Positions 1-64,000 of a stretch of 64,000 nucleotides of DNA are shown here, piece by piece. The DNA is taken from contig NZ_FNSM01000001.1 in the NCBI RefSeq assembly GCF_900105415.1, positions 1,922,001 through 1,986,000 of the forward strand, read 5' to 3'. This stretch comes from Streptomyces sp. TLI_105 (GTDB lineage Bacteria > Actinomycetota > Actinomycetes > Streptomycetales > Streptomycetaceae). Below the pieces are notes generated by a model that was given only the letters and a program-made list of their open reading frames with translations, was not told the DNA's origin and ran no database searches. Position numbers and translations under genes: made by a program. Numbering within the stretch: position 1 is the first letter of the stretch; each line of letters begins with the position of its first letter.

Positions 1-1590
1 CCGGTCCGAGAGCAGCAGAGGCTCGGCGCACTGCCCGTGGCCCGCGCCCGGCCTGCCGCCGTCCCCTTCGATCCTGGCCTTCACCTGGTCGTAGATGTCC
101 TGCACGGCCGGATGCAGGTCGGGCTTGGCCTGGCCCTCGAACTTGGTCGCGCTGGTCTGGCTGGTGACGACGCCGTCGTGGAGCAGTCCGCCTGCGCAGG
201 CGTTGTCCTTGACGAGGTGCTCGCCGACCGGGAAGCGGGTCTTGGCCAGGTCGATCTGGTGCTTGGGGTCGTTCTCGTTCTCCGGATCCGCCCTGCGCGC
301 CCGGTCGGCGAGGTCGCGGGCCTCCTGGACGAGGGCCTCGCGCTGCTGCTCGGGGGTCAGGTGGCTCACGTCGAGCGGGTCGGTGCGGTGGTGGCGCATG
401 GTGCCGGCGGAGCTGCCGTGCCAGGGCGGGGCCGGGGTGATGCGGTTGCCGCCGGGGTTGTTCCCGGAGCCGCCGTTGCCTCCACCGCCGGGAGGGTTGC
501 CGTTCCCGCCGCCACCGCCGCCGCCCGCGCCGCCCTTGCCCCCCTTGTCGTGGTCGCCCTTGCGCTGGCGGGCGAAGCGGTCGCGGAGGTCGTCGTCGGT
601 GTTCTTGTGGTCGACGGAGATCTGCTTGACGACCTTGGGCAGCGTCTGGCCGACGTGGTCGCCCATCGACTTCGCCGCCTTGGTCAGGGCCTCCATCGCC
701 TTGTCCGCGATCGGGTCGATCGCCTCGGCGATCGAGTCGCGCCCCCGGGTGCGGCCGTGCGCGGTCTTCGCCTTCGTGAGTTTGCCCGTCGTCTTCCCGT
801 GGATGCGCACGCTGACGGTGTTGAGCTGGGTGGAGGCGTGGTCGTGCTCGGCGTGCTCGATGTGCAGGTTCTTCAGCCCGCTGCCCTTGGAGCCGCCGCC
901 CCCGCCGCCGCCGGCCGAGGCCAGGTTCAGGCTCTCCTTGCCCGACTGCACCCCGTCCTTGAAGCCGTCCGTGCCGGCCTTCTTGGTCTGGTCGAGGTCC
1001 ACGCCGTCCTGCAGGCCGATCGCCATCGCGCCCAGCTGCACGACCAGGTCCGCCGCCATGCCCTCCAGGGCCGCGACCGCCGGCTCGGTCAGCGCGGAGA
1101 CGACGTACCCGACGGCCTCCTCCACGCACTCCTTGATCAGCCGCTTGATGACCTCCTGCGTGGCCCGCATCGCGCCCGCGCCGATCAGCGCCGACAGACC
1201 GCCGGTCACCGGGATCAGCGAGAGCGCGATGCCCGCCTCGGAGGCGAGGTAGCCCAGCTGCGCCAGCGCCGCGAACTTCATGCCCTCCACGGCGCCGGCC
1301 GCCAGGTCCAGGCCGCCCGCGATCGTCCGGGCCGCGCCGGCGATGTCCTTGAAGTGCTTGCCCTTGACCTTCTGCCAGTGCTCGTCGAGGGCGTCGATCG
1401 CCTCGCCCTGGCCCGAGGACAACAGCCGCTCGAAGTGGTTGTTCGCGAGCTGGCCGTCGTCCTCCAGGTCGTCCGCGAACTCCCTGAGCGCGTCCGCCAT
1501 CTCGCGGTACGCGTCCTCGTCGACGTTCGGCCAGGCCACACCGATCAGATCGAGAAGGGTGTCGGCCCAGTCCGGAACCGTGACAGCCAT
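1..1590 (-). CDS. Secreted polymorphic toxin, CpnT/WXG100-type N-terminus with YwqJ-like deaminase domain (partial, C-terminus beyond window)
   Basis: The frame is open from an ATG at 1590 to the left edge (530 residues) with no stop, so the C-terminus is missing. Residues 1-100 resemble the helical N-terminal domain of CpnT-like type VII secretion effectors, with a WPNVDEDAYREMADAL stretch and a later HW motif. Residues about 110-240 are helical and hydrophobic. Residues about 370-410 are a Gly/Asn/Pro linker. From about residue 470 the sequence carries DGVVTSQTS, LHPAVQDI and GHGQCAEP, which I read as the start of a YwqJ-type nucleic-acid deaminase fold; the CAE motif would hold a zinc-ligand Cys and catalytic Glu. 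Likely an ESX-exported antibacterial toxin; its immunity gene would lie off the left edge. The domain names come from motif recognition only. Confidence 0.75.
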   Translation of the reverse strand, partial: MAVTVPDWADTLLDLIGVAWPNVDEDAYREMADALREFADDLEDDGQLANNHFERLLSSGQGEAIDALDEHWQKVKGKHFKDIAGAARTIAGGLDLAAGAVEGMKFAALAQLGYLASEAGIALSLIPVTGGLSALIGAGAMRATQEVIKRLIKECVEEAVGYVVSALTEPAVAALEGMAADLVVQLGAMAIGLQDGVDLDQTKKAGTDGFKDGVQSGKESLNLASAGGGGGGGSKGSGLKNLHIEHAEHDHASTQLNTVSVRIHGKTTGKLTKAKTAHGRTRGRDSIAEAIDPIADKAMEALTKAAKSMGDHVGQTLPKVVKQISVDHKNTDDDLRDRFARQRKGDHDKGGKGGAGGGGGGGNGNPPGGGGNGGSGNNPGGNRITPAPPWHGSSAGTMRHHRTDPLDVSHLTPEQQREALVQEARDLADRARRADPENENDPKHQIDLAKTRFPVGEHLVKDNACAGGLLHDGVVTSQTSATKFEGQAKPDLHPAVQDIYDQVKARIEGDGGRPGAGHGQCAEPLLLSDR

Positions 1591-1666
1591 GTTCATGCCC
1601 CCGTGTCGGCTGTTTGCAATGCGCAACAGTCCTACCACGGGAGGCGGCTGACGAACCGTCCGGGGG

Positions 1667-2074
1667 TCAGCCCTCCTCGGGCTCCAGCCGCAGCGAGATC
1701 GAGTTGATGCAGTACCGCTGGTCCGTCGGGGTCGGGTAGCCCTCGCCCTCGAAGACGTGGCCCAGGTGGGAGCCGCAGCGGGCGCAGCGGACCTCGGTGC
1801 GGACCATGCCGTGGGAGGTGTCCGCGACGAGCTCGACGGCCTCGCTGTCCTTCGGGTCGTAGAAGGACGGCCAGCCGCAGTGCGACTCGAACTTCTCGTT
1901 CGACGTGAAGAGCTCCGCCCCGCAGGCGCGGCAGGAGTAGACGCCCTTCGTCTTCGTGTCGGTGTACTCACCGCGGAAGGCGGGCTCCGTGCCGGCCAGC
2001 CGGAGCACCTGGTACTCCGACGGGGTCAGCTGCGCCTGCCACTCCTCGTCCGGCTTCTCGACCTCGTACGCCAT
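1667..2074 (-). CDS. msrB: Peptide-methionine (R)-S-oxide reductase MsrB
   Basis: 135 residues, full length for MsrB. It reduces the R-diastereomer of methionine sulfoxide in proteins in the cytoplasm. Two CxxC pairs (C48/C51 in CRAC and C97/C100 in CARC) form the structural zinc site. C122 in RYCINS is the catalytic cysteine and C66 in SHCGWPSF is a possible resolving residue. The gene ends 15 bp before the murC coding end on the same strand side and probably shares the murC transcript. Confidence 0.95.
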   Translation of the reverse strand: MAYEVEKPDEEWQAQLTPSEYQVLRLAGTEPAFRGEYTDTKTKGVYSCRACGAELFTSNEKFESHCGWPSFYDPKDSEAVELVADTSHGMVRTEVRCARCGSHLGHVFEGEGYPTPTDQRYCINSISLRLEPEEG

Positions 2075-2089
2075 CGTTCGTCCACTCCC

Positions 2090-3481
2090 TCAGTTCGACA
2101 GGCGGGCGAGGATCTTCGGACCGAGGTCCGTGACGTCGCCCGCGCCCATCGTGAGAACGAGGTCGCCGGGGCCGGCCATTCCCGCGATCACGTCCGGGAC
2201 GGCGTCCTTGTCGTGGACGGGGGTGACGTCGGCGCCGGCGGCGCGGGCCGCCGTGATGATCAGCTCGCTGGTGACGCCGGGGATCGGGTCCTCGCGGGCC
2301 GGGTAGATGTCGAGGACCACGGAGGCGTCGGCGAGGGCCAGCGCGTCGCCCATCTCCTTGCCCAGTTCCTGGGTGCGGGAGAAGAGGTGCGGCTGGAAGA
2401 CGACGAGGAGGCGGGAGGCCCCGGCGGCGCCGCGCATGGCCTCCAGGTCGGCGGTCATCTCGGTGGGGTGGTGCGCGTACGAGTCGATGACCTGGACGCC
2501 CTTGGCCTCGCCCTTGAGCTGGAGGCGGCGGCCGACGCCGGTGTAGGCGGTGAGGGCCTGGGCGAGCTCGGCCGGGTCGATGCCGACGCGGGCGCCGGCG
2601 GCGAGGGCCGCGGCGGCGTTGTGGGCGTAGTGGCGGCCGGGGACCGAGACGGTGAAGGTGTGCTCGACGCCGTCGAGGAGGACGGTCACCTCGCTCTTCA
2701 TGCCGTTCGGGACGATCTTGAGGATCCGGGCGTCGGAGTCCTCGGACTCGCCGACGGTGACGATGCGCAGGCCGTCGCGGTCCGCGACGCGGCGGGCCAG
2801 CTCGCGGGCGCCCGCGTGCTCGCCGACGACCAGGGTGCCGCCGGGGCGGATCTTGGCGCTGAAGGCCTCGAAGGACTCGTAGATCTCGTCCATCGACGCG
2901 TAGTTCGCGTGGTGGTCCAGCTCGACGTTGAGGACGATCGCGACCTCGGGGTCGTACTTCTGGAAGCTGCGGTCGCTCTCGTCGGCCTCGGCGACGAAGA
3001 TCTCGCCGGCGCCGTGCCGGGCGTTCGTGCCGGGGCCCGCGAGGTCGCCGCCGATGGCGTACGAGGGGTCCAGGCCGAGCTCGGTGAGCGCGACGGCCAG
3101 CATGGAGGTGGTGGTCGTCTTGCCGTGCGTGCCGGCGACGGCGATCGCGCTCAGGCCGTCCATGAGGGAGGCGAGCGCGTCGGAGCGGTGGACGACGGGG
3201 ATGCCGAGCTCGGCGGCGCGGGCCAGCTCGGGGTTGTCGGCGCGGATGGCGCTGGAGACGACGACGGCGGAGGCGTCGTCGGCGAGGTGCTCGGCGGCGT
3301 GGCCGATGTGCACGGTGGCGCCGAGGGCGCGCAGCGACTCGGCGGTCGCGGACTCCTTGGCGTCGCTGCCGGCGACCTTGGCGCCGCGCTGGGCGAGGAT
3401 CTTCGCGATGCCCGACATCCCGGCACCGCCGATGCCGATGAAGTGCGGCCGTTCCATGGCGGCGGGAATGGCGGGTGCCAT
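2090..3481 (-). CDS. murC: UDP-N-acetylmuramate--L-alanine ligase MurC
   Basis: 463 residues. It adds L-alanine to UDP-MurNAc using ATP, the first amino-acid step of peptidoglycan precursor synthesis in the cytosol. The N-terminal Rossmann domain has GIGGAGMSGIA (residues 16-26), the Mur-ligase P-loop GTHGKTTT is at 117-124, and the C-terminal domain shows the YAHHPTE motif. The ATG at 3481 is preceded by GGGGAGA, which supports this start over an inner ATG eight codons later. In actinomycetes murC usually lies in the dcw cluster; here it stands alone with msrB downstream, as I recall for other Streptomyces. Confidence 0.96.
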   Translation of the reverse strand: MAPAIPAAMERPHFIGIGGAGMSGIAKILAQRGAKVAGSDAKESATAESLRALGATVHIGHAAEHLADDASAVVVSSAIRADNPELARAAELGIPVVHRSDALASLMDGLSAIAVAGTHGKTTTTSMLAVALTELGLDPSYAIGGDLAGPGTNARHGAGEIFVAEADESDRSFQKYDPEVAIVLNVELDHHANYASMDEIYESFEAFSAKIRPGGTLVVGEHAGARELARRVADRDGLRIVTVGESEDSDARILKIVPNGMKSEVTVLLDGVEHTFTVSVPGRHYAHNAAAALAAGARVGIDPAELAQALTAYTGVGRRLQLKGEAKGVQVIDSYAHHPTEMTADLEAMRGAAGASRLLVVFQPHLFSRTQELGKEMGDALALADASVVLDIYPAREDPIPGVTSELIITAARAAGADVTPVHDKDAVPDVIAGMAGPGDLVLTMGAGDVTDLGPKILARLSN

Positions 3482-3560
3482 GCGGATCTCTCCCCGGGGT
3501 GGTGGTTCTGGAAGCCTCCAGCCTAGTGGCTCGCGGTCCGGGCTCCGGCGGTCGGCGGGT

Positions 3561-3663
3561 CCGTGTCCGCGTGGGCGCCCCGGCCGTGTCCGCGTGGGCG
3601 GCCCGGCCGTGTCCGCGTGGGCGGCCCGGCCGTGTCCGCGTGGGCGGCCCGGCCGTGTCCGCG
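3561..3663. repeat. 23-bp tandem repeat array upstream of murC
   Basis: The unit GTCCGCGTGGGCGGCCCGGCC plus two bases begins at 3565, 3588, 3611, 3634 and 3657, a period of exactly 23 bp. The inner copies are identical except for one change in the first. The last, partial copy runs into the terminator hairpin arm. The array lies between murC and the next gene upstream, so it probably separates the murC promoter from upstream transcription. Confidence 0.9.
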
Positions 3664-3688
3664 CCCCCTGCACGGGGCGCGGACACGG
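3653..3688 (-). terminator. Intrinsic-type terminator hairpin of the 3697-4167 gene
   Basis: Perfect 15-bp stem: CCGTGTCCGCGCCCC at 3653-3667 pairs with 3674-3688 across a 6-base loop. It lies nine bases past the stop of the gene at 3697-4167. No T-run follows, as is usual in Streptomyces. Confidence 0.8.
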
Positions 3689-3696
3689 GGCGTCCG

Positions 3697-4167
3697 CTAC
3701 TCGCTGTGGGCGAAGAGCTTCAGGACGGGGACGCCGACCTTGTGGCGGGCCCGGGAGGCCCAGTCCCGGTGGAAGAACTCCTCCACGTAGTGCGGGGCGG
3801 TGAGAACGATCACCTCGTCCGCCTTCGACTCGTCGACCACCGCCTTCATCTTGTCGAGCGGGTGGTCCTCGACGACCTGGCCGACCGCTTCGCAGCCGGC
3901 CTTCCTCAGGGCCTGGAGGGAGACCTCCAGGGCCTGCTCGGCGGGTCCTCTGGCCGCCTTGCCCTCCGGTTCGTCGCCCTCGCGGGCGGCGTCCTTGAGC
4001 TCGCCCATGGCGACGTCGTCGATGGCGCGCAGCAGTACATCGGCCTGGTCACCACGCGGCTGCATGAGAACGATGAAGGACATGCCCTCGTCGCCGTGCA
4101 GGGTGGTGACGAATTCCACGTCGACGGACGTGAGGGGCTTCTCGATCATCAGAACGCTTGTGAACAA
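3697..4167 (-). CDS. Universal-stress-like conserved protein (often misnamed indole-3-glycerol phosphate synthase)
   Basis: 156 residues from a TTG at 4167, preceded by GAAGGG. An ATG six codons later (4149) has no ribosome site. I recall Streptomyces homologues starting MFTSVLMIEK, which matches the TTG start. The C-terminal half has alternating beta/alpha character, ending VIVLTAPHYVEEFFHRDWAS and VGVPVLKLF, like a UspA/Rossmann-type fold. There is no TIM barrel and no TrpC motif, so the name indole-3-glycerol phosphate synthase found on homologues looks wrong. The function is unknown; a small-ligand-binding stress role is an inference. Confidence 0.8.
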   Translation of the reverse strand: MFTSVLMIEKPLTSVDVEFVTTLHGDEGMSFIVLMQPRGDQADVLLRAIDDVAMGELKDAAREGDEPEGKAARGPAEQALEVSLQALRKAGCEAVGQVVEDHPLDKMKAVVDESKADEVIVLTAPHYVEEFFHRDWASRARHKVGVPVLKLFAHSE

Positions 4168-4273
4168 CTCAGGAGCCCTTCTGCGGAAACCATCCTTCCC
4201 CGTGCCCGCACGGGGTCTGCGACAGTAAGTGTGCCCAGTCGGCGCTAAGCGGAACGGCAAATTCCGCCGATTG

Positions 4274-5065
4274 TCAGATCCGACGGTAGCGGGTGAAGAG
4301 GAAGCCGTCCTGCTCCAGCACGGAAGCCACCTGGAAGCGTGTCGGGACGGCCACGGTGGGGCCCCCGGCGATCCGTTGGGCGTCACCCGCCGTCATCGTC
4401 GGCGAGATCGTCAGACACAGCTCGTCCAGGACGTCCGCCCCCACGAACTGACCGAGCAGCCGGGGCCCGCCCTCGGTCAGCTGGCGGCGCAGCCCGCGCT
4501 CCGCGAGCACCGCCACCGCACGGGCCGGCATCACCCGGGCCCCGTCGCCCGCGAAGAGCACCTCGGCGCCCGCCTCCCGGGCGGCCCGGATCCGGTCGGC
4601 GGGCGCTCCGGAGCCGGTGAGGACCACGGTCGGCACCAGCGGCTCGGTGAAGAGCGGCAGCGAGAAGTCCAGGTCGAGGGAGGCGCTGACCACGGCGATC
4701 ACGGGGGCCGGGCCCTGGCCCGCGGCGGCCCGGCGGTCCGTGAAGGCCTCCCGCGCCCGGGCCGGGCGGTAGCCCTCCAGGCGGACCGTTTCGGCGCCGA
4801 CCACGACCACGTCGGCGAGCCCGCGCAGGATGCCGAAGATCCGCATGTCGGTCTCGGAGGAGAGCGGCTGGGAGCGCCCGTCGTGTTGACCGGCGCCGTC
4901 GAGCGAGGAGACCATGTTGGCCCGCAGCCAGGTGCCGTCGCCCTCCGGATACGCGTAGGCGTCGGCGAGGGCGTCGAGCGACCACTCGCGATCGGAGGCG
5001 GGCGACCACCCCTGGTCGGAGGCGGTCGATGCTGTCATGTCCGTCACAGGGAAGAGCTGGCGCAT
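4274..5065 (-). CDS. Pyrimidine reductase / RibD C-terminal (DHFR-like) family protein
   Basis: 263 residues with the RibD_C reductase fold: LRANMVSSLDGAG near residue 50, a VVVGAETVR segment near 90, and the NADPH-binding motif LTEGGPRLLGQ near 205. Family members reduce deaminated riboflavin-pathway pyrimidines or related substrates with NADPH. This copy has no deaminase half and is far from rib genes, so its substrate is open. It starts at an ATG at 5065, divergent from zapE with 36 bp between them. Confidence 0.85.
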   Translation of the reverse strand: MRQLFPVTDMTASTASDQGWSPASDREWSLDALADAYAYPEGDGTWLRANMVSSLDGAGQHDGRSQPLSSETDMRIFGILRGLADVVVVGAETVRLEGYRPARAREAFTDRRAAAGQGPAPVIAVVSASLDLDFSLPLFTEPLVPTVVLTGSGAPADRIRAAREAGAEVLFAGDGARVMPARAVAVLAERGLRRQLTEGGPRLLGQFVGADVLDELCLTISPTMTAGDAQRIAGGPTVAVPTRFQVASVLEQDGFLFTRYRRI

Positions 5066-5101
5066 CCTCGCAGTCTGGCACGGCGCTTACAGTGGGGAAC
5101 T

Positions 5102-6187
5102 GTGTCGACCCGTGCCTTCATCGAAGCGGCTTCCCCGGAAGCGGCCCCGCTCTCGCTCTGCTCCCGAGAGCCCCATGTCCCCGCCGACCGCCTCGTCGCG
5201 GAGATGGTGCCGCCGCCGCGCTTCGACTCCGTCCGCTTCGACACGTACCTGCCCGACCCGAACCAGCCGAGCCAGACGGACGCCGTCAAGGCCCTGAGCG
5301 CCTTCGCCGAGGGCCTCGGCGGAGCGCACGCCTCCGGCGCCGGCAAGCGCCGCTGGTTCGCGAAGAAGCCGGCCGCCCCGAGCGGCCCCCGCGGGGTCTA
5401 CCTGGACGGCGGGTACGGCGTCGGCAAGACCCACCTGCTCGCCTCGCTGTGGCACGCGACCCCCGCGGAGCCCGCGCTGAAAGCATTCGGCACCTTCGTC
5501 GAGCTGACCAACCTGGTCGGCGCGCTCGGCTTCCAGCAGACCGTGAAGACGCTCAGCGGACACCGTCTCCTCTGCATCGACGAGTTCGAGCTCGACGACC
5601 CGGGCGACACCGTCCTCGTCTCCAGCCTCCTCGGCAAGCTCGTCGAGTCGGGCGTGGCCCTCGCCGCCACCTCGAACACGCTCCCGGGCAAGCTCGGCGA
5701 GGGCCGCTTCGCCGCCGCCGACTTCCTCCGCGAGATCCAGGGGCTCTCCGCCCACTTCCGGCCGCTGCGGATCGACGGCGAGGACTACCGCCACCGCGGT
5801 CTGCCCGAAGCCCCGTCCCCGTACTCCGACCAGGTCGTCACCCAGACCGCGTACGCGACGCCGGGCGCCTCCCTCGACGACTTCCCGCATCTGCTCGAAC
5901 ACCTGGCCAGGGTTCACCCGAGCCGGTACGGCGCCCTCACGGACGAGCTCAGCGCCGTCTGCCTCACCGACGTCCAGCCGGTCCCGGACCAGTCCACGGC
6001 GCTGCGGCTCGTCGTCCTCGCCGACCGGCTCTACGACCGCGAGATACCCGTGCTCGCCTCCGGTCTCCCCTTCGACAGGCTGTTCAGCGAGGAGATGCTG
6101 AACGGCGGCTACCGCAAGAAGTACTTCCGGGCGATCTCGCGGCTCACCGCGCTCGCCCGCGACGCGAAGGGACTCGTCGCGCAGTAG
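5102..6187 (+). CDS. zapE: Cell division ATPase ZapE (AFG1-like)
   Basis: 361 residues from a GTG. The AAA-type Walker A is GGYGVGKT (103-110), with K109. The Walker B is LLCIDEFE, with D160/E161. The LFSEEMLNGGYRKKYFRAISRL tail is typical of the AFG1/ZapE family. In E. coli ZapE acts on FtsZ rings under stress; the actinobacterial role is less clear. The GTG is only four bases after GGGGA, so an internal ATG at 5203 is an alternative start, but I recall homologues beginning at STRAFIE. Confidence 0.88.
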   Translation: MSTRAFIEAASPEAAPLSLCSREPHVPADRLVAEMVPPPRFDSVRFDTYLPDPNQPSQTDAVKALSAFAEGLGGAHASGAGKRRWFAKKPAAPSGPRGVYLDGGYGVGKTHLLASLWHATPAEPALKAFGTFVELTNLVGALGFQQTVKTLSGHRLLCIDEFELDDPGDTVLVSSLLGKLVESGVALAATSNTLPGKLGEGRFAAADFLREIQGLSAHFRPLRIDGEDYRHRGLPEAPSPYSDQVVTQTAYATPGASLDDFPHLLEHLARVHPSRYGALTDELSAVCLTDVQPVPDQSTALRLVVLADRLYDREIPVLASGLPFDRLFSEEMLNGGYRKKYFRAISRLTALARDAKGLVAQ

Positions 6188-6221
6188 CTTGGGGGCCGTA
6201 CCCGATCGAAAGGGATCCACC

Positions 6222-6647
6222 ATGGCCACCGTGCGTCACGCCCACACCGTCTGGCAGGGCGACCTCCTCAAGGGCTCCGGCGTCGTCACCCTCGACTCCT
6301 CCGGTCTCGGCTCGTACGACGTCTCCTGGCCGGCCCGGTCTGAGGAGCCCAACGGCAAGACCAGCCCCGAGGAGCTCATCGCCGCCGCGCACTCCTCCTG
6401 CTTCTCGATGGCCTTCTCCAACGGTCTGGCCAAGGCGGGCCACGCCCCCGACCGCCTGGAGACGAAGGCCGACGTCACGTTCCAGCCGGGCGAGGGCATC
6501 ACCGGCATCCACCTGACCGTGCGCGGCACGGTCTCCGGCCTGGACGCGGACGAGTTCCAGGCGCTCGCCGAGGACGCGAAGAAGAACTGCCCGGTCAGCC
6601 AGGCGCTCACGGGCACGACCATCACCCTCACCGCCGAACTGGCCTGA
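6222..6647 (+). CDS. OsmC/Ohr-family peroxiredoxin
   Basis: 141 residues, full length for OsmC. The two redox cysteines are in AAAHSSCFSMAF and in NCPVSQAL, matching the peroxidatic and resolving cysteines of thiol-dependent organic hydroperoxide reductases. It lies 34 bp after zapE with AAAGGGAT ahead of the ATG and may be cotranscribed with it. The subtype (OsmC versus Ohr) is judged from the CPVS motif as OsmC and is less certain. Confidence 0.93.
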   Translation: MATVRHAHTVWQGDLLKGSGVVTLDSSGLGSYDVSWPARSEEPNGKTSPEELIAAAHSSCFSMAFSNGLAKAGHAPDRLETKADVTFQPGEGITGIHLTVRGTVSGLDADEFQALAEDAKKNCPVSQALTGTTITLTAELA

Positions 6648-6782
6648 CGTCAGGTCAGGACACACGCCACACGGGGCAGTTGTGGCCCGCATGGTTCACG
6701 CGCCACGAGGGTGCGTGATACACACGTGCGGGTCACACGTCACCTCACACACACCTGTCCGCCAACAGGAAGTGGTTGCCCC

Positions 6783-8162
6783 ATGTCCGCAACGCGACGT
6801 CAGATCCTCTCCCGCACCGGCGCGTCCGTCGCCGGGATCGCCTTCACGGGCGCCCTCTCCGAACTCTTCGCCGGAAGCGCCGCGGCCGCCGGAAGCGCCG
6901 CGGCCGCGAGCCGCCGGGGAGGCTACGGCCCCCTCGTACCGGACCCGGACGGCCTCCTCGACCTCCCCGCCGGCTTCCGCTACAAGGTGCTCTCCCGGCA
7001 GGGCGACCCGCTCCGCTCCGGCGAGGGACTCGTCCCCAGCAACCACGACGGCATGGGCGCCTTCGCCGGCCGCCGCGGCCGGGTGCACCTCGTCCGCAAC
7101 CACGAGAACCGGGTCACCGGGAAGATCGCCGTCCCCACCGTCCCCGGCCTCACGTACGACCCGGCGGGCAAGGGCGGCTGCACGGTCCTCGAACTCGACG
7201 GACGGAACGACGTCCTGGGCGAGCGGGTCGCCATCGCCGGGACCGCCGTCAACTGCGCGGGCGGCCACACGCCGTGGAACACCTGGCTGACCTGCGAGGA
7301 GACCGAGGACCGGGCCGGCACCAACGGCTACACCAAGGACCACGGCTTCGTCTTCGAGGTCGACGGAGCCGACCCGCACCGCACCGGGGCCGTCCCTCTC
7401 ACCGCGATGGGCCGCTTCCAGCACGAGGCCGTCGCCGTCGACCCCACGAGCGGCATCGTGTACGAGACGGAGGACGCCTTCGAACGGCCCTTCGGGCTCT
7501 TCTACCGCTTCCTTCCCGAGAAGCCGCTCGGCGGCACCGGCTCGCTGCGCGCGGGCGGCACCCTGGAGGCCATGCGGGTGCCCGGCGTGCCCGACCTCTC
7601 CGTCGTCCAGGAGACCGGCGCCCGCTTCGAGGGCATCGAGTGGGTCCCCGTACCGGACCCCCTGGCGACCGGGACCCCGATCCGGCACCAGGACTTCGGG
7701 CCCAGGGGCATCACGCACGCCCAGAAGCTGGAGGGCTGCTACTGGGGCGGGCGAGCCGTCTACTTCGTGTCCTCCTTCGCACGGGCCAGGGACGGCTCGG
7801 CCGCCACGCACTTCGGCCAGGTGTGGAAGTACGAGCCGCACAGGAGGCGGCTCACCCTCGTCGTGGTCTTCGGCCCGAGCACCGACGTCCGGCTCCCCGG
7901 CGAGTCCCCGGACAACATCTGTCTGGCGCCGACCGGAGGCCTGATGGTCTGCGAGGACGGCGACGGGGCGCAGCACGTCTTCGGGGTGAGCGAGAAGGGC
8001 GAGGTGTACGCGGTCGCGAGGGGCGCGCAGAACATCGGCAGTCCGGAGGCCCCGGAGTGGGGCGAGTTCGCGGGCGTCACCTTCTCCCCGGACGGCGCGA
8101 CCATGTACGTCAACTGCTACACGCCCGGCACGACGTTCGCGGTGACGGGCCCCTGGTGCTGA
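6783..8162 (+). CDS. Tat-exported PhoX-like (DUF839) phosphatase-family protein
   Basis: 459 residues. The N-terminus has the twin-arginine motif RRQILSRTGASVAG followed by an Ala-rich cleavage region near residue 40. The mature part resembles DUF839/PhoX beta-propeller proteins: LVPSNHDGMGAF, VRNHENR, GTAVNCAGGHTPWNTWLTCEET and DNICLAPTGGLMVCEDGD. PhoX enzymes are exported, calcium/iron-dependent alkaline phosphatases; family members vary, so phosphatase activity is inferred. It starts at an ATG at 6783 with AGGAAG upstream. No clear phosphate-box array was found in the 135-bp upstream gap. Confidence 0.85.
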   Translation: MSATRRQILSRTGASVAGIAFTGALSELFAGSAAAAGSAAAASRRGGYGPLVPDPDGLLDLPAGFRYKVLSRQGDPLRSGEGLVPSNHDGMGAFAGRRGRVHLVRNHENRVTGKIAVPTVPGLTYDPAGKGGCTVLELDGRNDVLGERVAIAGTAVNCAGGHTPWNTWLTCEETEDRAGTNGYTKDHGFVFEVDGADPHRTGAVPLTAMGRFQHEAVAVDPTSGIVYETEDAFERPFGLFYRFLPEKPLGGTGSLRAGGTLEAMRVPGVPDLSVVQETGARFEGIEWVPVPDPLATGTPIRHQDFGPRGITHAQKLEGCYWGGRAVYFVSSFARARDGSAATHFGQVWKYEPHRRRLTLVVVFGPSTDVRLPGESPDNICLAPTGGLMVCEDGDGAQHVFGVSEKGEVYAVARGAQNIGSPEAPEWGEFAGVTFSPDGATMYVNCYTPGTTFAVTGPWC

Positions 8163-8230
8163 GCTAGCGGGCGCCCGGGATCCGTCGCACGATCGGGAGA
8201 GGACGATCGGCGCGACGGAAGGGGCGACGG

Positions 8231-9118
8231 ATGCCGAAGAAGGACGGCGGGAGGAAGAAGCGGGAGGCCCCGGCTCCCGAGCCCGTGCTGCGCGACCTCC
8301 TGCGCCTCCCCGAGGGCGAGCGGATCGACCTCGCCGCGTACGACGCGGGGGCGACCCCGGCCGGCCCCGCCGACAAGACGGCGGGTCTTGCCGCCACCGC
8401 CGCCCTCGGGCCGCGCCTCGCCGACCTCCAGGAGCGGCTGTACGCGGCGAGCACCGCCGGCGACCGCCGGCGGCTGCTCCTCGTCCTCCAGGGCATGGAC
8501 ACCAGCGGCAAGGGCGGCACGGTCAAGCACGTCATCGGCCTCTTCAACCCCTCCGGCTGCCGCATCCACGCCTTCAAGGCGCCGACGCAGGAGGAGCGGA
8601 ACCACCCCTTCCTCTGGCGGATCATGCGGGCGCTCCCCCAACCGGGCGAGATCGGCATCTTCGACCGCTCGCACTACGAGGACGTCCTCATCGCCCGCGT
8701 CCACGACCTGGTCCCGCGCCGCCTGCTCGGCCGCCGCTACGGCCAGATCAACCGCTTCGAGAAGTCCCTCGCGGAGGACGGGGTGACCGTGATCAAGGTC
8801 TTCCTCCACCTCTCGTACGAGGAACAGCGCGCCCGGCTCCTCGCGCGCCTGGACAACCCCGACAAGCACTGGAAGTTCAACCGGGGCGACATCGAGGAGC
8901 GGGCGCTGTGGCCGGCGTACCAGCAGGCGTACGAGCTCGCCCTCGAACGCTGCGCGACGGACGAGGCTCCCTGGTACCTGGTCCCGGCGGACCGCAAGTG
9001 GTACCGCAACTGGGCGATCAGCAGACTGCTGCTCGAACACTTGGAGGAGCTGGACCCGCGGTACCCGCCGGGGGACTTCGACGTGAAGGAGTGCCGGGCG
9101 CGGCTGCTCGCCACGTGA
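8231..9118 (+). CDS. Polyphosphate kinase 2 family protein
   Basis: 295 residues. Walker A is GMDTSGKGGT (88-97) and Walker B/lid is DRSHYEDV (145-152). The PPK2 signature continues with WKFNRGDIEERALW and WYLVPADRKWYRNW. These enzymes use polyphosphate to phosphorylate nucleoside mono- or diphosphates. The length and NPSGCRIHAFKAPT segment fit the single-domain PPK2 group; AMP versus ADP preference cannot be read here. GGAAGGGGCGACGG precedes the ATG. Confidence 0.93.
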   Translation: MPKKDGGRKKREAPAPEPVLRDLLRLPEGERIDLAAYDAGATPAGPADKTAGLAATAALGPRLADLQERLYAASTAGDRRRLLLVLQGMDTSGKGGTVKHVIGLFNPSGCRIHAFKAPTQEERNHPFLWRIMRALPQPGEIGIFDRSHYEDVLIARVHDLVPRRLLGRRYGQINRFEKSLAEDGVTVIKVFLHLSYEEQRARLLARLDNPDKHWKFNRGDIEERALWPAYQQAYELALERCATDEAPWYLVPADRKWYRNWAISRLLLEHLEELDPRYPPGDFDVKECRARLLAT

Positions 9119-9171
9119 GCCGATCCGGCGGGTGACGGTCGAGCCGCCAGCCGATAATCACTTTGATCGAT

Positions 9172-9184
9172 TAACTTCCGACCG
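9172..9184 (+). promoter_or_regulatory. Candidate promoter of a leaderless transcript
   Basis: An unusually AT-rich patch ends in TAACTT (9172-9177, fits TAnnnT) seven bases before the GTG at 9184. No ribosome site is visible, so transcription may start at the start codon. The -35 element is not obvious. Confidence 0.35.
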
Positions 9185-10062
9185 TGAACACTTCTGCACG
9201 AAAATTGGCGGTGCTCGGTCTTCTGGGCGCCGCCCTCGTCGGCTGCGGCGGCGGTACGGCCGAAACCCCGGCGCCGAAGGCGAAGGCGGCCGTCGTCGAC
9301 AGCCCCTCGCCCCAGCCCAGCGCGGCCGCGCCCGGCCCCAAGCCCGCGCGCGTCCCCGCCGCCCCGCCCACCATGGCGCCCGGACCCGGCGGCCTCACCC
9401 CCGTCTACACGCACCGCGCGAAGAGCACCGAGAAGGTCGTCGCGCTCACGTTCGACGCCGACATGACGGCCGACCAGGGGCCCCGCGCCGCGCGCGGCGA
9501 GCACTTCGACAACCCCGAGCTCATCGCCACCCTGCGCCGGCTCAAGGTGGACGCGACCGTGTTCATGACCGGCCGCTGGGCGGAGGAGTACCCGGACCAG
9601 GCCAAGTCCATCGGCGGCGATCCGCGCTTCGAGATCGCCAACCACTCCTACAGCCACTACTCCTTCTCGTCCCCCTGCTACGGCCTGCCGACCGTCCCCC
9701 GGCCCGACATGGCGTCCGACGTTCAGCGCGCCTTCGACGCCTTCCGGGACGCCGGGGCCGTCAACGTCGTCCCGTACTTCCGCTTCCCCGGCGGCTGCTA
9801 CGACGACGCGGCCCTGCGCGCCCTCGCCCCCGCCGGCGTCACCGCCGTCCAGTGGGACGTCGTCAGCGGCGACGCCTTCGCGAAGGACGCGGACGCCGTC
9901 GCCGAACAGGTCCTCGACGGCGTGAAGCCCGGCTCGCTCGTCGTCATGCACTGCACGCGCAGCGCCGCCCCCGTGACCGAGCGGGCGATCCGCCGGATCG
10001 TCCCGGAGCTCCGCGCCCGCGGCTACCGCTTCGTCAAGGTCTCGGAACTCATGAGCCGCTGA
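9184..10062 (+). CDS. Lipoprotein polysaccharide deacetylase (NodB domain)
   Basis: 292 residues. A lipobox LVGC near residue 20 follows a short hydrophobic segment, so the protein is probably anchored to the outer face of the membrane. A Pro/Ala-rich linker spans about 25-75. The NodB domain has the metal motif TFDAD and NHSYSH, then the RFPGG arginine motif and a late VVMHC. It likely deacetylates cell-wall glycan, though the substrate is unproven. It starts at GTG 9184 without a Shine-Dalgarno. Confidence 0.9.
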   Translation: MNTSARKLAVLGLLGAALVGCGGGTAETPAPKAKAAVVDSPSPQPSAAAPGPKPARVPAAPPTMAPGPGGLTPVYTHRAKSTEKVVALTFDADMTADQGPRAARGEHFDNPELIATLRRLKVDATVFMTGRWAEEYPDQAKSIGGDPRFEIANHSYSHYSFSSPCYGLPTVPRPDMASDVQRAFDAFRDAGAVNVVPYFRFPGGCYDDAALRALAPAGVTAVQWDVVSGDAFAKDADAVAEQVLDGVKPGSLVVMHCTRSAAPVTERAIRRIVPELRARGYRFVKVSELMSR

Positions 10063-10071
10063 CCCGGCGCC

Positions 10072-10722
10072 TCACTCCAGACGCGCCGTCGCCCGGCACG
10101 CGAGCGCCGCCGTCGCCGCCGCCAGGAGCAGCGCGCCGCCGCAGGCGAGCCAGGGCGGGTCGACGGTCGCCGTGCGGGCCCCGGCGACCAGGACGGTCAT
10201 CGCGGACTTCGCCGGGGACCCCGTGGTCACGAGCGCGAGGAGGGAGCCGAGGACGAGGGCGGCGAGGGACCAGCCCGGGGCCCGGAGGAAGGGGCGGGAG
10301 GCCAGCGCGCCGACGGCGGCGCCCGTCAGGGCACAGGCCAGGGCCGCCGGCAGCCCCGTGAGGACGGCGGCGAGCGGGGTGACCCCGCGCCGGTCGCCGA
10401 CCGCCGTCACCGCGAGCACGGCGACCGTTCCGACGAGCACCGGCCAGGCGACCCCGGTGAGCAGCGCCGCGAGGTGCGCGCGGCCCCGGCCGGCGGCCGC
10501 CGCGACCACGCTCCGGGCGGCGGGCGGCTCCTGGGTGAGACAGATCCGCACGGTCCAGGCGGCCACCGGGAGCAGGGCGGCCGCGGTGAACCCGAGCGCC
10601 CCGAGCACCGGCTCGCCGGCCTGGACGCCGACGCCGATGAAGGCCGCGTAGAGGAGCAGCGGTGCCAGCCAGCGCTGGGACCGGAGCAGCAGACCCGACT
10701 GGTAGCGCAGGAGCGCCGTCAT
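10072..10722 (-). CDS. ABC transporter permease-like membrane protein
   Basis: 216 residues with about six hydrophobic segments, no signal peptide and no recognisable catalytic motif. Its ATG lies inside the stop region of the ABC ATPase gene (ATGA overlap), so the two are translationally coupled and form one exporter or ABC-2-like unit. The substrate is unknown. Confidence 0.75.
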   Translation of the reverse strand: MTALLRYQSGLLLRSQRWLAPLLLYAAFIGVGVQAGEPVLGALGFTAAALLPVAAWTVRICLTQEPPAARSVVAAAAGRGRAHLAALLTGVAWPVLVGTVAVLAVTAVGDRRGVTPLAAVLTGLPAALACALTGAAVGALASRPFLRAPGWSLAALVLGSLLALVTTGSPAKSAMTVLVAGARTATVDPPWLACGGALLLAAATAALACRATARLE

Positions 10723-11711
10723 ACCCGTACGCCTTCGGTGCCGAGGTGGTGGATGTGCCAGGACGCGGCGAGCAGTGCGCCGAGGAGGGCGTCGGAGTGC
10801 GCCGCGTCGACGGTGAGGACGAGGGTGTCGTCGTCGGTGCCGGGGGCGACCGCGGGGCCGCCGGGCAGGCGTCCGGGAAGCGGTCGCCCGCCGGAGGCGA
10901 CGATACGGACGGAGGGCCGGGGGGCGGCGGGAGCGGACACCGACAGGGGCACGGCGGGAGCGGGCTCGGGCCTGCCCCTCGAAAGACCGGCCACCGTCGT
11001 CCCGGGCCCCGGCCGAGCCTCCCGGAGGCCCACGCCCGTCGCCGCGGGCTCGGGCCCGGCCGCCGGGACTCCGAGCCCCGGCCCCGCGAGCCCGGGAGGC
11101 GTCGTCCCCCGTACCCGGCCGCCCTCCACCCCGTACACCGCCGCCGCCTCCCCCTCCAGTCGGCGTGGGTCGTGGTCGACGAAGACGACCGCCGCGCCCG
11201 CCGCGAGACGCTCGCGGACGGCGGTGTCCAGCTCGGCGCGGGCACCGGTGTCGAGGCCGGTCCAGGCCTCGTCGAGGACGAGCAGGGCCGGGTCGGCGAG
11301 GAGGGCCTGGGCGACGGCGACCTTCTGGCTGGTGCCCTTGGAGAGCTTCGCGAGCCCGGTCCCGGCGTGCTCCTCGACCCCGAAGCGCTCCAGCCACTCC
11401 CCCGCCCGGGCCCGCGCCGCCGCCCGGCCGAGGCCGTGGACGCGGCCGAGGTGGACCAGGTAGTCGACGGCCGTGAACGGCAGGGCGACGGGGAAGCGCT
11501 CGGGGACGTACGCGGTGCGGGCCGGCCGGCCGGTGACGCGCCCCTCGGTGGGCGCGTCGATCCCGGCGATCAGCCGGAGCAGCGTGGACTTGCCGGTGCC
11601 GTTGGTGCCGACGACCCGGACGAGCGCGGCGGCGGGCAGGTCGAGCGAGACCTCCCGCAGCGCCCACGGCCCGCGGAGGCCGTGCCGCCGCCCGACGTGC
11701 TCCAGCCTCAA
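10719..11711 (-). CDS. ABC transporter ATP-binding protein with a long C-terminal extension
   Basis: 330 residues. The ATPase core spans 1-200: Walker A GTNGTGKS (35-42), signature LSKGTSQKV (123-131), Walker B LLVLDEAW (143-150) and a switch His in FVDHD (H180). Residues 205-290 are a Pro/Gly/Ala linker, and 290-330 form a small predicted alpha/beta segment, which is unusual. The TTG start at 11711 overlaps the upstream AIM24 gene's TGA, and the stop overlaps the permease ATG. The three genes are therefore one coupled operon. Confidence 0.88.
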   Translation of the reverse strand: MRLEHVGRRHGLRGPWALREVSLDLPAAALVRVVGTNGTGKSTLLRLIAGIDAPTEGRVTGRPARTAYVPERFPVALPFTAVDYLVHLGRVHGLGRAAARARAGEWLERFGVEEHAGTGLAKLSKGTSQKVAVAQALLADPALLVLDEAWTGLDTGARAELDTAVRERLAAGAAVVFVDHDPRRLEGEAAAVYGVEGGRVRGTTPPGLAGPGLGVPAAGPEPAATGVGLREARPGPGTTVAGLSRGRPEPAPAVPLSVSAPAAPRPSVRIVASGGRPLPGRLPGGPAVAPGTDDDTLVLTVDAAHSDALLGALLAASWHIHHLGTEGVRV

Positions 11712-12385
11712 TGCGAGGGGTTCTTCTGCGGGGTGAGCTCGCTCGGCCGGACGACGACGAAGCCCTGCCCCTCCAGCTTCAGCTGCACCGCCTCGCCCGA
11801 GCCGCCGCGGATCATCGAGCCGAGCGACTGCGAGCGGTGCAGGGAGGTGTGGAGCTGCTCGCTCCAGCCGACGACGGCGTCGGTGTCGACGTACACCGGG
11901 GCCTGCGGGGTGACGGGGATGACGATCGGGTTGCCCTCGCACATCAGGGCGATCTTGCCGTGGCCGGTGAAGACGGAGTTGAAGAGGCCGCCGCCGGTCA
12001 TGCCGGCGCCCTTCACGGTCCTGATGTCGTAGTGGAGCGTGGAGTCGAAGCAGAGCACGTTGCGGCCGTTGACGGTGAAGGCCTCGCCCTGCTCGATCTC
12101 GACGATGAAGCAGTTCTGCGCCTCGTGCGCGAACCAGGCCTCGCCCTGGCCGCGTACGGCCATCAGCGGCAGGCCCTCGCCGGTGACGGCGCGCTTGAGG
12201 AGGCCGCCGATGCCCTGGCCCTTGCGCTCGAACTGGAGGTCGCCGCGGAAGGCGATCATCGAACCCTGGCGGGCGTGCATCTCGCCGTTCACGGTGTACT
12301 TGACCGATTTGGCGTTCTGCAGGGTCATCCCCGGGAAGGCCGCCGCCTCGGCGAGGTGCTCGCCGGCAAAAAGATCGCTCTTCAT
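11708..12385 (-). CDS. AIM24 family protein
   Basis: 225 residues with the AIM24/TRAP-like beta-fold pattern: repeated short beta strands, TVNGEMHARQGSMIAFRG near residue 30, and GGGLFNSVFTGHGKIAL near 130. Bacterial members have no settled function; yeast Aim24 is mitochondrial. The ATG at 12385 is chosen because AGGA lies nine bases upstream; an ATG three codons earlier is possible. It is the first gene of the coupled operon with the ABC ATPase and permease, suggesting a membrane-associated role. Confidence 0.85.
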   Translation of the reverse strand: MKSDLFAGEHLAEAAAFPGMTLQNAKSVKYTVNGEMHARQGSMIAFRGDLQFERKGQGIGGLLKRAVTGEGLPLMAVRGQGEAWFAHEAQNCFIVEIEQGEAFTVNGRNVLCFDSTLHYDIRTVKGAGMTGGGLFNSVFTGHGKIALMCEGNPIVIPVTPQAPVYVDTDAVVGWSEQLHTSLHRSQSLGSMIRGGSGEAVQLKLEGQGFVVVRPSELTPQKNPSH

Positions 12386-12456
12386 GAGGGGCATCCTGGC
12401 CCGGAAGCGATGATTCCCACAAGAATCGCTCCCGACCTCGATGGCAGACTTGCCGG

Positions 12457-13167
12457 GTGAGCAGCAACGAGACCGATCTCCGCGACGAGAAGCCCCAGTT
12501 CGTCCTCCCCCTGGTCGTCCGGATCGAGCGCGACGCGCCCCCGAGCCGCACCGACGCCCTGGAGACCGCGGCGCGGGCCGTCCTGGAGATCCTGACCGAC
12601 GACCGTTCCCTCGGCGAGGGCGAGTGGGCACAGGCGATCACCGACTGGCAGGACGCCCGGATCCGCAAGGTGGTGCGCCGGGCGCGCGGCGCGGAGTGGC
12701 GCCGCGCGAACACGCTGCCGGGGATCACGGTCACCGGCGCGGAGGCGGAGGTGCGGGTCTTCCCGCCGGTCCCGCTCGACGGCTGGCCCAAGGAGCTCGC
12801 GAAGCTCCAGGTCTCGGGCACCGACCTCGACGACCCGGCCGCGCCCGGCCCCGTACCGGAGGGTGCGGCGGTGCTCTGGCTCAACCCGGAGCTCGACATG
12901 TCGGCCGGCAAGGCGATGGCCCAGGCAGGACACGGGGCGCAGCTGCTGTGGTGGGCGATGCCGGACGCCGACCGGAAGGCCTGGCGCGAGGCGGGCTTCC
13001 CGCTCGCGGTGCGGACCGCGACGGCCGAGGACTGGTCGGAGCTGACGGCGAGCGGCCTCCCGGTGGTGCGGGACGCGGGCTTCACGGAGATCGCCCCGGG
13101 TTCGTGCACGGTGGTGTCCGAGGGCGGTACGCGTTTCGCCCCGCAGCTGCGGCTCCCCCGGCCCTGA
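12457..13167 (+). CDS. Peptidyl-tRNA hydrolase PTH2-type protein
   Basis: 236 residues. The C-terminal 95 residues carry the PTH2 hallmark: LNPELDMSAGKAMAQAGHGAQL (L142, D147, K152, H161), followed by WREAGFPLAVR and VRDAGFTEIAPGS. The first 130 residues are an actinobacterial extension I do not recognise. PTH2 enzymes release peptidyl groups from tRNA, and a typical PTH1 usually exists elsewhere, so this may be an accessory enzyme. It starts at GTG 12457 and is divergent from the AIM24 operon. Confidence 0.82.
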   Translation: MSSNETDLRDEKPQFVLPLVVRIERDAPPSRTDALETAARAVLEILTDDRSLGEGEWAQAITDWQDARIRKVVRRARGAEWRRANTLPGITVTGAEAEVRVFPPVPLDGWPKELAKLQVSGTDLDDPAAPGPVPEGAAVLWLNPELDMSAGKAMAQAGHGAQLLWWAMPDADRKAWREAGFPLAVRTATAEDWSELTASGLPVVRDAGFTEIAPGSCTVVSEGGTRFAPQLRLPRP

Positions 13168-13260
13168 CCGACGGCCACCCCGGCGGGCCGGTGGCCGGGC
13201 GGCCGGGTGTCGGACCCGTGCCGTAGCGTGCGGCGGATCGTGCACTTCGAGGAGATCCGC

Positions 13261-14397
13261 ATGTCCGTTCACGCCCGGCTCCGGGCCGCCGTCCCCGCCC
13301 CCCTGTCCTCGCCCGAGGCCGGTCCGCCGCAGATCGCGGGCCTGCCGGGGTGCAGGATGCTCGTCCAGGCGAGCGACGAGGAGGTCGTGGCGCAACCCCT
13401 GGACGACGTCTTCGCCGCGGTTCCGGCGGCCCGGGTCCGCTTCCCCGCTCCCTGGCCGCGCCGCCGCGGGACCTGGGAGGTGGCGCCGGACGCGAGCCTG
13501 GCCGTCTTCGCCGGGGTGCACGCGGTGCGCGCCGTGGAGCCGTCGGGGGCGACGCGCTGGGAGGTCCGGCACGGATGCTGGTACGGCGCGTGCCGGGAGA
13601 TGCACGAGTCGTACGAGGAGTACGCGGAGGACCGGGACCACCGCTACCCGGACGGGGGTTCGGTCGGCTTCTCCGCGGACGGGAAGCTCGTCTGGGCCCA
13701 TGTGCGCGGCCCGTTGCCCGAGGGCGAGCTGAACCCGGACACCGTCGACGAATGGCTGGTGGTCGACGCCGCCGACGGTCGCGTGCTCGCCCGTGGCAAC
13801 GCCGAGGCCGCGGCGGCCGGCAGCTTCCACCTCCCCCACCCGACCGATCCCCGTCGGATGGGCCTCAGCATCGGCGAGGGTCAGGACGGCGCGCCGCTGC
13901 GCCTGGGCGACTGGGACGGAGAGCGGCTGGACGTCACGTACGTGGAGGGCGACCTCTGCCTGCTGGACGTGAGTCCCTCGGGCGAGCGGCTCATGACGGT
14001 CTCCCACGACCAGGACGAGCTCTCCGTCCGCGACTTCGAAGGCCACCTGGTGGAGGGGCTGGAATGGGACGCCGACTCGGTGCTGCCCCCGCACCCCGAC
14101 GCCCCGTCGGGCGACGGGGCCGACGAGGACGAGGCGCCCGTCTACTGGGACTGGGCGGGCGGCTTCGTGGACGAGACGACCCTCGTCGTCTCGACGGTGG
14201 AGAGCGACGACGAATGGGGCGAGGCCCGGCACTGGCTGCTCGACACCACGGGAACGCACGGACTCCGGCCGGTCGTCTACCCGTCCCCGCCCTCCGGCCT
14301 GCCGACCGCACTCGGGTACGGCGCCTGGGCGACGGCGTCCGAGTCCGGTGACGCCCTGCACCTCTGGGGGACGGCCGAAGCTCAAATGAAGCTCTGA
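13261..14397 (+). CDS. Conserved hypothetical, predicted beta-propeller-like protein
   Basis: 378 residues, not recognised at family level. Repeated blocks such as VGFSADGKLVWA, DEWLVVDAADGRVLARG and LDVSPSGERLMTVSHDQDELSVRD resemble WD40/quinoprotein propeller blades. No signal peptide or membrane segment is present, so it is probably cytosolic. GAGGAGATCCGC precedes the ATG. It stands alone and codirectional with the DUF692 operon 74 bp downstream; no functional link can be claimed. Confidence 0.7.
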   Translation: MSVHARLRAAVPAPLSSPEAGPPQIAGLPGCRMLVQASDEEVVAQPLDDVFAAVPAARVRFPAPWPRRRGTWEVAPDASLAVFAGVHAVRAVEPSGATRWEVRHGCWYGACREMHESYEEYAEDRDHRYPDGGSVGFSADGKLVWAHVRGPLPEGELNPDTVDEWLVVDAADGRVLARGNAEAAAAGSFHLPHPTDPRRMGLSIGEGQDGAPLRLGDWDGERLDVTYVEGDLCLLDVSPSGERLMTVSHDQDELSVRDFEGHLVEGLEWDADSVLPPHPDAPSGDGADEDEAPVYWDWAGGFVDETTLVVSTVESDDEWGEARHWLLDTTGTHGLRPVVYPSPPSGLPTALGYGAWATASESGDALHLWGTAEAQMKL

Positions 14398-14471
14398 ACC
14401 TCGGCCCCGTGGGGTTCGGATGAGGTCGCCTGGGCCATCACGTGAGGGACTGAGGACCGAAGGAGGGGGAC

Positions 14472-15860
14472 ATGACGGAACTCGGCATCGGCATCGGCTG
14501 GCGTCCCGAGATCGCGGAGGTGGTGGAGGCGCTGCCCGGCGTCGACTGGGTGGAGGTCGTCGCGGAGAACATCTGCGCGGACCATCTGCCCGACTCCCTG
14601 ACCCGGCTGCGCGAGCGCGGCGTGACGGTCGTGCCGCACGGCGTCTCGCTCGGGCTCGGCGGCGCGGACCGGCCGGACCCGGCGCGGCTCGCGGCGCTCG
14701 GCGAGAAGGCGGTGGCCCTGGGGGCGCCGCTGGTCACGGAGCACATCGCGTTCGTACGGGCCGGGGGGCCGCTCACCGCGACCCCGCTGCTCGAAGCGGG
14801 CCACCTGCTGCCCGTGCCCCGCACACGGGACGCCCTCGACGTGCTCTGCGAGAACGTGCGCATCGCGCAGGACGCGCTGCCCGTGCCGCTCGCCCTGGAG
14901 AACATCGCGGCCCTGATCGCCTGGCCGGGCGAGGAGATGACGGAGGGGCAGTTCCTGGCGGAGCTGGTGGAGCGTACGGGGGTACGGCTCCTCGTCGACG
15001 TCGCCAACCTGCACACCAACCACGTCAACCGGGGCGAGGACCCGGCGCGGGCCCTGTCCGAGCTGCCGGTCGAGGCGATCGCGTACGTGCACGTGGCGGG
15101 TGGTGTCGAGCGGGACGGTGTCTGGCACGACACCCACGCCCACCCGGTACCGCCCGCCGTCCTCGACATCCTGTCGGACCTCACGTCGCGGGTGTCCCCG
15201 CCGGGGGTACTGCTGGAACGGGACGACGACTTCCCGCCGACGGAGGAGCTGGCGGCGGAACTGGAGGCGGTGGCCTCTGTGGGCATACGTTCCGCAAGGG
15301 CGGAACGGGTGGGCACGGCCCACGCGCACGGCGCCCGTCCGCTGGTACCCGCACCCCGACGGCCGTCCCTGCTGATCGGCGCCGGCGCGAGGGCCTCGGG
15401 CGGCCCGATGCCGAGCGCCGCCCCCACCCTCCACGACCCCGCCCCGCGAGAAGGCGCCCGCCAGCGCCTGGCCGTGACCCAAGCCGCCCTCCTCTCCGCG
15501 CTCGTCGCCGGCACCCCCGTCCCCGAAGGTTTCGACACCCGTCGGATCGGGGTCCAGAGCCGCGCCCTCGCGGCCAAGCGGGCCGGGGTCGTGGCGAAGG
15601 TCGCGCCGGAGCTGCCGGAGATCCTCGGCAAGGGCTTCCGGCCCGCGTTCCTCGCGTACGCCCGGTCCCGTCCCATGACCGGCGGCTACCGCCGGGACGC
15701 GCTCGACTTCGTCGAGCACCTGCTGCTCGCCGGCCGGCCGGAGGACCCGGTGGCACGGCGGCGGCTCACGGAGTGGTGGCAGGACCGTTCCGGCAGCCGC
15801 CCGCCGGGCCGTGCCACCCGGCTCGTACGGGCCGCCCGCCACGCCCTCGTACGGAGATGA
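14472..15860 (+). CDS. DUF692 multinuclear non-haem iron (MNIO) enzyme with fused partner-like C-terminal domain
   Basis: 462 residues. Residues 1-260 form the DUF692 TIM barrel with a full candidate metal-ligand set: H56 ([10 protein letters not shown]), E90/H91, E143 (ALENIA), D176 and N179 ([10 protein letters not shown]), H207, D220/H222 (DTHAHP) and E249. Such enzymes oxidatively modify Cys or other residues of RiPP precursors (MbnB, TglH, bufferin families). Residues 330-450 resemble the DUF2063/HvfC-type partner that binds substrate, so enzyme and partner appear fused by a Pro/Ala linker. A strong AAGGAGGGGG lies before the ATG. The stop overlaps the next ATG, which ties this enzyme to the Cys-rich membrane protein that follows. 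Confidence 0.88.
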
Positions 15861-16924
15861 CCGTGAACTTCCTCCTCGTCCTCGTCTACCTCGCGGGCGC
15901 CGTCGGCATCGCCCTCGTCATCACCCGGGTCGTCCGGACGCGCGGCGGTCCCGGCGGGCCCGTCCACGACCGGTACGAGGTCGCCTTCCTCAACGGCGGC
16001 CCGGCCCGCGTCGTCGACACCGCGCTCGCCGCCCTCCAGGCGGACGGCAGGATCGCGATCGGCGGCCCCGGCATCGTCGCGGTCGTCCGCCCCACCGCGT
16101 ACGACCCGGTGGAGCGCGCCGTCCTCCAGGAGCACGCCGCCGCGCCGCACGGGGCCCTGCACCATCTGCGTCTCGGTGTGATGCGGCACCCTGCGGTCCA
16201 GGAGATCGGCGACGGCCTCGCGGCGCGGGGGCTGATCGTCGCACCGGCGACGCGGCGGACCACGGCCCGCTGGTGTGCCGCCCTCGGTCTGACGGCCTTC
16301 GTGCTCTTCCCGGTCTCGATCCTCCTCACCGTGATCGACTTCGCTGGCGACCCGGAGTTCCGGCTCCCGTTCGTCATCAAGGTGCTGCCGGTGCTGCTCG
16401 CCGCCGGGATCACCGCGATCGTCTGCGGCTCGATCTCCGCCGGGCAGGTCACCTCGGCCGGCCGCCGTGCGGTCTTCGCGTACGGACGGGCGCACGGCCA
16501 TCTCGCCGACGCCGGGCATCTCGTGGCCCTGCACGGGCTGCGGGCCGTGCCGGATCCGGTGCTCCGGGAGCAGCTCGTCGCCGCCGCCCGGTTCTACGGG
16601 CCGCCGCGGCGGCGGAACGGGCGCCGCGGGCGGCCCTCGCCGTCGCCGTCGCACTTCTCCTCCTCGGACGCGGCCGTCCTCGGGGTGGCGACCGAGTGGT
16701 GCGCGACCAACAGCTCCTGCGGAGGAGGGGGCGGGAGCTCCTGCTCGGGTGGTGGGAGCTCTTGTTCGGGCGGCGGCGGTTCCTGCTCGTCCGGGTCCTG
16801 TTCCTCCGGTTCCTGCTCCGGAGGCGGATCGAGCTGCGGCAGCTCCGGAGGCGGGTCGAGCTGCGGAAGCTCCAGCTCGTGTTCGAGTTCGAGCTCCAGC
16901 TCGTGTTCCAGCTCCAGCGGCTGA
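15857..16924 (+). CDS. TIGR04222-type membrane protein with Cys/Ser/Gly-rich tail
   Basis: 355 residues, translated from an ATG overlapping the DUF692 stop (ATGA). Hydrophobic segments lie at about 4-24, 143-165 and 172-195. Arginine-rich loops flank segments 1 and 3, so by the positive-inside rule the C-terminal part is cytosolic. Residues 283-355 are low complexity: 11 Cys separated almost only by Ser and Gly, preceded by an RRRNGRRGR basic patch. The domain between segments 1 and 2 matches my memory of the TIGR04222 model, found on proteins with Cys-rich low-complexity ends. It is the probable substrate of the upstream MNIO enzyme. No leader-peptide gene was seen. Confidence 0.85.
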
Positions 16925-16971
16925 GGGCCGATCGGGTGGCGGGCGTGCCCCTCGTCCCGTAGAACCGGGGC

Positions 16972-17694
16972 ATGATCTGGGTTCCGCTCCTCCTGGTGGC
17001 GTACGTCGTGGCCAGTGTCGGCTGCGTGCGGGTGTGCCGTGCCTCGCTCGCCGCCGACCGCCCGCACGGGTCGCCCGGCGGTGCGCGGGAGCTCACCGTG
17101 TGCGAGGCGGCCTACCTCGCCGGCGGCCCGCTCCGGGTCATCGATCTGACCCTGGTGTCGATGCACCGGTCGCGGCGGCTGCTGCTCGCCCACACCGGCT
17201 GGGCGACGGTCGTGGACGCGACCGGCGGGGACGAGCTGGAGCGCGCGGTGCTGGCGGCCATCGGGCCCGGCGGGCAGTCGCCGATCCCCGCCGTCCGTCC
17301 GGTGGTCGCCGACGCCGAGTCCGTACGCCTCCTCGCGGACGATCTCGTCGGCCGGGGGCTCGCCGTGTCCGAGGAGGGCCGCCGGGAGATCGCGGCGGGG
17401 ATGCGGGCGGTGCGGGCGGGGTTCCTGCTGACGCTGGTGCTGGGGACGGCCGCGGCGCTCCTGGTGCCGGCGGCCGACCGGTCCCTGGTCGTCGCCGCGT
17501 TCGCGCTGCCGCTGGTCGGGTCGGGGCTCTGCCTGCTGATCGGCCGGGCCGAGGTGTATCCGTACACCCGCTGGGCGTCACCGGCCGGGCAGCGGCTGCT
17601 CTCCGGGCTCTCGCGGACCGATCCGCTGACCGCCCTCGCGACGCGCGGTCCCGCCGTCCTCGAACCGGAGCTCCGCGCGGCCCTGGAAGGCTGA
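16972..17694 (+). CDS. TIGR04222-like membrane protein without the Cys tail
   Basis: 240 residues. Layout parallels the preceding protein: an N-terminal hydrophobic segment, a 110-residue soluble domain with EAAYLAGGPLRVIDLTLVSM like the [20 protein letters not shown] of its neighbour, then two hydrophobic segments near 150 and 170. It ends before any Cys-rich tail. The gene starts 47 bp after the previous stop on the same strand, so it is probably in the same operon. It could be a scaffold or a divergent duplicate. Confidence 0.78.
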   Translation: MIWVPLLLVAYVVASVGCVRVCRASLAADRPHGSPGGARELTVCEAAYLAGGPLRVIDLTLVSMHRSRRLLLAHTGWATVVDATGGDELERAVLAAIGPGGQSPIPAVRPVVADAESVRLLADDLVGRGLAVSEEGRREIAAGMRAVRAGFLLTLVLGTAAALLVPAADRSLVVAAFALPLVGSGLCLLIGRAEVYPYTRWASPAGQRLLSGLSRTDPLTALATRGPAVLEPELRAALEG

Positions 17695-17727
17695 AGCACG
17701 ATCGGAGAAGGTCCCGGAAATGACGCC

Positions 17728-17756
17728 GGTGCGGCGCGCGTGACGCGCGCCGCACC
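17728..17756 (+). terminator. Terminator hairpin after the DUF692 operon
   Basis: A 13-bp GC-rich stem (17728-17740 with 17744-17756) closes a TGA triloop, 34 bp after the last stop of the DUF692/TIGR04222 genes. Confidence 0.75.
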
Positions 17757-17827
17757 CGGAGCCGGACCCGGTGTCGCTGGAGCGGCGGGCAATGGTGCCG
17801 CCCGCCGTCTGATCTTCCGGGTCAAGG

Positions 17828-17862
17828 GGTGGCGCGCCCGGCCGGGAGCCGGGCGCGCCACC
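17828..17862 (-). terminator. Terminator hairpin after hemQ
   Basis: A 14-bp perfect stem (17828-17841 with 17849-17862) with a 7-base loop, 17 bp past the hemQ stop on the minus strand. With the 17728 hairpin it separates two convergent transcription units. Confidence 0.78.
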
Positions 17863-17878
17863 AGGTTTCGTACGGCCG

Positions 17879-18592
17879 TCAGGCCAGGCCCGCCACCAGG
17901 TCGGCGACGCTCTTGCGGCGGCCGGTGAAGAACGGGACCTCCTCGCGGACGTGCATCCGCGCCTCGGAGGCGCGCAGGTGGCGCATGAGGTCGACGATGC
18001 GGTGCAGCTCGTCGGCCTCGAAGGCGAGGAGCCACTCGTAGTCGCCGAGCGAGAAGGAGGCGACCGTGTTGGCACGGACGTCCGGGTAGCCGCGGGCCAT
18101 CTTGCCGTGGTCGGCGAGCATGCGGCGGCGGTCCTCGTCCGGCAGCAGGTACCAGTCGTAGGAGCGCACGAAGGGGTACACCGAGACGTAGTCGCGCGGG
18201 TTCTCGTCGGCCAGGAAGGCCGGGATGTGCGACTTGTTGAACTCGGCCGGGCGGTGCAGCGCCATGTTCGACCAGACCGGCTCCAGGGCGCGGCCCAGCT
18301 TGGTGCGGCGGAAGAGGTTGTACGCCTCCTGGAGCTCGTCGCTCGTCTCGGCGTGCCACCAGATCATGACGTCGGCGTCGGCGCGCAGACCGGAGAGGTC
18401 GTACGTGCCGCGGATCGTGATGTCCTTGGCCGCGAGCTGGTCGAACAGCTCCTGGACCTCGTCGGCGTAACCGCCGCGGTCCTCGGGGAGAACGTCGCGC
18501 AGCTTGAAGACGGACCACAGGGTGTAGCGGATGACCTCGTTGAGGTCCTTCGCCTTCTTACCGGCGTTCGGGATCTTTTCGGGCGCACTCAT
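17879..18592 (-). CDS. hemQ: Coproheme decarboxylase HemQ (chlorite dismutase family)
   Basis: 237 residues, matching actinobacterial HemQ/ChdC, the final enzyme of the coproporphyrin-dependent haem route, which oxidatively decarboxylates coproheme. Features include YTLWSVFKL, the [21 protein letters not shown] segment, [17 protein letters not shown] with the haem-proximal His region, and a C-terminal VPFFTGRRK. It lies 17 bp after hemY on the same strand and is probably cotranscribed. Confidence 0.95.
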
Positions 18593-18609
18593 ACGCCTAT
18601 TCTCGCCCG

Positions 18610-20073
18610 TCACGAGGAGTGCCCCGCACCGGGGTGCCCCGTTCCCGACGTGGCGATGATCTCGTCGGCCGCGCGGTGGGCCGAGGCGATGCAGGCGGGG
18701 ATGCCGACGCCGTCGTACGCGGCGCCCGCGAGCCGCAGTCCGGGGAGGGCGGCGACGGCCGCGCGGACGCGGGCGACGCGGGCGAGGTGGCCGACGGGGT
18801 ACTGGGGCAGGCCGTCGATCCAGCGGGTGACCGTGCTCGCGACCGGGTGTGCGGAGAGGCCGGTGGCGGCGGCGAGGTCCTTGAGGGAGGCGTCGACGAG
18901 GTCGGAGTCCTCGCGGTGGAGCTGCTCCTCCTCGCCGTGGCGGCCGACGGAGGTGCGCAGCACGAACAGGTCGGGGGCGCTGTCGGAGACCCACTGCCAC
19001 TTCCGGCCGGAGAACGTGGAGGCCTTGACGGTGTGGCCGTCGACGGGCGGCACGAGGAACCCGGAGCCCGGCAGGGCGGGCACGTCGGAGCGGCGGAAGG
19101 CGAGGGTGATCAGGGCCATGGAGGCGTAGTCGATCGCGTCGAGCTCGGCGGCGGCGGCCGGGGCGTGGCCGCCGAGGAGTCCGGCGGCGGTGCCGGCGGG
19201 GGTGGCGAGGACGACGGCGTCGGCGTCGAAGGTCCGGCCCCGGGTCACCACCTGCCAGCCGGTGGCGCCGGTGCGGACCAGGGCGTTCACTGGCGTGCCG
19301 GTGAGGATCTCGCCGCCGGCGGCGCGGATCGCCGCGGCGACCGCGCCGGGGAGGGTGCCGATGCCGCCCGCGATGCCGAGGAAGACGGCGCCGCCCAGGC
19401 CGGTGGCGGCGCCCGCCACGTCGGCGGGGGTGGCGGCGCCGGCCCGCTGGACGGCGTGGACGGCGGCGGTGAGCGTGGGGTGGACGCGGGCGGCCTCGAA
19501 GAGGGCGGGGACGGCGGCCTTCATCGAGATGCGGTGGGCGTCACCGGCGTACACCCCGCCGAGGAGGGGTTCGACGAGCCGGTCCACGACCTCGTGGCCC
19601 ATGCGCGCGGCGACGTACGCGCCGATGGCGATGTCCTCGCCGATCTCGGTCGGCGGCAGCTCCAGGTCGCCGCCGATGCGGCGCACGCCCTCGGGGGAGA
19701 GGAGCCCCTCGACGGCGGCGGGGTCGCCGGGGACGCCCATGACGTGGCCCTTCGGCATGGGGACCAGCTCGCCGCGGGACCAGACGGAGGCGGTGGTGGT
19801 CGCGGGGGCCTGGAGCCGGTCGCCGAGGCCGACGGCCCGGGCGAGGGCGACGGCCTCGGGGCGGCGGGCGAGCAGCGACTCGGCGCCGAGGTCGACGGGC
19901 GCGCCCGCGATCTCCCCGGCGAGGAGCTTCCCGCCGAGCCGTCCTCCGGCTTCGAGGAGGGTCACCCGGTGGCCGGCGAGGGCCAGTCGGTGGGCGGCGG
20001 CGAGTCCGGCGATCCCGCCTCCGGCGACGACGACATGAGGCCCGGCCTGCTGTCCCGTGGTGTCCGCGTTCAT
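18610..20073 (-). CDS. hemY: Coproporphyrinogen III/protoporphyrinogen oxidase
   Basis: 487 residues of FAD-dependent oxidase. The dinucleotide-binding motif [17 protein letters not shown] is at residues 14-30, followed by [11 protein letters not shown]. The C-terminus has the FAD-contact [17 protein letters not shown]. In actinobacteria with hemQ this enzyme normally oxidises coproporphyrinogen III (CgoX), so the name protoporphyrinogen oxidase is historical. It is followed by hemQ, and hemE lies 3 kb away in the same orientation. Confidence 0.94.
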
Positions 20074-20211
20074 GGCACCACTCTCTCAAATCGCCCGCCC
20101 GCTCCCGTTCCGAGGCCGGACCGTGACCGCATCGCTACCGCCGGAGGGCAACCCGCGCCGGGGGCCGTACGTCCAAAGGGCATCACTCGTCACCACCCTG
20201 GGGGGATCCTC

Positions 20212-21297
20212 GTGCGGGCAGCAAGAACGAGAACGACGGCCGCGGTCCTGCTGGCGGCCTCACTGGTCCTGACCGGCTGCGGCGCGGGCGCCGGGGACAC
20301 GGCCTCGGACGGCAAGGGGGGCATGGCGGCGGCGGAGCCCGCCGACGCGGGCGCCGCGGACCGCTCGGCCGCCGCGGGGGCCGCCGGGAAGCCCGCGTCG
20401 AAGACGTCGGCCGGGCAGCACGTCATCCGTACCGCCTCGCTCTCCGTGGAGGTGAAGGACGCGGCGAAGGCCCTGGTCACGGCCCGCCGGGTGGCGACGG
20501 ACGCGGGCGGCCACGTGGAGAACGAGTCGACGGAGCGCGTCGACGACGCGTCCCTCGCCTCGCAGATCGTGCTGCGGGTGCCGCAGGAGCGGTACGACTC
20601 CGTCCTCACCGAGCTCGCGGGCACCGGGAAGCTCCTCGACCGCAAGGCGGACGCCAAGGACGTCACCGACCAGGTGGTGGACGTGGAGAGCCGGATCGCC
20701 ACCCAGCGGGCGAGCGTGGCGCGGGTGCGGGCCCTGATGGACCGGGCGGAGAAGCTGTCCGACGTGGTGACCCTGGAGGGCGAGTTGAGCCGCCGTCAGG
20801 CGGACCTGGAGGCGCTGCTCGCCCAGCAGTCCTCGCTGAAGGACCGGACGACGATGGCGACGATCACCCTGCGGCTCTCCGAGAAGGAGAAGCCGCCCGC
20901 CGAGGAGCGGGAGGAGGGCCGTCCCGGCTTCGGGGACGCCCTGAGCGGCGGCTGGAACGCGCTGGTGGGCGCGGCGGCCTGGATCGGGATCGTCCTGACC
21001 GCCCTGGCCCCGTGGCTGGCGGTCGCCCTGGTCGTCCTCGTCCTGTGGCGCCGTCTCGTCCGGCCGCGCCTCGCGGGCCGCCCCCGGCCGAAGGCCCCGG
21101 CCCCCGTCCTGCCGGACACCCCGCGGAACGCCGCCGGAGCGCCCACGGCGCCCGCGGCTCCGGCAGCTCCGGTGACTCCCGCGACTCCCGCGACTCCGGC
21201 AGCTCCCGCGGCTCCGGCGGCTCCGGCGGCTTCCGAGCCGGGGCCGGCCGCCGGGTCTCCGAAGCCTCCCCGCCCCCGGGAGACCCCCGAGAAGTAG
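20212..21297 (+). CDS. DUF4349-containing lipoprotein
   Basis: 361 residues from a GTG preceded by GGGGGGATC. The signal peptide ends in the lipobox LTGC. The DUF4349 core spans about 70-230: IRTASLSVEVKDAAKAL, then VTDQVVDVESRIATQRASVARVRALMDRA (positions about 160-190), a coiled coil, and LSLKDRTTMATITLRL-like strand. A membrane segment lies at about 255-280 and the tail is an Ala/Pro repeat. Function unknown; family members are membrane-anchored periplasm-facing proteins. Confidence 0.82.
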   Translation: MRAARTRTTAAVLLAASLVLTGCGAGAGDTASDGKGGMAAAEPADAGAADRSAAAGAAGKPASKTSAGQHVIRTASLSVEVKDAAKALVTARRVATDAGGHVENESTERVDDASLASQIVLRVPQERYDSVLTELAGTGKLLDRKADAKDVTDQVVDVESRIATQRASVARVRALMDRAEKLSDVVTLEGELSRRQADLEALLAQQSSLKDRTTMATITLRLSEKEKPPAEEREEGRPGFGDALSGGWNALVGAAAWIGIVLTALAPWLAVALVVLVLWRRLVRPRLAGRPRPKAPAPVLPDTPRNAAGAPTAPAAPAAPVTPATPATPAAPAAPAAPAASEPGPAAGSPKPPRPRETPEK

Positions 21298-21307
21298 TTC
21301 CGTCCCA

Positions 21308-21331
21308 TCATGAGACCCATGAGTCTCATGA
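21308..21331. promoter_or_regulatory. Inverted repeat over the start codon region of the flavoprotein gene
   Basis: TCATGAGAC at 21308-21316 and its exact reverse complement at 21323-21331 flank a 6-base spacer. It covers three in-frame ATG codons (21310, 21319, 21328) and could be an operator or an mRNA hairpin hiding the start. Confidence 0.5.
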
Positions 21332-22701
21332 GCGAACGACTGGTGATCATCGGCGGCGACGCGGCGGGCATGTCCGCCGCGTCGCAGGCACGTCGGTTCA
21401 GGTCCCCCGACGAGCTGGAGATCGTCGCCTTCGAGCGCGGGCGCTTCTCCTCGTACTCGGCCTGCGGCATCCCGTACTGGGTCGGCGGGGACGTGGCCAC
21501 GCGCGGGGAGCTGATCGCGCGCTCCCCCGAGGAGCACCGCGCCCGTGACATCGACCTGCGGACGCGGACCGAGGTGACGGAGATCGACGTCCCGGGGCAG
21601 CGGGTCCGCTCGCGGGACCTGGAGGCGGGCACGGAGGCGTGGACGGGCTTCGACAAGCTGGTGATCGCGACCGGGGCCCGGCCGCTGCGCCCGCCGCTGC
21701 CGGGGATCGACGCGCCCGGGGTGCACGGGGTGCAGACCCTCGACGACGGCCAGGCGCTGCTCGACTCGCTGTCCGCGACGCCGGGGCGGCGGGCGGTCGT
21801 CGTCGGCGCCGGGTACATCGGGGTGGAGATGGCGGAGGCCCTGCTGAACCGGGGCTACGAGGTGACGGTGCTGACCCGGGGCGAGCAGCCGATGGCCACC
21901 CTCGACCCGGACATGGGGCGGCTCGTGCACCGGGCGATGGACGGTCTGGGAATCAGGACGGTCGTCTCCGCGCCGGTGACGAAGATCCTGACGGGAGCGG
22001 ACGGCCGGGTGCGGGCGGTGGCGACGGAAGCGAACGAGTACCCGGCGGACGTGGTGGTGCTCGGCACGGGCGTGGAGCCGGAGACCTCGCTCGCCCGGGC
22101 GGCGGGGCTGCCCCTCGGGGTGTACGGCGGGCTGCTCACCGATCTGTCGATGCGGGTGCGGGGGCAGGGGAACATCTGGGCCGGCGGCGACTGCGTGGAG
22201 GTCCTGGACCTGGTCTCGGGCCGAGAGCGGCACGTGCCGCTGGGCACGCACGCGAACAAGCACGGTCAGGTGATCGGGGCGAACGTGGGCGGCGGTTACG
22301 CGACCTTCCCGGGTGTCGTGGGCACGGCGGTGTCGAAGGTGTGCGACCTGGAGATCGCGCGGACGGGCCTGCGGGAGAAGGACGCCCGGGAGGTGGGGCT
22401 GCGGTTCGTGACGGTGACGGTCGAGTCGACGAGCCGGGCGGGCTACTACCCGGGGGCCGCGCCGATGACGGTGAAGATGCTGGCCGAGCGGCGCACGGGC
22501 CGGCTGCTCGGGGTGCAGATCGTGGGCCGGGAGGGCGCGGCGAAGCGGGTGGACATCGCGGCGGTGGCGCTCACCGCGGGGATGACGGTGGAGGGGATGA
22601 CGGCCCTGGACCTGGGGTACGCGCCGCCGTTCTCGCCGGTGTGGGACCCGGTGCTGATCGCGGCGCGGAAGGCGGCGGGGGCCGTTCGGGCGGCGGACTG
22701 A
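21328..22701 (+). CDS. FAD-dependent pyridine nucleotide-disulfide oxidoreductase (CoA-disulfide reductase/NADH oxidase-like)
   Basis: 457 residues from the third of three in-frame ATGs; starts at 21310 or 21319 would add six or three residues and none has a clear ribosome site. FAD motif VIIGGDAAGMSAAS is at the N-terminus, NAD motif VVVGAGYIGVEMAEAL near 155, and WAGGDC near 285. C46 in YSACGIPYW is the redox cysteine of the CoA-disulfide reductase and NADH oxidase class. It probably reduces a thiol-disulfide or polysulfide substrate, which is not resolved here. Confidence 0.88.
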   Translation: MSERLVIIGGDAAGMSAASQARRFRSPDELEIVAFERGRFSSYSACGIPYWVGGDVATRGELIARSPEEHRARDIDLRTRTEVTEIDVPGQRVRSRDLEAGTEAWTGFDKLVIATGARPLRPPLPGIDAPGVHGVQTLDDGQALLDSLSATPGRRAVVVGAGYIGVEMAEALLNRGYEVTVLTRGEQPMATLDPDMGRLVHRAMDGLGIRTVVSAPVTKILTGADGRVRAVATEANEYPADVVVLGTGVEPETSLARAAGLPLGVYGGLLTDLSMRVRGQGNIWAGGDCVEVLDLVSGRERHVPLGTHANKHGQVIGANVGGGYATFPGVVGTAVSKVCDLEIARTGLREKDAREVGLRFVTVTVESTSRAGYYPGAAPMTVKMLAERRTGRLLGVQIVGREGAAKRVDIAAVALTAGMTVEGMTALDLGYAPPFSPVWDPVLIAARKAAGAVRAAD

Positions 22702-22767
22702 CCCTAGCGGCGGACTCACGCGCGGTGACGGGTTGCGGCCGGTGGATCACCGTGCGTGACTCTTCGC

Positions 22768-23274
22768 ATGATCAGACACAGCGTGCGTGCGCTCTGCGCC
22801 GCCTCCCTCGTCATCGCCCCCGTCGCCCTGGCCGCGGCCCCCGCCCACGCGCAGACGACGTGCACCGTCAACGGGGTCTCCGTCTCCCCCGACCCCATGG
22901 GCGTGGTGAACGGCACCGCCGGCCGCGACTACATCGTGTGCTCGGAGGTGGCCGCCGGCAACACGGTCAACGGCCTCGGCGGCGACGACTACATCGTGGT
23001 GAACGGCCCGGTCTTCGGCCACGTCGACGGCGGCACGGGCCGCGACTACATCTCGGCCCGGTCCGTCGGGGCCGGCGGCCTCGTCGAGGGCAGCCCGGAC
23101 TCGGACTACATCGTCGTCGGGGGCACGGTGGCCCCCGGCGGGATCGTCCGCGGCAACACCGGCAACGACTACCTCAGCGTCGACACCAACAACGGGACGA
23201 CCAACGGCGGCGACGGCTTCGACGTCTGCCGGGTGCGAACGGGCAACAACCCGCCCATCAACTGCGAGTTCTGA
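22768..23274 (+). CDS. Secreted RTX-like repeat protein
   Basis: 168 residues. A signal peptide ends AAAPAHA near residue 28. The mature part has five related blocks about 20-23 residues apart, each centred on a GRDYIV, GDDYIV, GRDYIS, DSDYIV or GNDYLS core. This is reminiscent of hemolysin-type calcium-binding nonapeptides, but not canonical. Three Cys may pair outside the cell. The upstream GTG at 22756 is an alternative start. Function unknown. Confidence 0.78.
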   Translation: MIRHSVRALCAASLVIAPVALAAAPAHAQTTCTVNGVSVSPDPMGVVNGTAGRDYIVCSEVAAGNTVNGLGGDDYIVVNGPVFGHVDGGTGRDYISARSVGAGGLVEGSPDSDYIVVGGTVAPGGIVRGNTGNDYLSVDTNNGTTNGGDGFDVCRVRTGNNPPINCEF

Positions 23275-23291
23275 CCGCACCCGGCATACGC

Positions 23292-23326
23292 CACGCGGAC
23301 GGCTCCCTCAGCGGGCCGTCCGCGTG
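23292..23326. terminator. Hairpin overlapping the hemE 3' end
   Basis: A 12-bp perfect stem (23292-23303 with 23315-23326). The hemE stop lies inside the loop region, and the hairpin sits between hemE and the convergent secreted-repeat gene, so it may serve both. Confidence 0.65.
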
Positions 23327-24384
23327 TGCACGTACTCGACGAGACGGCTCAGCGCGTCCGGGTCCATCGCCGGCATGACGCCGTGGCCCAGGTTGAAGAC
23401 GTGCCCCTCCAGGCCCTCGGCGGCGGCCAGGACCTCGTCGGCCTTGGCCTCCACGACCTCGCGCGAGGCGAAGAGCACGGCCGGGTCCAGGTTGCCCTGG
23501 AGGGCCTTGCCGGGGCCGACGCGGCGGGCGGCCTCGTCGAGGGGGACGCGCCAGTCGACGCCGACGACGTCCGCGCCGGCCTCGCCCATCAGGCCGAGGA
23601 GCTCACCCGTACCGACACCGAAGTGGATGCGCGGCACGCCGTAGCCCGCGACGGCGTCGAAGACCTTGGTGGAGGCCGGCATCACCGAGCGGCGGTAGTC
23701 GGCGGGGGCGAGGGCGCCGACCCAGGAGTCGAAGAGCTGCACGGCGGAGGCGCCGGCCTCGATCTGGACCTTGAGGAAGGCCGAGGTGATCTCGGCGAGG
23801 CGGTCGAGCAGGTCGGCCCAGAGCTGCGGGTCGCCGTACATGAGCGCCTTGGTGTGCTCGTGGCTGCGCGACGGACCGCCCTCGACGAGGTAGCTCGCGA
23901 GGGTGAAAGGCGCGCCGGCGAAGCCGATGAGCGGGGTGTCGCCCAGCTCCTCGGTGAGCATGCCGATGGCCTCGGTGACGTAGTGGACGTCCTCGGGGGT
24001 GAGGTCGCGCAGCCGGGCCAGGTCGGCGCGGGTGCGGATCGGGTCGGCGACGACCGGGCCGACGCCGGGCTTGATGTCGAGGTCGAGGCCGATGGCCTTG
24101 AGCGGGACGACGATGTCGCTGAAGTAGATGGCGGCGTCGACCTTGTGGCGGCGCACCGGCTGGAGCGTGATCTCGGTGACCAGCTCGGGCCGCATGCACG
24201 ACTCGAGCATGGGGATGCCCTCGCGGACCTTCAGGTACTCGGGGAGGGAGCGCCCGGCCTGTCGCATGAACCAGACGGGGGTGTGGGGCACCGGCTCGCG
24301 TCGGCACGCCTTGAGAAACGCGGAGTCGTACGTCCGCGACTGCTGCTTCGTCTGCTGGCCCTGCGGGCTGTCCATGGCACTCAC
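23308..24384 (-). CDS. hemE: Uroporphyrinogen decarboxylase HemE
   Basis: 358 residues. It converts uroporphyrinogen III to coproporphyrinogen III. Signatures are [16 protein letters not shown] (substrate-binding Arg), [18 protein letters not shown] and FNLGHGVMP. The GTG at 24384 is chosen because I recall Streptomyces HemE beginning MSANDSP, which aligns with VSAMDSP here; an ATG three codons later is the alternative. Divergent from the DUF3000 gene, 90 bp apart. Confidence 0.96.
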
Positions 24385-24474
24385 GCCCAAATCTTCGCAT
24401 GTGGCGAGAAGCCGCTCGTCCGGGCCGGGTGTCCCTCCCTGCGCGAAGGCCCCGTTCCGCCTACTCTTCCCCGC

Positions 24475-25167
24475 ATGGCTGCGGCTCAGGGACATTTTTC
24501 CGATCATTCCGACGGCGATCGAGGGACGGACGAAACGGCGGACAGTACGGAGGCGAATCCGGTTCCGCCCGCGTTCCGGCGGGCGGTGGAGGCCTTGCGG
24601 TCGGCGAGGCTGCGGTCCGAGATCGAGATCGACCCGACCAGGCCGCCGCAGCGGCTCGCCCCGTACGCGTACGCGGTGGAGGCGGCCGTCGTGGAGGGCG
24701 AGGAGGACCTGGCGGACGGGCGGCTCGTGCTGCTGCACGACCCGGACGGCCACGAGGCCTGGAAGGGCACGTTCCGTCTGGTGACCCTGGTCCGGGCGGA
24801 GCTGGAACCGGAGATGGCGGCGGACCCGCTGCTGCCCGAGGTGTGCTGGTCCTGGCTGACGGGGGCGATGGAGGCGCGGGGGCTCGCGTACGGGGAGGCG
24901 AGCGGGACCGTGACGATGGCGGGCTCGCACTACTTCGGCGGGCTCGCGGACCGCAGGCCGGCGACCCAGATCGAGATCCGGGCGTCCTGGACCCCGCGCG
25001 AGGGCCTGGGCGGGGTGCCGGACACGGGGGCGCACCTGGCGGCCTGGTGCGATCTGCTCTGCCAGATCGCGGGACTGCCGCCCGCGCCGGCGGATCCGGG
25101 GGCGGGGACGGTGACGGGCGCGGGGGTCGTCTCACTGCCCCAGCGCCGGGGGCCGCAGGGGGCCTGA
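24475..25167 (+). CDS. DUF3000 family protein
   Basis: 230 residues of the actinobacterial DUF3000 family, with [34 protein letters not shown] and a Trp-rich [11 protein letters not shown] block. No signal peptide or catalytic motif is visible. In Streptomyces it sits next to hemE, as here. TACTCT seven bases before the ATG could be a -10 box for a leaderless transcript. Function unknown. Confidence 0.85.
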
Positions 25168-25519
25168 GGGGCCGCAGGGGGCCTGAGGGACCTGAGGACC
25201 CTCGGGCCGGCCTGAGGGGTCTCGGGCTCCGGGCTCCGGGCTCCGGGCCGGCCCGTGGACCTCTCCGGAAAGAGCGCTCCGGCCCCATCGGAAGGGTGCC
25301 CCGGCACTCCCTCGTGGGGGTGAAGAGGCGGGGCCCGCTCGTAGGATGATCGATCACGCGTCCGAATTGCCCTAATTATTACTCACCAAATCGTGATCTT
25401 TCCCTAAAGGCGGGCGGCCCGGCTGCCGAAGGAGTCAGTGACCCCTTCACAGCACGGGTTCGCCCCCGGCTTCTTCCCCGAGCCGGCTCCGTCCCGCACC
25501 CTTCCCCCCAGGAGGCCTG
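25168..25519. other. 352-bp intergenic region with short repeats and an AT-rich promoter-like segment
   Basis: The left part holds two copies of GGGGCCGCAGGGGGCCTGA (about 25150-25187) and three tandem GGGCTCC units near 25223-25245. The right part, about 25358-25410, is markedly AT-rich (CCTAATTATTACTCACC) and is the likely promoter zone of the response regulator. No gene was recognised. Confidence 0.6.
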
Positions 25520-26185
25520 GTGTCCGTTCTCCTCGAGCAGCCCGCAAGCCTGGTCGCCTACCGCCCGAACAAGCCGACGGCCATGGTCGTCGTGGCCGAT
25601 CCGCGCGTCCGTTCCACCGTGACCCGCCACCTGTGGGCCCTTGGAGTACGCGACGTGATCGAGGCTTCGTCCATCGCGGAGGCCCGTCCCCGCGTCGGCA
25701 ACCCGCGCGACATCTGCGTTGCCGACGTCCATCTGCCCGACGGCAGCGGCCTGACGCTGCTGTCCGAGACCCGCGCGGCGGGCTGGCCCAACGGCCTCGC
25801 CCTCTCCGCCGCCGACGACATCGGCGCCGTGCGCAACGCCCTGGCGGGCGGCGTGAAGGGCTACGTCGTCACCGGCACCCGGACCAACATCGGTCACCCG
25901 ACCCGCCCCGGCGCCGCCCCCATCGGCGCCGCGGCGGCCCGCCTCGGCCACCGCCGCCCCCCGGGTGCCCCGAGCCACCCGGGCGGCTACCGCGAGCTCT
26001 CCGGCCGTGAGGTCGAGGTGCTGCGGCTCGTCGCGGAGGGCCAGTCGAACAAGGCGATCGGCGTCTCCATGGGCCTCTCCGCCCTCACCGTCAAGAGCCA
26101 CCTCGCCCGCATCGCCCGCAAGCTGGGCACCGGCGACCGCGCCGGCATGGTCGCGGTGGCCCTGCGGACGGGGATCATCCACTGA
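25520..26185 (+). CDS. Orphan LuxR-type response regulator with atypical receiver
   Basis: 221 residues from a GTG behind AGGAGG. The receiver keeps the phospho-acceptor D69 (VADVHLPDGSG), S96 and K113, but the usual acidic pair is reduced to ADP at 27-28. A 40-residue Pro/Gly linker follows. The C-terminal LuxR helix-turn-helix runs from about 158: LSGREVEVLRLVAEG, NKAIGVSMGLSALTVKSHL. No histidine kinase lies nearby, so it is an orphan and may not respond to ordinary phosphorylation. It probably binds DNA as a dimer. Confidence 0.88.
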   Translation: MSVLLEQPASLVAYRPNKPTAMVVVADPRVRSTVTRHLWALGVRDVIEASSIAEARPRVGNPRDICVADVHLPDGSGLTLLSETRAAGWPNGLALSAADDIGAVRNALAGGVKGYVVTGTRTNIGHPTRPGAAPIGAAAARLGHRRPPGAPSHPGGYRELSGREVEVLRLVAEGQSNKAIGVSMGLSALTVKSHLARIARKLGTGDRAGMVAVALRTGIIH

Positions 26186-26265
26186 CGGCCGGTGGACACG
26201 GGCCCGCGCCTGTCGGCGGAACGTTCCGTCGACAGGCGCTTGCCGTTCACCGATACCCTTGACAC

Positions 26266-27549
26266 GTGACCGACGCCCAAGAGACCGCAGCAGACACAGC
26301 ACTGCGCACCACCGGGGGCGGCCCCCCGGACGACGATGTCCCTGCGAATGGGCTTCCGATCCCGTTGCTGGAGCCCCGCGAGGGGGTGCCGCCCGTCGTC
26401 GAGACCGAGGAAGCCCTCGCCGAGGTGATCGCCGCGTTCGCCGCCGGGAGCGGTCCCGTGGCCGTGGACGCCGAGCGCGCCTCCGGCTACCGCTACGGCC
26501 AGCGCGCCTATCTCGTCCAGCTCCGCCGCGAGGGCGCGGGCACCGCGCTCATCGACCCCGTCGGCTGTCCCGACCTCTCGGGGCTCGGCGAGGCGCTCAC
26601 CGGGACCGAGTGGATCCTGCACGCCGCGACCCAGGACCTCCCGTGCCTGCGCGACATAGGCATGCTTCCCACCTCGCTCTTCGACACCGAGCTGGCCGGC
26701 CGCCTCGCGGGCTTCCCGCGGGTCGGCCTCGGCGCGATGGTCGAGTCCGTCCTCGGCTACGCCCTGGAGAAGGGCCACTCCGCGGTCGACTGGTCGACCC
26801 GTCCGCTGCCCGACCCGTGGCTGCGGTACGCGGCGCTCGACGTCGAGCTCCTCGTCGACCTGCGCGACGCGCTGGAGAAGGAGCTGGACCGGCAGGGCAA
26901 GCTGGAGTGGGCCCGCCAGGAGTTCGACGCGATCGCCTCGGCCCCGCCCGCCCCGCCGCGCAAGGACCCGTGGCGCCGCACCTCCGGCATGCACAAGGTG
27001 CGCCGCCGGCGTCAGATGGCGGTCGTACGGGAGCTGTGGACGGCCCGCGACAAGGTCGCCCAGCGGCGCGACGTCTCCCCCGGCAAGGTGCTGAGCGACG
27101 CGGCGATCGTGGAGGCGGCGCTCGCGGTGCCGGTGAACGTGGCCGCGCTCACCACGCTGCCCGGCTTCGGCAACCGGATGGGCCGCCGTCAACTGGAGCA
27201 GTGGCAGGCCGCGGTGGACCGCGCCCGGGCCCTCCCGGAGAGCGAGCTGCCCCAGCCGGGCCAGCAGGTGGCGGGCCCGCCCCCGCCGCGCGCCTGGGCG
27301 GACAAGGACCCGGTCGCGGCGGCCCGCCTCGCGGCGGCGCGCGCGGCGGTCTCGGCGCTCGCGGAGGAGCTGAACCTCCCGCAGGAGAACCTGATCACCC
27401 CGGACACCGTGCGCCGGCTCTGCTGGGAGCCGCCGTCCCCGGGCACCCCGGACGCGATCGCCGCCGCGCTGAGCGGGTACGGCGCCCGGCCGTGGCAGGT
27501 GGAACTGGTGACTCCGCTGCTGGTGAAGGCGTTGGCCGCCCAGGCCTGA
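26266..27549 (+). CDS. rnd: Ribonuclease D family 3'-5' exonuclease
   Basis: 427 residues. The DEDD exonuclease domain has VAVDAERASGYRYGQRAYLV (about 63-83), ATQDLPCLRDIGM, DTELAGRLAG and YAALDVELL. An HRDC domain follows: VRELWTARDKVAQRRDVSPGKVL. The protein probably trims tRNA or other RNA 3' ends. It starts at GTG 26266 in a conserved hemE, DUF3000, regulator, rnd order. Confidence 0.93.
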   Translation: MTDAQETAADTALRTTGGGPPDDDVPANGLPIPLLEPREGVPPVVETEEALAEVIAAFAAGSGPVAVDAERASGYRYGQRAYLVQLRREGAGTALIDPVGCPDLSGLGEALTGTEWILHAATQDLPCLRDIGMLPTSLFDTELAGRLAGFPRVGLGAMVESVLGYALEKGHSAVDWSTRPLPDPWLRYAALDVELLVDLRDALEKELDRQGKLEWARQEFDAIASAPPAPPRKDPWRRTSGMHKVRRRRQMAVVRELWTARDKVAQRRDVSPGKVLSDAAIVEAALAVPVNVAALTTLPGFGNRMGRRQLEQWQAAVDRARALPESELPQPGQQVAGPPPPRAWADKDPVAAARLAAARAAVSALAEELNLPQENLITPDTVRRLCWEPPSPGTPDAIAAALSGYGARPWQVELVTPLLVKALAAQA

Positions 27550-27560
27550 CCCGTACGAAT

Positions 27561-27599
27561 CGGAGGGACCCCCGGCGTCGGACGCCAGGGGTCCCTCCG
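27561..27599 (+). terminator. Terminator hairpin after rnd
   Basis: An 18-bp stem with one mismatch, 27561-27579 against 27581-27599, starting 11 bp after the rnd stop. Confidence 0.8.
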
Positions 27600-27646
27600 T
27601 CGTACCACCGGTGATCCGCCGTGCGACCGGCTCCGAAGCCGCCCGG

Positions 27647-27811
27647 TCAGCGGCGCGAACGGGCTGCCTTCAGAAGCTGCGCGAGGACGGACGACGCGGC
27701 CCGCCGCCGCGCGGGGCTCGTCGACCACACAGCCGGCAGGACCACCCCGATGATGATCACGAGGACGGACAGCAGCATCAGCCCCACCGGCGAGAACGGG
27801 GATCCGGACAT
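27647..27811 (-). CDS. 54-residue single-pass membrane protein
   Basis: Starts at an ATG with GAGAGGAG seven bases upstream, a strong ribosome site. The protein has one hydrophobic stretch, VGLMLLSVLVIIIGVVLPAVW (residues about 8-28), followed by a basic C-terminus rich in Arg and ending SRR. It fits a small membrane protein with the tail inside. No family was recognised. It is divergent from the NACHT gene across 170 bp. Confidence 0.65.
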   Translation of the reverse strand: MSGSPFSPVGLMLLSVLVIIIGVVLPAVWSTSPARRRAASSVLAQLLKAARSRR

Positions 27812-27981
27812 GAGCACTCCTCTCGTCGTGCCGCGACTCTGCCGCGGTACGACACGACTCTGCGGCGCCGACGCGGCGCAGCGGCCGTCCGCCGAAGAAC
27901 TCCGAAACACCGGGCCGTCACCCCAGGTCAGGCCATAGGCTGAGCGGCCGGGGATCGAAGGCGTACGAACTTCGGGGGGCC

Positions 27982-30900
27982 GTGACGATGGATGCGCCGA
28001 GCGCTGTCGGCAACTTCTGCGCGACCCTGCGCCGTCTCGTCCACGGCTGCGACATCCCCCAGACGGATCTCGCCCGGACCCTGCGCCGCGCCGATTCGAC
28101 CATCTCGGAACTGCTCTCGGGGCGGCGGACCACACCGCCGAAGCTGGACCTCGTCCTGGAGATCGTGCGGTACTGCAGGGACCACGCCGAGAACCGCCCA
28201 CCGGGGCTCTCCGTGGACCCCGCCTGGTGGCGGCTGCGACATGCGGAGCTGGAGCACGTCACCGAGCACGCCGCCGAGACGTCCCGCCCCCTCCCGCCCG
28301 TACCTCCTCCGGCCGTCGACCCACAGGTCCTGCTGGAGGCCGAGAGGCTCACCTTCGCGGACGCGGTCGGCGTCCTGTGGACGGGCCGGGACCCCGACGG
28401 GGAAGTCGCCCAACGGCTCCTGGAGCCGCTCACGCTCAGCGGCTCCGCCCCGCCGGAAGACGTGAGCGAGCTCCTCCAGGACCTTCCCGGGCGGATCCGT
28501 GCCGCCCGCGGAACGGCCCGGACCGCCCTGCTCTGCGCGGCGGACGTCGTGGTCCACGTCGCGGCCTTCTGCGAGGCGGTCCGATCCTCCGGCATCGCCC
28601 CGGGCCCCGACTGGGGGGCCGGAGCCACGGAGCTCACCACCGAGGTGATCGGCGAGCTGGACCAGGTCGACCTCGGCTCCGCCCGGGTCCGAGACGCGCG
28701 GGAGTTACGGAACGAGATCACCGCGTCCTACCGGGCGGCGAGCGAGATCGTGCACGGGGCCGGCGACGCCGCGGGCCAGGACCCCGAGGCCCTGGCTCGG
28801 CAGGCCACACGGAACTACGACCGGCTGATGGCCCCGCTGACCTGGGCCTGCCCGGAGCTGCGGCTGACCTCGGAGACCAGCCCGCCGGTGGAGGAGCAGG
28901 ACGAGCCGCCGTACGAGGGCGCCGGTCTCGGCCGTCTGGGCGAACTGCTCACCGAGTTCGCCGACGGCGGGAAGCCCCCCGCCCGGCATTCCGCGCGGCT
29001 GCGCGGGCCCATCGCATCGCTGGAGGGAGCCGGAGCCGTCCTCCCCACGCTCGCCGAGGCGTACGTGGATCCGTCCTTCCGTCTCGCACCGCATCCCGTC
29101 GACCGTGATCTGGCGAGCGACGAGTGGTGGGCACGACAGCCGCTCCGGGACGACCTCGGCTCCTTCCTCGCGACCCATCTCCTGACGGCCCGGGCCGTGC
29201 GGGCCCCTCTGCTCGTCCTCGGGCATCCCGGCTCCGGGAAGTCCCTGCTCACTAAGTTGATCACGGCCAGGCTCCCCGAGGACGAGTTCTTCTGCGTCCG
29301 GGTCGAGCTGCGTCACGTTCCCGCCGACGCCGATGTCCAGGCGCAGATCGAGGCGGAGCTGCTCCGTGCCACTGGACGGCGCACCCCTTGGCCGGACGCG
29401 GTCGACGCGGAGTCCGGGGTCCTGCGCGTCGTCCTGCTCGACGGCTTCGACGAGCTGCTCCAGGCAGGGGCCCAACGCCTGGACGTCGGCCGCCAGTGGA
29501 ACTACCTCCGGGACATCGAACTTTTCCAGGAGCGGGAGGCCGAGTGGGGCCGCCCGACGGTCGTGATCGTCACGAGCCGTACGGTGGTGGCCGACCGCGT
29601 CCACACCCCGGCAGCGACGACGGTGCTGCGCCTCGAACCCTTCGACGACGCCCGGATCGACCGCTGGCTGGCCGTCTGGGGGCGGGCGAACCACCGCTCC
29701 GGCCTGTGCCACCGGACCGGGCCCCTGACCCGCGACGCTCTGGTGTCCCACCACGAGCTGGCCAGGCAGCCCCTGTTGCTGCTGATGCTCGCGCTGTACG
29801 ACACGACGGGCGGCCCCCTGCTCAGGGAGCGTGGGGCCGAGACGGGGCGCGTCGAACTGTACGAGCAGCTGCTGCGCGAATTCGTACGTCGCGAGGTCGT
29901 CCGCCGACAGGACCCCATGCCACCGGGCGAGGAGGAGTCGACGGTCGAAAGGGAGCTACTGCTCCTCGGGACGGTCGCGATGGGCATGTTCAACCGGCGG
30001 GGCCAGAGCATCATGGCGAAGGACGCCGAACGTGATCTCGCGGTGCTGTCGGGCGAACGCGGCTCGCCCCTGCTGTTCGGCCGCTTCTTCTTCGTGCACG
30101 AGTCACAGGCGGTGGCGGCCGAGGAGGAGATCCGCTCCTACGAGTTCCTGCACGCCACCTTCGGCGAGTACCTGGTGGCCCGGGTGGTCTGCCGCGAACT
30201 GGGCCGGGTCGTCGCGTCCACCGAAGACGCGAAGAGGGGGAGCGCCGACCCGGGCTCCACGGAGCCGGACGACGATCGCCTGCGCGCCCTGCTCTCCGCC
30301 GTCCCGCTCACCGATCGCGTCGAGGTGCTGCGCAACGCGGCGGAGCTGCTGCGTCGGGGCGGTGCCGAACACGGCACGTCCCTGATCGGAGCGTTGCGCG
30401 TCCTGTTCGCGCGGGTGCTCGACGGTTCCGGGACCGGTGCCGGTCTTGCCTACCTTCCGCTGCCGCAGAGCCGGACGGAACGCGACGCCGTCTACGGCGC
30501 GAACCTGCTCCTGCTCGCCGTGCTGTGCGCGGGAGAGGAGGGACTCGCGGCGTCCGCCTTTCTGTCGGCGGACGCCGCGGTGGAACGTTGGTGGCGCTGT
30601 GCCCACCTGTGGCGGTCGCAGCTCGGCGAGTCGTCGTGGAACGCTCTCTCCCGGGCCCTCGTCCTGCGCGGGCGGTTCGCCGACGGCGAGGTCGTCCCCC
30701 GTGATCTTCGTCTTTCCCTGCGCGGCGACGGCGGCACGGGCCCCGACGAGCCGGACCGGACGGTGTCCATGTGGCGGCACGGGCCGCGGTCGTTCCGGGT
30801 GGAACCCGGCGTCGAGGTGAACGAGGCCGTCCGGAGGATCGCCTTCCTCGGCGACGCGGCGGCGGGGCACCTGGTGCACGCGGTCCTGCCCCTGCTGGAA

Positions 30901-31746
30901 CTGCTCCCCGGGACCGTCGACACGTATCACGCGGCCCCGGACGGCCGGGCCCGGTCCATGGCCCACGCACTGCTGAGCCTGGTCTGCGGGGCCGACGGGC
31001 GGCCGAACGCCCGCTCCGTCGCGTACGAGGAGCTGGCGTCGGCGCTGCACCGATTACCGGACGTCACCGTCGCGCGGATGACCGACCTGCTCGCGCGCCA
31101 CCTCGTTCAGGACGCCCCCCGCCTGCCGGGCGCCACCGTCCTCACCGTTCTGAAGGTCCTGACCACGCCGGTCCCCGGGCGTCCGACACCGGACGTGGCA
31201 GCGGGAACTTGGGCGGCCCTGCTCAGCTGTACGGAGGCGGCGGCCTGGCGCGCGGACGTCCCGCCCGAGGAGTGGGCGAGGATCGCGTCGTCTCTCGGCC
31301 TGCTGCTCACACGCGAGGACCTGCGCCGTCGGGAGCACCGGGGCGCCGACACCGCCCGGGCCCTGACGACCGCGTTGCGCGAGGCCGGAAGCACTCGGCT
31401 GTGGCACGCGACGCTGCCCGGGCGGCGTTCCGGCGATCAGCTGCTCGACGCCGCGCTACGGACGTCGGCCCGGCGGCCAGGGCCGGCGCGCGATCCCGGG
31501 ACGGTCGTCGGCGCGCTGCGGATGGCCAGGGAGCTGGGGCGGTCCGAGTGGCTCTCGGAGCACGCCGAGCCGTTGCTGCGTACGCTCGGTCCGGAGGCCC
31601 TGGGGCAGCTCCTCCCCTCCGACGTCGACTTCCTGCGCCCGCTGGTCCGGGACGCCGCGCTGCTGGCCGTGTTCGTCCGGATCGAGGAAGTATGGCGGGG
31701 AAGTCGGGCCGACGGGGAGCAGGGCGGGGACCGGCCCCGGGTGTGA
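27982..31746 (+). CDS. HTH-NACHT family signalling ATPase (candidate immune or regulatory protein)
   Basis: 1254 residues from a GTG behind GGGGGG. Residues about 8-60 are an XRE-type helix-turn-helix (IPQTDLARTLRRADSTISELLSG). Residues 60-400 are helical and unassigned. The NACHT core has Walker A GHPGSGKS (414-421) and Walker B VVLLDGFDE (483-491). The C-terminal 700 residues look alpha-helical, with no effector domain I can name. Two in-frame TTA codons at 28705 and 31054 (codons 242 and 1025) imply bldA-dependent translation. It lies between rnd and fadA, which I recall as adjacent in S. coelicolor, suggesting insertion. Confidence 0.88.
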   Translation: MTMDAPSAVGNFCATLRRLVHGCDIPQTDLARTLRRADSTISELLSGRRTTPPKLDLVLEIVRYCRDHAENRPPGLSVDPAWWRLRHAELEHVTEHAAETSRPLPPVPPPAVDPQVLLEAERLTFADAVGVLWTGRDPDGEVAQRLLEPLTLSGSAPPEDVSELLQDLPGRIRAARGTARTALLCAADVVVHVAAFCEAVRSSGIAPGPDWGAGATELTTEVIGELDQVDLGSARVRDARELRNEITASYRAASEIVHGAGDAAGQDPEALARQATRNYDRLMAPLTWACPELRLTSETSPPVEEQDEPPYEGAGLGRLGELLTEFADGGKPPARHSARLRGPIASLEGAGAVLPTLAEAYVDPSFRLAPHPVDRDLASDEWWARQPLRDDLGSFLATHLLTARAVRAPLLVLGHPGSGKSLLTKLITARLPEDEFFCVRVELRHVPADADVQAQIEAELLRATGRRTPWPDAVDAESGVLRVVLLDGFDELLQAGAQRLDVGRQWNYLRDIELFQEREAEWGRPTVVIVTSRTVVADRVHTPAATTVLRLEPFDDARIDRWLAVWGRANHRSGLCHRTGPLTRDALVSHHELARQPLLLLMLALYDTTGGPLLRERGAETGRVELYEQLLREFVRREVVRRQDPMPPGEEESTVERELLLLGTVAMGMFNRRGQSIMAKDAERDLAVLSGERGSPLLFGRFFFVHESQAVAAEEEIRSYEFLHATFGEYLVARVVCRELGRVVASTEDAKRGSADPGSTEPDDDRLRALLSAVPLTDRVEVLRNAAELLRRGGAEHGTSLIGALRVLFARVLDGSGTGAGLAYLPLPQSRTERDAVYGANLLLLAVLCAGEEGLAASAFLSADAAVERWWRCAHLWRSQLGESSWNALSRALVLRGRFADGEVVPRDLRLSLRGDGGTGPDEPDRTVSMWRHGPRSFRVEPGVEVNEAVRRIAFLGDAAAGHLVHAVLPLLELLPGTVDTYHAAPDGRARSMAHALLSLVCGADGRPNARSVAYEELASALHRLPDVTVARMTDLLARHLVQDAPRLPGATVLTVLKVLTTPVPGRPTPDVAAGTWAALLSCTEAAAWRADVPPEEWARIASSLGLLLTREDLRRREHRGADTARALTTALREAGSTRLWHATLPGRRSGDQLLDAALRTSARRPGPARDPGTVVGALRMARELGRSEWLSEHAEPLLRTLGPEALGQLLPSDVDFLRPLVRDAALLAVFVRIEEVWRGSRADGEQGGDRPRV

Positions 31747-31783
31747 CCTTCACCGCTTGGCCCTCAGGGGGTGGGCAGCTTGG

Positions 31784-31797
31784 TTACCCACAAGTAG
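31784..31797. promoter_or_regulatory. Candidate operator/promoter element of the fadAB operon
   Basis: TTACCCACAAGTAG sits in the 127-bp gap before fadA, with TAC and GTA arms around six bases. Similar TTAC...GTAA-type half sites occur at acyl-CoA genes under TetR-type regulators; this is a weak match. Confidence 0.3.
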
Positions 31798-31873
31798 CAT
31801 GGGGGGAAGCAAGCGCACGCTTAGGCGTGGGCCGCAGCAGCAGTGCCATCCCGCACCCTGGAGGAGAGCCATC

Positions 31874-33088
31874 GTGCCTCGTACCGTCAGGGACGTCGTC
31901 TTCGTCGACGGCGTCCGCACCCCGTTCGGCAAGGCGGGCCCGAAGGGCATCTACCACGAGACCCGCGCCGACGACCTCGTCGTGAAGGCCATCCGGGAGC
32001 TGCTGCGCCGCAACCCGGGCCTCGACCCCGCGAAGATCGACGAGGTCGCCATCGCCGCGACCACGCAGATCGGCGACCAGGGCCTGACCCTCGGCCGCAC
32101 GGCGGGCATCCTCGCCGGGCTGCCGCAGTCGGTGCCGGGCTACTCCATCGACCGCATGTGCGCCGGTGCCCTCACGGCCGTGACGAGCGTCGCCGGTTCG
32201 ATCGCCTTCGGCGCGTACGACGCCGTCATCGCCGGTGGCGTCGAGCACATGGGCCGCCACCCCATGGGCGAGGGCGTCGACCCGAACCCGCGGTTCGTCA
32301 GCGAGAAGCTGGTCGACGAGTCCGCCCTCTTCATGGGCATGACCGCCGAGAACCTGCACGACCGCTACCCGAGCATCACCAAGCAGCGCGCCGACGAGTA
32401 CGCCGTGCGCTCGCAGGAGAAGGCCGCCAAGGCGTACGCCGACGGCAAGATCCAGCAGGACCTGGTGCCGATCTCGGTGCGCCGCACCGACCCCGCGGGC
32501 GGCGAGACCGGCTGGGGCCTGGTCACCGCCGACGAGCCGATGCGCCCGGGCACCACCCTGGAGTCGCTGGCCAACCTGAAGACGCCGTTCCGCGTCCACG
32601 GCAACGTCACCGCGGGCAACGCGGCCGGTCTCAACGACGGCGCCACCGCCTCGATCATCGCCTCCGAGGACTTCGCCCGGGAGAACGACCTCCCGGTCAA
32701 GATGCGCCTCGTCTCCTACGCCTTCGCCGGCGTCGAGCCCGAGGTCATGGGCTACGGCCCGATCCCGGCGACCGAGAAGGCCCTCGCGCAGGCCGGTCTG
32801 TCCATCGAGGACATCGGCCTCTTCGAGATCAACGAGGCCTTCGCGGTCCAGGTCCTCGCGTTCCTGGAGCACTACGGCATCGCCGACGACGACGCCCGCG
32901 TGAACCAGTACGGCGGCGCGATCGCCTACGGTCACCCGCTCGCCTCCTCCGGCGTCCGTCTGATGACGCAGCTGGCCCGCCAGTTCGAGGAGCACCCGGA
33001 GGTCCGCTACGGCCTCAACACGATGTGCGTCGGCTTCGGCATGGGCGCCACGGTCATCTGGGAAAACCCCCACTGGGAGGGCAAGTGA
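31874..33088 (+). CDS. fadA: Acetyl-CoA acyltransferase (thiolase)
   Basis: 404 residues from GTG 31874 behind GGAGGAG. Nucleophile C96 is in DRMCAGALTA. NEAF lies in GLFEINEAFAV, the GHP motif is in YGHPLASSG, and second active-site Cys is C385 in MCVGFGMG. It cleaves 3-ketoacyl-CoA in fatty-acid beta-oxidation and forms the operon with the multifunctional FadB-like protein, overlapping it by 4 bp. Confidence 0.95.
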   Translation: MPRTVRDVVFVDGVRTPFGKAGPKGIYHETRADDLVVKAIRELLRRNPGLDPAKIDEVAIAATTQIGDQGLTLGRTAGILAGLPQSVPGYSIDRMCAGALTAVTSVAGSIAFGAYDAVIAGGVEHMGRHPMGEGVDPNPRFVSEKLVDESALFMGMTAENLHDRYPSITKQRADEYAVRSQEKAAKAYADGKIQQDLVPISVRRTDPAGGETGWGLVTADEPMRPGTTLESLANLKTPFRVHGNVTAGNAAGLNDGATASIIASEDFARENDLPVKMRLVSYAFAGVEPEVMGYGPIPATEKALAQAGLSIEDIGLFEINEAFAVQVLAFLEHYGIADDDARVNQYGGAIAYGHPLASSGVRLMTQLARQFEEHPEVRYGLNTMCVGFGMGATVIWENPHWEGK

Positions 33089-35223
33089 GCACCACCGCCG
33101 AGCTTCTGAAGGGCGCCGCCGAGCTCTTCCCGGACGAGGTCGTCACCAGCGCCCACGTACGGCACTTCGAACTGCCCACGGGTGCGGGCCGGTTCGCGCT
33201 GATCACGCTGGACAACGGCTTCGACCACACCAAGCCGACCACCTTCGGCCCGCAGTCCCTCGCCAACCTGAACGCGGCGATCGACCAGGTCGAGGCCGAG
33301 GCCGCGAACGGTGAGATCGTCGGCGTCGGCATCACCGGCAAGCCGTTCATCTTCGCCGTCGGCGCCGACCTCAAGGGCGTCGAGCTGCTCAAGAAGCACG
33401 ACGAGGCGCTCGCCATCGGCAAGGGCGGCCACGACGTCTTCAAGCGTCTGTCCGCGCTCGCCGTGCCGACCTTCGCGTACTACAACGGCGCGGCCATGGG
33501 CGGCGGCGTCGAGGTCGGTCTGCACTGCACCTACCGCACCGTGTCGAAGGCCCTGCCGGCCTTCTCGCTGCCCGAGGTCTTCCTCGGCCTGGTGCCCGGC
33601 TGGGGCGGCTGCGCCATCCTGCCGAACCTGATCGGTGCCGAGAAGGCCGTCTCGGTCATCATCGAGAACTCGCTCAACCAGAACCGCCAGCTCAAGGGCA
33701 AGCAGGTCTTCGAGCTCGGCATCGCCGACGCCCTCTTCGAGGGCGCCGACTTCCTGGAGCAGTCGCTGATCTGGACCGCCTCGGTCCTCAAGGGCGACGT
33801 CACCGTGGACCGTCCCGAGGTCGACCGCGGCGAGGCCTGGGACCAGGCCGTCGCCAAGGGCCGCGCCATCGCCGACTCCAAGGTGCACGGCGCCGCCCCG
33901 GCCGCCTACCGCGCCCTCGACATCATCGAGGCCGCCAAGGACGGCGACCTGCAGAAGGGCTTCGACGCCGAGGACCAGGCCCTCGCGGACCTGATCATGG
34001 GCGGCGAGCTCCGCTCCGGCATCTACGCCTTCAACCTGGTGCAGAAGCGCGGCAAGCGCCCGGCCGGTGCCCCGGACAAGTCCCTGGCCCGCCCGGTCAC
34101 CAAGGTCGGTGTCGTCGGCGCCGGTCTGATGGCCTCCCAGCTCGCCCTGCTCTTCCTGCGCCGCCTCGAGGTGCCGGTCGTCCTGACCGACATCGACCAG
34201 GAGCGCGTCGACAAGGGCGTGGGCTACGTCCACGGCGAGATCGACAAGCTGCTCGGCAAGGGCCGCATCAACCAGGACAAGGCCAACCGCCTCAAGGGCC
34301 TGGTCTCCGGTGTCCTGGACAAGGCCGAGGGCTTCGCGGACGCGGACTTCATCATCGAGGCCGTGTTCGAGGAGATGTCCGTCAAGCAGAAGGTGTTCGC
34401 GGAGGTCGAGGCCGTCGCTCCGGCGCACGCGATCCTCGCCACCAACACCTCCTCGCTGTCGGTCTCCGAGATGGCGTCCAAGCTCCAGCACCCGGAGCGC
34501 GTGGTCGGCTTCCACTTCTTCAACCCCGTCGCGGTCCTCCCGCTCCTGGAGATCGTCAAGGGCGAGCAGACCGACGACGCCTCCCTGGCCACCGCCTTCG
34601 GCGTCGCCAAGAAGCTGAAGAAGACCGCGGTCCTCACCAAGGACGCCCCGGCGTTCGTCGTGAACCGCATCCTGACCCGCTTCATGGGCGAGATCCAGAA
34701 CGTCATCGACGAGGGCACCTCCGTCGAGACGGCGGAGAAGGCGGTCGAGCCGCTCGGCCTGCCGATGTCCCCGCTGGTCCTCCTGGAGCTCGTCGGCCCG
34801 GCCATCGGTCTGCACGTCTCCGAGACCCTGAACCGCGCCTTCCCGGAGCGCTTCACGGTCTCCCCCAACCTGAAGGCCGTCGTCGAGGCCGGCAAGCGCG
34901 GCTTCTACGTCTACAAGCCGGAGAACGGCTTCAAGCCGGAGCTCGACCCCGAGGTCGCCGCGCTCCTGAAGCAGGGCGACGTCGTCCTGACGGAGGAGCA
35001 GGTCCGCGACCGCGTCCTCGACGCGGTGGCGCAGGAGATCGGCCTCATGCTGGAGGAGGGTGTCGTCGCCGAGGCGCAGGACATCGACCTCTGCCTGATC
35101 ACCGGTGCGGGCTGGCCCTTCCACCTGGGCGGCATCACGCCGTACCTGGACCGTGAGGGCGTCTCCGAGCGCGTCAACGGCAAGCGTTTCCTGGCGCAGG
35201 GCGTGGCGAGCGTCCCGGCGTAA
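33085..35223 (+). CDS. fadB: Multifunctional fatty-acid oxidation protein (enoyl-CoA hydratase / 3-hydroxyacyl-CoA dehydrogenase)
   Basis: 712 residues from a GTG that overlaps the fadA stop, so translation is coupled. Residues 1-300 are a crotonase domain: FAVGADLKGVE and YYNGAAMGGGVEVGLHC. A dehydrogenase NAD-binding domain begins at about 340 with VGVVGAGLMASQLA and continues with ATNTSSLSVSEMA, then HFFNPVAVLPLLEIV. C-terminal dehydrogenase domains extend to the end. It performs hydration and oxidation in the beta-oxidation spiral. Confidence 0.95.
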   Translation: MSTTAELLKGAAELFPDEVVTSAHVRHFELPTGAGRFALITLDNGFDHTKPTTFGPQSLANLNAAIDQVEAEAANGEIVGVGITGKPFIFAVGADLKGVELLKKHDEALAIGKGGHDVFKRLSALAVPTFAYYNGAAMGGGVEVGLHCTYRTVSKALPAFSLPEVFLGLVPGWGGCAILPNLIGAEKAVSVIIENSLNQNRQLKGKQVFELGIADALFEGADFLEQSLIWTASVLKGDVTVDRPEVDRGEAWDQAVAKGRAIADSKVHGAAPAAYRALDIIEAAKDGDLQKGFDAEDQALADLIMGGELRSGIYAFNLVQKRGKRPAGAPDKSLARPVTKVGVVGAGLMASQLALLFLRRLEVPVVLTDIDQERVDKGVGYVHGEIDKLLGKGRINQDKANRLKGLVSGVLDKAEGFADADFIIEAVFEEMSVKQKVFAEVEAVAPAHAILATNTSSLSVSEMASKLQHPERVVGFHFFNPVAVLPLLEIVKGEQTDDASLATAFGVAKKLKKTAVLTKDAPAFVVNRILTRFMGEIQNVIDEGTSVETAEKAVEPLGLPMSPLVLLELVGPAIGLHVSETLNRAFPERFTVSPNLKAVVEAGKRGFYVYKPENGFKPELDPEVAALLKQGDVVLTEEQVRDRVLDAVAQEIGLMLEEGVVAEAQDIDLCLITGAGWPFHLGGITPYLDREGVSERVNGKRFLAQGVASVPA

Positions 35224-35240
35224 CACCTCAGGGCGCATGA

Positions 35241-35280
35241 CGGACGGCCCCGGCACCTTCCCAGGTGCCGGGGCCGTCCG
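35241..35280. terminator. Bidirectional terminator between fadB and the lectin-like gene
   Basis: A perfect 18-bp stem, 35241-35258 with 35263-35280, and a 4-base loop. It is placed between two convergent genes. Confidence 0.9.
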
Positions 35281-35301
35281 CCGTCCGTCGGAGGGGCGGG
35301 C

Positions 35302-36381
35302 TCACCCTATGGAGCGCCAGCCTTCGAGCAGCAGCCCCTCGGCTCCCGCCTTCTGACGGGCGGTGACCGGCGTGCGCCCGTCGGCGACGGTCATCACGAC
35401 CAGACCGCCGTCGAGGCCCCGGGTGAGGACGGCGTCCAGGTTCCCGTGCCGCTCCCCGGTCTCCGACCAGTTCAGGCCCTCCGCCTCCTGCTCGCTGGGG
35501 TAGGCGGCGAGGGCGAGCCGGCCGTCCTCGGACTGCTGGGCGAGGACCGTGCAGTCGAAGCCGTCGATGAGACAGCGGGCGGCGGACAGCCGGCCGGTGC
35601 CGACGGCCTTGCCCAGCGGCGTCGGCTGCAGGGAGCGCTCCGGCGACCAGGCCATGACCCGGCCCTCCTGGTCGAGGTAGAAGAGCGTCGCGTGCCCGGA
35701 GGGGCCGGTGACGGCCGCGAGGGTGCCCATGGTCACCGAGGCGGGCAGTATCTCCTCGCGGAGCGGCTTCGCCCCGGCTTCGCGCTGTACGTAGCGGACG
35801 AGGCCCGTGGCGTGCGAGCTGTACAGCTCGACGAGGCCGGAGCCGTTGGTGAGGGCGACCGGCGAGGGGTCGGTCCTGGAGCCCTTCAGGTCCCACCAGG
35901 GGTGCCAACCGCCCGCGTCCTTCTGGGCGCGGACGCTGAGGCCGCCGCCGCCGTTCCGCACGAAGGCGTAGACGCGGCCCTGGGCGTCCACGGCGACGGC
36001 GGGGTTGCCGGTCCAGGGGCCCTTGCCGTTCGAGTGCCCCAGGGGCCGCCAGGCGGCCGCGGGACGGCCCGTCTGGAACTGGACGGCGTGCACCAGCTCG
36101 ACGTGGTCCTCGTCCCCGCCCGTCGGCCGCAGGCCGACGAGGTGGACGTAGCGGTCGGCGCCCTGGCCGACGGCGAGGAAGGGGGTCAGGCCGTCGCCGC
36201 CGAGGGAGACGGGGCCGCTCCAGCCGCCGCCGGGCTCCTCGGTCCAGCGCACCACCTCGCCGTCCCGGGGCAGGTAGGCGCTGAACCGGCCCTCCTCCCC
36301 TCTGGTCAGCCAGCCGCCCTGGAGCACGGGGGCGGCGGGGCCGTGAGGATGGTCGGTGGGGGCGTGGGATCGATTCGCCAT
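35302..36381 (-). CDS. Hypothetical predicted beta-propeller (lectin-like) protein
   Basis: 359 residues, unrecognised at family level. Repeated strand-rich blocks such as RFSAYLPRDGEVVRWTEE, TPFLAVGQGADRYVHLVGL, GNPAVAVDAQGRVYAFVRN and DPSPVALTNGSGLVELY resemble PLL-type or Asp-box-like propeller blades. No signal peptide or membrane segment is seen. The ATG at 36381 is preceded by GGA only; a GTG five codons earlier is possible. Function unknown. Confidence 0.65.
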   Translation of the reverse strand: MANRSHAPTDHPHGPAAPVLQGGWLTRGEEGRFSAYLPRDGEVVRWTEEPGGGWSGPVSLGGDGLTPFLAVGQGADRYVHLVGLRPTGGDEDHVELVHAVQFQTGRPAAAWRPLGHSNGKGPWTGNPAVAVDAQGRVYAFVRNGGGGLSVRAQKDAGGWHPWWDLKGSRTDPSPVALTNGSGLVELYSSHATGLVRYVQREAGAKPLREEILPASVTMGTLAAVTGPSGHATLFYLDQEGRVMAWSPERSLQPTPLGKAVGTGRLSAARCLIDGFDCTVLAQQSEDGRLALAAYPSEQEAEGLNWSETGERHGNLDAVLTRGLDGGLVVMTVADGRTPVTARQKAGAEGLLLEGWRSIG

Positions 36382-36489
36382 GGGGGGATCCAGCACTCCG
36401 GTCGTCGGGAGGAGTTCGGGTACGAGCCGACTTTAGTCGCCCTCCCGGACGGTCTCCGCCGCGCCCGGGGCCCCACTGCCCCGGCCCGC

Positions 36490-38004
36490 TCAGTACTGGG
36501 CGCTCCGGCCCTCCCGGCCGAGCCGGCTGTGACTGCGTCCGTACAGGAAGTACACGAAGAAGCCGATCACCATCCAGACGGCGAACCGGAACCAGGTCTC
36601 GCCCGGCAGGTTGAGCATCAGCCAGAACGAGGCGGCGATGGAGAGGATCGGCAGCACGGGCACCCAGGGGGTGCGGAAGGCGCGCGGCAGGTCGGGGCGG
36701 GTGCGGCGGAGCACCATGACGCCGACGGCGACGACGACGAAGGCGAAGAGGGTGCCGATGTTCACCAGGGTCGCCAGTTCGTTGATGCTGGTGAAGCCGG
36801 CGACGATCGCGATGATCACACCCAGCAGGATGGTCGGCCGGTACGGGGTCCTGAACCGGGGGTGCGTGACGGAGAAGAAGCGCGGCAGCAGACCGTCGCG
36901 GCTCATCGCGAAGAAGACGCGGGTCTGGCCGAGCAGCAGGATCAGACAGACGGTGGTGAGGCCGACGGCGGCGCCGAAGCTGATCACGCCCGCGTAGAAC
37001 GGGTGTCCCGCCGCCTTGAAGGCATCGGCGAGCGGGGCGCTCACGGACAGCTCGGTGTAGTGCTGCATGCCGGTGACGACGAGGGCCACGGCCACGTACA
37101 GCACGGTGCAGATGAAGAGCGAGCCGAGGATGCCCCGGGGCATGTCCCGCTGCGGCAGCTTGGTCTCCTCGGCGGCGGTGGCCACCACGTCGAAGCCGAT
37201 GAAGGCGAAGAAGACGACGGAGGCGGCGGTGAAGATGCCCATGACGCCGAAGTTCGTCGGCGCGTAGCCGAAGATCGTCTGGACCAGCGGGGAGTTCCAG
37301 TTGTCGCCGCCGCCCTCGGGGGTGACGGCCTTCGGGATGAAGGGCTTGTAGTTGTCGCCGACGATGAAGAACAGGCCGGCGATGATCACGATCATCACCA
37401 CGGTCACCTTGATCGCGACGACGACCGCGGTGATCCGGGCGGAGAGCTTCATGCCCAGGACGAGGACGACGGTCAGCACGAGGACGAGCAGGAACGCCAG
37501 GATGTCGAAGGTGCCGCCCCCGACGTCCGGGCCTTCGAGCGAGGCCGGCAGGTGCCAGCCGATGTTGTCCATCAGGGATCTGACGTACCCGGACCAGCCG
37601 ACGGCGACCACCGCCGTGCCGAGGGCGAACTCCAGGACCAGGTCCCAGCCGATGATCCAGGCGGGCAGCTCGCCGATCGAGGCGTACGCGAAGGTGTACG
37701 CCGATCCCGCCACCGGCACCGTCGAGGCGAACTCGGCGTAGCACAGGGCGGCGAGGGCGCAGACGATGCCGGCGGCGACGAAGGCGAGGGCGGTGGCTGG
37801 TCCGGCGTTCTCCTTGGCGACCTTGCCGGTGAGGACGAAGATGCCGGTGCCGATGATGACGCCGACGCCGAACACCGTCAGGTCCCAGGCCGACAGGGAC
37901 TTCCGGAGCGCGTGCTCCGGCTCCTCCGTGTCGCGGATCGACTGCTCGACCGTCTTGGTCCGGAGCACTCCGGTATTGGCGCGTGGCTGCTGGTCCGTAC
38001 TCAC
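36490..38004 (-). CDS. APC-family amino acid permease
   Basis: 504 residues with about 12-13 membrane segments. APC hallmarks: LTVFGVGVIIGTGIFVLTG at about 45-63, FASTVPVAGSAYTFAY, and VVFFAFIGFDVVATAAEETKLPQRD, matching cationic amino acid transporters of the CAT/YfnA type. The substrate is not resolved. GTG 38004 follows GGGAGG. Confidence 0.9.
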   Translation of the reverse strand: MSTDQQPRANTGVLRTKTVEQSIRDTEEPEHALRKSLSAWDLTVFGVGVIIGTGIFVLTGKVAKENAGPATALAFVAAGIVCALAALCYAEFASTVPVAGSAYTFAYASIGELPAWIIGWDLVLEFALGTAVVAVGWSGYVRSLMDNIGWHLPASLEGPDVGGGTFDILAFLLVLVLTVVLVLGMKLSARITAVVVAIKVTVVMIVIIAGLFFIVGDNYKPFIPKAVTPEGGGDNWNSPLVQTIFGYAPTNFGVMGIFTAASVVFFAFIGFDVVATAAEETKLPQRDMPRGILGSLFICTVLYVAVALVVTGMQHYTELSVSAPLADAFKAAGHPFYAGVISFGAAVGLTTVCLILLLGQTRVFFAMSRDGLLPRFFSVTHPRFRTPYRPTILLGVIIAIVAGFTSINELATLVNIGTLFAFVVVAVGVMVLRRTRPDLPRAFRTPWVPVLPILSIAASFWLMLNLPGETWFRFAVWMVIGFFVYFLYGRSHSRLGREGRSAQY

Positions 38005-38057
38005 GTGCACCTCCCTGCCATGGGGCTGCCCGCCCTGTGGCCAGAATGCACGCGAAA

Positions 38058-38095
38058 GGGCCGGTCGGCACTCCGAAGAGTGAGCCGACCGGCCC
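38058..38095 (-). terminator. Terminator hairpin after dxs
   Basis: A GGGCCGGTCGGC stem starting at 38058 pairs with the region ending 38095, with a small bulge and a GAA-type loop. Minus-strand transcription then meets TTTCGCG. It lies 29 bp past the dxs stop. Confidence 0.75.
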
Positions 38096-38123
38096 AAAGG
38101 TGACGCCGGGTGATGCCGATCCG

Positions 38124-40043
38124 TCAGTCGCGGGCGGGCTCCACGGCCTTGGCGCTGCTCTCGAAGCGGCCGTCGAGCCGCGAGACCAGACCGGTGACCT
38201 GGCGCGCGATGTCCGGGGCGGTCAGCCCGATCTCGGCCAGGACCTCGCCGCGGGAGGCGTGGTCGAGGAAGCGCGGCGGGATGCCGAAGTCACGCAGCGG
38301 TACGTCCACACCGGCGTCGCGCAGCGCCTGGGCGACGGCGGAGCCGACACCGCCGACGCGGCTGTTGTCCTCGACGGTGACGACGACCCGGTGGCGCTCG
38401 GCCAGCGGGGCGAGGGCCTCGTCGACCGGCTTGACCCAGCGGGGGTCGACGACGGTGGTGGAGATGCCCTGCTTGTCGAGCAGGTCGGCGATCTCCAGGC
38501 ACATCGGCGCGAGGGCGCCCACGGAGACCAGGAGGACGTCCGGCCGCTCGCTGTCGGCCTCGCGGAGCACGTCCATGCCGCCGACGCGGCGCACGGCGGG
38601 GACGGCCGGGCCGACCGCGCCCTTGGAGAAGCGCACCACGGTCGGGGCGTCGGTGACCTCGACGGCCTCGCGCAGCTGGGCGCGGACCTGGTCGGCGTCG
38701 CGCGGGGCGGCGAGCCGCAGACCGGGCACGACCTGGAGGATCGACATGTCCCACATGCCGTTGTGCGAGGCGCCGTCGGTGCCGGTGACGCCGGCCCGGT
38801 CCAGGACGAAGGTGACGCCGCACTTGTGCAGGGCCACGTCCATCAGGACCTGGTCGAAGGCGCGGTTGAGGAAGGTCGCGTAGACCGCGAAGACCGGGTG
38901 GAGGCCGCCGGTGGCGAGGCCGGCCGCGGAGACCGCGCCGTGCTGCTCGGCGATGCCGACGTCGAAGACCCGCTCGGGGAAGGCCTTGGCGAACTTGTCG
39001 AGGCCGACGGGCTGGAGCATGGCCGCGGTGATGGCGACGATGTCCTCGCGCTCCTTGCCGAGCGCCACCATCTCCTCGCCGAAGACCGAGGTCCAGTCGG
39101 CGCCGGAGGAGGCGATGGGCAGGCCGGTGTCGGGGTGGATCTTGCCGACGGCGTGGAAGCGGTCGGCCTCGTCCTGGAGGGCGGGCTGGTAGCCGCGGCC
39201 CTTCTCGGTGAGGCAGTGGACGATCACGGGGCCGCCGAAGCGCTTGGCGCGCGTGAGGGCGGACTCCAGGGCCTCGATGTCGTGGCCGTCGATGGGGCCG
39301 ACGTACTTGAGGCCGAGGTCCTCGAACATGCCCTGCGGGGCGATGAAGTCCTTGAGGCCCTTCTTGGCCCCGTGCAGGGTCTCGTAGAGCGGCTTCCCGA
39401 CGACCGGGGTGCGCTCCAGGATGTCCTTGCCGCGGGCGAGGAAGCGCTCGTAGCCATCGGTGGTGCGCAGGGTGGCCAGGTGGTTGGCGAGGCCGCCGAT
39501 GGTGGGCGCGTAGGAGCGCTCGTTGTCGTTGACGACGATGACGAGCGGGCGGTCCTTGGCGGCGGCGATGTTGTTCAGCGCCTCCCAGGCCATGCCGCCG
39601 GTGAGGGCGCCGTCGCCGATGACCGCGACGACGTGGTCGTCCTTCTTCAGGACCTCGTTCGCCTTGGCCAGGCCGTCGGCCCAGCCGAGGACGGTGGAGG
39701 CGTGCGAGTTCTCGATGACGTCGTGCTCGGACTCGGCCTGCGAGGGGTAGCCGGAGAGGCCGCCCTTCATCTTGAGCTTCGAGAAGTCCTGGCGTCCGGT
39801 GAGGAGCTTGTGGACGTAGCTCTGGTGGCCGGTGTCCCAGAGGACCTTGTCCTTCGGGGAGTCGAACACCCGGTGCAGGGCGATGGTCAGCTCGACCACA
39901 CCGAGGTTGGGGCCGAGGTGCCCGCCGGTCTTGGAGACGGCGTCCACGAGGAACGTCCTGATCTCGTCGGCCAGCTGGTCCAGCTGTTCCGGGGAGAGCC
40001 GGTCCAGATCTCGCGGTCCCCTGATACGGGTCAGCAGAGCCAC
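38124..40043 (-). CDS. dxs: 1-deoxy-D-xylulose-5-phosphate synthase
   Basis: 639 residues from GTG 40043 behind AAGGAGG. Thiamine diphosphate-dependent condensation of pyruvate and glyceraldehyde 3-phosphate, the first step of the MEP isoprenoid pathway. The TPP motif [16 protein letters not shown] is near 150, transketolase-like [16 protein letters not shown] near 365, and [19 protein letters not shown] near 430. Full-length for the family. It appears to be monocistronic, bracketed by hairpins at 38058 and 40210. Confidence 0.96.
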
Positions 40044-40209
40044 CCGTTCCTCCTTGCTTTGAGCTGGTCGAGCTTGCCGATTTGTCGAGTCTAATGTTCC
40101 GTCTTGGATCGTGGGCATCGGGCCGGGGGGTGAGGCGTCACCCTCACGGCCGACAAGCCGCTGATCTGTACGGCTCTGTACGCGCGCGTGTACTGCTCCG
40201 GACGCGCGT

Positions 40210-40241
40210 CAGCCCGGCACCGGTTTCCCGGTGCCGGGCTG
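40210..40241 (-). terminator. Terminator hairpin after xylH
   Basis: A 14-bp stem, CAGCCCGGCACCGG at 40210-40223 with 40228-40241, and a TTTC loop. It is 12 bp after the xylH stop. Confidence 0.85.
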
Positions 40242-40253
40242 CTGTGACGGGTG

Positions 40254-41548
40254 TTACGCGCGGCCGGCCGTCTTCTGCGTGCGGCGGGAGACCGAGTCGA
40301 TGATCACGGCGATGAGCAGGACCGCTCCGGTGATCATGTACTGGATCGCGTTCGAGGACAGGTTCATCTGGTTGAGGCCCTGGACGATCGACTGGATGAC
40401 CAGGATGCCCAGGAGCGCCGACCAGACCTTGCCGCGTCCGCCGAACAGGGACGTGCCGCCGATGACCGCGGCCGCGATGCACATCATCAGCTGGTTGCCG
40501 CCGCCGAGGGAGCGGTCGGCGCCGCCCGTCGCGGAGGCGAGGAAGAGACCGCCGATGGCGCCCATCGTGCCGGAGATCATGAAGACCGAGATCCGGATCC
40601 ACGAGACGTTGATGCCCGCGCGGCGGGCGGCCTCGATGCCGCCGCCGACCGCGAAGACCTGGCGGCCGTACGTGGTGCGGCGCAGGACGAAGTCGGTGAC
40701 GAGCAGGATCACCAGGAAGATCACCAGGGAGAGCGGCAGGCCCTGCTCCTGGTTGAAGCCGTACGCGGCGACGAGGACCAGGACCGCGAGGACGGCGGTG
40801 CGCAGGATGATCTCGCTCTGCGGGCGGTGCGGCAGCTCGGCGGTCTTGCGACGGCGGGAGTCGCGCAGCTGGGCGAGGTAGAAGGCGGCGACGACGACCA
40901 CGGCGAGGCCGTAGGCGGCGGCGACGTCGGAGAAGTAGTACTTGGTGAGGTCGCCGACGAAGCTGCCGATCGGGGTGGGGATGGTCGACCGGTCGCCCAT
41001 CACCCAGGTCTGCAGACCGGCCCAGCCGAGGAAGCCGGCGAGGGTGACGACGAAGGCGGGCACGCCGATCTTGGCGAAGACCAGGCCGTGGAAGGCGCCG
41101 ATCAGGGTGCCGGACAGGATGCCGAGGAGGATGGCGAGGCCGTCGGGCATGTCGGTGCCGAGGACGCCCCAGACCGAGCCGGCCAGACCCGCCACGGAGC
41201 CGACGGCGAGGTCGATCTCGCCGAGCAGCAGGACGAAGACGATGCCGACGGCCATGATGCCGGGGCCGACCGCGTACAGCGTGATCTGGTCGAGGTTGTA
41301 CGAGGTGATGAAGTTGCCGGTGAGGGCCTGGAAGACGATGCCGATGACGATCAGGCCGACGACGACGGGCAGCGAGCCGATCTCGCCCGAGCGGATCTTG
41401 CGCTTGAACTCGTCGACGTAGCCCTTGAAGCCCTGCTCGCGGACGAGGAGGCGGGGGTCGACGGCGGGGACCGCGGCGGCGGCCGGGGCCGCCTCCTCGC
41501 CCGCGCGCGGCTCCGGCACGGTGTCCTCGGAGGTGCTGGGGGTCGTGC

Positions 41549-41552
<4 letters not shown>
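40254..41552 (-). CDS. xylH: Sugar ABC transporter permease (xylose-type)
   Basis: 432 residues with about 10 membrane segments and the BPD_transp_2 motif near the end (AAAVIGGTSLFGGRGKVW). N-terminal 70 residues are a cytosolic Ala/Pro/Glu-rich extension. The GTG at 41552 overlaps the xylG stop (GTGA), so the two are coupled. It is one of a xylFGH set by order and type; the substrate is inferred from the S. coelicolor SCO6009-6011 parallel. Confidence 0.9.
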
Positions 41553-42328
<776 letters not shown>

Positions 42329-42571
42329 GTGAACCAACTCCTTCGCCGCCCGCGGGCGGCGGCATGTCGCGCCGCCGGTGCAGCGCCAAAGTACGAGGGG
42401 GCTGAGCTCGTCCGGCCCCCGGACCGACAGCGGGGTCTGGGTCGGCCGGGGGCCGGACGGGCTGGGGGCGGATCCGGGCGTCGTGCGCCGGCCTTGTTAC
42501 CGGGGGTCTTCACCCTCTGTACTCGGGGCCGCGCGGCGCCCGCTTCGGGGCGGCTCACGCCGGGATCCGGG

Positions 42572-42600
42572 CCGGCCGGGCCCACGCGGGGCCCGGCCGG
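42572..42600 (-). terminator. Intercistronic hairpin between xylF and xylG
   Basis: A 12-bp perfect stem (42572-42583 with 42589-42600) 12 bp after the xylF stop. It probably stabilises the xylF message or partly terminates, giving more binding protein than transporter. Confidence 0.72.
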
Positions 42601-42611
42601 GTCGGGCGGGG

Positions 42612-43676
42612 TTACTTGATGCCCAGCTCGGTGCACTTGGCGGCGAGGTCCGCCGTGCAGAGGTCCGCGGCCTTGTAGATGCCGTCCTTGACGACCGTGG
42701 ACTGGATGTTGGTCTTGTCGACCACGACCGGGGCGAAGAGGGTGGAGGGCACGCCGTCCGTCTTGCCCTGGGCGCCGAGGTCCTTGCCCTTGAGCAGGTT
42801 CACCGCGAACTTGGCGGCCTCGGGGGCCAGCTGGAGCGGCGACTTGTAGATGGTGAAGGTCTGGGAGCCGGCGATGATGCGCTGGATGCCCGCGACCTCG
42901 GCGTCCTGGCCGCCCACCGGGATGCCCTTGACGCCGGCGTTCTCGAGGGAGGTGATGATGCCGCCGGCCATGCCGTCGTTCGCGGAGTAGACGGCGCCGA
43001 TCTTGTCCTTGCCCACCGAGGAGATCGCGGCGGACATCTTCTCGCCCGCGACCTTCGGGTCCCACTCGCCGGAGGCCTCGTAGGCGATCTTGCCGACCTT
43101 GCCGTCGAGGGCGGTGTGGGCGCCCTTCTTGAACAGGGCGGCGTTCGGGTCCTTCTCGTCGCCGTTGATCATCACGACGTTGGCGGTGGCGGCCTTCGCG
43201 CCGAGCGCGGTCAGCAGGGCCTGGCCCTGGAGCTCGCCGACCTTGTTGTTGTCGTGGCTGACGTAGGCGTCGGCGCCCGGGACGGCGCGGTCGTACGCGA
43301 CGACCTTGACGCCCTTGGCCTTCGCGTCCTTGACCCAGCCCTCGGCCTTGGCGGCGTCGACCGGGTCGAGGGCGATGACCTTCACGCCGTCGGCGATCAG
43401 CTGGTCGAACTGCTGCTTCTGCTTCACGACGTCGGAGACCGCGTTGTTGTAGACGATCTCGCAGTCCGAGCAGGCGGCCTTGACGGCCTTCTCGAACTGG
43501 GGCTTGTCCAGGGCCTCGTAACGCGAGGTCTTGTTCTCCGGCAGGAGCAGACCGATCTTGGTCGAGCTGCCCTTGTCGCCGCTGTCGCCGCCACCGGCCT
43601 GGCCGCAGGCGGCGAGCGAGAGGGCCATCGAGACCGCGGCCGTGGCTATGACGGCACGACGCGTCACTGCGTTCAT
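42612..43676 (-). CDS. xylF: Sugar ABC transporter substrate-binding lipoprotein (xylose-type)
   Basis: 354 residues. A signal peptide with lipobox LAAC (near residue 24) is followed by a periplasmic-binding-protein fold: IGLLLPENKTSRYEALDKP, VKVIALDPVDAAKAEGW and GAVYSANDGMAGGIITSLE. This matches the pentose-binding (XylF/RbsB) class. Together with xylG and xylH it forms an import system; the hairpin below sets its expression apart. Confidence 0.92.
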   Translation of the reverse strand: MNAVTRRAVIATAAVSMALSLAACGQAGGGDSGDKGSSTKIGLLLPENKTSRYEALDKPQFEKAVKAACSDCEIVYNNAVSDVVKQKQQFDQLIADGVKVIALDPVDAAKAEGWVKDAKAKGVKVVAYDRAVPGADAYVSHDNNKVGELQGQALLTALGAKAATANVVMINGDEKDPNAALFKKGAHTALDGKVGKIAYEASGEWDPKVAGEKMSAAISSVGKDKIGAVYSANDGMAGGIITSLENAGVKGIPVGGQDAEVAGIQRIIAGSQTFTIYKSPLQLAPEAAKFAVNLLKGKDLGAQGKTDGVPSTLFAPVVVDKTNIQSTVVKDGIYKAADLCTADLAAKCTELGIK

Positions 43677-43768
43677 GTGGGGTTGCCTCCCTGACGAGGC
43701 CGCGACGGTGCGGCCGAGGTGTCCCGAAGTCAACTCGGCCGTAACGTCGCCGTCAAGAAGTAAATCCT

Positions 43769-43797
43769 TAACGAGATGACAACGACGGTGTTCGTTA
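43769..43797. promoter_or_regulatory. Candidate operator in front of xylF
   Basis: TAACGA at 43769-43774 and TCGTTA at 43792-43797 form an inverted repeat with 17 bases between. It lies in the AT-rich 122-bp xylF/rok7B7 gap and might bind the adjacent ROK regulator. Confidence 0.35.
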
Positions 43798-43798
43798 T

Positions 43799-45028
43799 CT
43801 AAGTGAAGGCAAGGCGGGAGGACGGAGCGGCCGCGGGCAACGCACTCCCCAACAGGGTCGAATCGCCCATTTCGCTCAGTACGAGGGCGAGGGCGCCGAG
43901 CACCTCGGCGCGGCCGCCGAGGGCCCCCTGGGCCAGCGAGAGCTGCCGGGCGGCACTGGGGATCGCGTACCGCGAGACGGAGTCCCTGATGGGCGCGAGG
44001 ACCAGCTCACCGGCCTCGGCGAGGTCGCCGCCGAGCACCACCCGGCTGGGGTTGAGGAGGTTGCAGAGGTTGGCGATGCCGCTGCCGATGTGCCGTCCGA
44101 CGTCGGCGATCACCCGGCGGCAGCCGGGGTCGCCCTCCCGGGCCAGCTGGACGACCCGCTCCATGGTCAGATCGGGGCCGTGGCTCGGCTGGAGCAACGG
44201 CAGGACGTAGCGCGCGGCGGTGAAGGTCTCCAGGCAGCCGCGGTTGCCGCAGCGGCAGACCGGGCCCGACTCGTCCAGGGTGATGTGCCCGATCTCCCCG
44301 GCGGTGCCGCCGGGCCCCCGGTAGACCCGCCCGTCGATGACGAGTCCGGCGCCGACGCCGCTGGCCACCTTGATGTAGGCCAGGTCCTTGACGCCCCGGC
44401 CGCTGCCCCAGACGAGCTCGCCGAGCGCGCCGAGGTTGGCGTCGTTGTCGACGTGCACGGGGACGCCGAGCCGGCCGGAGAGCTCCTCGGCGGGGTTGAT
44501 GCCGCTCCAGCCCGGCAGGATCGAGGTCGAGCCGAGGGTCCCGGAGGACACGTCGATCGGACCGGGCACGCCGAGGCCGACGCCGATCACCTTGTCGGGG
44601 CCGATGCCGGTGGCCCGGATCAGCCGCTTGACCAGCTGCTCGGCGCGGTCGAAGCCCTCGGCGGCGGAGCCGTCCACGTCGAGCGGCTCGGCCTCCTCGG
44701 CGAGCACCTGGTGGGCGAGGTTGCCGACGGCGACCCGCAGGTGGGTGTGGCCGAAGTCCACGCCGATCACGATGCCTGCGTCGCCGGAGAGCGAGACGCT
44801 GCGGGCCCGGCGGCCCCCTGCGGACGTCGGCGTGACCTCGACGGTGCCGCCGTCCTTCAGCTCCCGCACGATGTTGGAGACCGTGGCGGCGGAGAGGCCC
44901 GTCGTCCGGGCGATCTCCGCTTGGGTGAGCGAGCCGGCCATGCGCACCGCCCGGACGACCCGTTCGAGATTGGCCCTGTGCAGAGACGTCTGCGACCCAG
45001 GAGTCTCCATCGACTCACTCACTCCCAC
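43799..45028 (-). CDS. rok7B7: ROK-family transcriptional regulator
   Basis: 409 residues. An N-terminal winged-helix (LTQAEIARTTGLSAATVSNIVRELKD) is followed by a ROK sugar-kinase-like domain: VIGVDFGHTHLRVAVG, GVPGPIDVSSG, PVHVDNDANLGALGE and zinc motif CRCGNRGCLETF. GTG 45028 is chosen because GGAG lies six bases upstream and I recall homologues starting near VGVSES; an ATG at 45043 is possible. In S. coelicolor the equivalent (SCO6008, Rok7B7) sits between xylFGH and ngcEFG and affects xylose uptake and antibiotics, from memory. Confidence 0.9.
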   Translation of the reverse strand: MGVSESMETPGSQTSLHRANLERVVRAVRMAGSLTQAEIARTTGLSAATVSNIVRELKDGGTVEVTPTSAGGRRARSVSLSGDAGIVIGVDFGHTHLRVAVGNLAHQVLAEEAEPLDVDGSAAEGFDRAEQLVKRLIRATGIGPDKVIGVGLGVPGPIDVSSGTLGSTSILPGWSGINPAEELSGRLGVPVHVDNDANLGALGELVWGSGRGVKDLAYIKVASGVGAGLVIDGRVYRGPGGTAGEIGHITLDESGPVCRCGNRGCLETFTAARYVLPLLQPSHGPDLTMERVVQLAREGDPGCRRVIADVGRHIGSGIANLCNLLNPSRVVLGGDLAEAGELVLAPIRDSVSRYAIPSAARQLSLAQGALGGRAEVLGALALVLSEMGDSTLLGSALPAAAPSSRLAFT

Positions 45029-45120
45029 CGTTTTCTCCAACATGTGAACTCTAAGGGGACTCTTTCGGCTTGGTCCCCGTCAAGACCTTGAGTGTCGGAC
45101 GGTGAGCGTCACACGACGCG

Positions 45121-45154
45121 CGGGGCCCCCGGCGCGGATGCGCCGGGGGCCCCG
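45121..45154 (-). terminator. Terminator of the ngc operon
   Basis: A perfect 15-bp stem (45121-45135 with 45140-45154) and a GGAT loop, 19 bp beyond the ngcG stop. Confidence 0.9.
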
Positions 45155-45172
45155 GAGAACGCGGTGGCGGGG

Positions 45173-46111
45173 TTACTTCACGGCGCCGGCGGTGAGGCCG
45201 GCCACCACCTGCCGCTGGAAGACGATGTACGCCGCGAGGACCGGGAGCATCGCCATCACCAGGCCGGCGAAGAGGCCGGACCAGTCGCCCTTGTAGCCCT
45301 GGCTGACGGCCAGCTGGACGAGGCCCTGCGAGAGCACCTTCTTCTCCGGCTCGGTGTTGAGCACCGTCGGCAGCAGGTACTGGTTCCACTGGCCGAGGAA
45401 GTTGAAGATGCCGACGCTGATGAGGCCGGGCTTGGCCATCGGCAGCATCACCTGGAAGAAGGTCCGGGTGTGCGAGGCGCCGTCCACGAAGGCCGCCTCC
45501 GCCACCGAGGTCGGCAGGGTGCGGAAGAAGGCCGTGAGGAAGAAGACGGTGAACGGCAGCGAGTACGCGATGTAGACCAGGATCAGGCCGTGCAGCGTGT
45601 TGAGCAGGGCCATGTTCTGGAGCACGTAGAAGAGCGGCACGAGCGCCAGGATGACCGGGAAGCTCATCCCTCCGATGAAGAGGAAGTAGATGAAGCGGTT
45701 TCCCGGGAAGTCGAAGCGGGCCAGGACGTAGGCCGCCATCGAGCCGAGGAGGAGCGTGCCGAGGAGCGAGCCGCCCACCACCAGGAGGGTGTTCAGGAAG
45801 TAGTCGCTCATGTGCGCCTCGGTCCAGGCGCGCGACCAGTTCTCGAAGTGCAGCTTGTCGGGCAGCGACCAGGGGGAGGTGAAGATCGCCTTGTCGGTCT
45901 TGAAGGAGGTCATGACCGCCCAGAGCAGCGGCATGACGACCATGATCGCCCAGACGATCAGGACGCCGTGCGAGAAGACGTTGAGGGTCGCGCCCTCGGC
46001 CCTGGCGGTCCTGCGCGGGGCGGGCGCCGTCGTCTTGGTGACCGTGGGGCCCGGGCCGGCCGGGGAGCCGGGGGTCTCGACGCCGGTGGTGGCAGTGTCG
46101 GTCGTCTTCAT
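45173..46111 (-). CDS. ngcG: Sugar ABC transporter permease (N-acetylglucosamine-type)
   Basis: 312 residues with a 45-residue Thr/Pro-rich cytosolic N-terminus, then six membrane segments and the MalG-type EAA loop SVAEAAFVDGASHTRTFFQVMLP. Start codon overlaps the ngcF stop by one base. Identification follows the gene order with ngcF, ngcE and rok7B7, as in S. coelicolor SCO6005-6008. Confidence 0.9.
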   Translation of the reverse strand: MKTTDTATTGVETPGSPAGPGPTVTKTTAPAPRRTARAEGATLNVFSHGVLIVWAIMVVMPLLWAVMTSFKTDKAIFTSPWSLPDKLHFENWSRAWTEAHMSDYFLNTLLVVGGSLLGTLLLGSMAAYVLARFDFPGNRFIYFLFIGGMSFPVILALVPLFYVLQNMALLNTLHGLILVYIAYSLPFTVFFLTAFFRTLPTSVAEAAFVDGASHTRTFFQVMLPMAKPGLISVGIFNFLGQWNQYLLPTVLNTEPEKKVLSQGLVQLAVSQGYKGDWSGLFAGLVMAMLPVLAAYIVFQRQVVAGLTAGAVK

Positions 46112-47040
46112 CAGAACTCCAGCCGCTCGCGCCGGCCCACCTTCATCACGACGGCCGCGAAGGCCAGCGTGACGATGAGGAGCGCGACACCGATGGTCGT
46201 TGCGTAGGCGGCCTGACCGTCCCGGAACGCCTTCTGGTACACGTACAGCGGAAGGACGATGGTGGAGAAGTCGGGTCCGCCGCCGTTGGGGCCGACGGTC
46301 ATGATCTGGACGACGGCGAAGGATTCCGCGCCGAGCGCGAGGATGCCCATGTAGATCCAGCCGGACTGCACGGTGTCCCAGAGCAGCGGCATGGTGATCT
46401 TGAAGAACGTGGTGAAGCGGTTCGCGCCGTCGAGCAGGGCCGCCTCGTAGAAGTCCCTCGGAATGGAGGCCATGCCGGCCGAGAAGAGGACGACGAAGAA
46501 TCCGACCGTGGACCAGACGAGGACGACCATCACGCAGATGAGGGCGAGGTCCGGATCTCCGAGCCAGTCCGGCTGGACGCTGTCGAGACCGATGCCCTTC
46601 AACACGGAATTGATGGCTCCGCTGTTCGGGTTGTACGCGAACTGGAAGAGCAGCGCGACGATCGCGATCGACAGCACCTGCGGGAAGAAATAGACGATCT
46701 TGTAGAAAGAGGACCCGCGCACACCCGCGATCGCCGCGCCCCTGCGGCGCCGACCGCCGACATTGAGCATGAAGGCGAAGAAAAGCGCGAGCCCCACGGT
46801 CACCAGGGGCAGCACCACCGCGAAGGTCAGACTGTGCTGGAGCGATTTCCAGAAGACCTCGTCGTCCAGCATCCTGCTGTAGTTGTCGAATCCGACCATC
46901 CCGAATTCGGGACTCAGTCCGGTCCAGTCCGTGAACGAGTAGTAGATGGACTGGATGAACGGCCAGATGACGAACAGCACGTAGAGCGCGAGGGGGGCCG
47001 CCAGGAACCCCACGATGAAACGGTACTTTCCGTGTTGCAT
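46111..47040 (-). CDS. ngcF: Sugar ABC transporter permease (N-acetylglucosamine-type)
   Basis: 309 residues, six membrane segments, MalF-type EAA loop IPRDFYEAALLDGANRFTTFFKITMP. Its DNA is somewhat more AT-rich in the 5' half than its neighbours. No ATPase gene accompanies ngcEFG; in Streptomyces such importers share the MsiK ATPase encoded elsewhere. Confidence 0.9.
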   Translation of the reverse strand: MQHGKYRFIVGFLAAPLALYVLFVIWPFIQSIYYSFTDWTGLSPEFGMVGFDNYSRMLDDEVFWKSLQHSLTFAVVLPLVTVGLALFFAFMLNVGGRRRRGAAIAGVRGSSFYKIVYFFPQVLSIAIVALLFQFAYNPNSGAINSVLKGIGLDSVQPDWLGDPDLALICVMVVLVWSTVGFFVVLFSAGMASIPRDFYEAALLDGANRFTTFFKITMPLLWDTVQSGWIYMGILALGAESFAVVQIMTVGPNGGGPDFSTIVLPLYVYQKAFRDGQAAYATTIGVALLIVTLAFAAVVMKVGRRERLEF

Positions 47041-47097
47041 TCCTACCGACCCCGATCTTCCCGCGGAGACGCGCCGCTGGTGCCACGCGCCGTGGGG

Positions 47098-47134
47098 CCG
47101 GGGCCCGCTCCCGGTCGGCGGGAAGGGGCCCCGG
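47098..47134 (-). terminator. Intercistronic hairpin between ngcE and ngcF
   Basis: Nine-base arms 47098-47106 and 47126-47134 (CCGGGGCCC type) flank 19 bases, in the 100-bp gap. It may raise the ratio of binding protein to permease. Confidence 0.6.
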
Positions 47135-47140
47135 CACTGC

Positions 47141-48586
47141 TCACTGGTGCTTGTAGTGCTTGATCGAGGAGTCCTTGGCCGCCTCGTCGGCGTACTTCTG
47201 GATCTTCTTGATCGTCTCGGCCGGGGTCGCGCGGCCGGCCATCATCTCGCCGAGCCCGGCGACACCGATCTTCTCCTTCTGGAGGGCGACGTACCAGTCC
47301 TGGAGGCGCGGGTTGACGACGTTCTGGCCGGCCTTCTCCAGGGCGGCGACACCGGACTTGAGGCCCGGGGTCAGCTCGATGCCGTCGGTGCCGCCGTTGA
47401 AGGCGGTCAGGGACTTCACGGACTGGGTGAAGTTCTTCGAGGAGGCCTCGCTGAGCATGATGCGCAGCTGCTCCAGGCCGCCCTCCAGGTTCTTCGCCTT
47501 CGCCGGGACGATGAAGGGCTCACCGCCGGACGCCCAGATGGTGCCGAAGGGCATCTTGTCGGACGAGTCGATGCCGGTCGGGGCCGAGACGGCCAGGTCG
47601 AAGTCGGCCGGCATGGTCTTCGCGGCCTCGTTCTCGACCCAGGAGCCGTTCGGGATGAACAGCGCCTTGCCCTCGGTCCAGGCGGTCTGCGACTGGATGT
47701 GGTCGAGGCCGGGGGTGCCCTTGAGGATGTAGCCCTTCTTGACGAGCTCGTAGTACGCCTCGAAACACGTCTTGACGGCGGGGTGCTCCCAGGCCTTCGG
47801 CTCCAGGTTGTCGATGGCGTCGAGGACCTCGCGGCCGCCGACCTTGCCGATCATCGGGTAGAGCGAGAAGGGGACGTAGTACGGGTACTTGCCGGCGTAC
47901 GTCCAGCCCGCGATGCCCTTCTTCTTGGCCTTCTCGCAGACGGCCAGCATCTCGTCCCAGGTCTCGGGGTACTTCGCGTCGAGGGAGTCGAGCAGCTTCT
48001 GCGAGTACCAGACGCCGTAGACCGTGTAGGCGTAGTACATGATCCACACCGGGTCGCCGTCGAACTGGCCCATCTCGACGATGCCGGGCCGCAGGGTGTC
48101 GCGGACCTTCTTGCTCGGGTCGTCGATGGACGGCGCGTCCAGGAGCGGGGTGAGGTCCGCCAGCTGCTTCTGGCCGACGAGGACGCCCATGTCCATCTGC
48201 TCGGCGCCGGAGTTGTCGATGAGGTCCGGCGGGGTGCCGCCGTTGAAGCGCGGCTGCAGCGTGGTGGTGATCTTCTGGGTCGGCGTGAACTTGACGCTCG
48301 CCTTGGGGTAATTGGTCTCGTAGACCTTGATCGCGTCCTTGGCGTACTGCTGTCCGAATCCGCCGTCGAAGAGGACGAAATCGAGCGGTGCCGACTCGTT
48401 CACCCCGAGCGGGTTCTTGTCGGACTTCGTACCCTTCTCGACCTTTCCGTTACCACCGCTGTCGCTGCTCGCGCAGGCGGACAGGAAGCCCATGGTCGGC
48501 ACGGAGATCAGACCGATGGCGGCGGAACGCTTGATCAGATCGCGACGGCCGAGGCCCTCACCGTTGTGTGCGGAGGTGGATCCCAT
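47141..48586 (-). CDS. ngcE: N-acetylglucosamine/chitobiose-type substrate-binding lipoprotein
   Basis: 481 residues. The twin-arginine motif GRRDLIKRSAA followed by lipobox LSAC (near residue 38) suggests a Tat-exported lipoprotein. The mature part is an extracellular binding protein of family 1, e.g. WIMYYAYTVYGVWYSQKLLD and GLGEMMAGRATPAETIKK. ATG 48586 has AGGA seven bases upstream. Strong resemblance to NgcE of S. coelicolor from memory. Likely imports GlcNAc or chitobiose with ngcF/ngcG. Confidence 0.93.
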   Translation of the reverse strand: MGSTSAHNGEGLGRRDLIKRSAAIGLISVPTMGFLSACASSDSGGNGKVEKGTKSDKNPLGVNESAPLDFVLFDGGFGQQYAKDAIKVYETNYPKASVKFTPTQKITTTLQPRFNGGTPPDLIDNSGAEQMDMGVLVGQKQLADLTPLLDAPSIDDPSKKVRDTLRPGIVEMGQFDGDPVWIMYYAYTVYGVWYSQKLLDSLDAKYPETWDEMLAVCEKAKKKGIAGWTYAGKYPYYVPFSLYPMIGKVGGREVLDAIDNLEPKAWEHPAVKTCFEAYYELVKKGYILKGTPGLDHIQSQTAWTEGKALFIPNGSWVENEAAKTMPADFDLAVSAPTGIDSSDKMPFGTIWASGGEPFIVPAKAKNLEGGLEQLRIMLSEASSKNFTQSVKSLTAFNGGTDGIELTPGLKSGVAALEKAGQNVVNPRLQDWYVALQKEKIGVAGLGEMMAGRATPAETIKKIQKYADEAAKDSSIKHYKHQ

Positions 48587-49114
48587 GCTCAAGTCCTCGC
48601 CTTCATTCAGGACTCAGGCGGTGTACCGGTCGCCCGTACTCACTCGCCACAGGCGAAGGGCCCCGCCACCGCGGTCATTTGCAGCCGGGTCGTGCACGCG
48701 TCGGGCCGTCGTCGGATTGCTCCGACTGGCTGGACGCCGACAGGTATAGTCCACTTCCCTTCGCGGGAGCAAGATCGAAACCAGGTTTCCGCGACCATCT
48801 TTCCCGAGTTGAGACCTCCGGGATAAGCACGCTGGATCTGCGGCGTTTCGTCCAAGCATTGACTTCGCGCCACCCTTGACAGCGCCTCGGAACTACCCGT
48901 ACTGGGGGCACGACACGCCCTCGACACCCCGTCGCGAACACGAACGCGGCAAAGCCGACATACGGCCGGGATCGAAACAGTTGTGTCACAGACCCCCCTC
49001 CCGGTGAAGGTCCTGTAAGGACGATCCGGGATCATGAGGGGTCCCACCGTTTCCCTCCTTCGTGACGGACGCGCGGTGGGACCTGCCTCATTCCACTCGG
49101 ATCTGGAGTACTAC
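48587..49114. other. 528-bp divergent intergenic region (ngcE promoter and FG-GAP gene promoter)
   Basis: It holds the dre-like site described separately, several short AT-rich patches and no recognised gene. Plus-strand short frames across it are not supported by any ribosome site. Confidence 0.55.
48740..48755 (-). promoter_or_regulatory. Candidate DasR operator (dre) at the ngcE promoter
   Basis: On the minus strand AGTGGACTATACCTGT matches the consensus A(G/C)TGGTCTAGACCA(G/C)T at 13 of 16 positions. It lies 154 bp before the ngcE ATG and overlaps a -10 candidate TATACC with TTGCTC 18 bases upstream. DasR repression by GlcNAc signalling would fit a GlcNAc importer. Confidence 0.45.
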
Positions 49115-50044
49115 GTGGCCAAGTCTTCTGGCCTGAAGCGCACGGGCTTCCTGTCCCGCGTCACCGTCGCTGCGATAACCGCCGCCCTCGTGGGCACCAC
49201 CACGGCCGCGGTGGCGGCCGACGTGCCGCAGCGTTCCGCACAGTCCGCCACCGTCGAGTCGGCGCCGCGCGCCGGCGCGTTCGCCGCGACGACCGCGGCG
49301 ACCGCGGCGGTCACGACGCCCGCCAACTCGCTGTACGGTGCCACCAACTACGGCAACCTGTACCGCTACGACCTCGACGGCAACGGCGGCTTCAAGGCCG
49401 CCGTGTCGAGCGGTTCCGGCTGGCAGTACAGCAAGTACATCACCCAGGTGGACCAGAACTCGGACGGCCACTCCGACGGCCTCTGGTACGTCGAGAACAA
49501 CCGTCTCGCCTACATGCCGTTCGACGGCACCCCGCGCGACATCGGCGGCGGCTGGGGCATCTACAACCGCGTCTTCTCCGCCGGCAACAACGGCGGCGCG
49601 GCGGCGGACGACCTGATCGCCCGTGACAGCTACGGCGTGCTGTGGCTGTACCTGGGCTACGGCAACGGCAACCTGGCCACCCGCACCCGCATCGGTGGCG
49701 GCTGGCAGATCTACAACCAGATGACCGGCAAGGGCGACATGACGGGGGACGGCAAGGCCGACCTCATCACGCGCGACGGTTCCGGCAACCTGTACCTCTT
49801 CAAGGGCACGGGCAACTACCAGGTCCCGTTCTCCGGTCGTACGAAGGTCGGCGCCGGCTTCCAGATCTACAACAACCTGCTCTCCGTGGGTGACGTCAAC
49901 TTCGACGGCAACGCGGACCTGCTGGCCCGTGACGGCGCCGGCGCGCTCTGGCTCTTCAAGGGCACGGGCAACGCCGCCTCGCCCTTCTACGGCCGCGTGA
50001 AGGTCGGCTCGGGCGGCTGGAACGGCTTCCGCCTCATGTTCTAG
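49115..50044 (+). CDS. Secreted FG-GAP/VCBS-repeat protein
   Basis: 309 residues from GTG 49115 with GGAG nine bases upstream. A signal peptide (TVAAITAALVGTTTAAVAA) is followed by an Ala/Thr-rich linker and about five repeats of about 50 residues: GDMTGDGKADLITRDGSGNLYLFKG and GDVNFDGNADLLARDGAGALWLFKG, each with a calcium-type DxNxDGxxD loop. It is a typical Streptomyces extracellular propeller of unknown ligand. Divergent from ngcE. Confidence 0.88.
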   Translation: MAKSSGLKRTGFLSRVTVAAITAALVGTTTAAVAADVPQRSAQSATVESAPRAGAFAATTAATAAVTTPANSLYGATNYGNLYRYDLDGNGGFKAAVSSGSGWQYSKYITQVDQNSDGHSDGLWYVENNRLAYMPFDGTPRDIGGGWGIYNRVFSAGNNGGAAADDLIARDSYGVLWLYLGYGNGNLATRTRIGGGWQIYNQMTGKGDMTGDGKADLITRDGSGNLYLFKGTGNYQVPFSGRTKVGAGFQIYNNLLSVGDVNFDGNADLLARDGAGALWLFKGTGNAASPFYGRVKVGSGGWNGFRLMF

Positions 50045-50078
50045 TCGTGCCGACCGGCCCTCGGGCCGGACGGACACG

Positions 50079-50116
50079 AGCGGGCCCCGCTCCTCTTCCG
50101 AGGAGCGGGGCCCGCT
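50079..50116. terminator. Bidirectional terminator between the FG-GAP gene and acnA
   Basis: A perfect 16-bp stem (50079-50094 with 50101-50116) and a CTTCCG loop, between convergent genes. Confidence 0.9.
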
Positions 50117-50139
50117 GCGTACGACCGGATCCCGAGGCG

Positions 50140-52923
<2,784 letters not shown>

Positions 52924-52924
52924 C

Positions 52925-52943
52925 TAAGGTAAGGCTAAGTTAG
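52925..52943. promoter_or_regulatory. Iron-box (DmdR/DtxR-type) upstream of acnA
   Basis: TAAGGTAAGGCTAAGTTAG fits the consensus TWAGGTWAGSCTWACCTWA at 16 of 19 positions. It lies 68 bp before the acnA start. A second overlapping run, TTAGGTAACCCTTACC, follows. The direction is unassigned; an iron-dependent control of a 4Fe-4S enzyme is logical. Confidence 0.6.
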
Positions 52944-52985
52944 GTAACCCTTACCAGGATGGCGGCAGCGGTGCGCCTCGGCAGA

Positions 52986-53003
52986 TATCTCGATGTCGAG
53001 ATA
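52986..53003. promoter_or_regulatory. 18-bp palindrome upstream of acnA (MarR/TamR-type candidate)
   Basis: TATCTCGA and TCGAGATA flank a 2-base TG centre: exact 8-bp arms. It is 129 bp before acnA. S. coelicolor TamR, a MarR-type regulator, is reported to control aconitase; I recall similar palindromes but cannot confirm the match. The rest of the 305-bp acnA/VOC gap holds no gene I can see. Confidence 0.45.
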
Positions 53004-53162
53004 ACTCTAGTACATCACCGCCGCCCGGTCATGCCTGGCATGCTGCGGATCCACGGGACGCGCGGCCGACCCGGCACGCCCTCCCGCCCCGCCCCGCCCC
53101 GTCCCACCCCGAACGGATGCGGCCCGATTGCCGCGGCGGGCGCCCCGGCCGACGATCGGTTC

Positions 53163-53519
53163 ATGATCAGCGGCGCGCACGTGGTTCTCTACACCCGGGA
53201 CGCGGAGGCCGACCGGGCCTTCCTCAAGGACGTCGTCGGCTTCGAGCACGTGGACGCCGGAGGGGGCTGGCTCATCTTCAAGCTGCCACCCGCCGAGATC
53301 GCGGTGCACCCCACGACGGGCGAGCCGCAGCACGAGGTGTACCTCATGTGCGACGACCTCACCCATACCCTGACAACCCTGGAGGATCGGGGCGCCGAGA
53401 TCTCACGGGCCATCACCGACCAGGGCTGGGGCCTGCTCGCCGCCGTCCGGCTGCCGAGCGGCACCGAACTCCCCCTGTACGAACCGCGCCACCCGACCGC
53501 GCACGGCGATTCACCCTGA
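53163..53519 (+). CDS. VOC/glyoxalase-fold protein
   Basis: 118 residues, one VOC half-domain pair. MISGAHVVLYTRDAEADRAFLKDVVGF at the N-terminus and EIAVHPTTGEPQHEVYLMCDDL carry the metal-site-like His and Glu positions. Function could be a small-molecule isomerase or binding protein. It ends 50 bp before the HTH-MurA gene in the same direction. Confidence 0.85.
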   Translation: MISGAHVVLYTRDAEADRAFLKDVVGFEHVDAGGGWLIFKLPPAEIAVHPTTGEPQHEVYLMCDDLTHTLTTLEDRGAEISRAITDQGWGLLAAVRLPSGTELPLYEPRHPTAHGDSP

Positions 53520-53542
53520 CGGCCTACCCGATGACGAATCAC

Positions 53543-53563
53543 ATCTCATATCTGAGATAACGT
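53543..53563 (+). promoter_or_regulatory. Inverted repeat and -10 box of the HTH-MurA gene
   Basis: ATCTCA at 53543-53548 and TGAGAT at 53553-53558 flank four bases. The last T starts TAACGT (53558-53563), a good -10 box seven bases before the ATG at 53570, so the transcript may be leaderless. The repeat is ideally placed as an operator for the gene's own helix-turn-helix. Confidence 0.5.
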
Positions 53564-53569
53564 GACGCC

Positions 53570-55099
53570 ATGGCAGACGACTACCTCGTACGCATCGGCA
53601 AGCTCATCCGTGACGCCCGGCAACACCGTGGCTGGACACAGACGCAGCTCGCCGAAGCACTGGCCACGAGCCAGAGCGCCGTCAACCGGATCGAGCGCGG
53701 CAACCAGAACATCAGCCTTGAGATGATCGCCCGGATCGGCGAAGCCCTCGACAGCGAGATCGTGTCCCTGGGATACGCGGGACCCATGCACCTCCGGGTC
53801 GTCGGCCGCCGTCGCCTCTCCGGCTCCATCGACGTCAAGACGAGCAAGAACGCCTGTGTCGCGCTGCTCTGCGCCTCGCTCCTCAACAAGGGCCGCACCG
53901 TCCTGCGCCGGGTCGCCCGCATCGAGGAGGTCTTCCGGCTCCTGGAGGTCCTCAACTCCGTCGGCGTCCGCACCCGCTGGATCAACGACTGCACGGACCT
54001 GGAGATCGTGCCGCCGGCCGAGCTCGACATGGAGTCCATCGACGCCGAGGCCGCGATCCGCACCCGCTCGATCATCATGTTCCTCGGCCCGCTGCTGCAC
54101 CGCATGGACCGCTTCAAGCTGCCGTACGCCGGCGGCTGCGACCTCGGTACGCGCACGATCGAGCCGCACATGATCGCGCTGCGCCGCTTCGGCCTGGAGG
54201 TCACGGCCACCGAGGGCATCTACCACGCCCAGGTCGAGCGCTCCGTCTCCCCCGACCGCCCGATCGTCCTGACCGAGCGCGGGGACACCGTCACCGAGAA
54301 CGCGCTGCTCGCCGCCGCCCGGCACGACGGCGTGACCGTCATCCGCAACGCCTCCTCCAACTACATGGTCCAGGACCTCTGCTTCTTCCTGGAGGCCCTC
54401 GGCGTCCGGGTCGACGGCATCGGCACCACCACCCTGACCGTGCACGGCGTGCCGCAGATCGACGTGGACGTCGACTACTCCCCCTCCGAGGACCCGGTCG
54501 AGGCGATGAGCCTGCTCGCCGCGGCCGTGGTGACGGAGTCGGAACTGACCATCCGCCGGGTCCCCGTCGAGTTCATGGAGATCGAGCTCGCCGTCCTGGA
54601 GGAGATGGGCCTCGACCACGACCGCTCGGCGGAGTACCCGGCGGACAACGGCCGCACCCGCCTGGTCGACCTGACGGTCCGTCCCTCCAAGCTGGAGGCG
54701 CCGATCGACAAGATCCACCCGATGCCGTTCCCGGGCCTCAACATCGACAACGTCCCCTTCTTCGCGGCGATCGCGGCGACGGCCCAGGGCAAGACCCTCA
54801 TCCACGACTGGGTCTACGACAACCGCGCCATCTACCTCACCGACCTCAACCGCCTCGGCGGCCGCCTCCAGCTCCTCGACCCCCACCGCGTCCTCGTGGA
54901 GGGCCCGACCCGCTGGCGCGCCGCCGAGATGATGTGCCCGCCGGCCCTGCGCCCGGCCGTGGTCGTCCTGCTCGCCATGATGGCGGCGGAGGGCACGTCG
55001 GTCCTGCGCAACGTGTACGTCATCAACCGCGGTTACGAGGACCTCGCGGAGCGCCTCAACTCGATCGGCGCGCAGATCGAGATCTTCCGGGACATCTAG
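53570..55099 (+). CDS. XRE helix-turn-helix fused to a MurA/EPSP-transferase-type enzyme
   Basis: 509 residues. Residues 8-62 are an XRE helix-turn-helix (WTQTQLAEALATSQSAVNRIERG). From residue 74 the rest is a UDP-GlcNAc 1-carboxyvinyltransferase-like fold. The MurA catalytic residues appear kept: K93/N94 (TSKNA), C190 and R195 (GGCDLGTR), an Asp in LNIDNVP, and an Arg in ALRPAVVV. It is a second MurA-like gene of Streptomyces next to acnA, presumably with a stand-alone MurA elsewhere. Whether it makes a cell-wall precursor or acts as a sugar-nucleotide-sensing regulator is open. Confidence 0.9.
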   Translation: MADDYLVRIGKLIRDARQHRGWTQTQLAEALATSQSAVNRIERGNQNISLEMIARIGEALDSEIVSLGYAGPMHLRVVGRRRLSGSIDVKTSKNACVALLCASLLNKGRTVLRRVARIEEVFRLLEVLNSVGVRTRWINDCTDLEIVPPAELDMESIDAEAAIRTRSIIMFLGPLLHRMDRFKLPYAGGCDLGTRTIEPHMIALRRFGLEVTATEGIYHAQVERSVSPDRPIVLTERGDTVTENALLAAARHDGVTVIRNASSNYMVQDLCFFLEALGVRVDGIGTTTLTVHGVPQIDVDVDYSPSEDPVEAMSLLAAAVVTESELTIRRVPVEFMEIELAVLEEMGLDHDRSAEYPADNGRTRLVDLTVRPSKLEAPIDKIHPMPFPGLNIDNVPFFAAIAATAQGKTLIHDWVYDNRAIYLTDLNRLGGRLQLLDPHRVLVEGPTRWRAAEMMCPPALRPAVVVLLAMMAAEGTSVLRNVYVINRGYEDLAERLNSIGAQIEIFRDI

Positions 55100-55133
55100 G
55101 ACTCAGGACCGGAGAAAGCCGCGAGAAGCCGAA

Positions 55134-55160
55134 GAACCCCCGCGCCCCGCGCGGGGGTTC
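55134..55160 (+). terminator. Terminator after the HTH-MurA gene
   Basis: An 11-bp stem (55134-55144 with 55150-55160) with a CCCCG loop, 34 bp after the stop. Confidence 0.8.
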
Positions 55161-55176
55161 TGCCTACGATCCCCGC

Positions 55177-55923
55177 GTGGACTCGTACCCCTCTGCCCCG
55201 CCGCCGCCCCCGTCGTCGCCCCCGGGGGCCGTTCGGCGGTGGTGGCGGCGGCCGGGGGTTGTCGTCGGCGTTCTGGTCGTGCTGCTCGCGGTCGTGTGGG
55301 GCGTGCGGTCCTTCTTCGGCGGTGGTTCGCCGGAGAAGGAGACGGGGCGGGGCGATGACCGGCCGCCGAAGGCGACCGTCACCGTCTCCGCCGCTCCTGA
55401 GCCCACCGGGCCTCCCCTGCTCGTGGGGAAGGGTCTCGAGGAGGCCCAGGAGGTCGCCTCCGGGGCCGGGTACTCCGTCGTGTCGCACGACGCCTCCGAC
55501 CAGGACGCCAGGCAGTGGGACGCGGACGAGTGGACGGTGTGCTTCCAGACCTCGGCGGGGCGGCGGGACGGTGGTCGGCCCGCCCTCGACCTCGGTGTGG
55601 TGCGTGTCGGGGCGCCCTGCCCCGCCGTCGACGGCGGGAAGCTGCCCTGGCCGAAGATGCCCGCCGTCACCGGCATGACCTTCGCGCGGGCCGGGGAGGC
55701 GCTGGGGCCGATCGGGTTCAGGAGGGTCGAGCCGGAGAGCGCGTACTCCGATGTGGCGCTGCCCGGCGTCGCGGATCCGTGGAAGGTCTGCTTCCAGGAT
55801 CCCGAGCCGGGCAAGACGGTCGAGAATCCGCAGTTCGGGACCGTCTATCTGAAGCTGGCGCCGCCCGATGCCGCCTGTCCCGAGCGGGCGTATGCCACGT
55901 TGCGTCCCGCACCGACGCCGTAG
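55177..55923 (+). CDS. PASTA-like membrane-anchored extracytoplasmic protein
   Basis: 248 residues from a GTG; TACGAT seven bases before is a possible -10 box for a leaderless transcript. A Pro-rich N-terminus and one membrane segment (VVVGVLVVLLAVVWGV, about 28-43) are followed by two PASTA-like repeats, LLVGKGLEEAQEVASGAGYSV and MPAVTGMTFARAGEALGPIG, each with an equivalent DEWTVCFQ or DPWKVCFQ. Cysteines may pair. Probably a wall-facing binding protein. Confidence 0.8.
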   Translation: MDSYPSAPPPPPSSPPGAVRRWWRRPGVVVGVLVVLLAVVWGVRSFFGGGSPEKETGRGDDRPPKATVTVSAAPEPTGPPLLVGKGLEEAQEVASGAGYSVVSHDASDQDARQWDADEWTVCFQTSAGRRDGGRPALDLGVVRVGAPCPAVDGGKLPWPKMPAVTGMTFARAGEALGPIGFRRVEPESAYSDVALPGVADPWKVCFQDPEPGKTVENPQFGTVYLKLAPPDAACPERAYATLRPAPTP

Positions 55924-55933
55924 CGGGGGGAGC

Positions 55934-57487
55934 TCAGCCGGCGCCCGGCATCACTCCGCCGCCCTTGAGCCGTTCGAGGTCGGAGGCGCGGACCTGGATC
56001 ACGAAGAGGGCGACCAGGGCGCCGACGACGGCGAAGATCGCCGCTGTGACGAAGCCCGCGGAGACTCCGGAGGTGAGGACCTGGTCGCTCCAGGGCGGTG
56101 GGAGCTGGCCGGTTCTGGCGAACTGGGCCTTCTCCAGCGGGCCGGCCTGGGAGAGGAAGGCGGGGACCTGCTTGTCCGCCTCGTTGCGGCTGGCCGTGCC
56201 GAAGACGGTCACCAGGATCGACAGGCCGAGCGAACCGCCCACCTGCTGCATCGCGTTGAGCAGGCCGGACGCTGCTCCGGACTCCCTCTGCTCGACGTTC
56301 GACAGCGCCATGATGGTCAGCGAGACGAACATCAGGCCCATGCCGAGGCCGAAGACCAGGATCGGTCCGAGGATGCTGCCCGCATAGGTGGAGCCCACGT
56401 CGGTGAGCGTCAGCCAGGACAGGCCGGCCGCGGCGAGCACCGATCCCGTCACCATGAAGGGCTTCGGGCCGTACTTGGGCAGCAGGTTGGACGTGAAGCC
56501 GGCGCCGACCGCGATGATCGCGCTGACCGGCAGGAACGCGAGCCCCGTCGTCAGGGGGCTGAAGCCCAGCACCTGCTGCACGAAGAGGGTGAGGAAGAAG
56601 AACATCCCGAAGATGGCCGCCGCCAGGCAGAGCATGATGACGTAGGTGCCCGAGCGGTTGCGGTCGGCGAACATGTGCAGGGGCGTGATGGGCTGCTGGG
56701 AGCGCCGCTCGATGAGGATGAACGTGGCCAGGAGGACGATCGCGGCGGCGAACGAGCCGATCGTGTAGGGGTCGCTCCAGCCTTCCTGCGCGGCCCGGAT
56801 GAATCCGTACACCAGCGCCACCATGCCGAGCGTCGAGGTCAGCGCGCCGGCGAGGTCGAAGTGGCCGGGGTGCCGCTCGGACTCCTTGACGTGACGCGGT
56901 GTGAGGAGCGCGATCACCACGGCGATCGGGACGTTGACGAAGAAGATCCAGCGCCAGTCGAGCCATTGGACGAGCATGCCTCCGGCCACCAGGCCGATCG
57001 CGCCGCCGCCGGCCGAGACGCCCGCGAAGACGCCGAAGGCCCGGTTGCGTTCCGGGCCTTCGTCGAACGTCGTGGTGATGAGGGAGAGCGAGGTCGGCGA
57101 GGCTATCGCGCCGCCGACGCCCTGGAGCGCCCGGGCCGCGAGGAGTTGCCACTCGCTCTGCGCGAGCCCGCAGAAGAGGGAGGCGAGTCCGAAGAGCAGC
57201 ACGCCGAAGATGAAGACGCGTCGCCGTCCCAGGATGTCGCCGGTGCGCCCGCCGAGGAGCAGCAGGCCGCCGAAGGTGAGGGTGTAGGCGTTGACGACCC
57301 AGGACAAGCTGGTGGTCGAGAAGTCCAGCGCCGTCTGGATGTGCGGGAGCGCGATGTTCACGATGGTGATGTCGAGGACCACCATCAGCTGACAGGAGGC
57401 GATCACGAACAGGGCGATGCCCTTGCCGTCCCCACCCTTCTTCGGAGTGGCGGTCTGTGCAGGTGTCGTCGGCTTGGGTGTACTCAT
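55934..57487 (-). CDS. MFS drug-type exporter (DHA2, 14 segments)
   Basis: 517 residues. DHA2 motifs: LDITIVNIALPHIQTAL near 40, LGGRTGDILGRRRVFIFG near 85 and a central 14-segment layout with SAGGGAIGLVAGGMLVQWLDWRWIFFVNVP. Typical of multidrug/antibiotic efflux, substrate unknown. The ATG at 57487 lies before a 91-bp gap. No dedicated TetR regulator is adjacent. Confidence 0.92.
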   Translation of the reverse strand: MSTPKPTTPAQTATPKKGGDGKGIALFVIASCQLMVVLDITIVNIALPHIQTALDFSTTSLSWVVNAYTLTFGGLLLLGGRTGDILGRRRVFIFGVLLFGLASLFCGLAQSEWQLLAARALQGVGGAIASPTSLSLITTTFDEGPERNRAFGVFAGVSAGGGAIGLVAGGMLVQWLDWRWIFFVNVPIAVVIALLTPRHVKESERHPGHFDLAGALTSTLGMVALVYGFIRAAQEGWSDPYTIGSFAAAIVLLATFILIERRSQQPITPLHMFADRNRSGTYVIMLCLAAAIFGMFFFLTLFVQQVLGFSPLTTGLAFLPVSAIIAVGAGFTSNLLPKYGPKPFMVTGSVLAAAGLSWLTLTDVGSTYAGSILGPILVFGLGMGLMFVSLTIMALSNVEQRESGAASGLLNAMQQVGGSLGLSILVTVFGTASRNEADKQVPAFLSQAGPLEKAQFARTGQLPPPWSDQVLTSGVSAGFVTAAIFAVVGALVALFVIQVRASDLERLKGGGVMPGAG

Positions 57488-57578
57488 GTGGCGCCTCGGG
57501 CCTCGCCTGGTGAGTGTGCCGTGGGCCGGTCAGTCCACCTTTCGACACTAAGCCCGCCCCGCGCGGGTGACCAGTTGA

Positions 57579-57992
57579 TCAAGCGGGCGCGGGTTCGTCG
57601 AGGACCGCGAAGCCGTCCAGCTCCACCAGGGCCTGCTCGTCCCAGAGGCGTACGACTCCGATGACGGCCATCGCCGGGTAGTCGCGGCCCGCCAAGCGGC
57701 GCCAGATCCGGCCCAGTTCGTGCGCGTGGTCGCGGTAGCCGGGGACGTCGGTGGTGTAGACGGTGACGCGGGCGAGGTCGGCGGGGGTGCCGCCGGCGTG
57801 CCGCAGGGCGGTGAGCAGATTGCCGAGGGCGGTGGTGAACTGCTCGGTGAGCCCCTCCCCCACGACCGTGCCCTCGGTGTCGAGGGCGGTCTGTCCCGCG
57901 AGGAAGACGAGTCGGCTCCCGGTGGCGGTGACGGCGTGGGAGAAGCCGGTGGGCGGGGAGAGTTCGGCGGGGTTGTGGCGGTGCAGGCTCAT
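57579..57992 (-). CDS. ridA: RidA/YjgF family enamine-imine deaminase
   Basis: 137 residues, full length. RidA signature: GSRLVFLAGQTALDTEG, FTTALGNLLTALRHAGGTPADLARVTVYTTD and a late Arg-containing YPAMAVIGVVRL. The family hydrolyses reactive imines or enamines to ketones and ammonia. Its ATG overlaps the acyl-CoA dehydrogenase stop (ATGA), so they are coupled. In an aminobenzoyl-CoA route it could remove ammonia from an amino-substituted ring product. Confidence 0.9.
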   Translation of the reverse strand: MSLHRHNPAELSPPTGFSHAVTATGSRLVFLAGQTALDTEGTVVGEGLTEQFTTALGNLLTALRHAGGTPADLARVTVYTTDVPGYRDHAHELGRIWRRLAGRDYPAMAVIGVVRLWDEQALVELDGFAVLDEPAPA

Positions 57993-59200
57993 GCGGTCGC
58001 CTCCTTCGGCTTCAGGGCGTACGTCTCCCCGGCGGGCCGCTGCCCGCCGGGCGGCACCTCGTTGGGCGGCACCTCGGTGGGCGGCACCTTCGCGTACAGC
58101 TCCTTCGCGATGATCGTGCGCTGCACCTCGGTCGCGCCCTCGTAGATCCGGGGTGCGCGGACCTCCCGGTAGAGGTGTTCCAGGAGGTGGCCGCGCTGGA
58201 GGGCGAGGGCGCCGTGCAGCTGGACGGCGGCGTCGACGACGTACTGGGCGGTCTCGGTGGCGAGGAGCTTGGCCATGGCGGAGCGGCGGGGGACGTCGGG
58301 GTCTCCCTCGTCGTACGCGACGGCCGCCGCGTACACGAGGAGGCGGGCGGCCTCGGTGCGGGTCGCCATCTCGGCGACGCGGTGCGAGACGGCCTGGAGG
58401 TCGGCGAGGACGCCGCCGAAGGCGGGGCGGGCGGCGGTGTGGGCGAGGGCCGCGTCGAGGGCGGCCTGGGCCATGCCGACGGCGAAGGCGCCGACGCTGG
58501 GCCGGAAGAGGTTGAGGGTGTTCATGGCGACCCGGAAGCCCCGGTCCGGGGCGCCGAGGAGGTCCTCGGGGCCGACGGGGACGCCGTCGAAGGTGAGGGT
58601 GCCGAGGGCGTGCGGGGCGAGCATGTCGAGTGGCTCCCCGCCGAGTCCCGGGCGGTCGGCGGGGACGAGGAAGGCGGTGACGCCGCGGGCTCCGGCGCCC
58701 CGGGTGGTGCGGGCGAAGACGGTGGCGAAGTCGGCCTCGGGGGCGTTGGAGATCCAGCGCTTCTCGCCGTGCAGGCGCCAGCCGCCGCGTCCGTCGGGGA
58801 CGGCGTCGAGGGCGAGGGCGGCGGCGTCGGAGCCGGCGTCCGGTTCGGAGAGGGCGAAGGCGGCGACGGCGCGTCCGGCGGTGGCCTCGGGGAGCCAGCG
58901 GGCGCGCTGGGCGGGGGTGCCGAAGGCGGCGACGGGGTGGGTGCCGAGGCCCTGGAGGGCGAGGGCGGTCTCGGCCTCGGTGCAGGTGCGGGCGAGGGAT
59001 TCGCGCAGGAGGCAGAGGTCGAGGGCGCCGGCCTCGAAGAGGCGGGCGAGGAGGCCGAGCTCGCCGAGGGCGGCGACGAGGGGGCGGTTGACCCTGCCGG
59101 GTTCGCCCTGGTCGGCGAGGGGCTTGAGGCGCTCGGCGGCGAGCGCGCTGAGCTCCGCACACCAGGTGGTCTGTGCCGGATCGAGCGAGAATGCGGGCAT
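57989..59200 (-). CDS. Acyl-CoA dehydrogenase
   Basis: 403 residues. Features: AAFALSEPDAGSDAAAL (about 120-136), WISNAPEADF, LVPADRPGLG and the C-terminal RIYEGATEVQRTIIAKEL, where the catalytic Glu is expected earlier (ATEVQ). FAD-dependent alpha-beta dehydrogenation of an acyl-CoA. It probably acts on the ring-cleaved or dearomatised CoA product with RidA. The 24-bp repeat array lies directly upstream of its ATG. Confidence 0.92.
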   Translation of the reverse strand: MPAFSLDPAQTTWCAELSALAAERLKPLADQGEPGRVNRPLVAALGELGLLARLFEAGALDLCLLRESLARTCTEAETALALQGLGTHPVAAFGTPAQRARWLPEATAGRAVAAFALSEPDAGSDAAALALDAVPDGRGGWRLHGEKRWISNAPEADFATVFARTTRGAGARGVTAFLVPADRPGLGGEPLDMLAPHALGTLTFDGVPVGPEDLLGAPDRGFRVAMNTLNLFRPSVGAFAVGMAQAALDAALAHTAARPAFGGVLADLQAVSHRVAEMATRTEAARLLVYAAAVAYDEGDPDVPRRSAMAKLLATETAQYVVDAAVQLHGALALQRGHLLEHLYREVRAPRIYEGATEVQRTIIAKELYAKVPPTEVPPNEVPPGGQRPAGETYALKPKEATA

Positions 59201-59214
59201 GTGGGCCCTCTCCG

Positions 59215-59482
59215 GCGCCCTCCGGCGCCCTCGTCGCGGCGCCGTCCGGCGCCTTCGTCCCCGCGCCTCGCGGCGCCTTGGTCCCGGCGCCGCGAGGCGC
59301 CCTGATCCCGACGCCGTGGAGCGCCGTGGTCCCAGCGCCTCGCGGCGCCTTCGTCCCGACGCCTTGAGGCGCCCTGCTCCCCGCGCCCTCGGGCGCCCTG
59401 GTCGCCGCGCCCCGCGGCGCCCTGCTCCCTGTGCCGTGCGGCGCCTCCGTTCCGGTGCCCCCGGGCACCCTTGTCGCGAACC
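59215..59482. repeat. 24-bp tandem repeat array (11 copies) in the divergent promoter region
   Basis: GGCGCC-type cores recur at 59224, 59248, 59272, 59296, 59320, 59344, 59368, 59392, 59416, 59440 and 59464, an exact 24-bp period; units such as CCTCGCGGCGCCTTGGTCCC are degenerate. Because 24 is a multiple of three, several frames read as 8-residue repeats (APRGALVP type), but none has a supported start. The stretch 59201-59554 holds this array and the ligase promoter only. Confidence 0.9.
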
Positions 59483-59483
59483 G

Positions 59484-59511
59484 TTGACTGTCGTCACCAA
59501 CACGATACGCT
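59484..59511 (+). promoter_or_regulatory. Housekeeping-type promoter of the CoA-ligase gene
   Basis: TTGACT at 59484-59489, a 16-bp spacer, and TACGCT at 59506-59511 (fits TAnnnT). It starts just past the repeat array and is 44 bp before the ATG at 59555. The TGTCGT/ACGATA arms inside it may form a weak operator. Confidence 0.6.
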
Positions 59512-59554
59512 CGTGGGGCGACGGACGACCCCACCACGACAGGGGGACGGACTC

Positions 59555-61177
59555 ATGGAGCTGACGCCCTCGGCCCACCTCGACACGTTCGCCCGCGACC
59601 GGCTGCCGCCTCCCGACCGCTGGCCGCATCTCGTCTTCGACCTCCCCGAGCTCCGCTACCCCGACCGGCTCAACTGCGGCACGGAACTCCTCGACCGCAC
59701 GGTGGAGCGGTTCGGCGCCGACCGGCCCGCCTTCCACGACGGCGAGGGCGGGGTCTGGAGCTACGGGGAGCTCCGCGACCGGGTGGACCGCATCGCCCAC
59801 GTCCTCACCACCGACCTGCGGGTGCTGCCCGGCAACCGGGTCCTCCTGCGCGGCCCCACCACCCCCTGGCTCGCCGCCTGCTGGCTCGCCGTGATGAAGG
59901 CCGGCGGCGTCGCCGTCACCGTCCTGGCCCAGCAGCGCGCCCCCGAACTGGCCGTGATGGCCGAAGCCGCCCGGTGCACCCACGCGCTCTGCGACGCCCG
60001 GGTGCTCGACGAACTCCTCGCGGCCCGGATACCCGGGCTCCGGATCACCCCCTTCGGCGGGGACGGACCGGACGACCTGCTGGCCCTCGCCGACCGCCGG
60101 CCCGGCCCGTACGAGGCGGTGGCGACCGCCGCCGACGACGTGGCCCTGATCGCCTTCACCTCCGGCACGACCGGGCGCCCCAAGGGCTGCGTCCACTTCC
60201 ACCGGGACGTCCTGGCCGTCGCCGACACCTTCTCCGCGCACGTCCTGCGCCCGCTGCCCGACGACGTCTTCGCCGGCTCGCCGCCACTCGCCTTCACCTT
60301 CGGCCTCGGCGGCCTCGTCGTCTTCCCCCTGCGGGCCGGGGCGAGCGCGGTCCTCCTCGAACAGGCCGGGCCCAAACAGCTGCTCGCGGCGATCGAGCGG
60401 CACCGGGTCTCTGTGCTCTTCACCGCGCCGACGGCCTACCGGGTCATGCTGGAGGAGCTGACCCAGGGCACGGCCCCGGAGGTGGCCTCGCTGCGCCGCT
60501 GCGTCTCGGCCGGCGAGAACCTGCCGGAGGCGACCTGGACGGCCTGGTACGCGCGGACCGGGCTGCGCCTGATCAACGGCATCGGCGCCACCGAACTGCT
60601 GCACATCTTCATCTCCGCCGCCGACGGCGACATCCGTCCCGGCACCACGGGCCGTCCGGTGCCCGGCTGGCAGGCCAGGATCGTCGACCGCGACGGCAAG
60701 GGCGTCCCGGACGGCGAGGAGGGGCTGCTCGCGGTGCGCGGCCCGGTGGGCTGCCGCTATCTGGCCGACCCCCGCCAGGAGGAGTACGTACGGGACGGCT
60801 GGAACGTCACGGGCGACACGTACGTCCGCGAGCCCGACGGCTGGTTCCGGTACGTCTCACGGGCCGACGACATGATCATCTCGGCCGGCTACAACATCGC
60901 CGGGCCCCAGGTCGAGGAGGTGCTCCTCGACCACCCCGACGTGGTGGAGACGGCGGTGGTCGGCCGCCCGGACGAGCTGCGCGGCCAGGTCGTCGTGGCG
61001 TACACGGTGGTACGGGACGGGGTGCCGCGCGACGCGAGCACCGCCGCCGCGCTGCGGGCCTTCGTCCGCGCCCGCATCGCCCCGTACAAATCGCCCCGGG
61101 AGATCGTCTTCCTCGACGCGCTGCCGCGCACGGCGACGGGGAAGCTCCAGCGCTTCCTGCTGCGGGACCCGGCGTGA
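59555..61177 (+). CDS. 2-aminobenzoate/benzoate-type CoA ligase
   Basis: 540 residues. ANL-superfamily motifs: IAFTSGTTGRPKGCVHFHRD (about 210-229), NGIGATELLHIFISA near 345, GWFRYVSRADDMIISAGYNIAG, and APYKSPREIVFLDALPRTATGKLQR with the catalytic Lys. The GCVHFHRDVLAVADTFSAHVL segment is typical of 2-aminobenzoate-CoA ligases. It activates an aromatic carboxylate as its CoA thioester. Separate promoter at 59484. Exact substrate is inferred from neighbours. Confidence 0.88.
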   Translation: MELTPSAHLDTFARDRLPPPDRWPHLVFDLPELRYPDRLNCGTELLDRTVERFGADRPAFHDGEGGVWSYGELRDRVDRIAHVLTTDLRVLPGNRVLLRGPTTPWLAACWLAVMKAGGVAVTVLAQQRAPELAVMAEAARCTHALCDARVLDELLAARIPGLRITPFGGDGPDDLLALADRRPGPYEAVATAADDVALIAFTSGTTGRPKGCVHFHRDVLAVADTFSAHVLRPLPDDVFAGSPPLAFTFGLGGLVVFPLRAGASAVLLEQAGPKQLLAAIERHRVSVLFTAPTAYRVMLEELTQGTAPEVASLRRCVSAGENLPEATWTAWYARTGLRLINGIGATELLHIFISAADGDIRPGTTGRPVPGWQARIVDRDGKGVPDGEEGLLAVRGPVGCRYLADPRQEEYVRDGWNVTGDTYVREPDGWFRYVSRADDMIISAGYNIAGPQVEEVLLDHPDVVETAVVGRPDELRGQVVVAYTVVRDGVPRDASTAAALRAFVRARIAPYKSPREIVFLDALPRTATGKLQRFLLRDPA

Positions 61178-61214
61178 CCGGCATGACGTGTCCACCACCC
61201 CCTAAAGTGATCAC

Positions 61215-62039
61215 GTGGCCGAGCAGCACACTCCCCGATCCCTGATCGTCTCCTTCTACGGCGCCTACGGCCGTGCGCCCGACGAGTCGCCGGTGCCGGT
61301 GGCCGCGCTCATCAGGCTGCTGGGCGCGCTCGGCGTCGACGCGCCCTCGGTGCGTTCCTCGGTGTCGCGGCTCAAGCGGCGCGGTCTGCTGCTGCCGGAC
61401 CGGACGGCGGGCGGCGCCGCCGGGTACGCCCTCTCGGAGGACGCCCGGCGGCTCCTGGACGACGGCGACCGCCGGATCTACGCCCGTACGGAGCCGAAGC
61501 TGTCGGAGGGCTGGGTCCTGGCCGTCTTCTCGGTGCCCGAGGCCGAGCGGCACAAGCGGCACCTGCTGCGCTCCCGGCTCGCCCGGCTGGGCTTCGGCAC
61601 GGCGGCGCCGGGCGTCTGGATCGCGCCCGCCCGGCTGTACGAGGAGACCCGGCACGCCCTGGAGCGCCTGGAGCTCTCCCCGTACGTGGACCTCTTCCGC
61701 GGCGACCACCTGGGCTACACGGCGACGGCCGAGGCGGTGGCCCGCTGGTGGGACCTGCCGGCGATCGCCGGGCTCCACGAGGAGTTCCTCGCGGCCCACG
61801 AGCCGGTCCTGCGAGCCTGGCGGTCGGCCCCGGCGGGCGCCGAGGACGCCTACCGGGACTACCTCCTCGCCCTGGACTCCTGGCGCCGACTGCCCTACGC
61901 GGACCCGGTGCTCCCGGCGGAGCTCCTGCCGGACGACTGGCCGGGCCGCCGCTCGGCGGAGGTCTTCACGGCCCTGCACGAACTGCTGCGGGACCGGGGC
62001 GCGGAGTACGTGGCTCCGTTCCTGTCGGACGCGCCCTAG
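61215..62039 (+). CDS. PaaX-type transcriptional regulator
   Basis: 274 residues from a GTG with no clear ribosome site. An N-terminal winged helix (SVRSSVSRLKRRGLLLPDR) is followed by the PaaX core: EGWVLAVFSVPEAERHKRHLLRSRLARLGF and a C-terminal Trp/Leu-rich helix bundle. PaaX repressors respond to aryl-CoA thioesters such as phenylacetyl-CoA. It lies 37 bp after the CoA ligase and probably senses its CoA product. Confidence 0.92.
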   Translation: MAEQHTPRSLIVSFYGAYGRAPDESPVPVAALIRLLGALGVDAPSVRSSVSRLKRRGLLLPDRTAGGAAGYALSEDARRLLDDGDRRIYARTEPKLSEGWVLAVFSVPEAERHKRHLLRSRLARLGFGTAAPGVWIAPARLYEETRHALERLELSPYVDLFRGDHLGYTATAEAVARWWDLPAIAGLHEEFLAAHEPVLRAWRSAPAGAEDAYRDYLLALDSWRRLPYADPVLPAELLPDDWPGRRSAEVFTALHELLRDRGAEYVAPFLSDAP

Positions 62040-62066
62040 GGGGTGTCCGGAAGGTCCCGCCCGGCT

Positions 62067-62561
62067 CTACTTTCCGTACGCCCCCTGGTGCCGTACGGCC
62101 AGGGCCCGCACCAGGCAGGTGAGGGCCGCCGTGCCGAGGGCCGCGCGGGCGATGTTCCACGCCACCCACGGGGTCTCGAAGGCGGCCCGGGCGGCCGCCG
62201 GGTCCCGGGTCGCCGCGAGGGCGTCGTTGAGCGGCACGTTCGCCGCCGAGGTGACCACGAGGACGGCGAGGCCGAGGACGAACGCGGCGAGCGTCCAGGC
62301 CCGGGCCCGGTCGGCGCGGTGCTGCCAGGCGGCCACGGCCGTGAGGACCGGCGCCCCGAAGAACGGGAGGAAGAACACCGGGTTCTGGATCACGTCGTTG
62401 ATGTTCCGCATCACCTCGACGTAGACCCGGTCGTCGCTGCGCGCCAGCGCCGGCATCACCGAGCAGACGTACGCGAACCACACCCCCGCGACCAGTCCGG
62501 TCGCCACCGTCGCCGCGCCGAGGACCGCCCCGGCACTCTTCCCGCCCTTGTTCTCTGTCAT
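62067..62561 (-). CDS. DUF1772 (anthrone-oxygenase-like) membrane protein
   Basis: 164 residues with four membrane segments, DUF1772 layout: GVWFAYVCSVMPAL near 25-38, INDVIQNPVFFLPFFGAP near 52-70, VPLNDALAA near 110 and a C-terminal segment. ATG 62561 gives the family's usual length; in-frame ATGs up to 62618 would extend it. Family members include polyketide anthrone oxygenases, but most are uncharacterised. Confidence 0.8.
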   Translation of the reverse strand: MTENKGGKSAGAVLGAATVATGLVAGVWFAYVCSVMPALARSDDRVYVEVMRNINDVIQNPVFFLPFFGAPVLTAVAAWQHRADRARAWTLAAFVLGLAVLVVTSAANVPLNDALAATRDPAAARAAFETPWVAWNIARAALGTAALTCLVRALAVRHQGAYGK

Positions 62562-62637
62562 GTCCCCATTCAAGGGCGGGGGCGACGGGCGGACCATGGC
62601 CTCGCGTCGCACCCGCATACGCGAGCGTCCAGGATCC

Positions 62638-64000
62638 TCAGTCCCGGCGGCCGGTGGGCGGGCGGCGGCTGCCCGCGCGGTACGGGGCGGGCCAGGGGGC
62701 GGCCGGGCCCCGGTACTCCTGCTCGGCCGCCGCGTGCAGGGTCCAGTGCGGGTCGTAGAGGTGCGGGCGGGCGAGGGCGCAGAGGTCGGCGCGGCCCGCG
62801 AGGAGCAGGGAGTTGACGTCGTCCCAGGAGGAGATCGCGCCGACCGCGATCACCGGGACGCCGAGCTCGTTGCGGATGCGGTCGGCGTAGGGCGTCTGGT
62901 ACGAGCGGCCGTAGGCGGGCTCCTCCTCGGGGACGACCTGCCCGGTGGAGACGTCGATCGCGTCGGCGCCGTGGTCCGCGAAGGCGCGGGCGATCTCGAC
63001 GGCGTCCGCGGCGGTCGTGCCGCCCTCGGCCCAGTCGGTGGCCGAGATGCGGACGGTCATGGGCCGGTCGGCCGGCCAGGCCTCCCGCACCGCGTCGAAG
63101 ACTTCGAGGGGGTAGCGGAGCCGGGCCGTGAGGTCGCCGCCGTAGGCGTCGGTGCGGTGGTTGGTGAGCGGGGAGAGGAAGCCGGAGAGCAGATAGCCGT
63201 GGGCGCAGTGCAGTTCGAGGAGGTCGAAGCCGCTGCGGGCGGCCCGGCGGGCGGCCGCGGTGAACTGCTCGCGCACGGCGGTGAGTCCGGCGCGGTCGAG
63301 GGCGGCCGGGGTCTGGTTGACGCCGGGCCGGTACGGGAGGGGCGAGGCGGCGACGAGCGGCCAGTTGCCCTCGGGCAGGGGCTGGTCGATGCCCTCCCAC
63401 ATGCGGCGGGTGGAGCCCTTGCGGCCCGAGTGGCCGAGCTGGACGCCGAGCGCGGTGCCGGGCGCCGAGGTGTGGACGAAGTCGGCGATCCGGGTCCAGG
63501 CGGCTGCCTGGGCGTCGGTCCAGAGGCCGGTGCAGCCGGGGGTGATGCGGCCCTCGGGGCTCACGCAGACCATCTCGGTCATGACGAGTCCGGCGCCGCC
63601 GAGGGCCCTGGAGCCGAGGTGGACGAGGTGGAAGTCGCCGGGGACGCCGTCCTCGGCGACGTACAGGTCCATCGGGGAGACGACGACCCTGTTCCGCAGG
63701 GTCAGTCCGCGCAGCCGGAAGGGGGTGAACATGGGCGGGGTGCCGGGCGGGCAGCCGAAGTCGGCCTCGACGGCGGCGGTGAAGGCGGGGTCGCGCAGCC
63801 GCAGGTTGGCGTGGGTGACGCGGCGGCTGCGGGTGAGCAGGTCGAAGGCGAAGCGGCGGGGCGGGCGGTCGACGTGTCCGGCGAGCTCCTCGAACCAGCG
63901 GAGGCTGGCACCGGCCGCGCGCTGGGTGGACTCGACGACGGGACGGCGCTCCGTCTCGTACGCGCTCAGCGCCTCGTCGAGGTCCGGGTGGGCGTCGACG
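62638..64000 (-). CDS. Bifunctional aryl-CoA hydroxylase/oxidoreductase, C-terminal part (salicylyl-CoA 5-hydroxylase or 2-aminobenzoyl-CoA monooxygenase/reductase type; start beyond window)
   Basis: The frame runs open from 63999 to the stop at 62638 (454 residues), so the N-terminus is off the right edge and the ATG at 63732 is not the true start. The first 89 residues (AYETERRPVVESTQRAAGAS, LLTRSRRVTHANLRLRD) look like the C-terminal end of a FAD monooxygenase. The remainder is an old-yellow-enzyme domain: MFTPFRLRGLTLRNRVVVSP, ELHCAHGYLLSGFLSPLTN and the FMN-binding IAVGAIS. The combined form matches bifunctional salicylyl-CoA 5-hydroxylases and 2-aminobenzoyl-CoA monooxygenase/reductases. 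Confidence 0.88.
   Translation of the reverse strand, partial: VDAHPDLDEALSAYETERRPVVESTQRAAGASLRWFEELAGHVDRPPRRFAFDLLTRSRRVTHANLRLRDPAFTAAVEADFGCPPGTPPMFTPFRLRGLTLRNRVVVSPMDLYVAEDGVPGDFHLVHLGSRALGGAGLVMTEMVCVSPEGRITPGCTGLWTDAQAAAWTRIADFVHTSAPGTALGVQLGHSGRKGSTRRMWEGIDQPLPEGNWPLVAASPLPYRPGVNQTPAALDRAGLTAVREQFTAAARRAARSGFDLLELHCAHGYLLSGFLSPLTNHRTDAYGGDLTARLRYPLEVFDAVREAWPADRPMTVRISATDWAEGGTTAADAVEIARAFADHGADAIDVSTGQVVPEEEPAYGRSYQTPYADRIRNELGVPVIAVGAISSWDDVNSLLLAGRADLCALARPHLYDPHWTLHAAAEQEYRGPAAPWPAPYRAGSRRPPTGRRD

Follow-up and report, generated by a model that had tools for sequence, protein, structure and literature searches.

A natural MNIO–partner-like fusion encoded beside its putative substrate, a cysteine-tailed TIGR04222 membrane protein of Streptomyces

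On balance we favor the view that an MNIO (DUF692) enzyme of Streptomyces sp. TLI_105, fused to a partner-like domain, modifies the cysteine-rich tail of the three-helix TIGR04222 membrane protein encoded next to it, that it does so in the cytosol, and that the products are likely to be 5-thiooxazoles. The basis for this view is the architecture of the genes, a resemblance in fold of the C-terminal domain of the enzyme, conserved linkage, an association specific to cysteine, and an asymmetry of charge; we infer from it that the tail is the substrate, that the chemistry is oxidation, and that the role concerns metals or redox state.

The Enzyme and the Membrane Proteins

The genes lie on the forward strand of the window, as we call the whole stretch of 64,000 nucleotides that was analyzed. 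The MNIO gene (14472..15860; 462 residues) starts with an ATG, which AAGGAGGGGG precedes, and its end overlaps the start of the membrane-protein gene (15857..16924; 355 residues plus stop) by the 4 bp ATGA at 15857–15860. The gene for a TIGR04222 paralogue without a cysteine tail (16972..17694; 240 residues) starts 47 bp further on. Coordinates and profiles agree with the original prediction, which had described a 462-residue DUF692 enzyme, a 4-bp overlap, a membrane protein with an 11-cysteine tail, and a paralogue after it. By profile search, the source genome has one MNIO gene and three TIGR04222 genes above the cut-off.

The catalytic domain (residues 5–269; 14484..15278) matches PF05114 at 262 bits (cut-off 25) and was also aligned to the solved 8hci_D and 3bww_A. 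Its candidate metal ligands are H56, H91, E143, D176, N179, H207, D220, H222, and E249. Across 169 aligned rows (the window enzyme is included, and some genomes are present more than once), every candidate except E249 is invariant, and E249 is conserved in 167, the remaining two being gaps; this is consistent with the full iron-ligand pattern claimed at the outset. The top NCBIfam model for the enzyme is the bufferin maturase BufB; the equivalog cut-offs of BufB (182.7 of 310 bits) and HvfB (142.7 of 360 bits) are not reached. By eye, the N-terminus has no hydrophobic stretch.

Against TIGR04222 (NCBIfam cut-off 43), the membrane protein scores 149.1 bits over residues 8–232 and the paralogue 112.7 bits. 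The C-terminal tail of the former (residues 281–355; 16697..16921), which we predict to be cytosolic and propose as the substrate, comprises 11 Cys, 23 Gly, and 37 Ser in 75 residues; the paralogue has four scattered cysteines (positions 18, 22, 44, and 187). Being a membrane protein of 355 residues, the candidate substrate is not a small peptide of the leader–core (RiPP precursor) type.

Linkage of the Enzyme to a Cysteine Tail

TIGR04222 membrane proteins, found mostly in Actinomycetota, are often, although not always, linked to MNIOs, and according to the parts of the report available to us the cysteine-tailed subset has been put forward as putative MNIO substrates with the tail in the periplasm (PMC12452194, Microb Genom 2025). 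Publication of this pairing in 2025, with the tail as proposed substrate, rules out the description of the window genes as an undescribed modification system, with which the original prediction had begun. TIGR04222 is also named in a Pseudonocardia genome paper.

The original prediction would have been refuted had the two genes proved separate in most genomes, which they did not. In a class-level sample of 296 genomes, 53 had both families, 13 MNIO only, 21 TIGR04222 only, and 209 neither (Fisher p = 6e-29, a value that ignores relatedness), and 55 of 97 TIGR04222 matches were on the same strand as, and at most 4 kb from, an MNIO. A phylum-level sample of 149 genomes had MNIO in nine and TIGR04222 above the cut-off in six, five of the six being among the nine. 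Because no more than 9 candidates per genome were scored at the class level, and no more than 17 at the phylum level, the numbers of genomes without TIGR04222 are maximum values.

Closer to the window, 548 stretches were confirmed, and the best 80 of them (close relatives only; by title, 79 Streptomyces and one "[Kitasatospora] papulosa") included 65 in which a cysteine-tailed TIGR04222 gene, in one case truncated where the contig stops, follows the enzyme gene; linkage kept so widely among these close relatives is not a matter of chance. Ten of the best 80 had only a TIGR04222 gene without a cysteine tail, one had no TIGR04222 gene within the remaining 4.4 kb of its contig, and four were truncated at contig ends. 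A DUF4142 gene was considered as part of the unit and rejected, its position varying among the best 80 loci (upstream, downstream, or absent).

We then scored TIGR04222 proteins for a Cys-repeat tail, defined as at least three [GS]C[GS] units within the C-terminal 60 residues. Such tails were present in 34 of 51 MNIO-adjacent proteins, in 5 of 20 distant proteins of MNIO-bearing genomes, and in 1 of 21 proteins of MNIO-free genomes; five of the 97 matches went unscored, being either unmatched or incomplete at the 3′ end, and of the two unmatched ones that in locus L086 has a Cys-repeat tail and would have joined the MNIO-adjacent group. Outside Streptomyces the figures were 25 of 27, 5 of 12, and 1 of 21, and within Streptomyces 9 of 24 adjacent and 0 of 8 distant, a low figure due in part to paralogues without a cysteine tail that adjoin a cysteine-tailed protein. 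Several tails from MNIO-free genomes were still rich in glycine, with aspartate or without cysteine. Four Streptomyces genomes (G211, G260, G238, and G270) had only tail-less adjacent TIGR04222 proteins, and their distant protein, which accounts for 4 of the 20 in the distant group, has a glycine-containing end with a single cysteine.

In the repeat tails, cysteines are spaced mostly 5–7 apart, and the residue after cysteine (n = 177) was Gly in 144 cases, Ser in 26, Ala in 7, and no other. The thiooxazole enzyme FonBC favors a small residue after the modified cysteine (PMC13097082, in which the parts available to us do not have Ser among the variants noted); the tails are in line with this preference.

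The tail is not confined to TIGR04222 proteins. Genome G413 belongs to an actinobacterial family from which 35 genomes were surveyed; 26 of them gave a match, with 30 loci in all, one of which our profile did not recognize. Of these loci, 26 hold an MNIO together with the partner-like domain, and in 22 of the 26 a Cys/Gly tail is borne by one of three dissimilar carriers: a TIGR04222 protein (13 loci), a mini-protein of 83–119 residues with a single membrane segment (7), or a larger protein without a membrane segment, that is, without any 19-residue hydrophobic window of 1.5 or more (2). The other four had no tail in the short stretch examined, and three MNIO loci without the partner-like domain had none either. 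An eighth mini-protein occurs in a different bacterial family (L206). A protein search with the carrier that has no membrane segment, non-exhaustive in that it missed a relative in L251, returned two proteins, both with Cys/Gly-rich ends, one a close relative and the other from Frankia sp. Cpl3, corresponding to the second copy in locus L196. With the same tail on three dissimilar carriers, the enzyme is accompanied more consistently by the tail than by the membrane domain. It is possible, and we suggest it only tentatively, that the real unit is a portable tag, a C-terminal Cys/Gly segment that enzymes of a single MNIO clade, with their partner fused or encoded next to them, modify in the cytosol on all three carriers; it would then serve as a protein-bound thiooxazole buffer against metal or thiol stress rather than as an exported peptide.

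An alternative, which we judge unlikely, is that the enzyme targets a residue other than cysteine, either within the TIGR04222 domain or on a different protein such as the neighboring DUF4142 protein, and that the tail is a plain-thiol metal binder. Known MNIO targets do include Asp, Asn, and Phe (PMC12452194) as well as homocitrulline (PMC13174530), and 10 of the 80 top-ranking loci (of 548) retain the enzyme but have no cysteine tail, 7 of the 10 having a DUF4142 gene between the enzyme and TIGR04222 genes. However, Cys repeats go with the enzyme on all three carriers and are found in just one TIGR04222 protein of the MNIO-free genomes. The same observation supports, as an inference, the original claim that the MNIO acts on the cysteine tail of the membrane protein.

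Membrane Topology

The model of residues 1–267 of the membrane protein (pLDDT 91.6) has long helices at 2–29, 130–164, and 172–195. We examined the distribution of Lys and Arg around the helices in a 64-row alignment of TIGR04222 proteins (L003 being the window protein again and L137 apparently misaligned at its N-terminus), of which 61 satisfied the helix criterion and three failed it. The mean number of Lys plus Arg (n = 61) was 0.2 before helix 1, a short stretch that depends on the cut point chosen, and 2.9 in the 15 residues after that helix; it was 3.1 in the 15 residues before helix 2, 0.7 in the loop between helices 2 and 3, which does not depend on such a choice, and 3.0 in the 15 residues after helix 3. 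An excess on the side of the tail was seen by number in 60 of the 61 proteins, the other one having fewer there, and by density in 54, and the loop between helices 2 and 3 was net negative in 39. All eight mini-proteins, their starts having been chosen by script, have 0–1 Lys or Arg before the helix and 4–9 after it.

By the positive-inside rule this asymmetry predicts a cytosolic tail, where the enzyme is expected and where the original prediction had also placed it. A tail so located leaves unsupported the outward display implied by its term "membrane-displayed."

The published placement is the opposite one: after modification the tail would lie on the periplasmic side of the membrane, making the protein an anchored counterpart of the bufferins. 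This view, to which we give little credence, was drawn from predicted topology and AlphaFold models, and Sec signal peptides are present on bufferin-type MNIO products (PMC12452194, in the parts available to us). Against it stand the charge asymmetry of both the TIGR04222 proteins and the mini-proteins, the presence of a similar tail on a carrier without a detectable membrane segment, and the lack (by eye) of a hydrophobic stretch at the start of the enzyme.

The Fused C-Terminal Domain

Beyond the MNIO domain, the last 140 or so residues of the enzyme make up a domain of their own, which the original prediction had overlooked. A linker (residues 270–323; 15279..15440) extends from the end of the Pfam domain to the first helix of the C-terminal model, and the domain itself (residues 324–462; 15441..15857) is modeled by AlphaFold at pLDDT 92 as all-helical, with no strands. 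When the model was aligned with 814 chains using VIA-align, the top three rows were TglI, TglI, and MbnC, all of which are MNIO partners. A Foldseek search with the model against the PDB and a viral library gave nothing below E 0.001, and searching the sequences of solved structures with a profile from the domain alignment yielded nothing useful. A profile–profile comparison with three DUF2063 partners gave a hint (E 0.0098, with a probability of only 4.2). The DUF2063 profile matched 3 of 54 members of the domain weakly (best E 0.0012), and it had no match at E ≤ 1 in the window domain and none in the G000 genome. The precomputed Pfam label of the window enzyme is PF26136, "SCO6045-like C-terminal domain" in UniRef names; free-standing relatives bear this label too, and one of them, P0233, bears both the PF26136 and DUF2063 labels.

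In other actinobacteria the domain is encoded by a separate gene directly after the MNIO gene. Among 47 TIGR04222-linked MNIOs of the 296-genome sample, it was fused in 28 and encoded by the next gene in 18, so that 46 of the 47 have it fused or adjacent; the remaining one (L130), below our 50-bit threshold, still has a 44-bit match. In a tree of MNIO enzymes (5 of 75 matches without a fetched locus and 2 of 70 too short were left out), all domain-bearing rows fall in one 60-row clade with support of 100/98. The fused state changes six times on this tree, in which long branches are flagged, and well-supported branches force at least four of the changes; because some "separate" rows may reflect frameshifts in draft genomes, we claim no number of fusion events.

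A fold like that of NGO1945 and TglI without a DUF2063 signature, and a gene slot directly after the MNIO, are the features by which PME-type 2 partners are described (PMC12452194, as available to us). Both are seen for this domain and its free-standing relatives, and the models suggest that the window enzyme is a natural MNIO–partner fusion with a PME-type-2-like partner domain, for which a role in catalysis is predicted only. That the domain is instead an unrelated helical one, uninformative about the mechanism of the enzyme, is very improbable in our estimation: the absolute structural scores and the profile–profile probability are low and the domain has a Pfam label of its own, but its best three structural matches are all MNIO partners, DUF2063 is detected weakly in some members and by label in one further relative, and it sits in the genomic slot of partner genes.

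Relation to Known Systems

With the published MNIO–TIGR04222 clusters the window shares the two families, the phylum Actinomycetota, and a Cys/Gly/Ser C-terminal tail as putative substrate; it differs in that the partner-like domain is fused or adjacent in nearly all cases, that the tail is predicted to be cytosolic, and that other carriers occur. In those clusters a PME-type 2 partner was reported for at least 10%, many seemingly lacking a partner gene, and the parts of the report available to us hold no mention that we found of a natural MNIO–PME fusion (PMC12452194). Relative to those parts, the fusion of a partner-like domain, the predicted cytosolic position of the tail, and its occurrence on different carriers appear to be new, and the concentration of Cys-repeat tails in MNIO-adjacent TIGR04222 proteins outside Streptomyces likewise goes beyond them. 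PME-type 2 proteins are likewise short, helical, encoded right after the MNIO, and related in fold to NGO1945/TglI, whereas the window domain is covalently fused; the likeness is to examples in that report as described there. PF26136 is a label common to the window protein and its free-standing relatives, and its name carries no MNIO-partner function.

Bufferins and captophorins (BufB–BufC, HvfB–HvfC, and FonB–FonC) resemble the window system in combining an MNIO with a DUF2063-like partner and in repeated cysteines followed by a small residue. Their substrates, however, are small Sec-exported peptides and their partners are PME-type 1 (DUF2063–RRE), whereas in the window the putative substrate is a large membrane protein and the partner-like domain is short and all-helical. 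An engineered HvfBC fusion (PMC13419390, a 2026 preprint seen in part) also joins the C-terminus of the MNIO to the N-terminus of the partner in one chain, and it yields more 5-thiooxazole product than the co-expressed pair; that fusion is artificial and has no linker, whereas the window fusion is natural and includes a linker of about 54 residues. MovX, from a methanobactin-like cluster of Vibrio, is also an MNIO with a fused C-terminal accessory domain, but its domain is a winged-helix RRE (PMC12452194, PMC13419390), in contrast to the strandless model obtained here.

Proposed Mechanism and Implications

In the mechanism that we envisage, the MNIO and its PME-type-2-like domain on one chain would act as a self-contained modification unit, and the three membrane helices of the adjacent TIGR04222 protein would place its soluble domain and C-terminal tail in the cytosol. 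There the fused enzyme would plausibly oxidize the cysteines of the flexible Gly/Ser/Cys tail one by one, the likeliest product being one 5-thiooxazole per cysteine (−4 Da each). The outcome would be a membrane-tethered string of soft-metal or redox-active heterocycles facing the cytosol.

The name given to PF26136 suggests that the orthologous fused enzyme in S. coelicolor is SCO6045. The counterpart region is presumably SCO6044–SCO6047. SCO6045 is upregulated 3.0-fold with H2O2 in the wild type and is among 28 such genes deregulated in an hbpS-senS-senR mutant, in a list that also contains cysteine-biosynthesis genes (PMC4991794, as available to us). This induction hints at a role in thiol or metal stress; a role in copper handling may be suggested by analogy only.

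A fused partner domain would explain how TIGR04222 proteins are modified in Streptomyces despite an apparent lack of partner genes, a question left open in the published survey (PMC12452194, in the parts available to us). A natural single-chain enzyme would also be useful, weak binding between HvfB and HvfC having prompted the engineered fusion (PMC13419390). Should the tail prove cytosolic, both the topology in print and the notion of a copper shield facing outward would have to be revised. Finally, a gene pair that is widespread in Streptomyces and has a possible link to redox state becomes directly testable.

The soluble domain of the TIGR04222 membrane protein whose tail is the proposed substrate of the MNIO (DUF692) enzyme (window 15857-16657, model m6d906a0ecf84) bears a weak likeness, in both sequence and fold, to two families, DUF2207_C and GPP34/Vps74. 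Directly 3' of the MNIO–TIGR04222 unit, and convergent to it, lies a pair of genes on the minus strand (window 17879-20073) that encode members of the chlorite-dismutase (PF06778) and flavin amine-oxidase families, the former of which we take to be HemQ.

Among the 80 Streptomyces loci, which are the best 80 of 548 confirmed stretches, 42 were found to harbor a DUF4142-like frame close to the MNIO gene, irrespective of strand (upstream in 36 and downstream in nine, three of these having it on both sides); such a frame is also present at L180:5172-6269. Other actinobacterial MNIO loci (L119, L120, L121, and L278) are of the BufB-like kind. A partner with the DUF2063 signature was seen at L119, L120, and L278, and in all four the product of a downstream gene has, as judged by eye, a ferritin-like sequence of the EEMLH type.

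Locus L196 contains, upstream of a fused MNIO gene, two tandem copies of a tail carrier that lacks membrane segments (L196:4879-6234 and L196:6483-7790, minus strand), the first of which had no matches in Pfam. A short frame with a Cys/Ser/Gly-rich end (L137:1100-1459), which may have arisen by chance, overlaps an MNIO locus that also holds TIGR04222 genes.

Finally, we note that four Streptomyces genomes (L222, L240, L244, and L247) have the MNIO operon without a Cys tail; in each, a TIGR04222 protein encoded far from the operon carries a single cysteine within its 60 C-terminal residues. In four genomes that lack MNIO (L231, L232, L233, and L243), the TIGR04222 tails end in Gly/Asp-rich rather than Gly/Cys stretches, as if aspartate substituted for cysteine in the absence of the enzyme.
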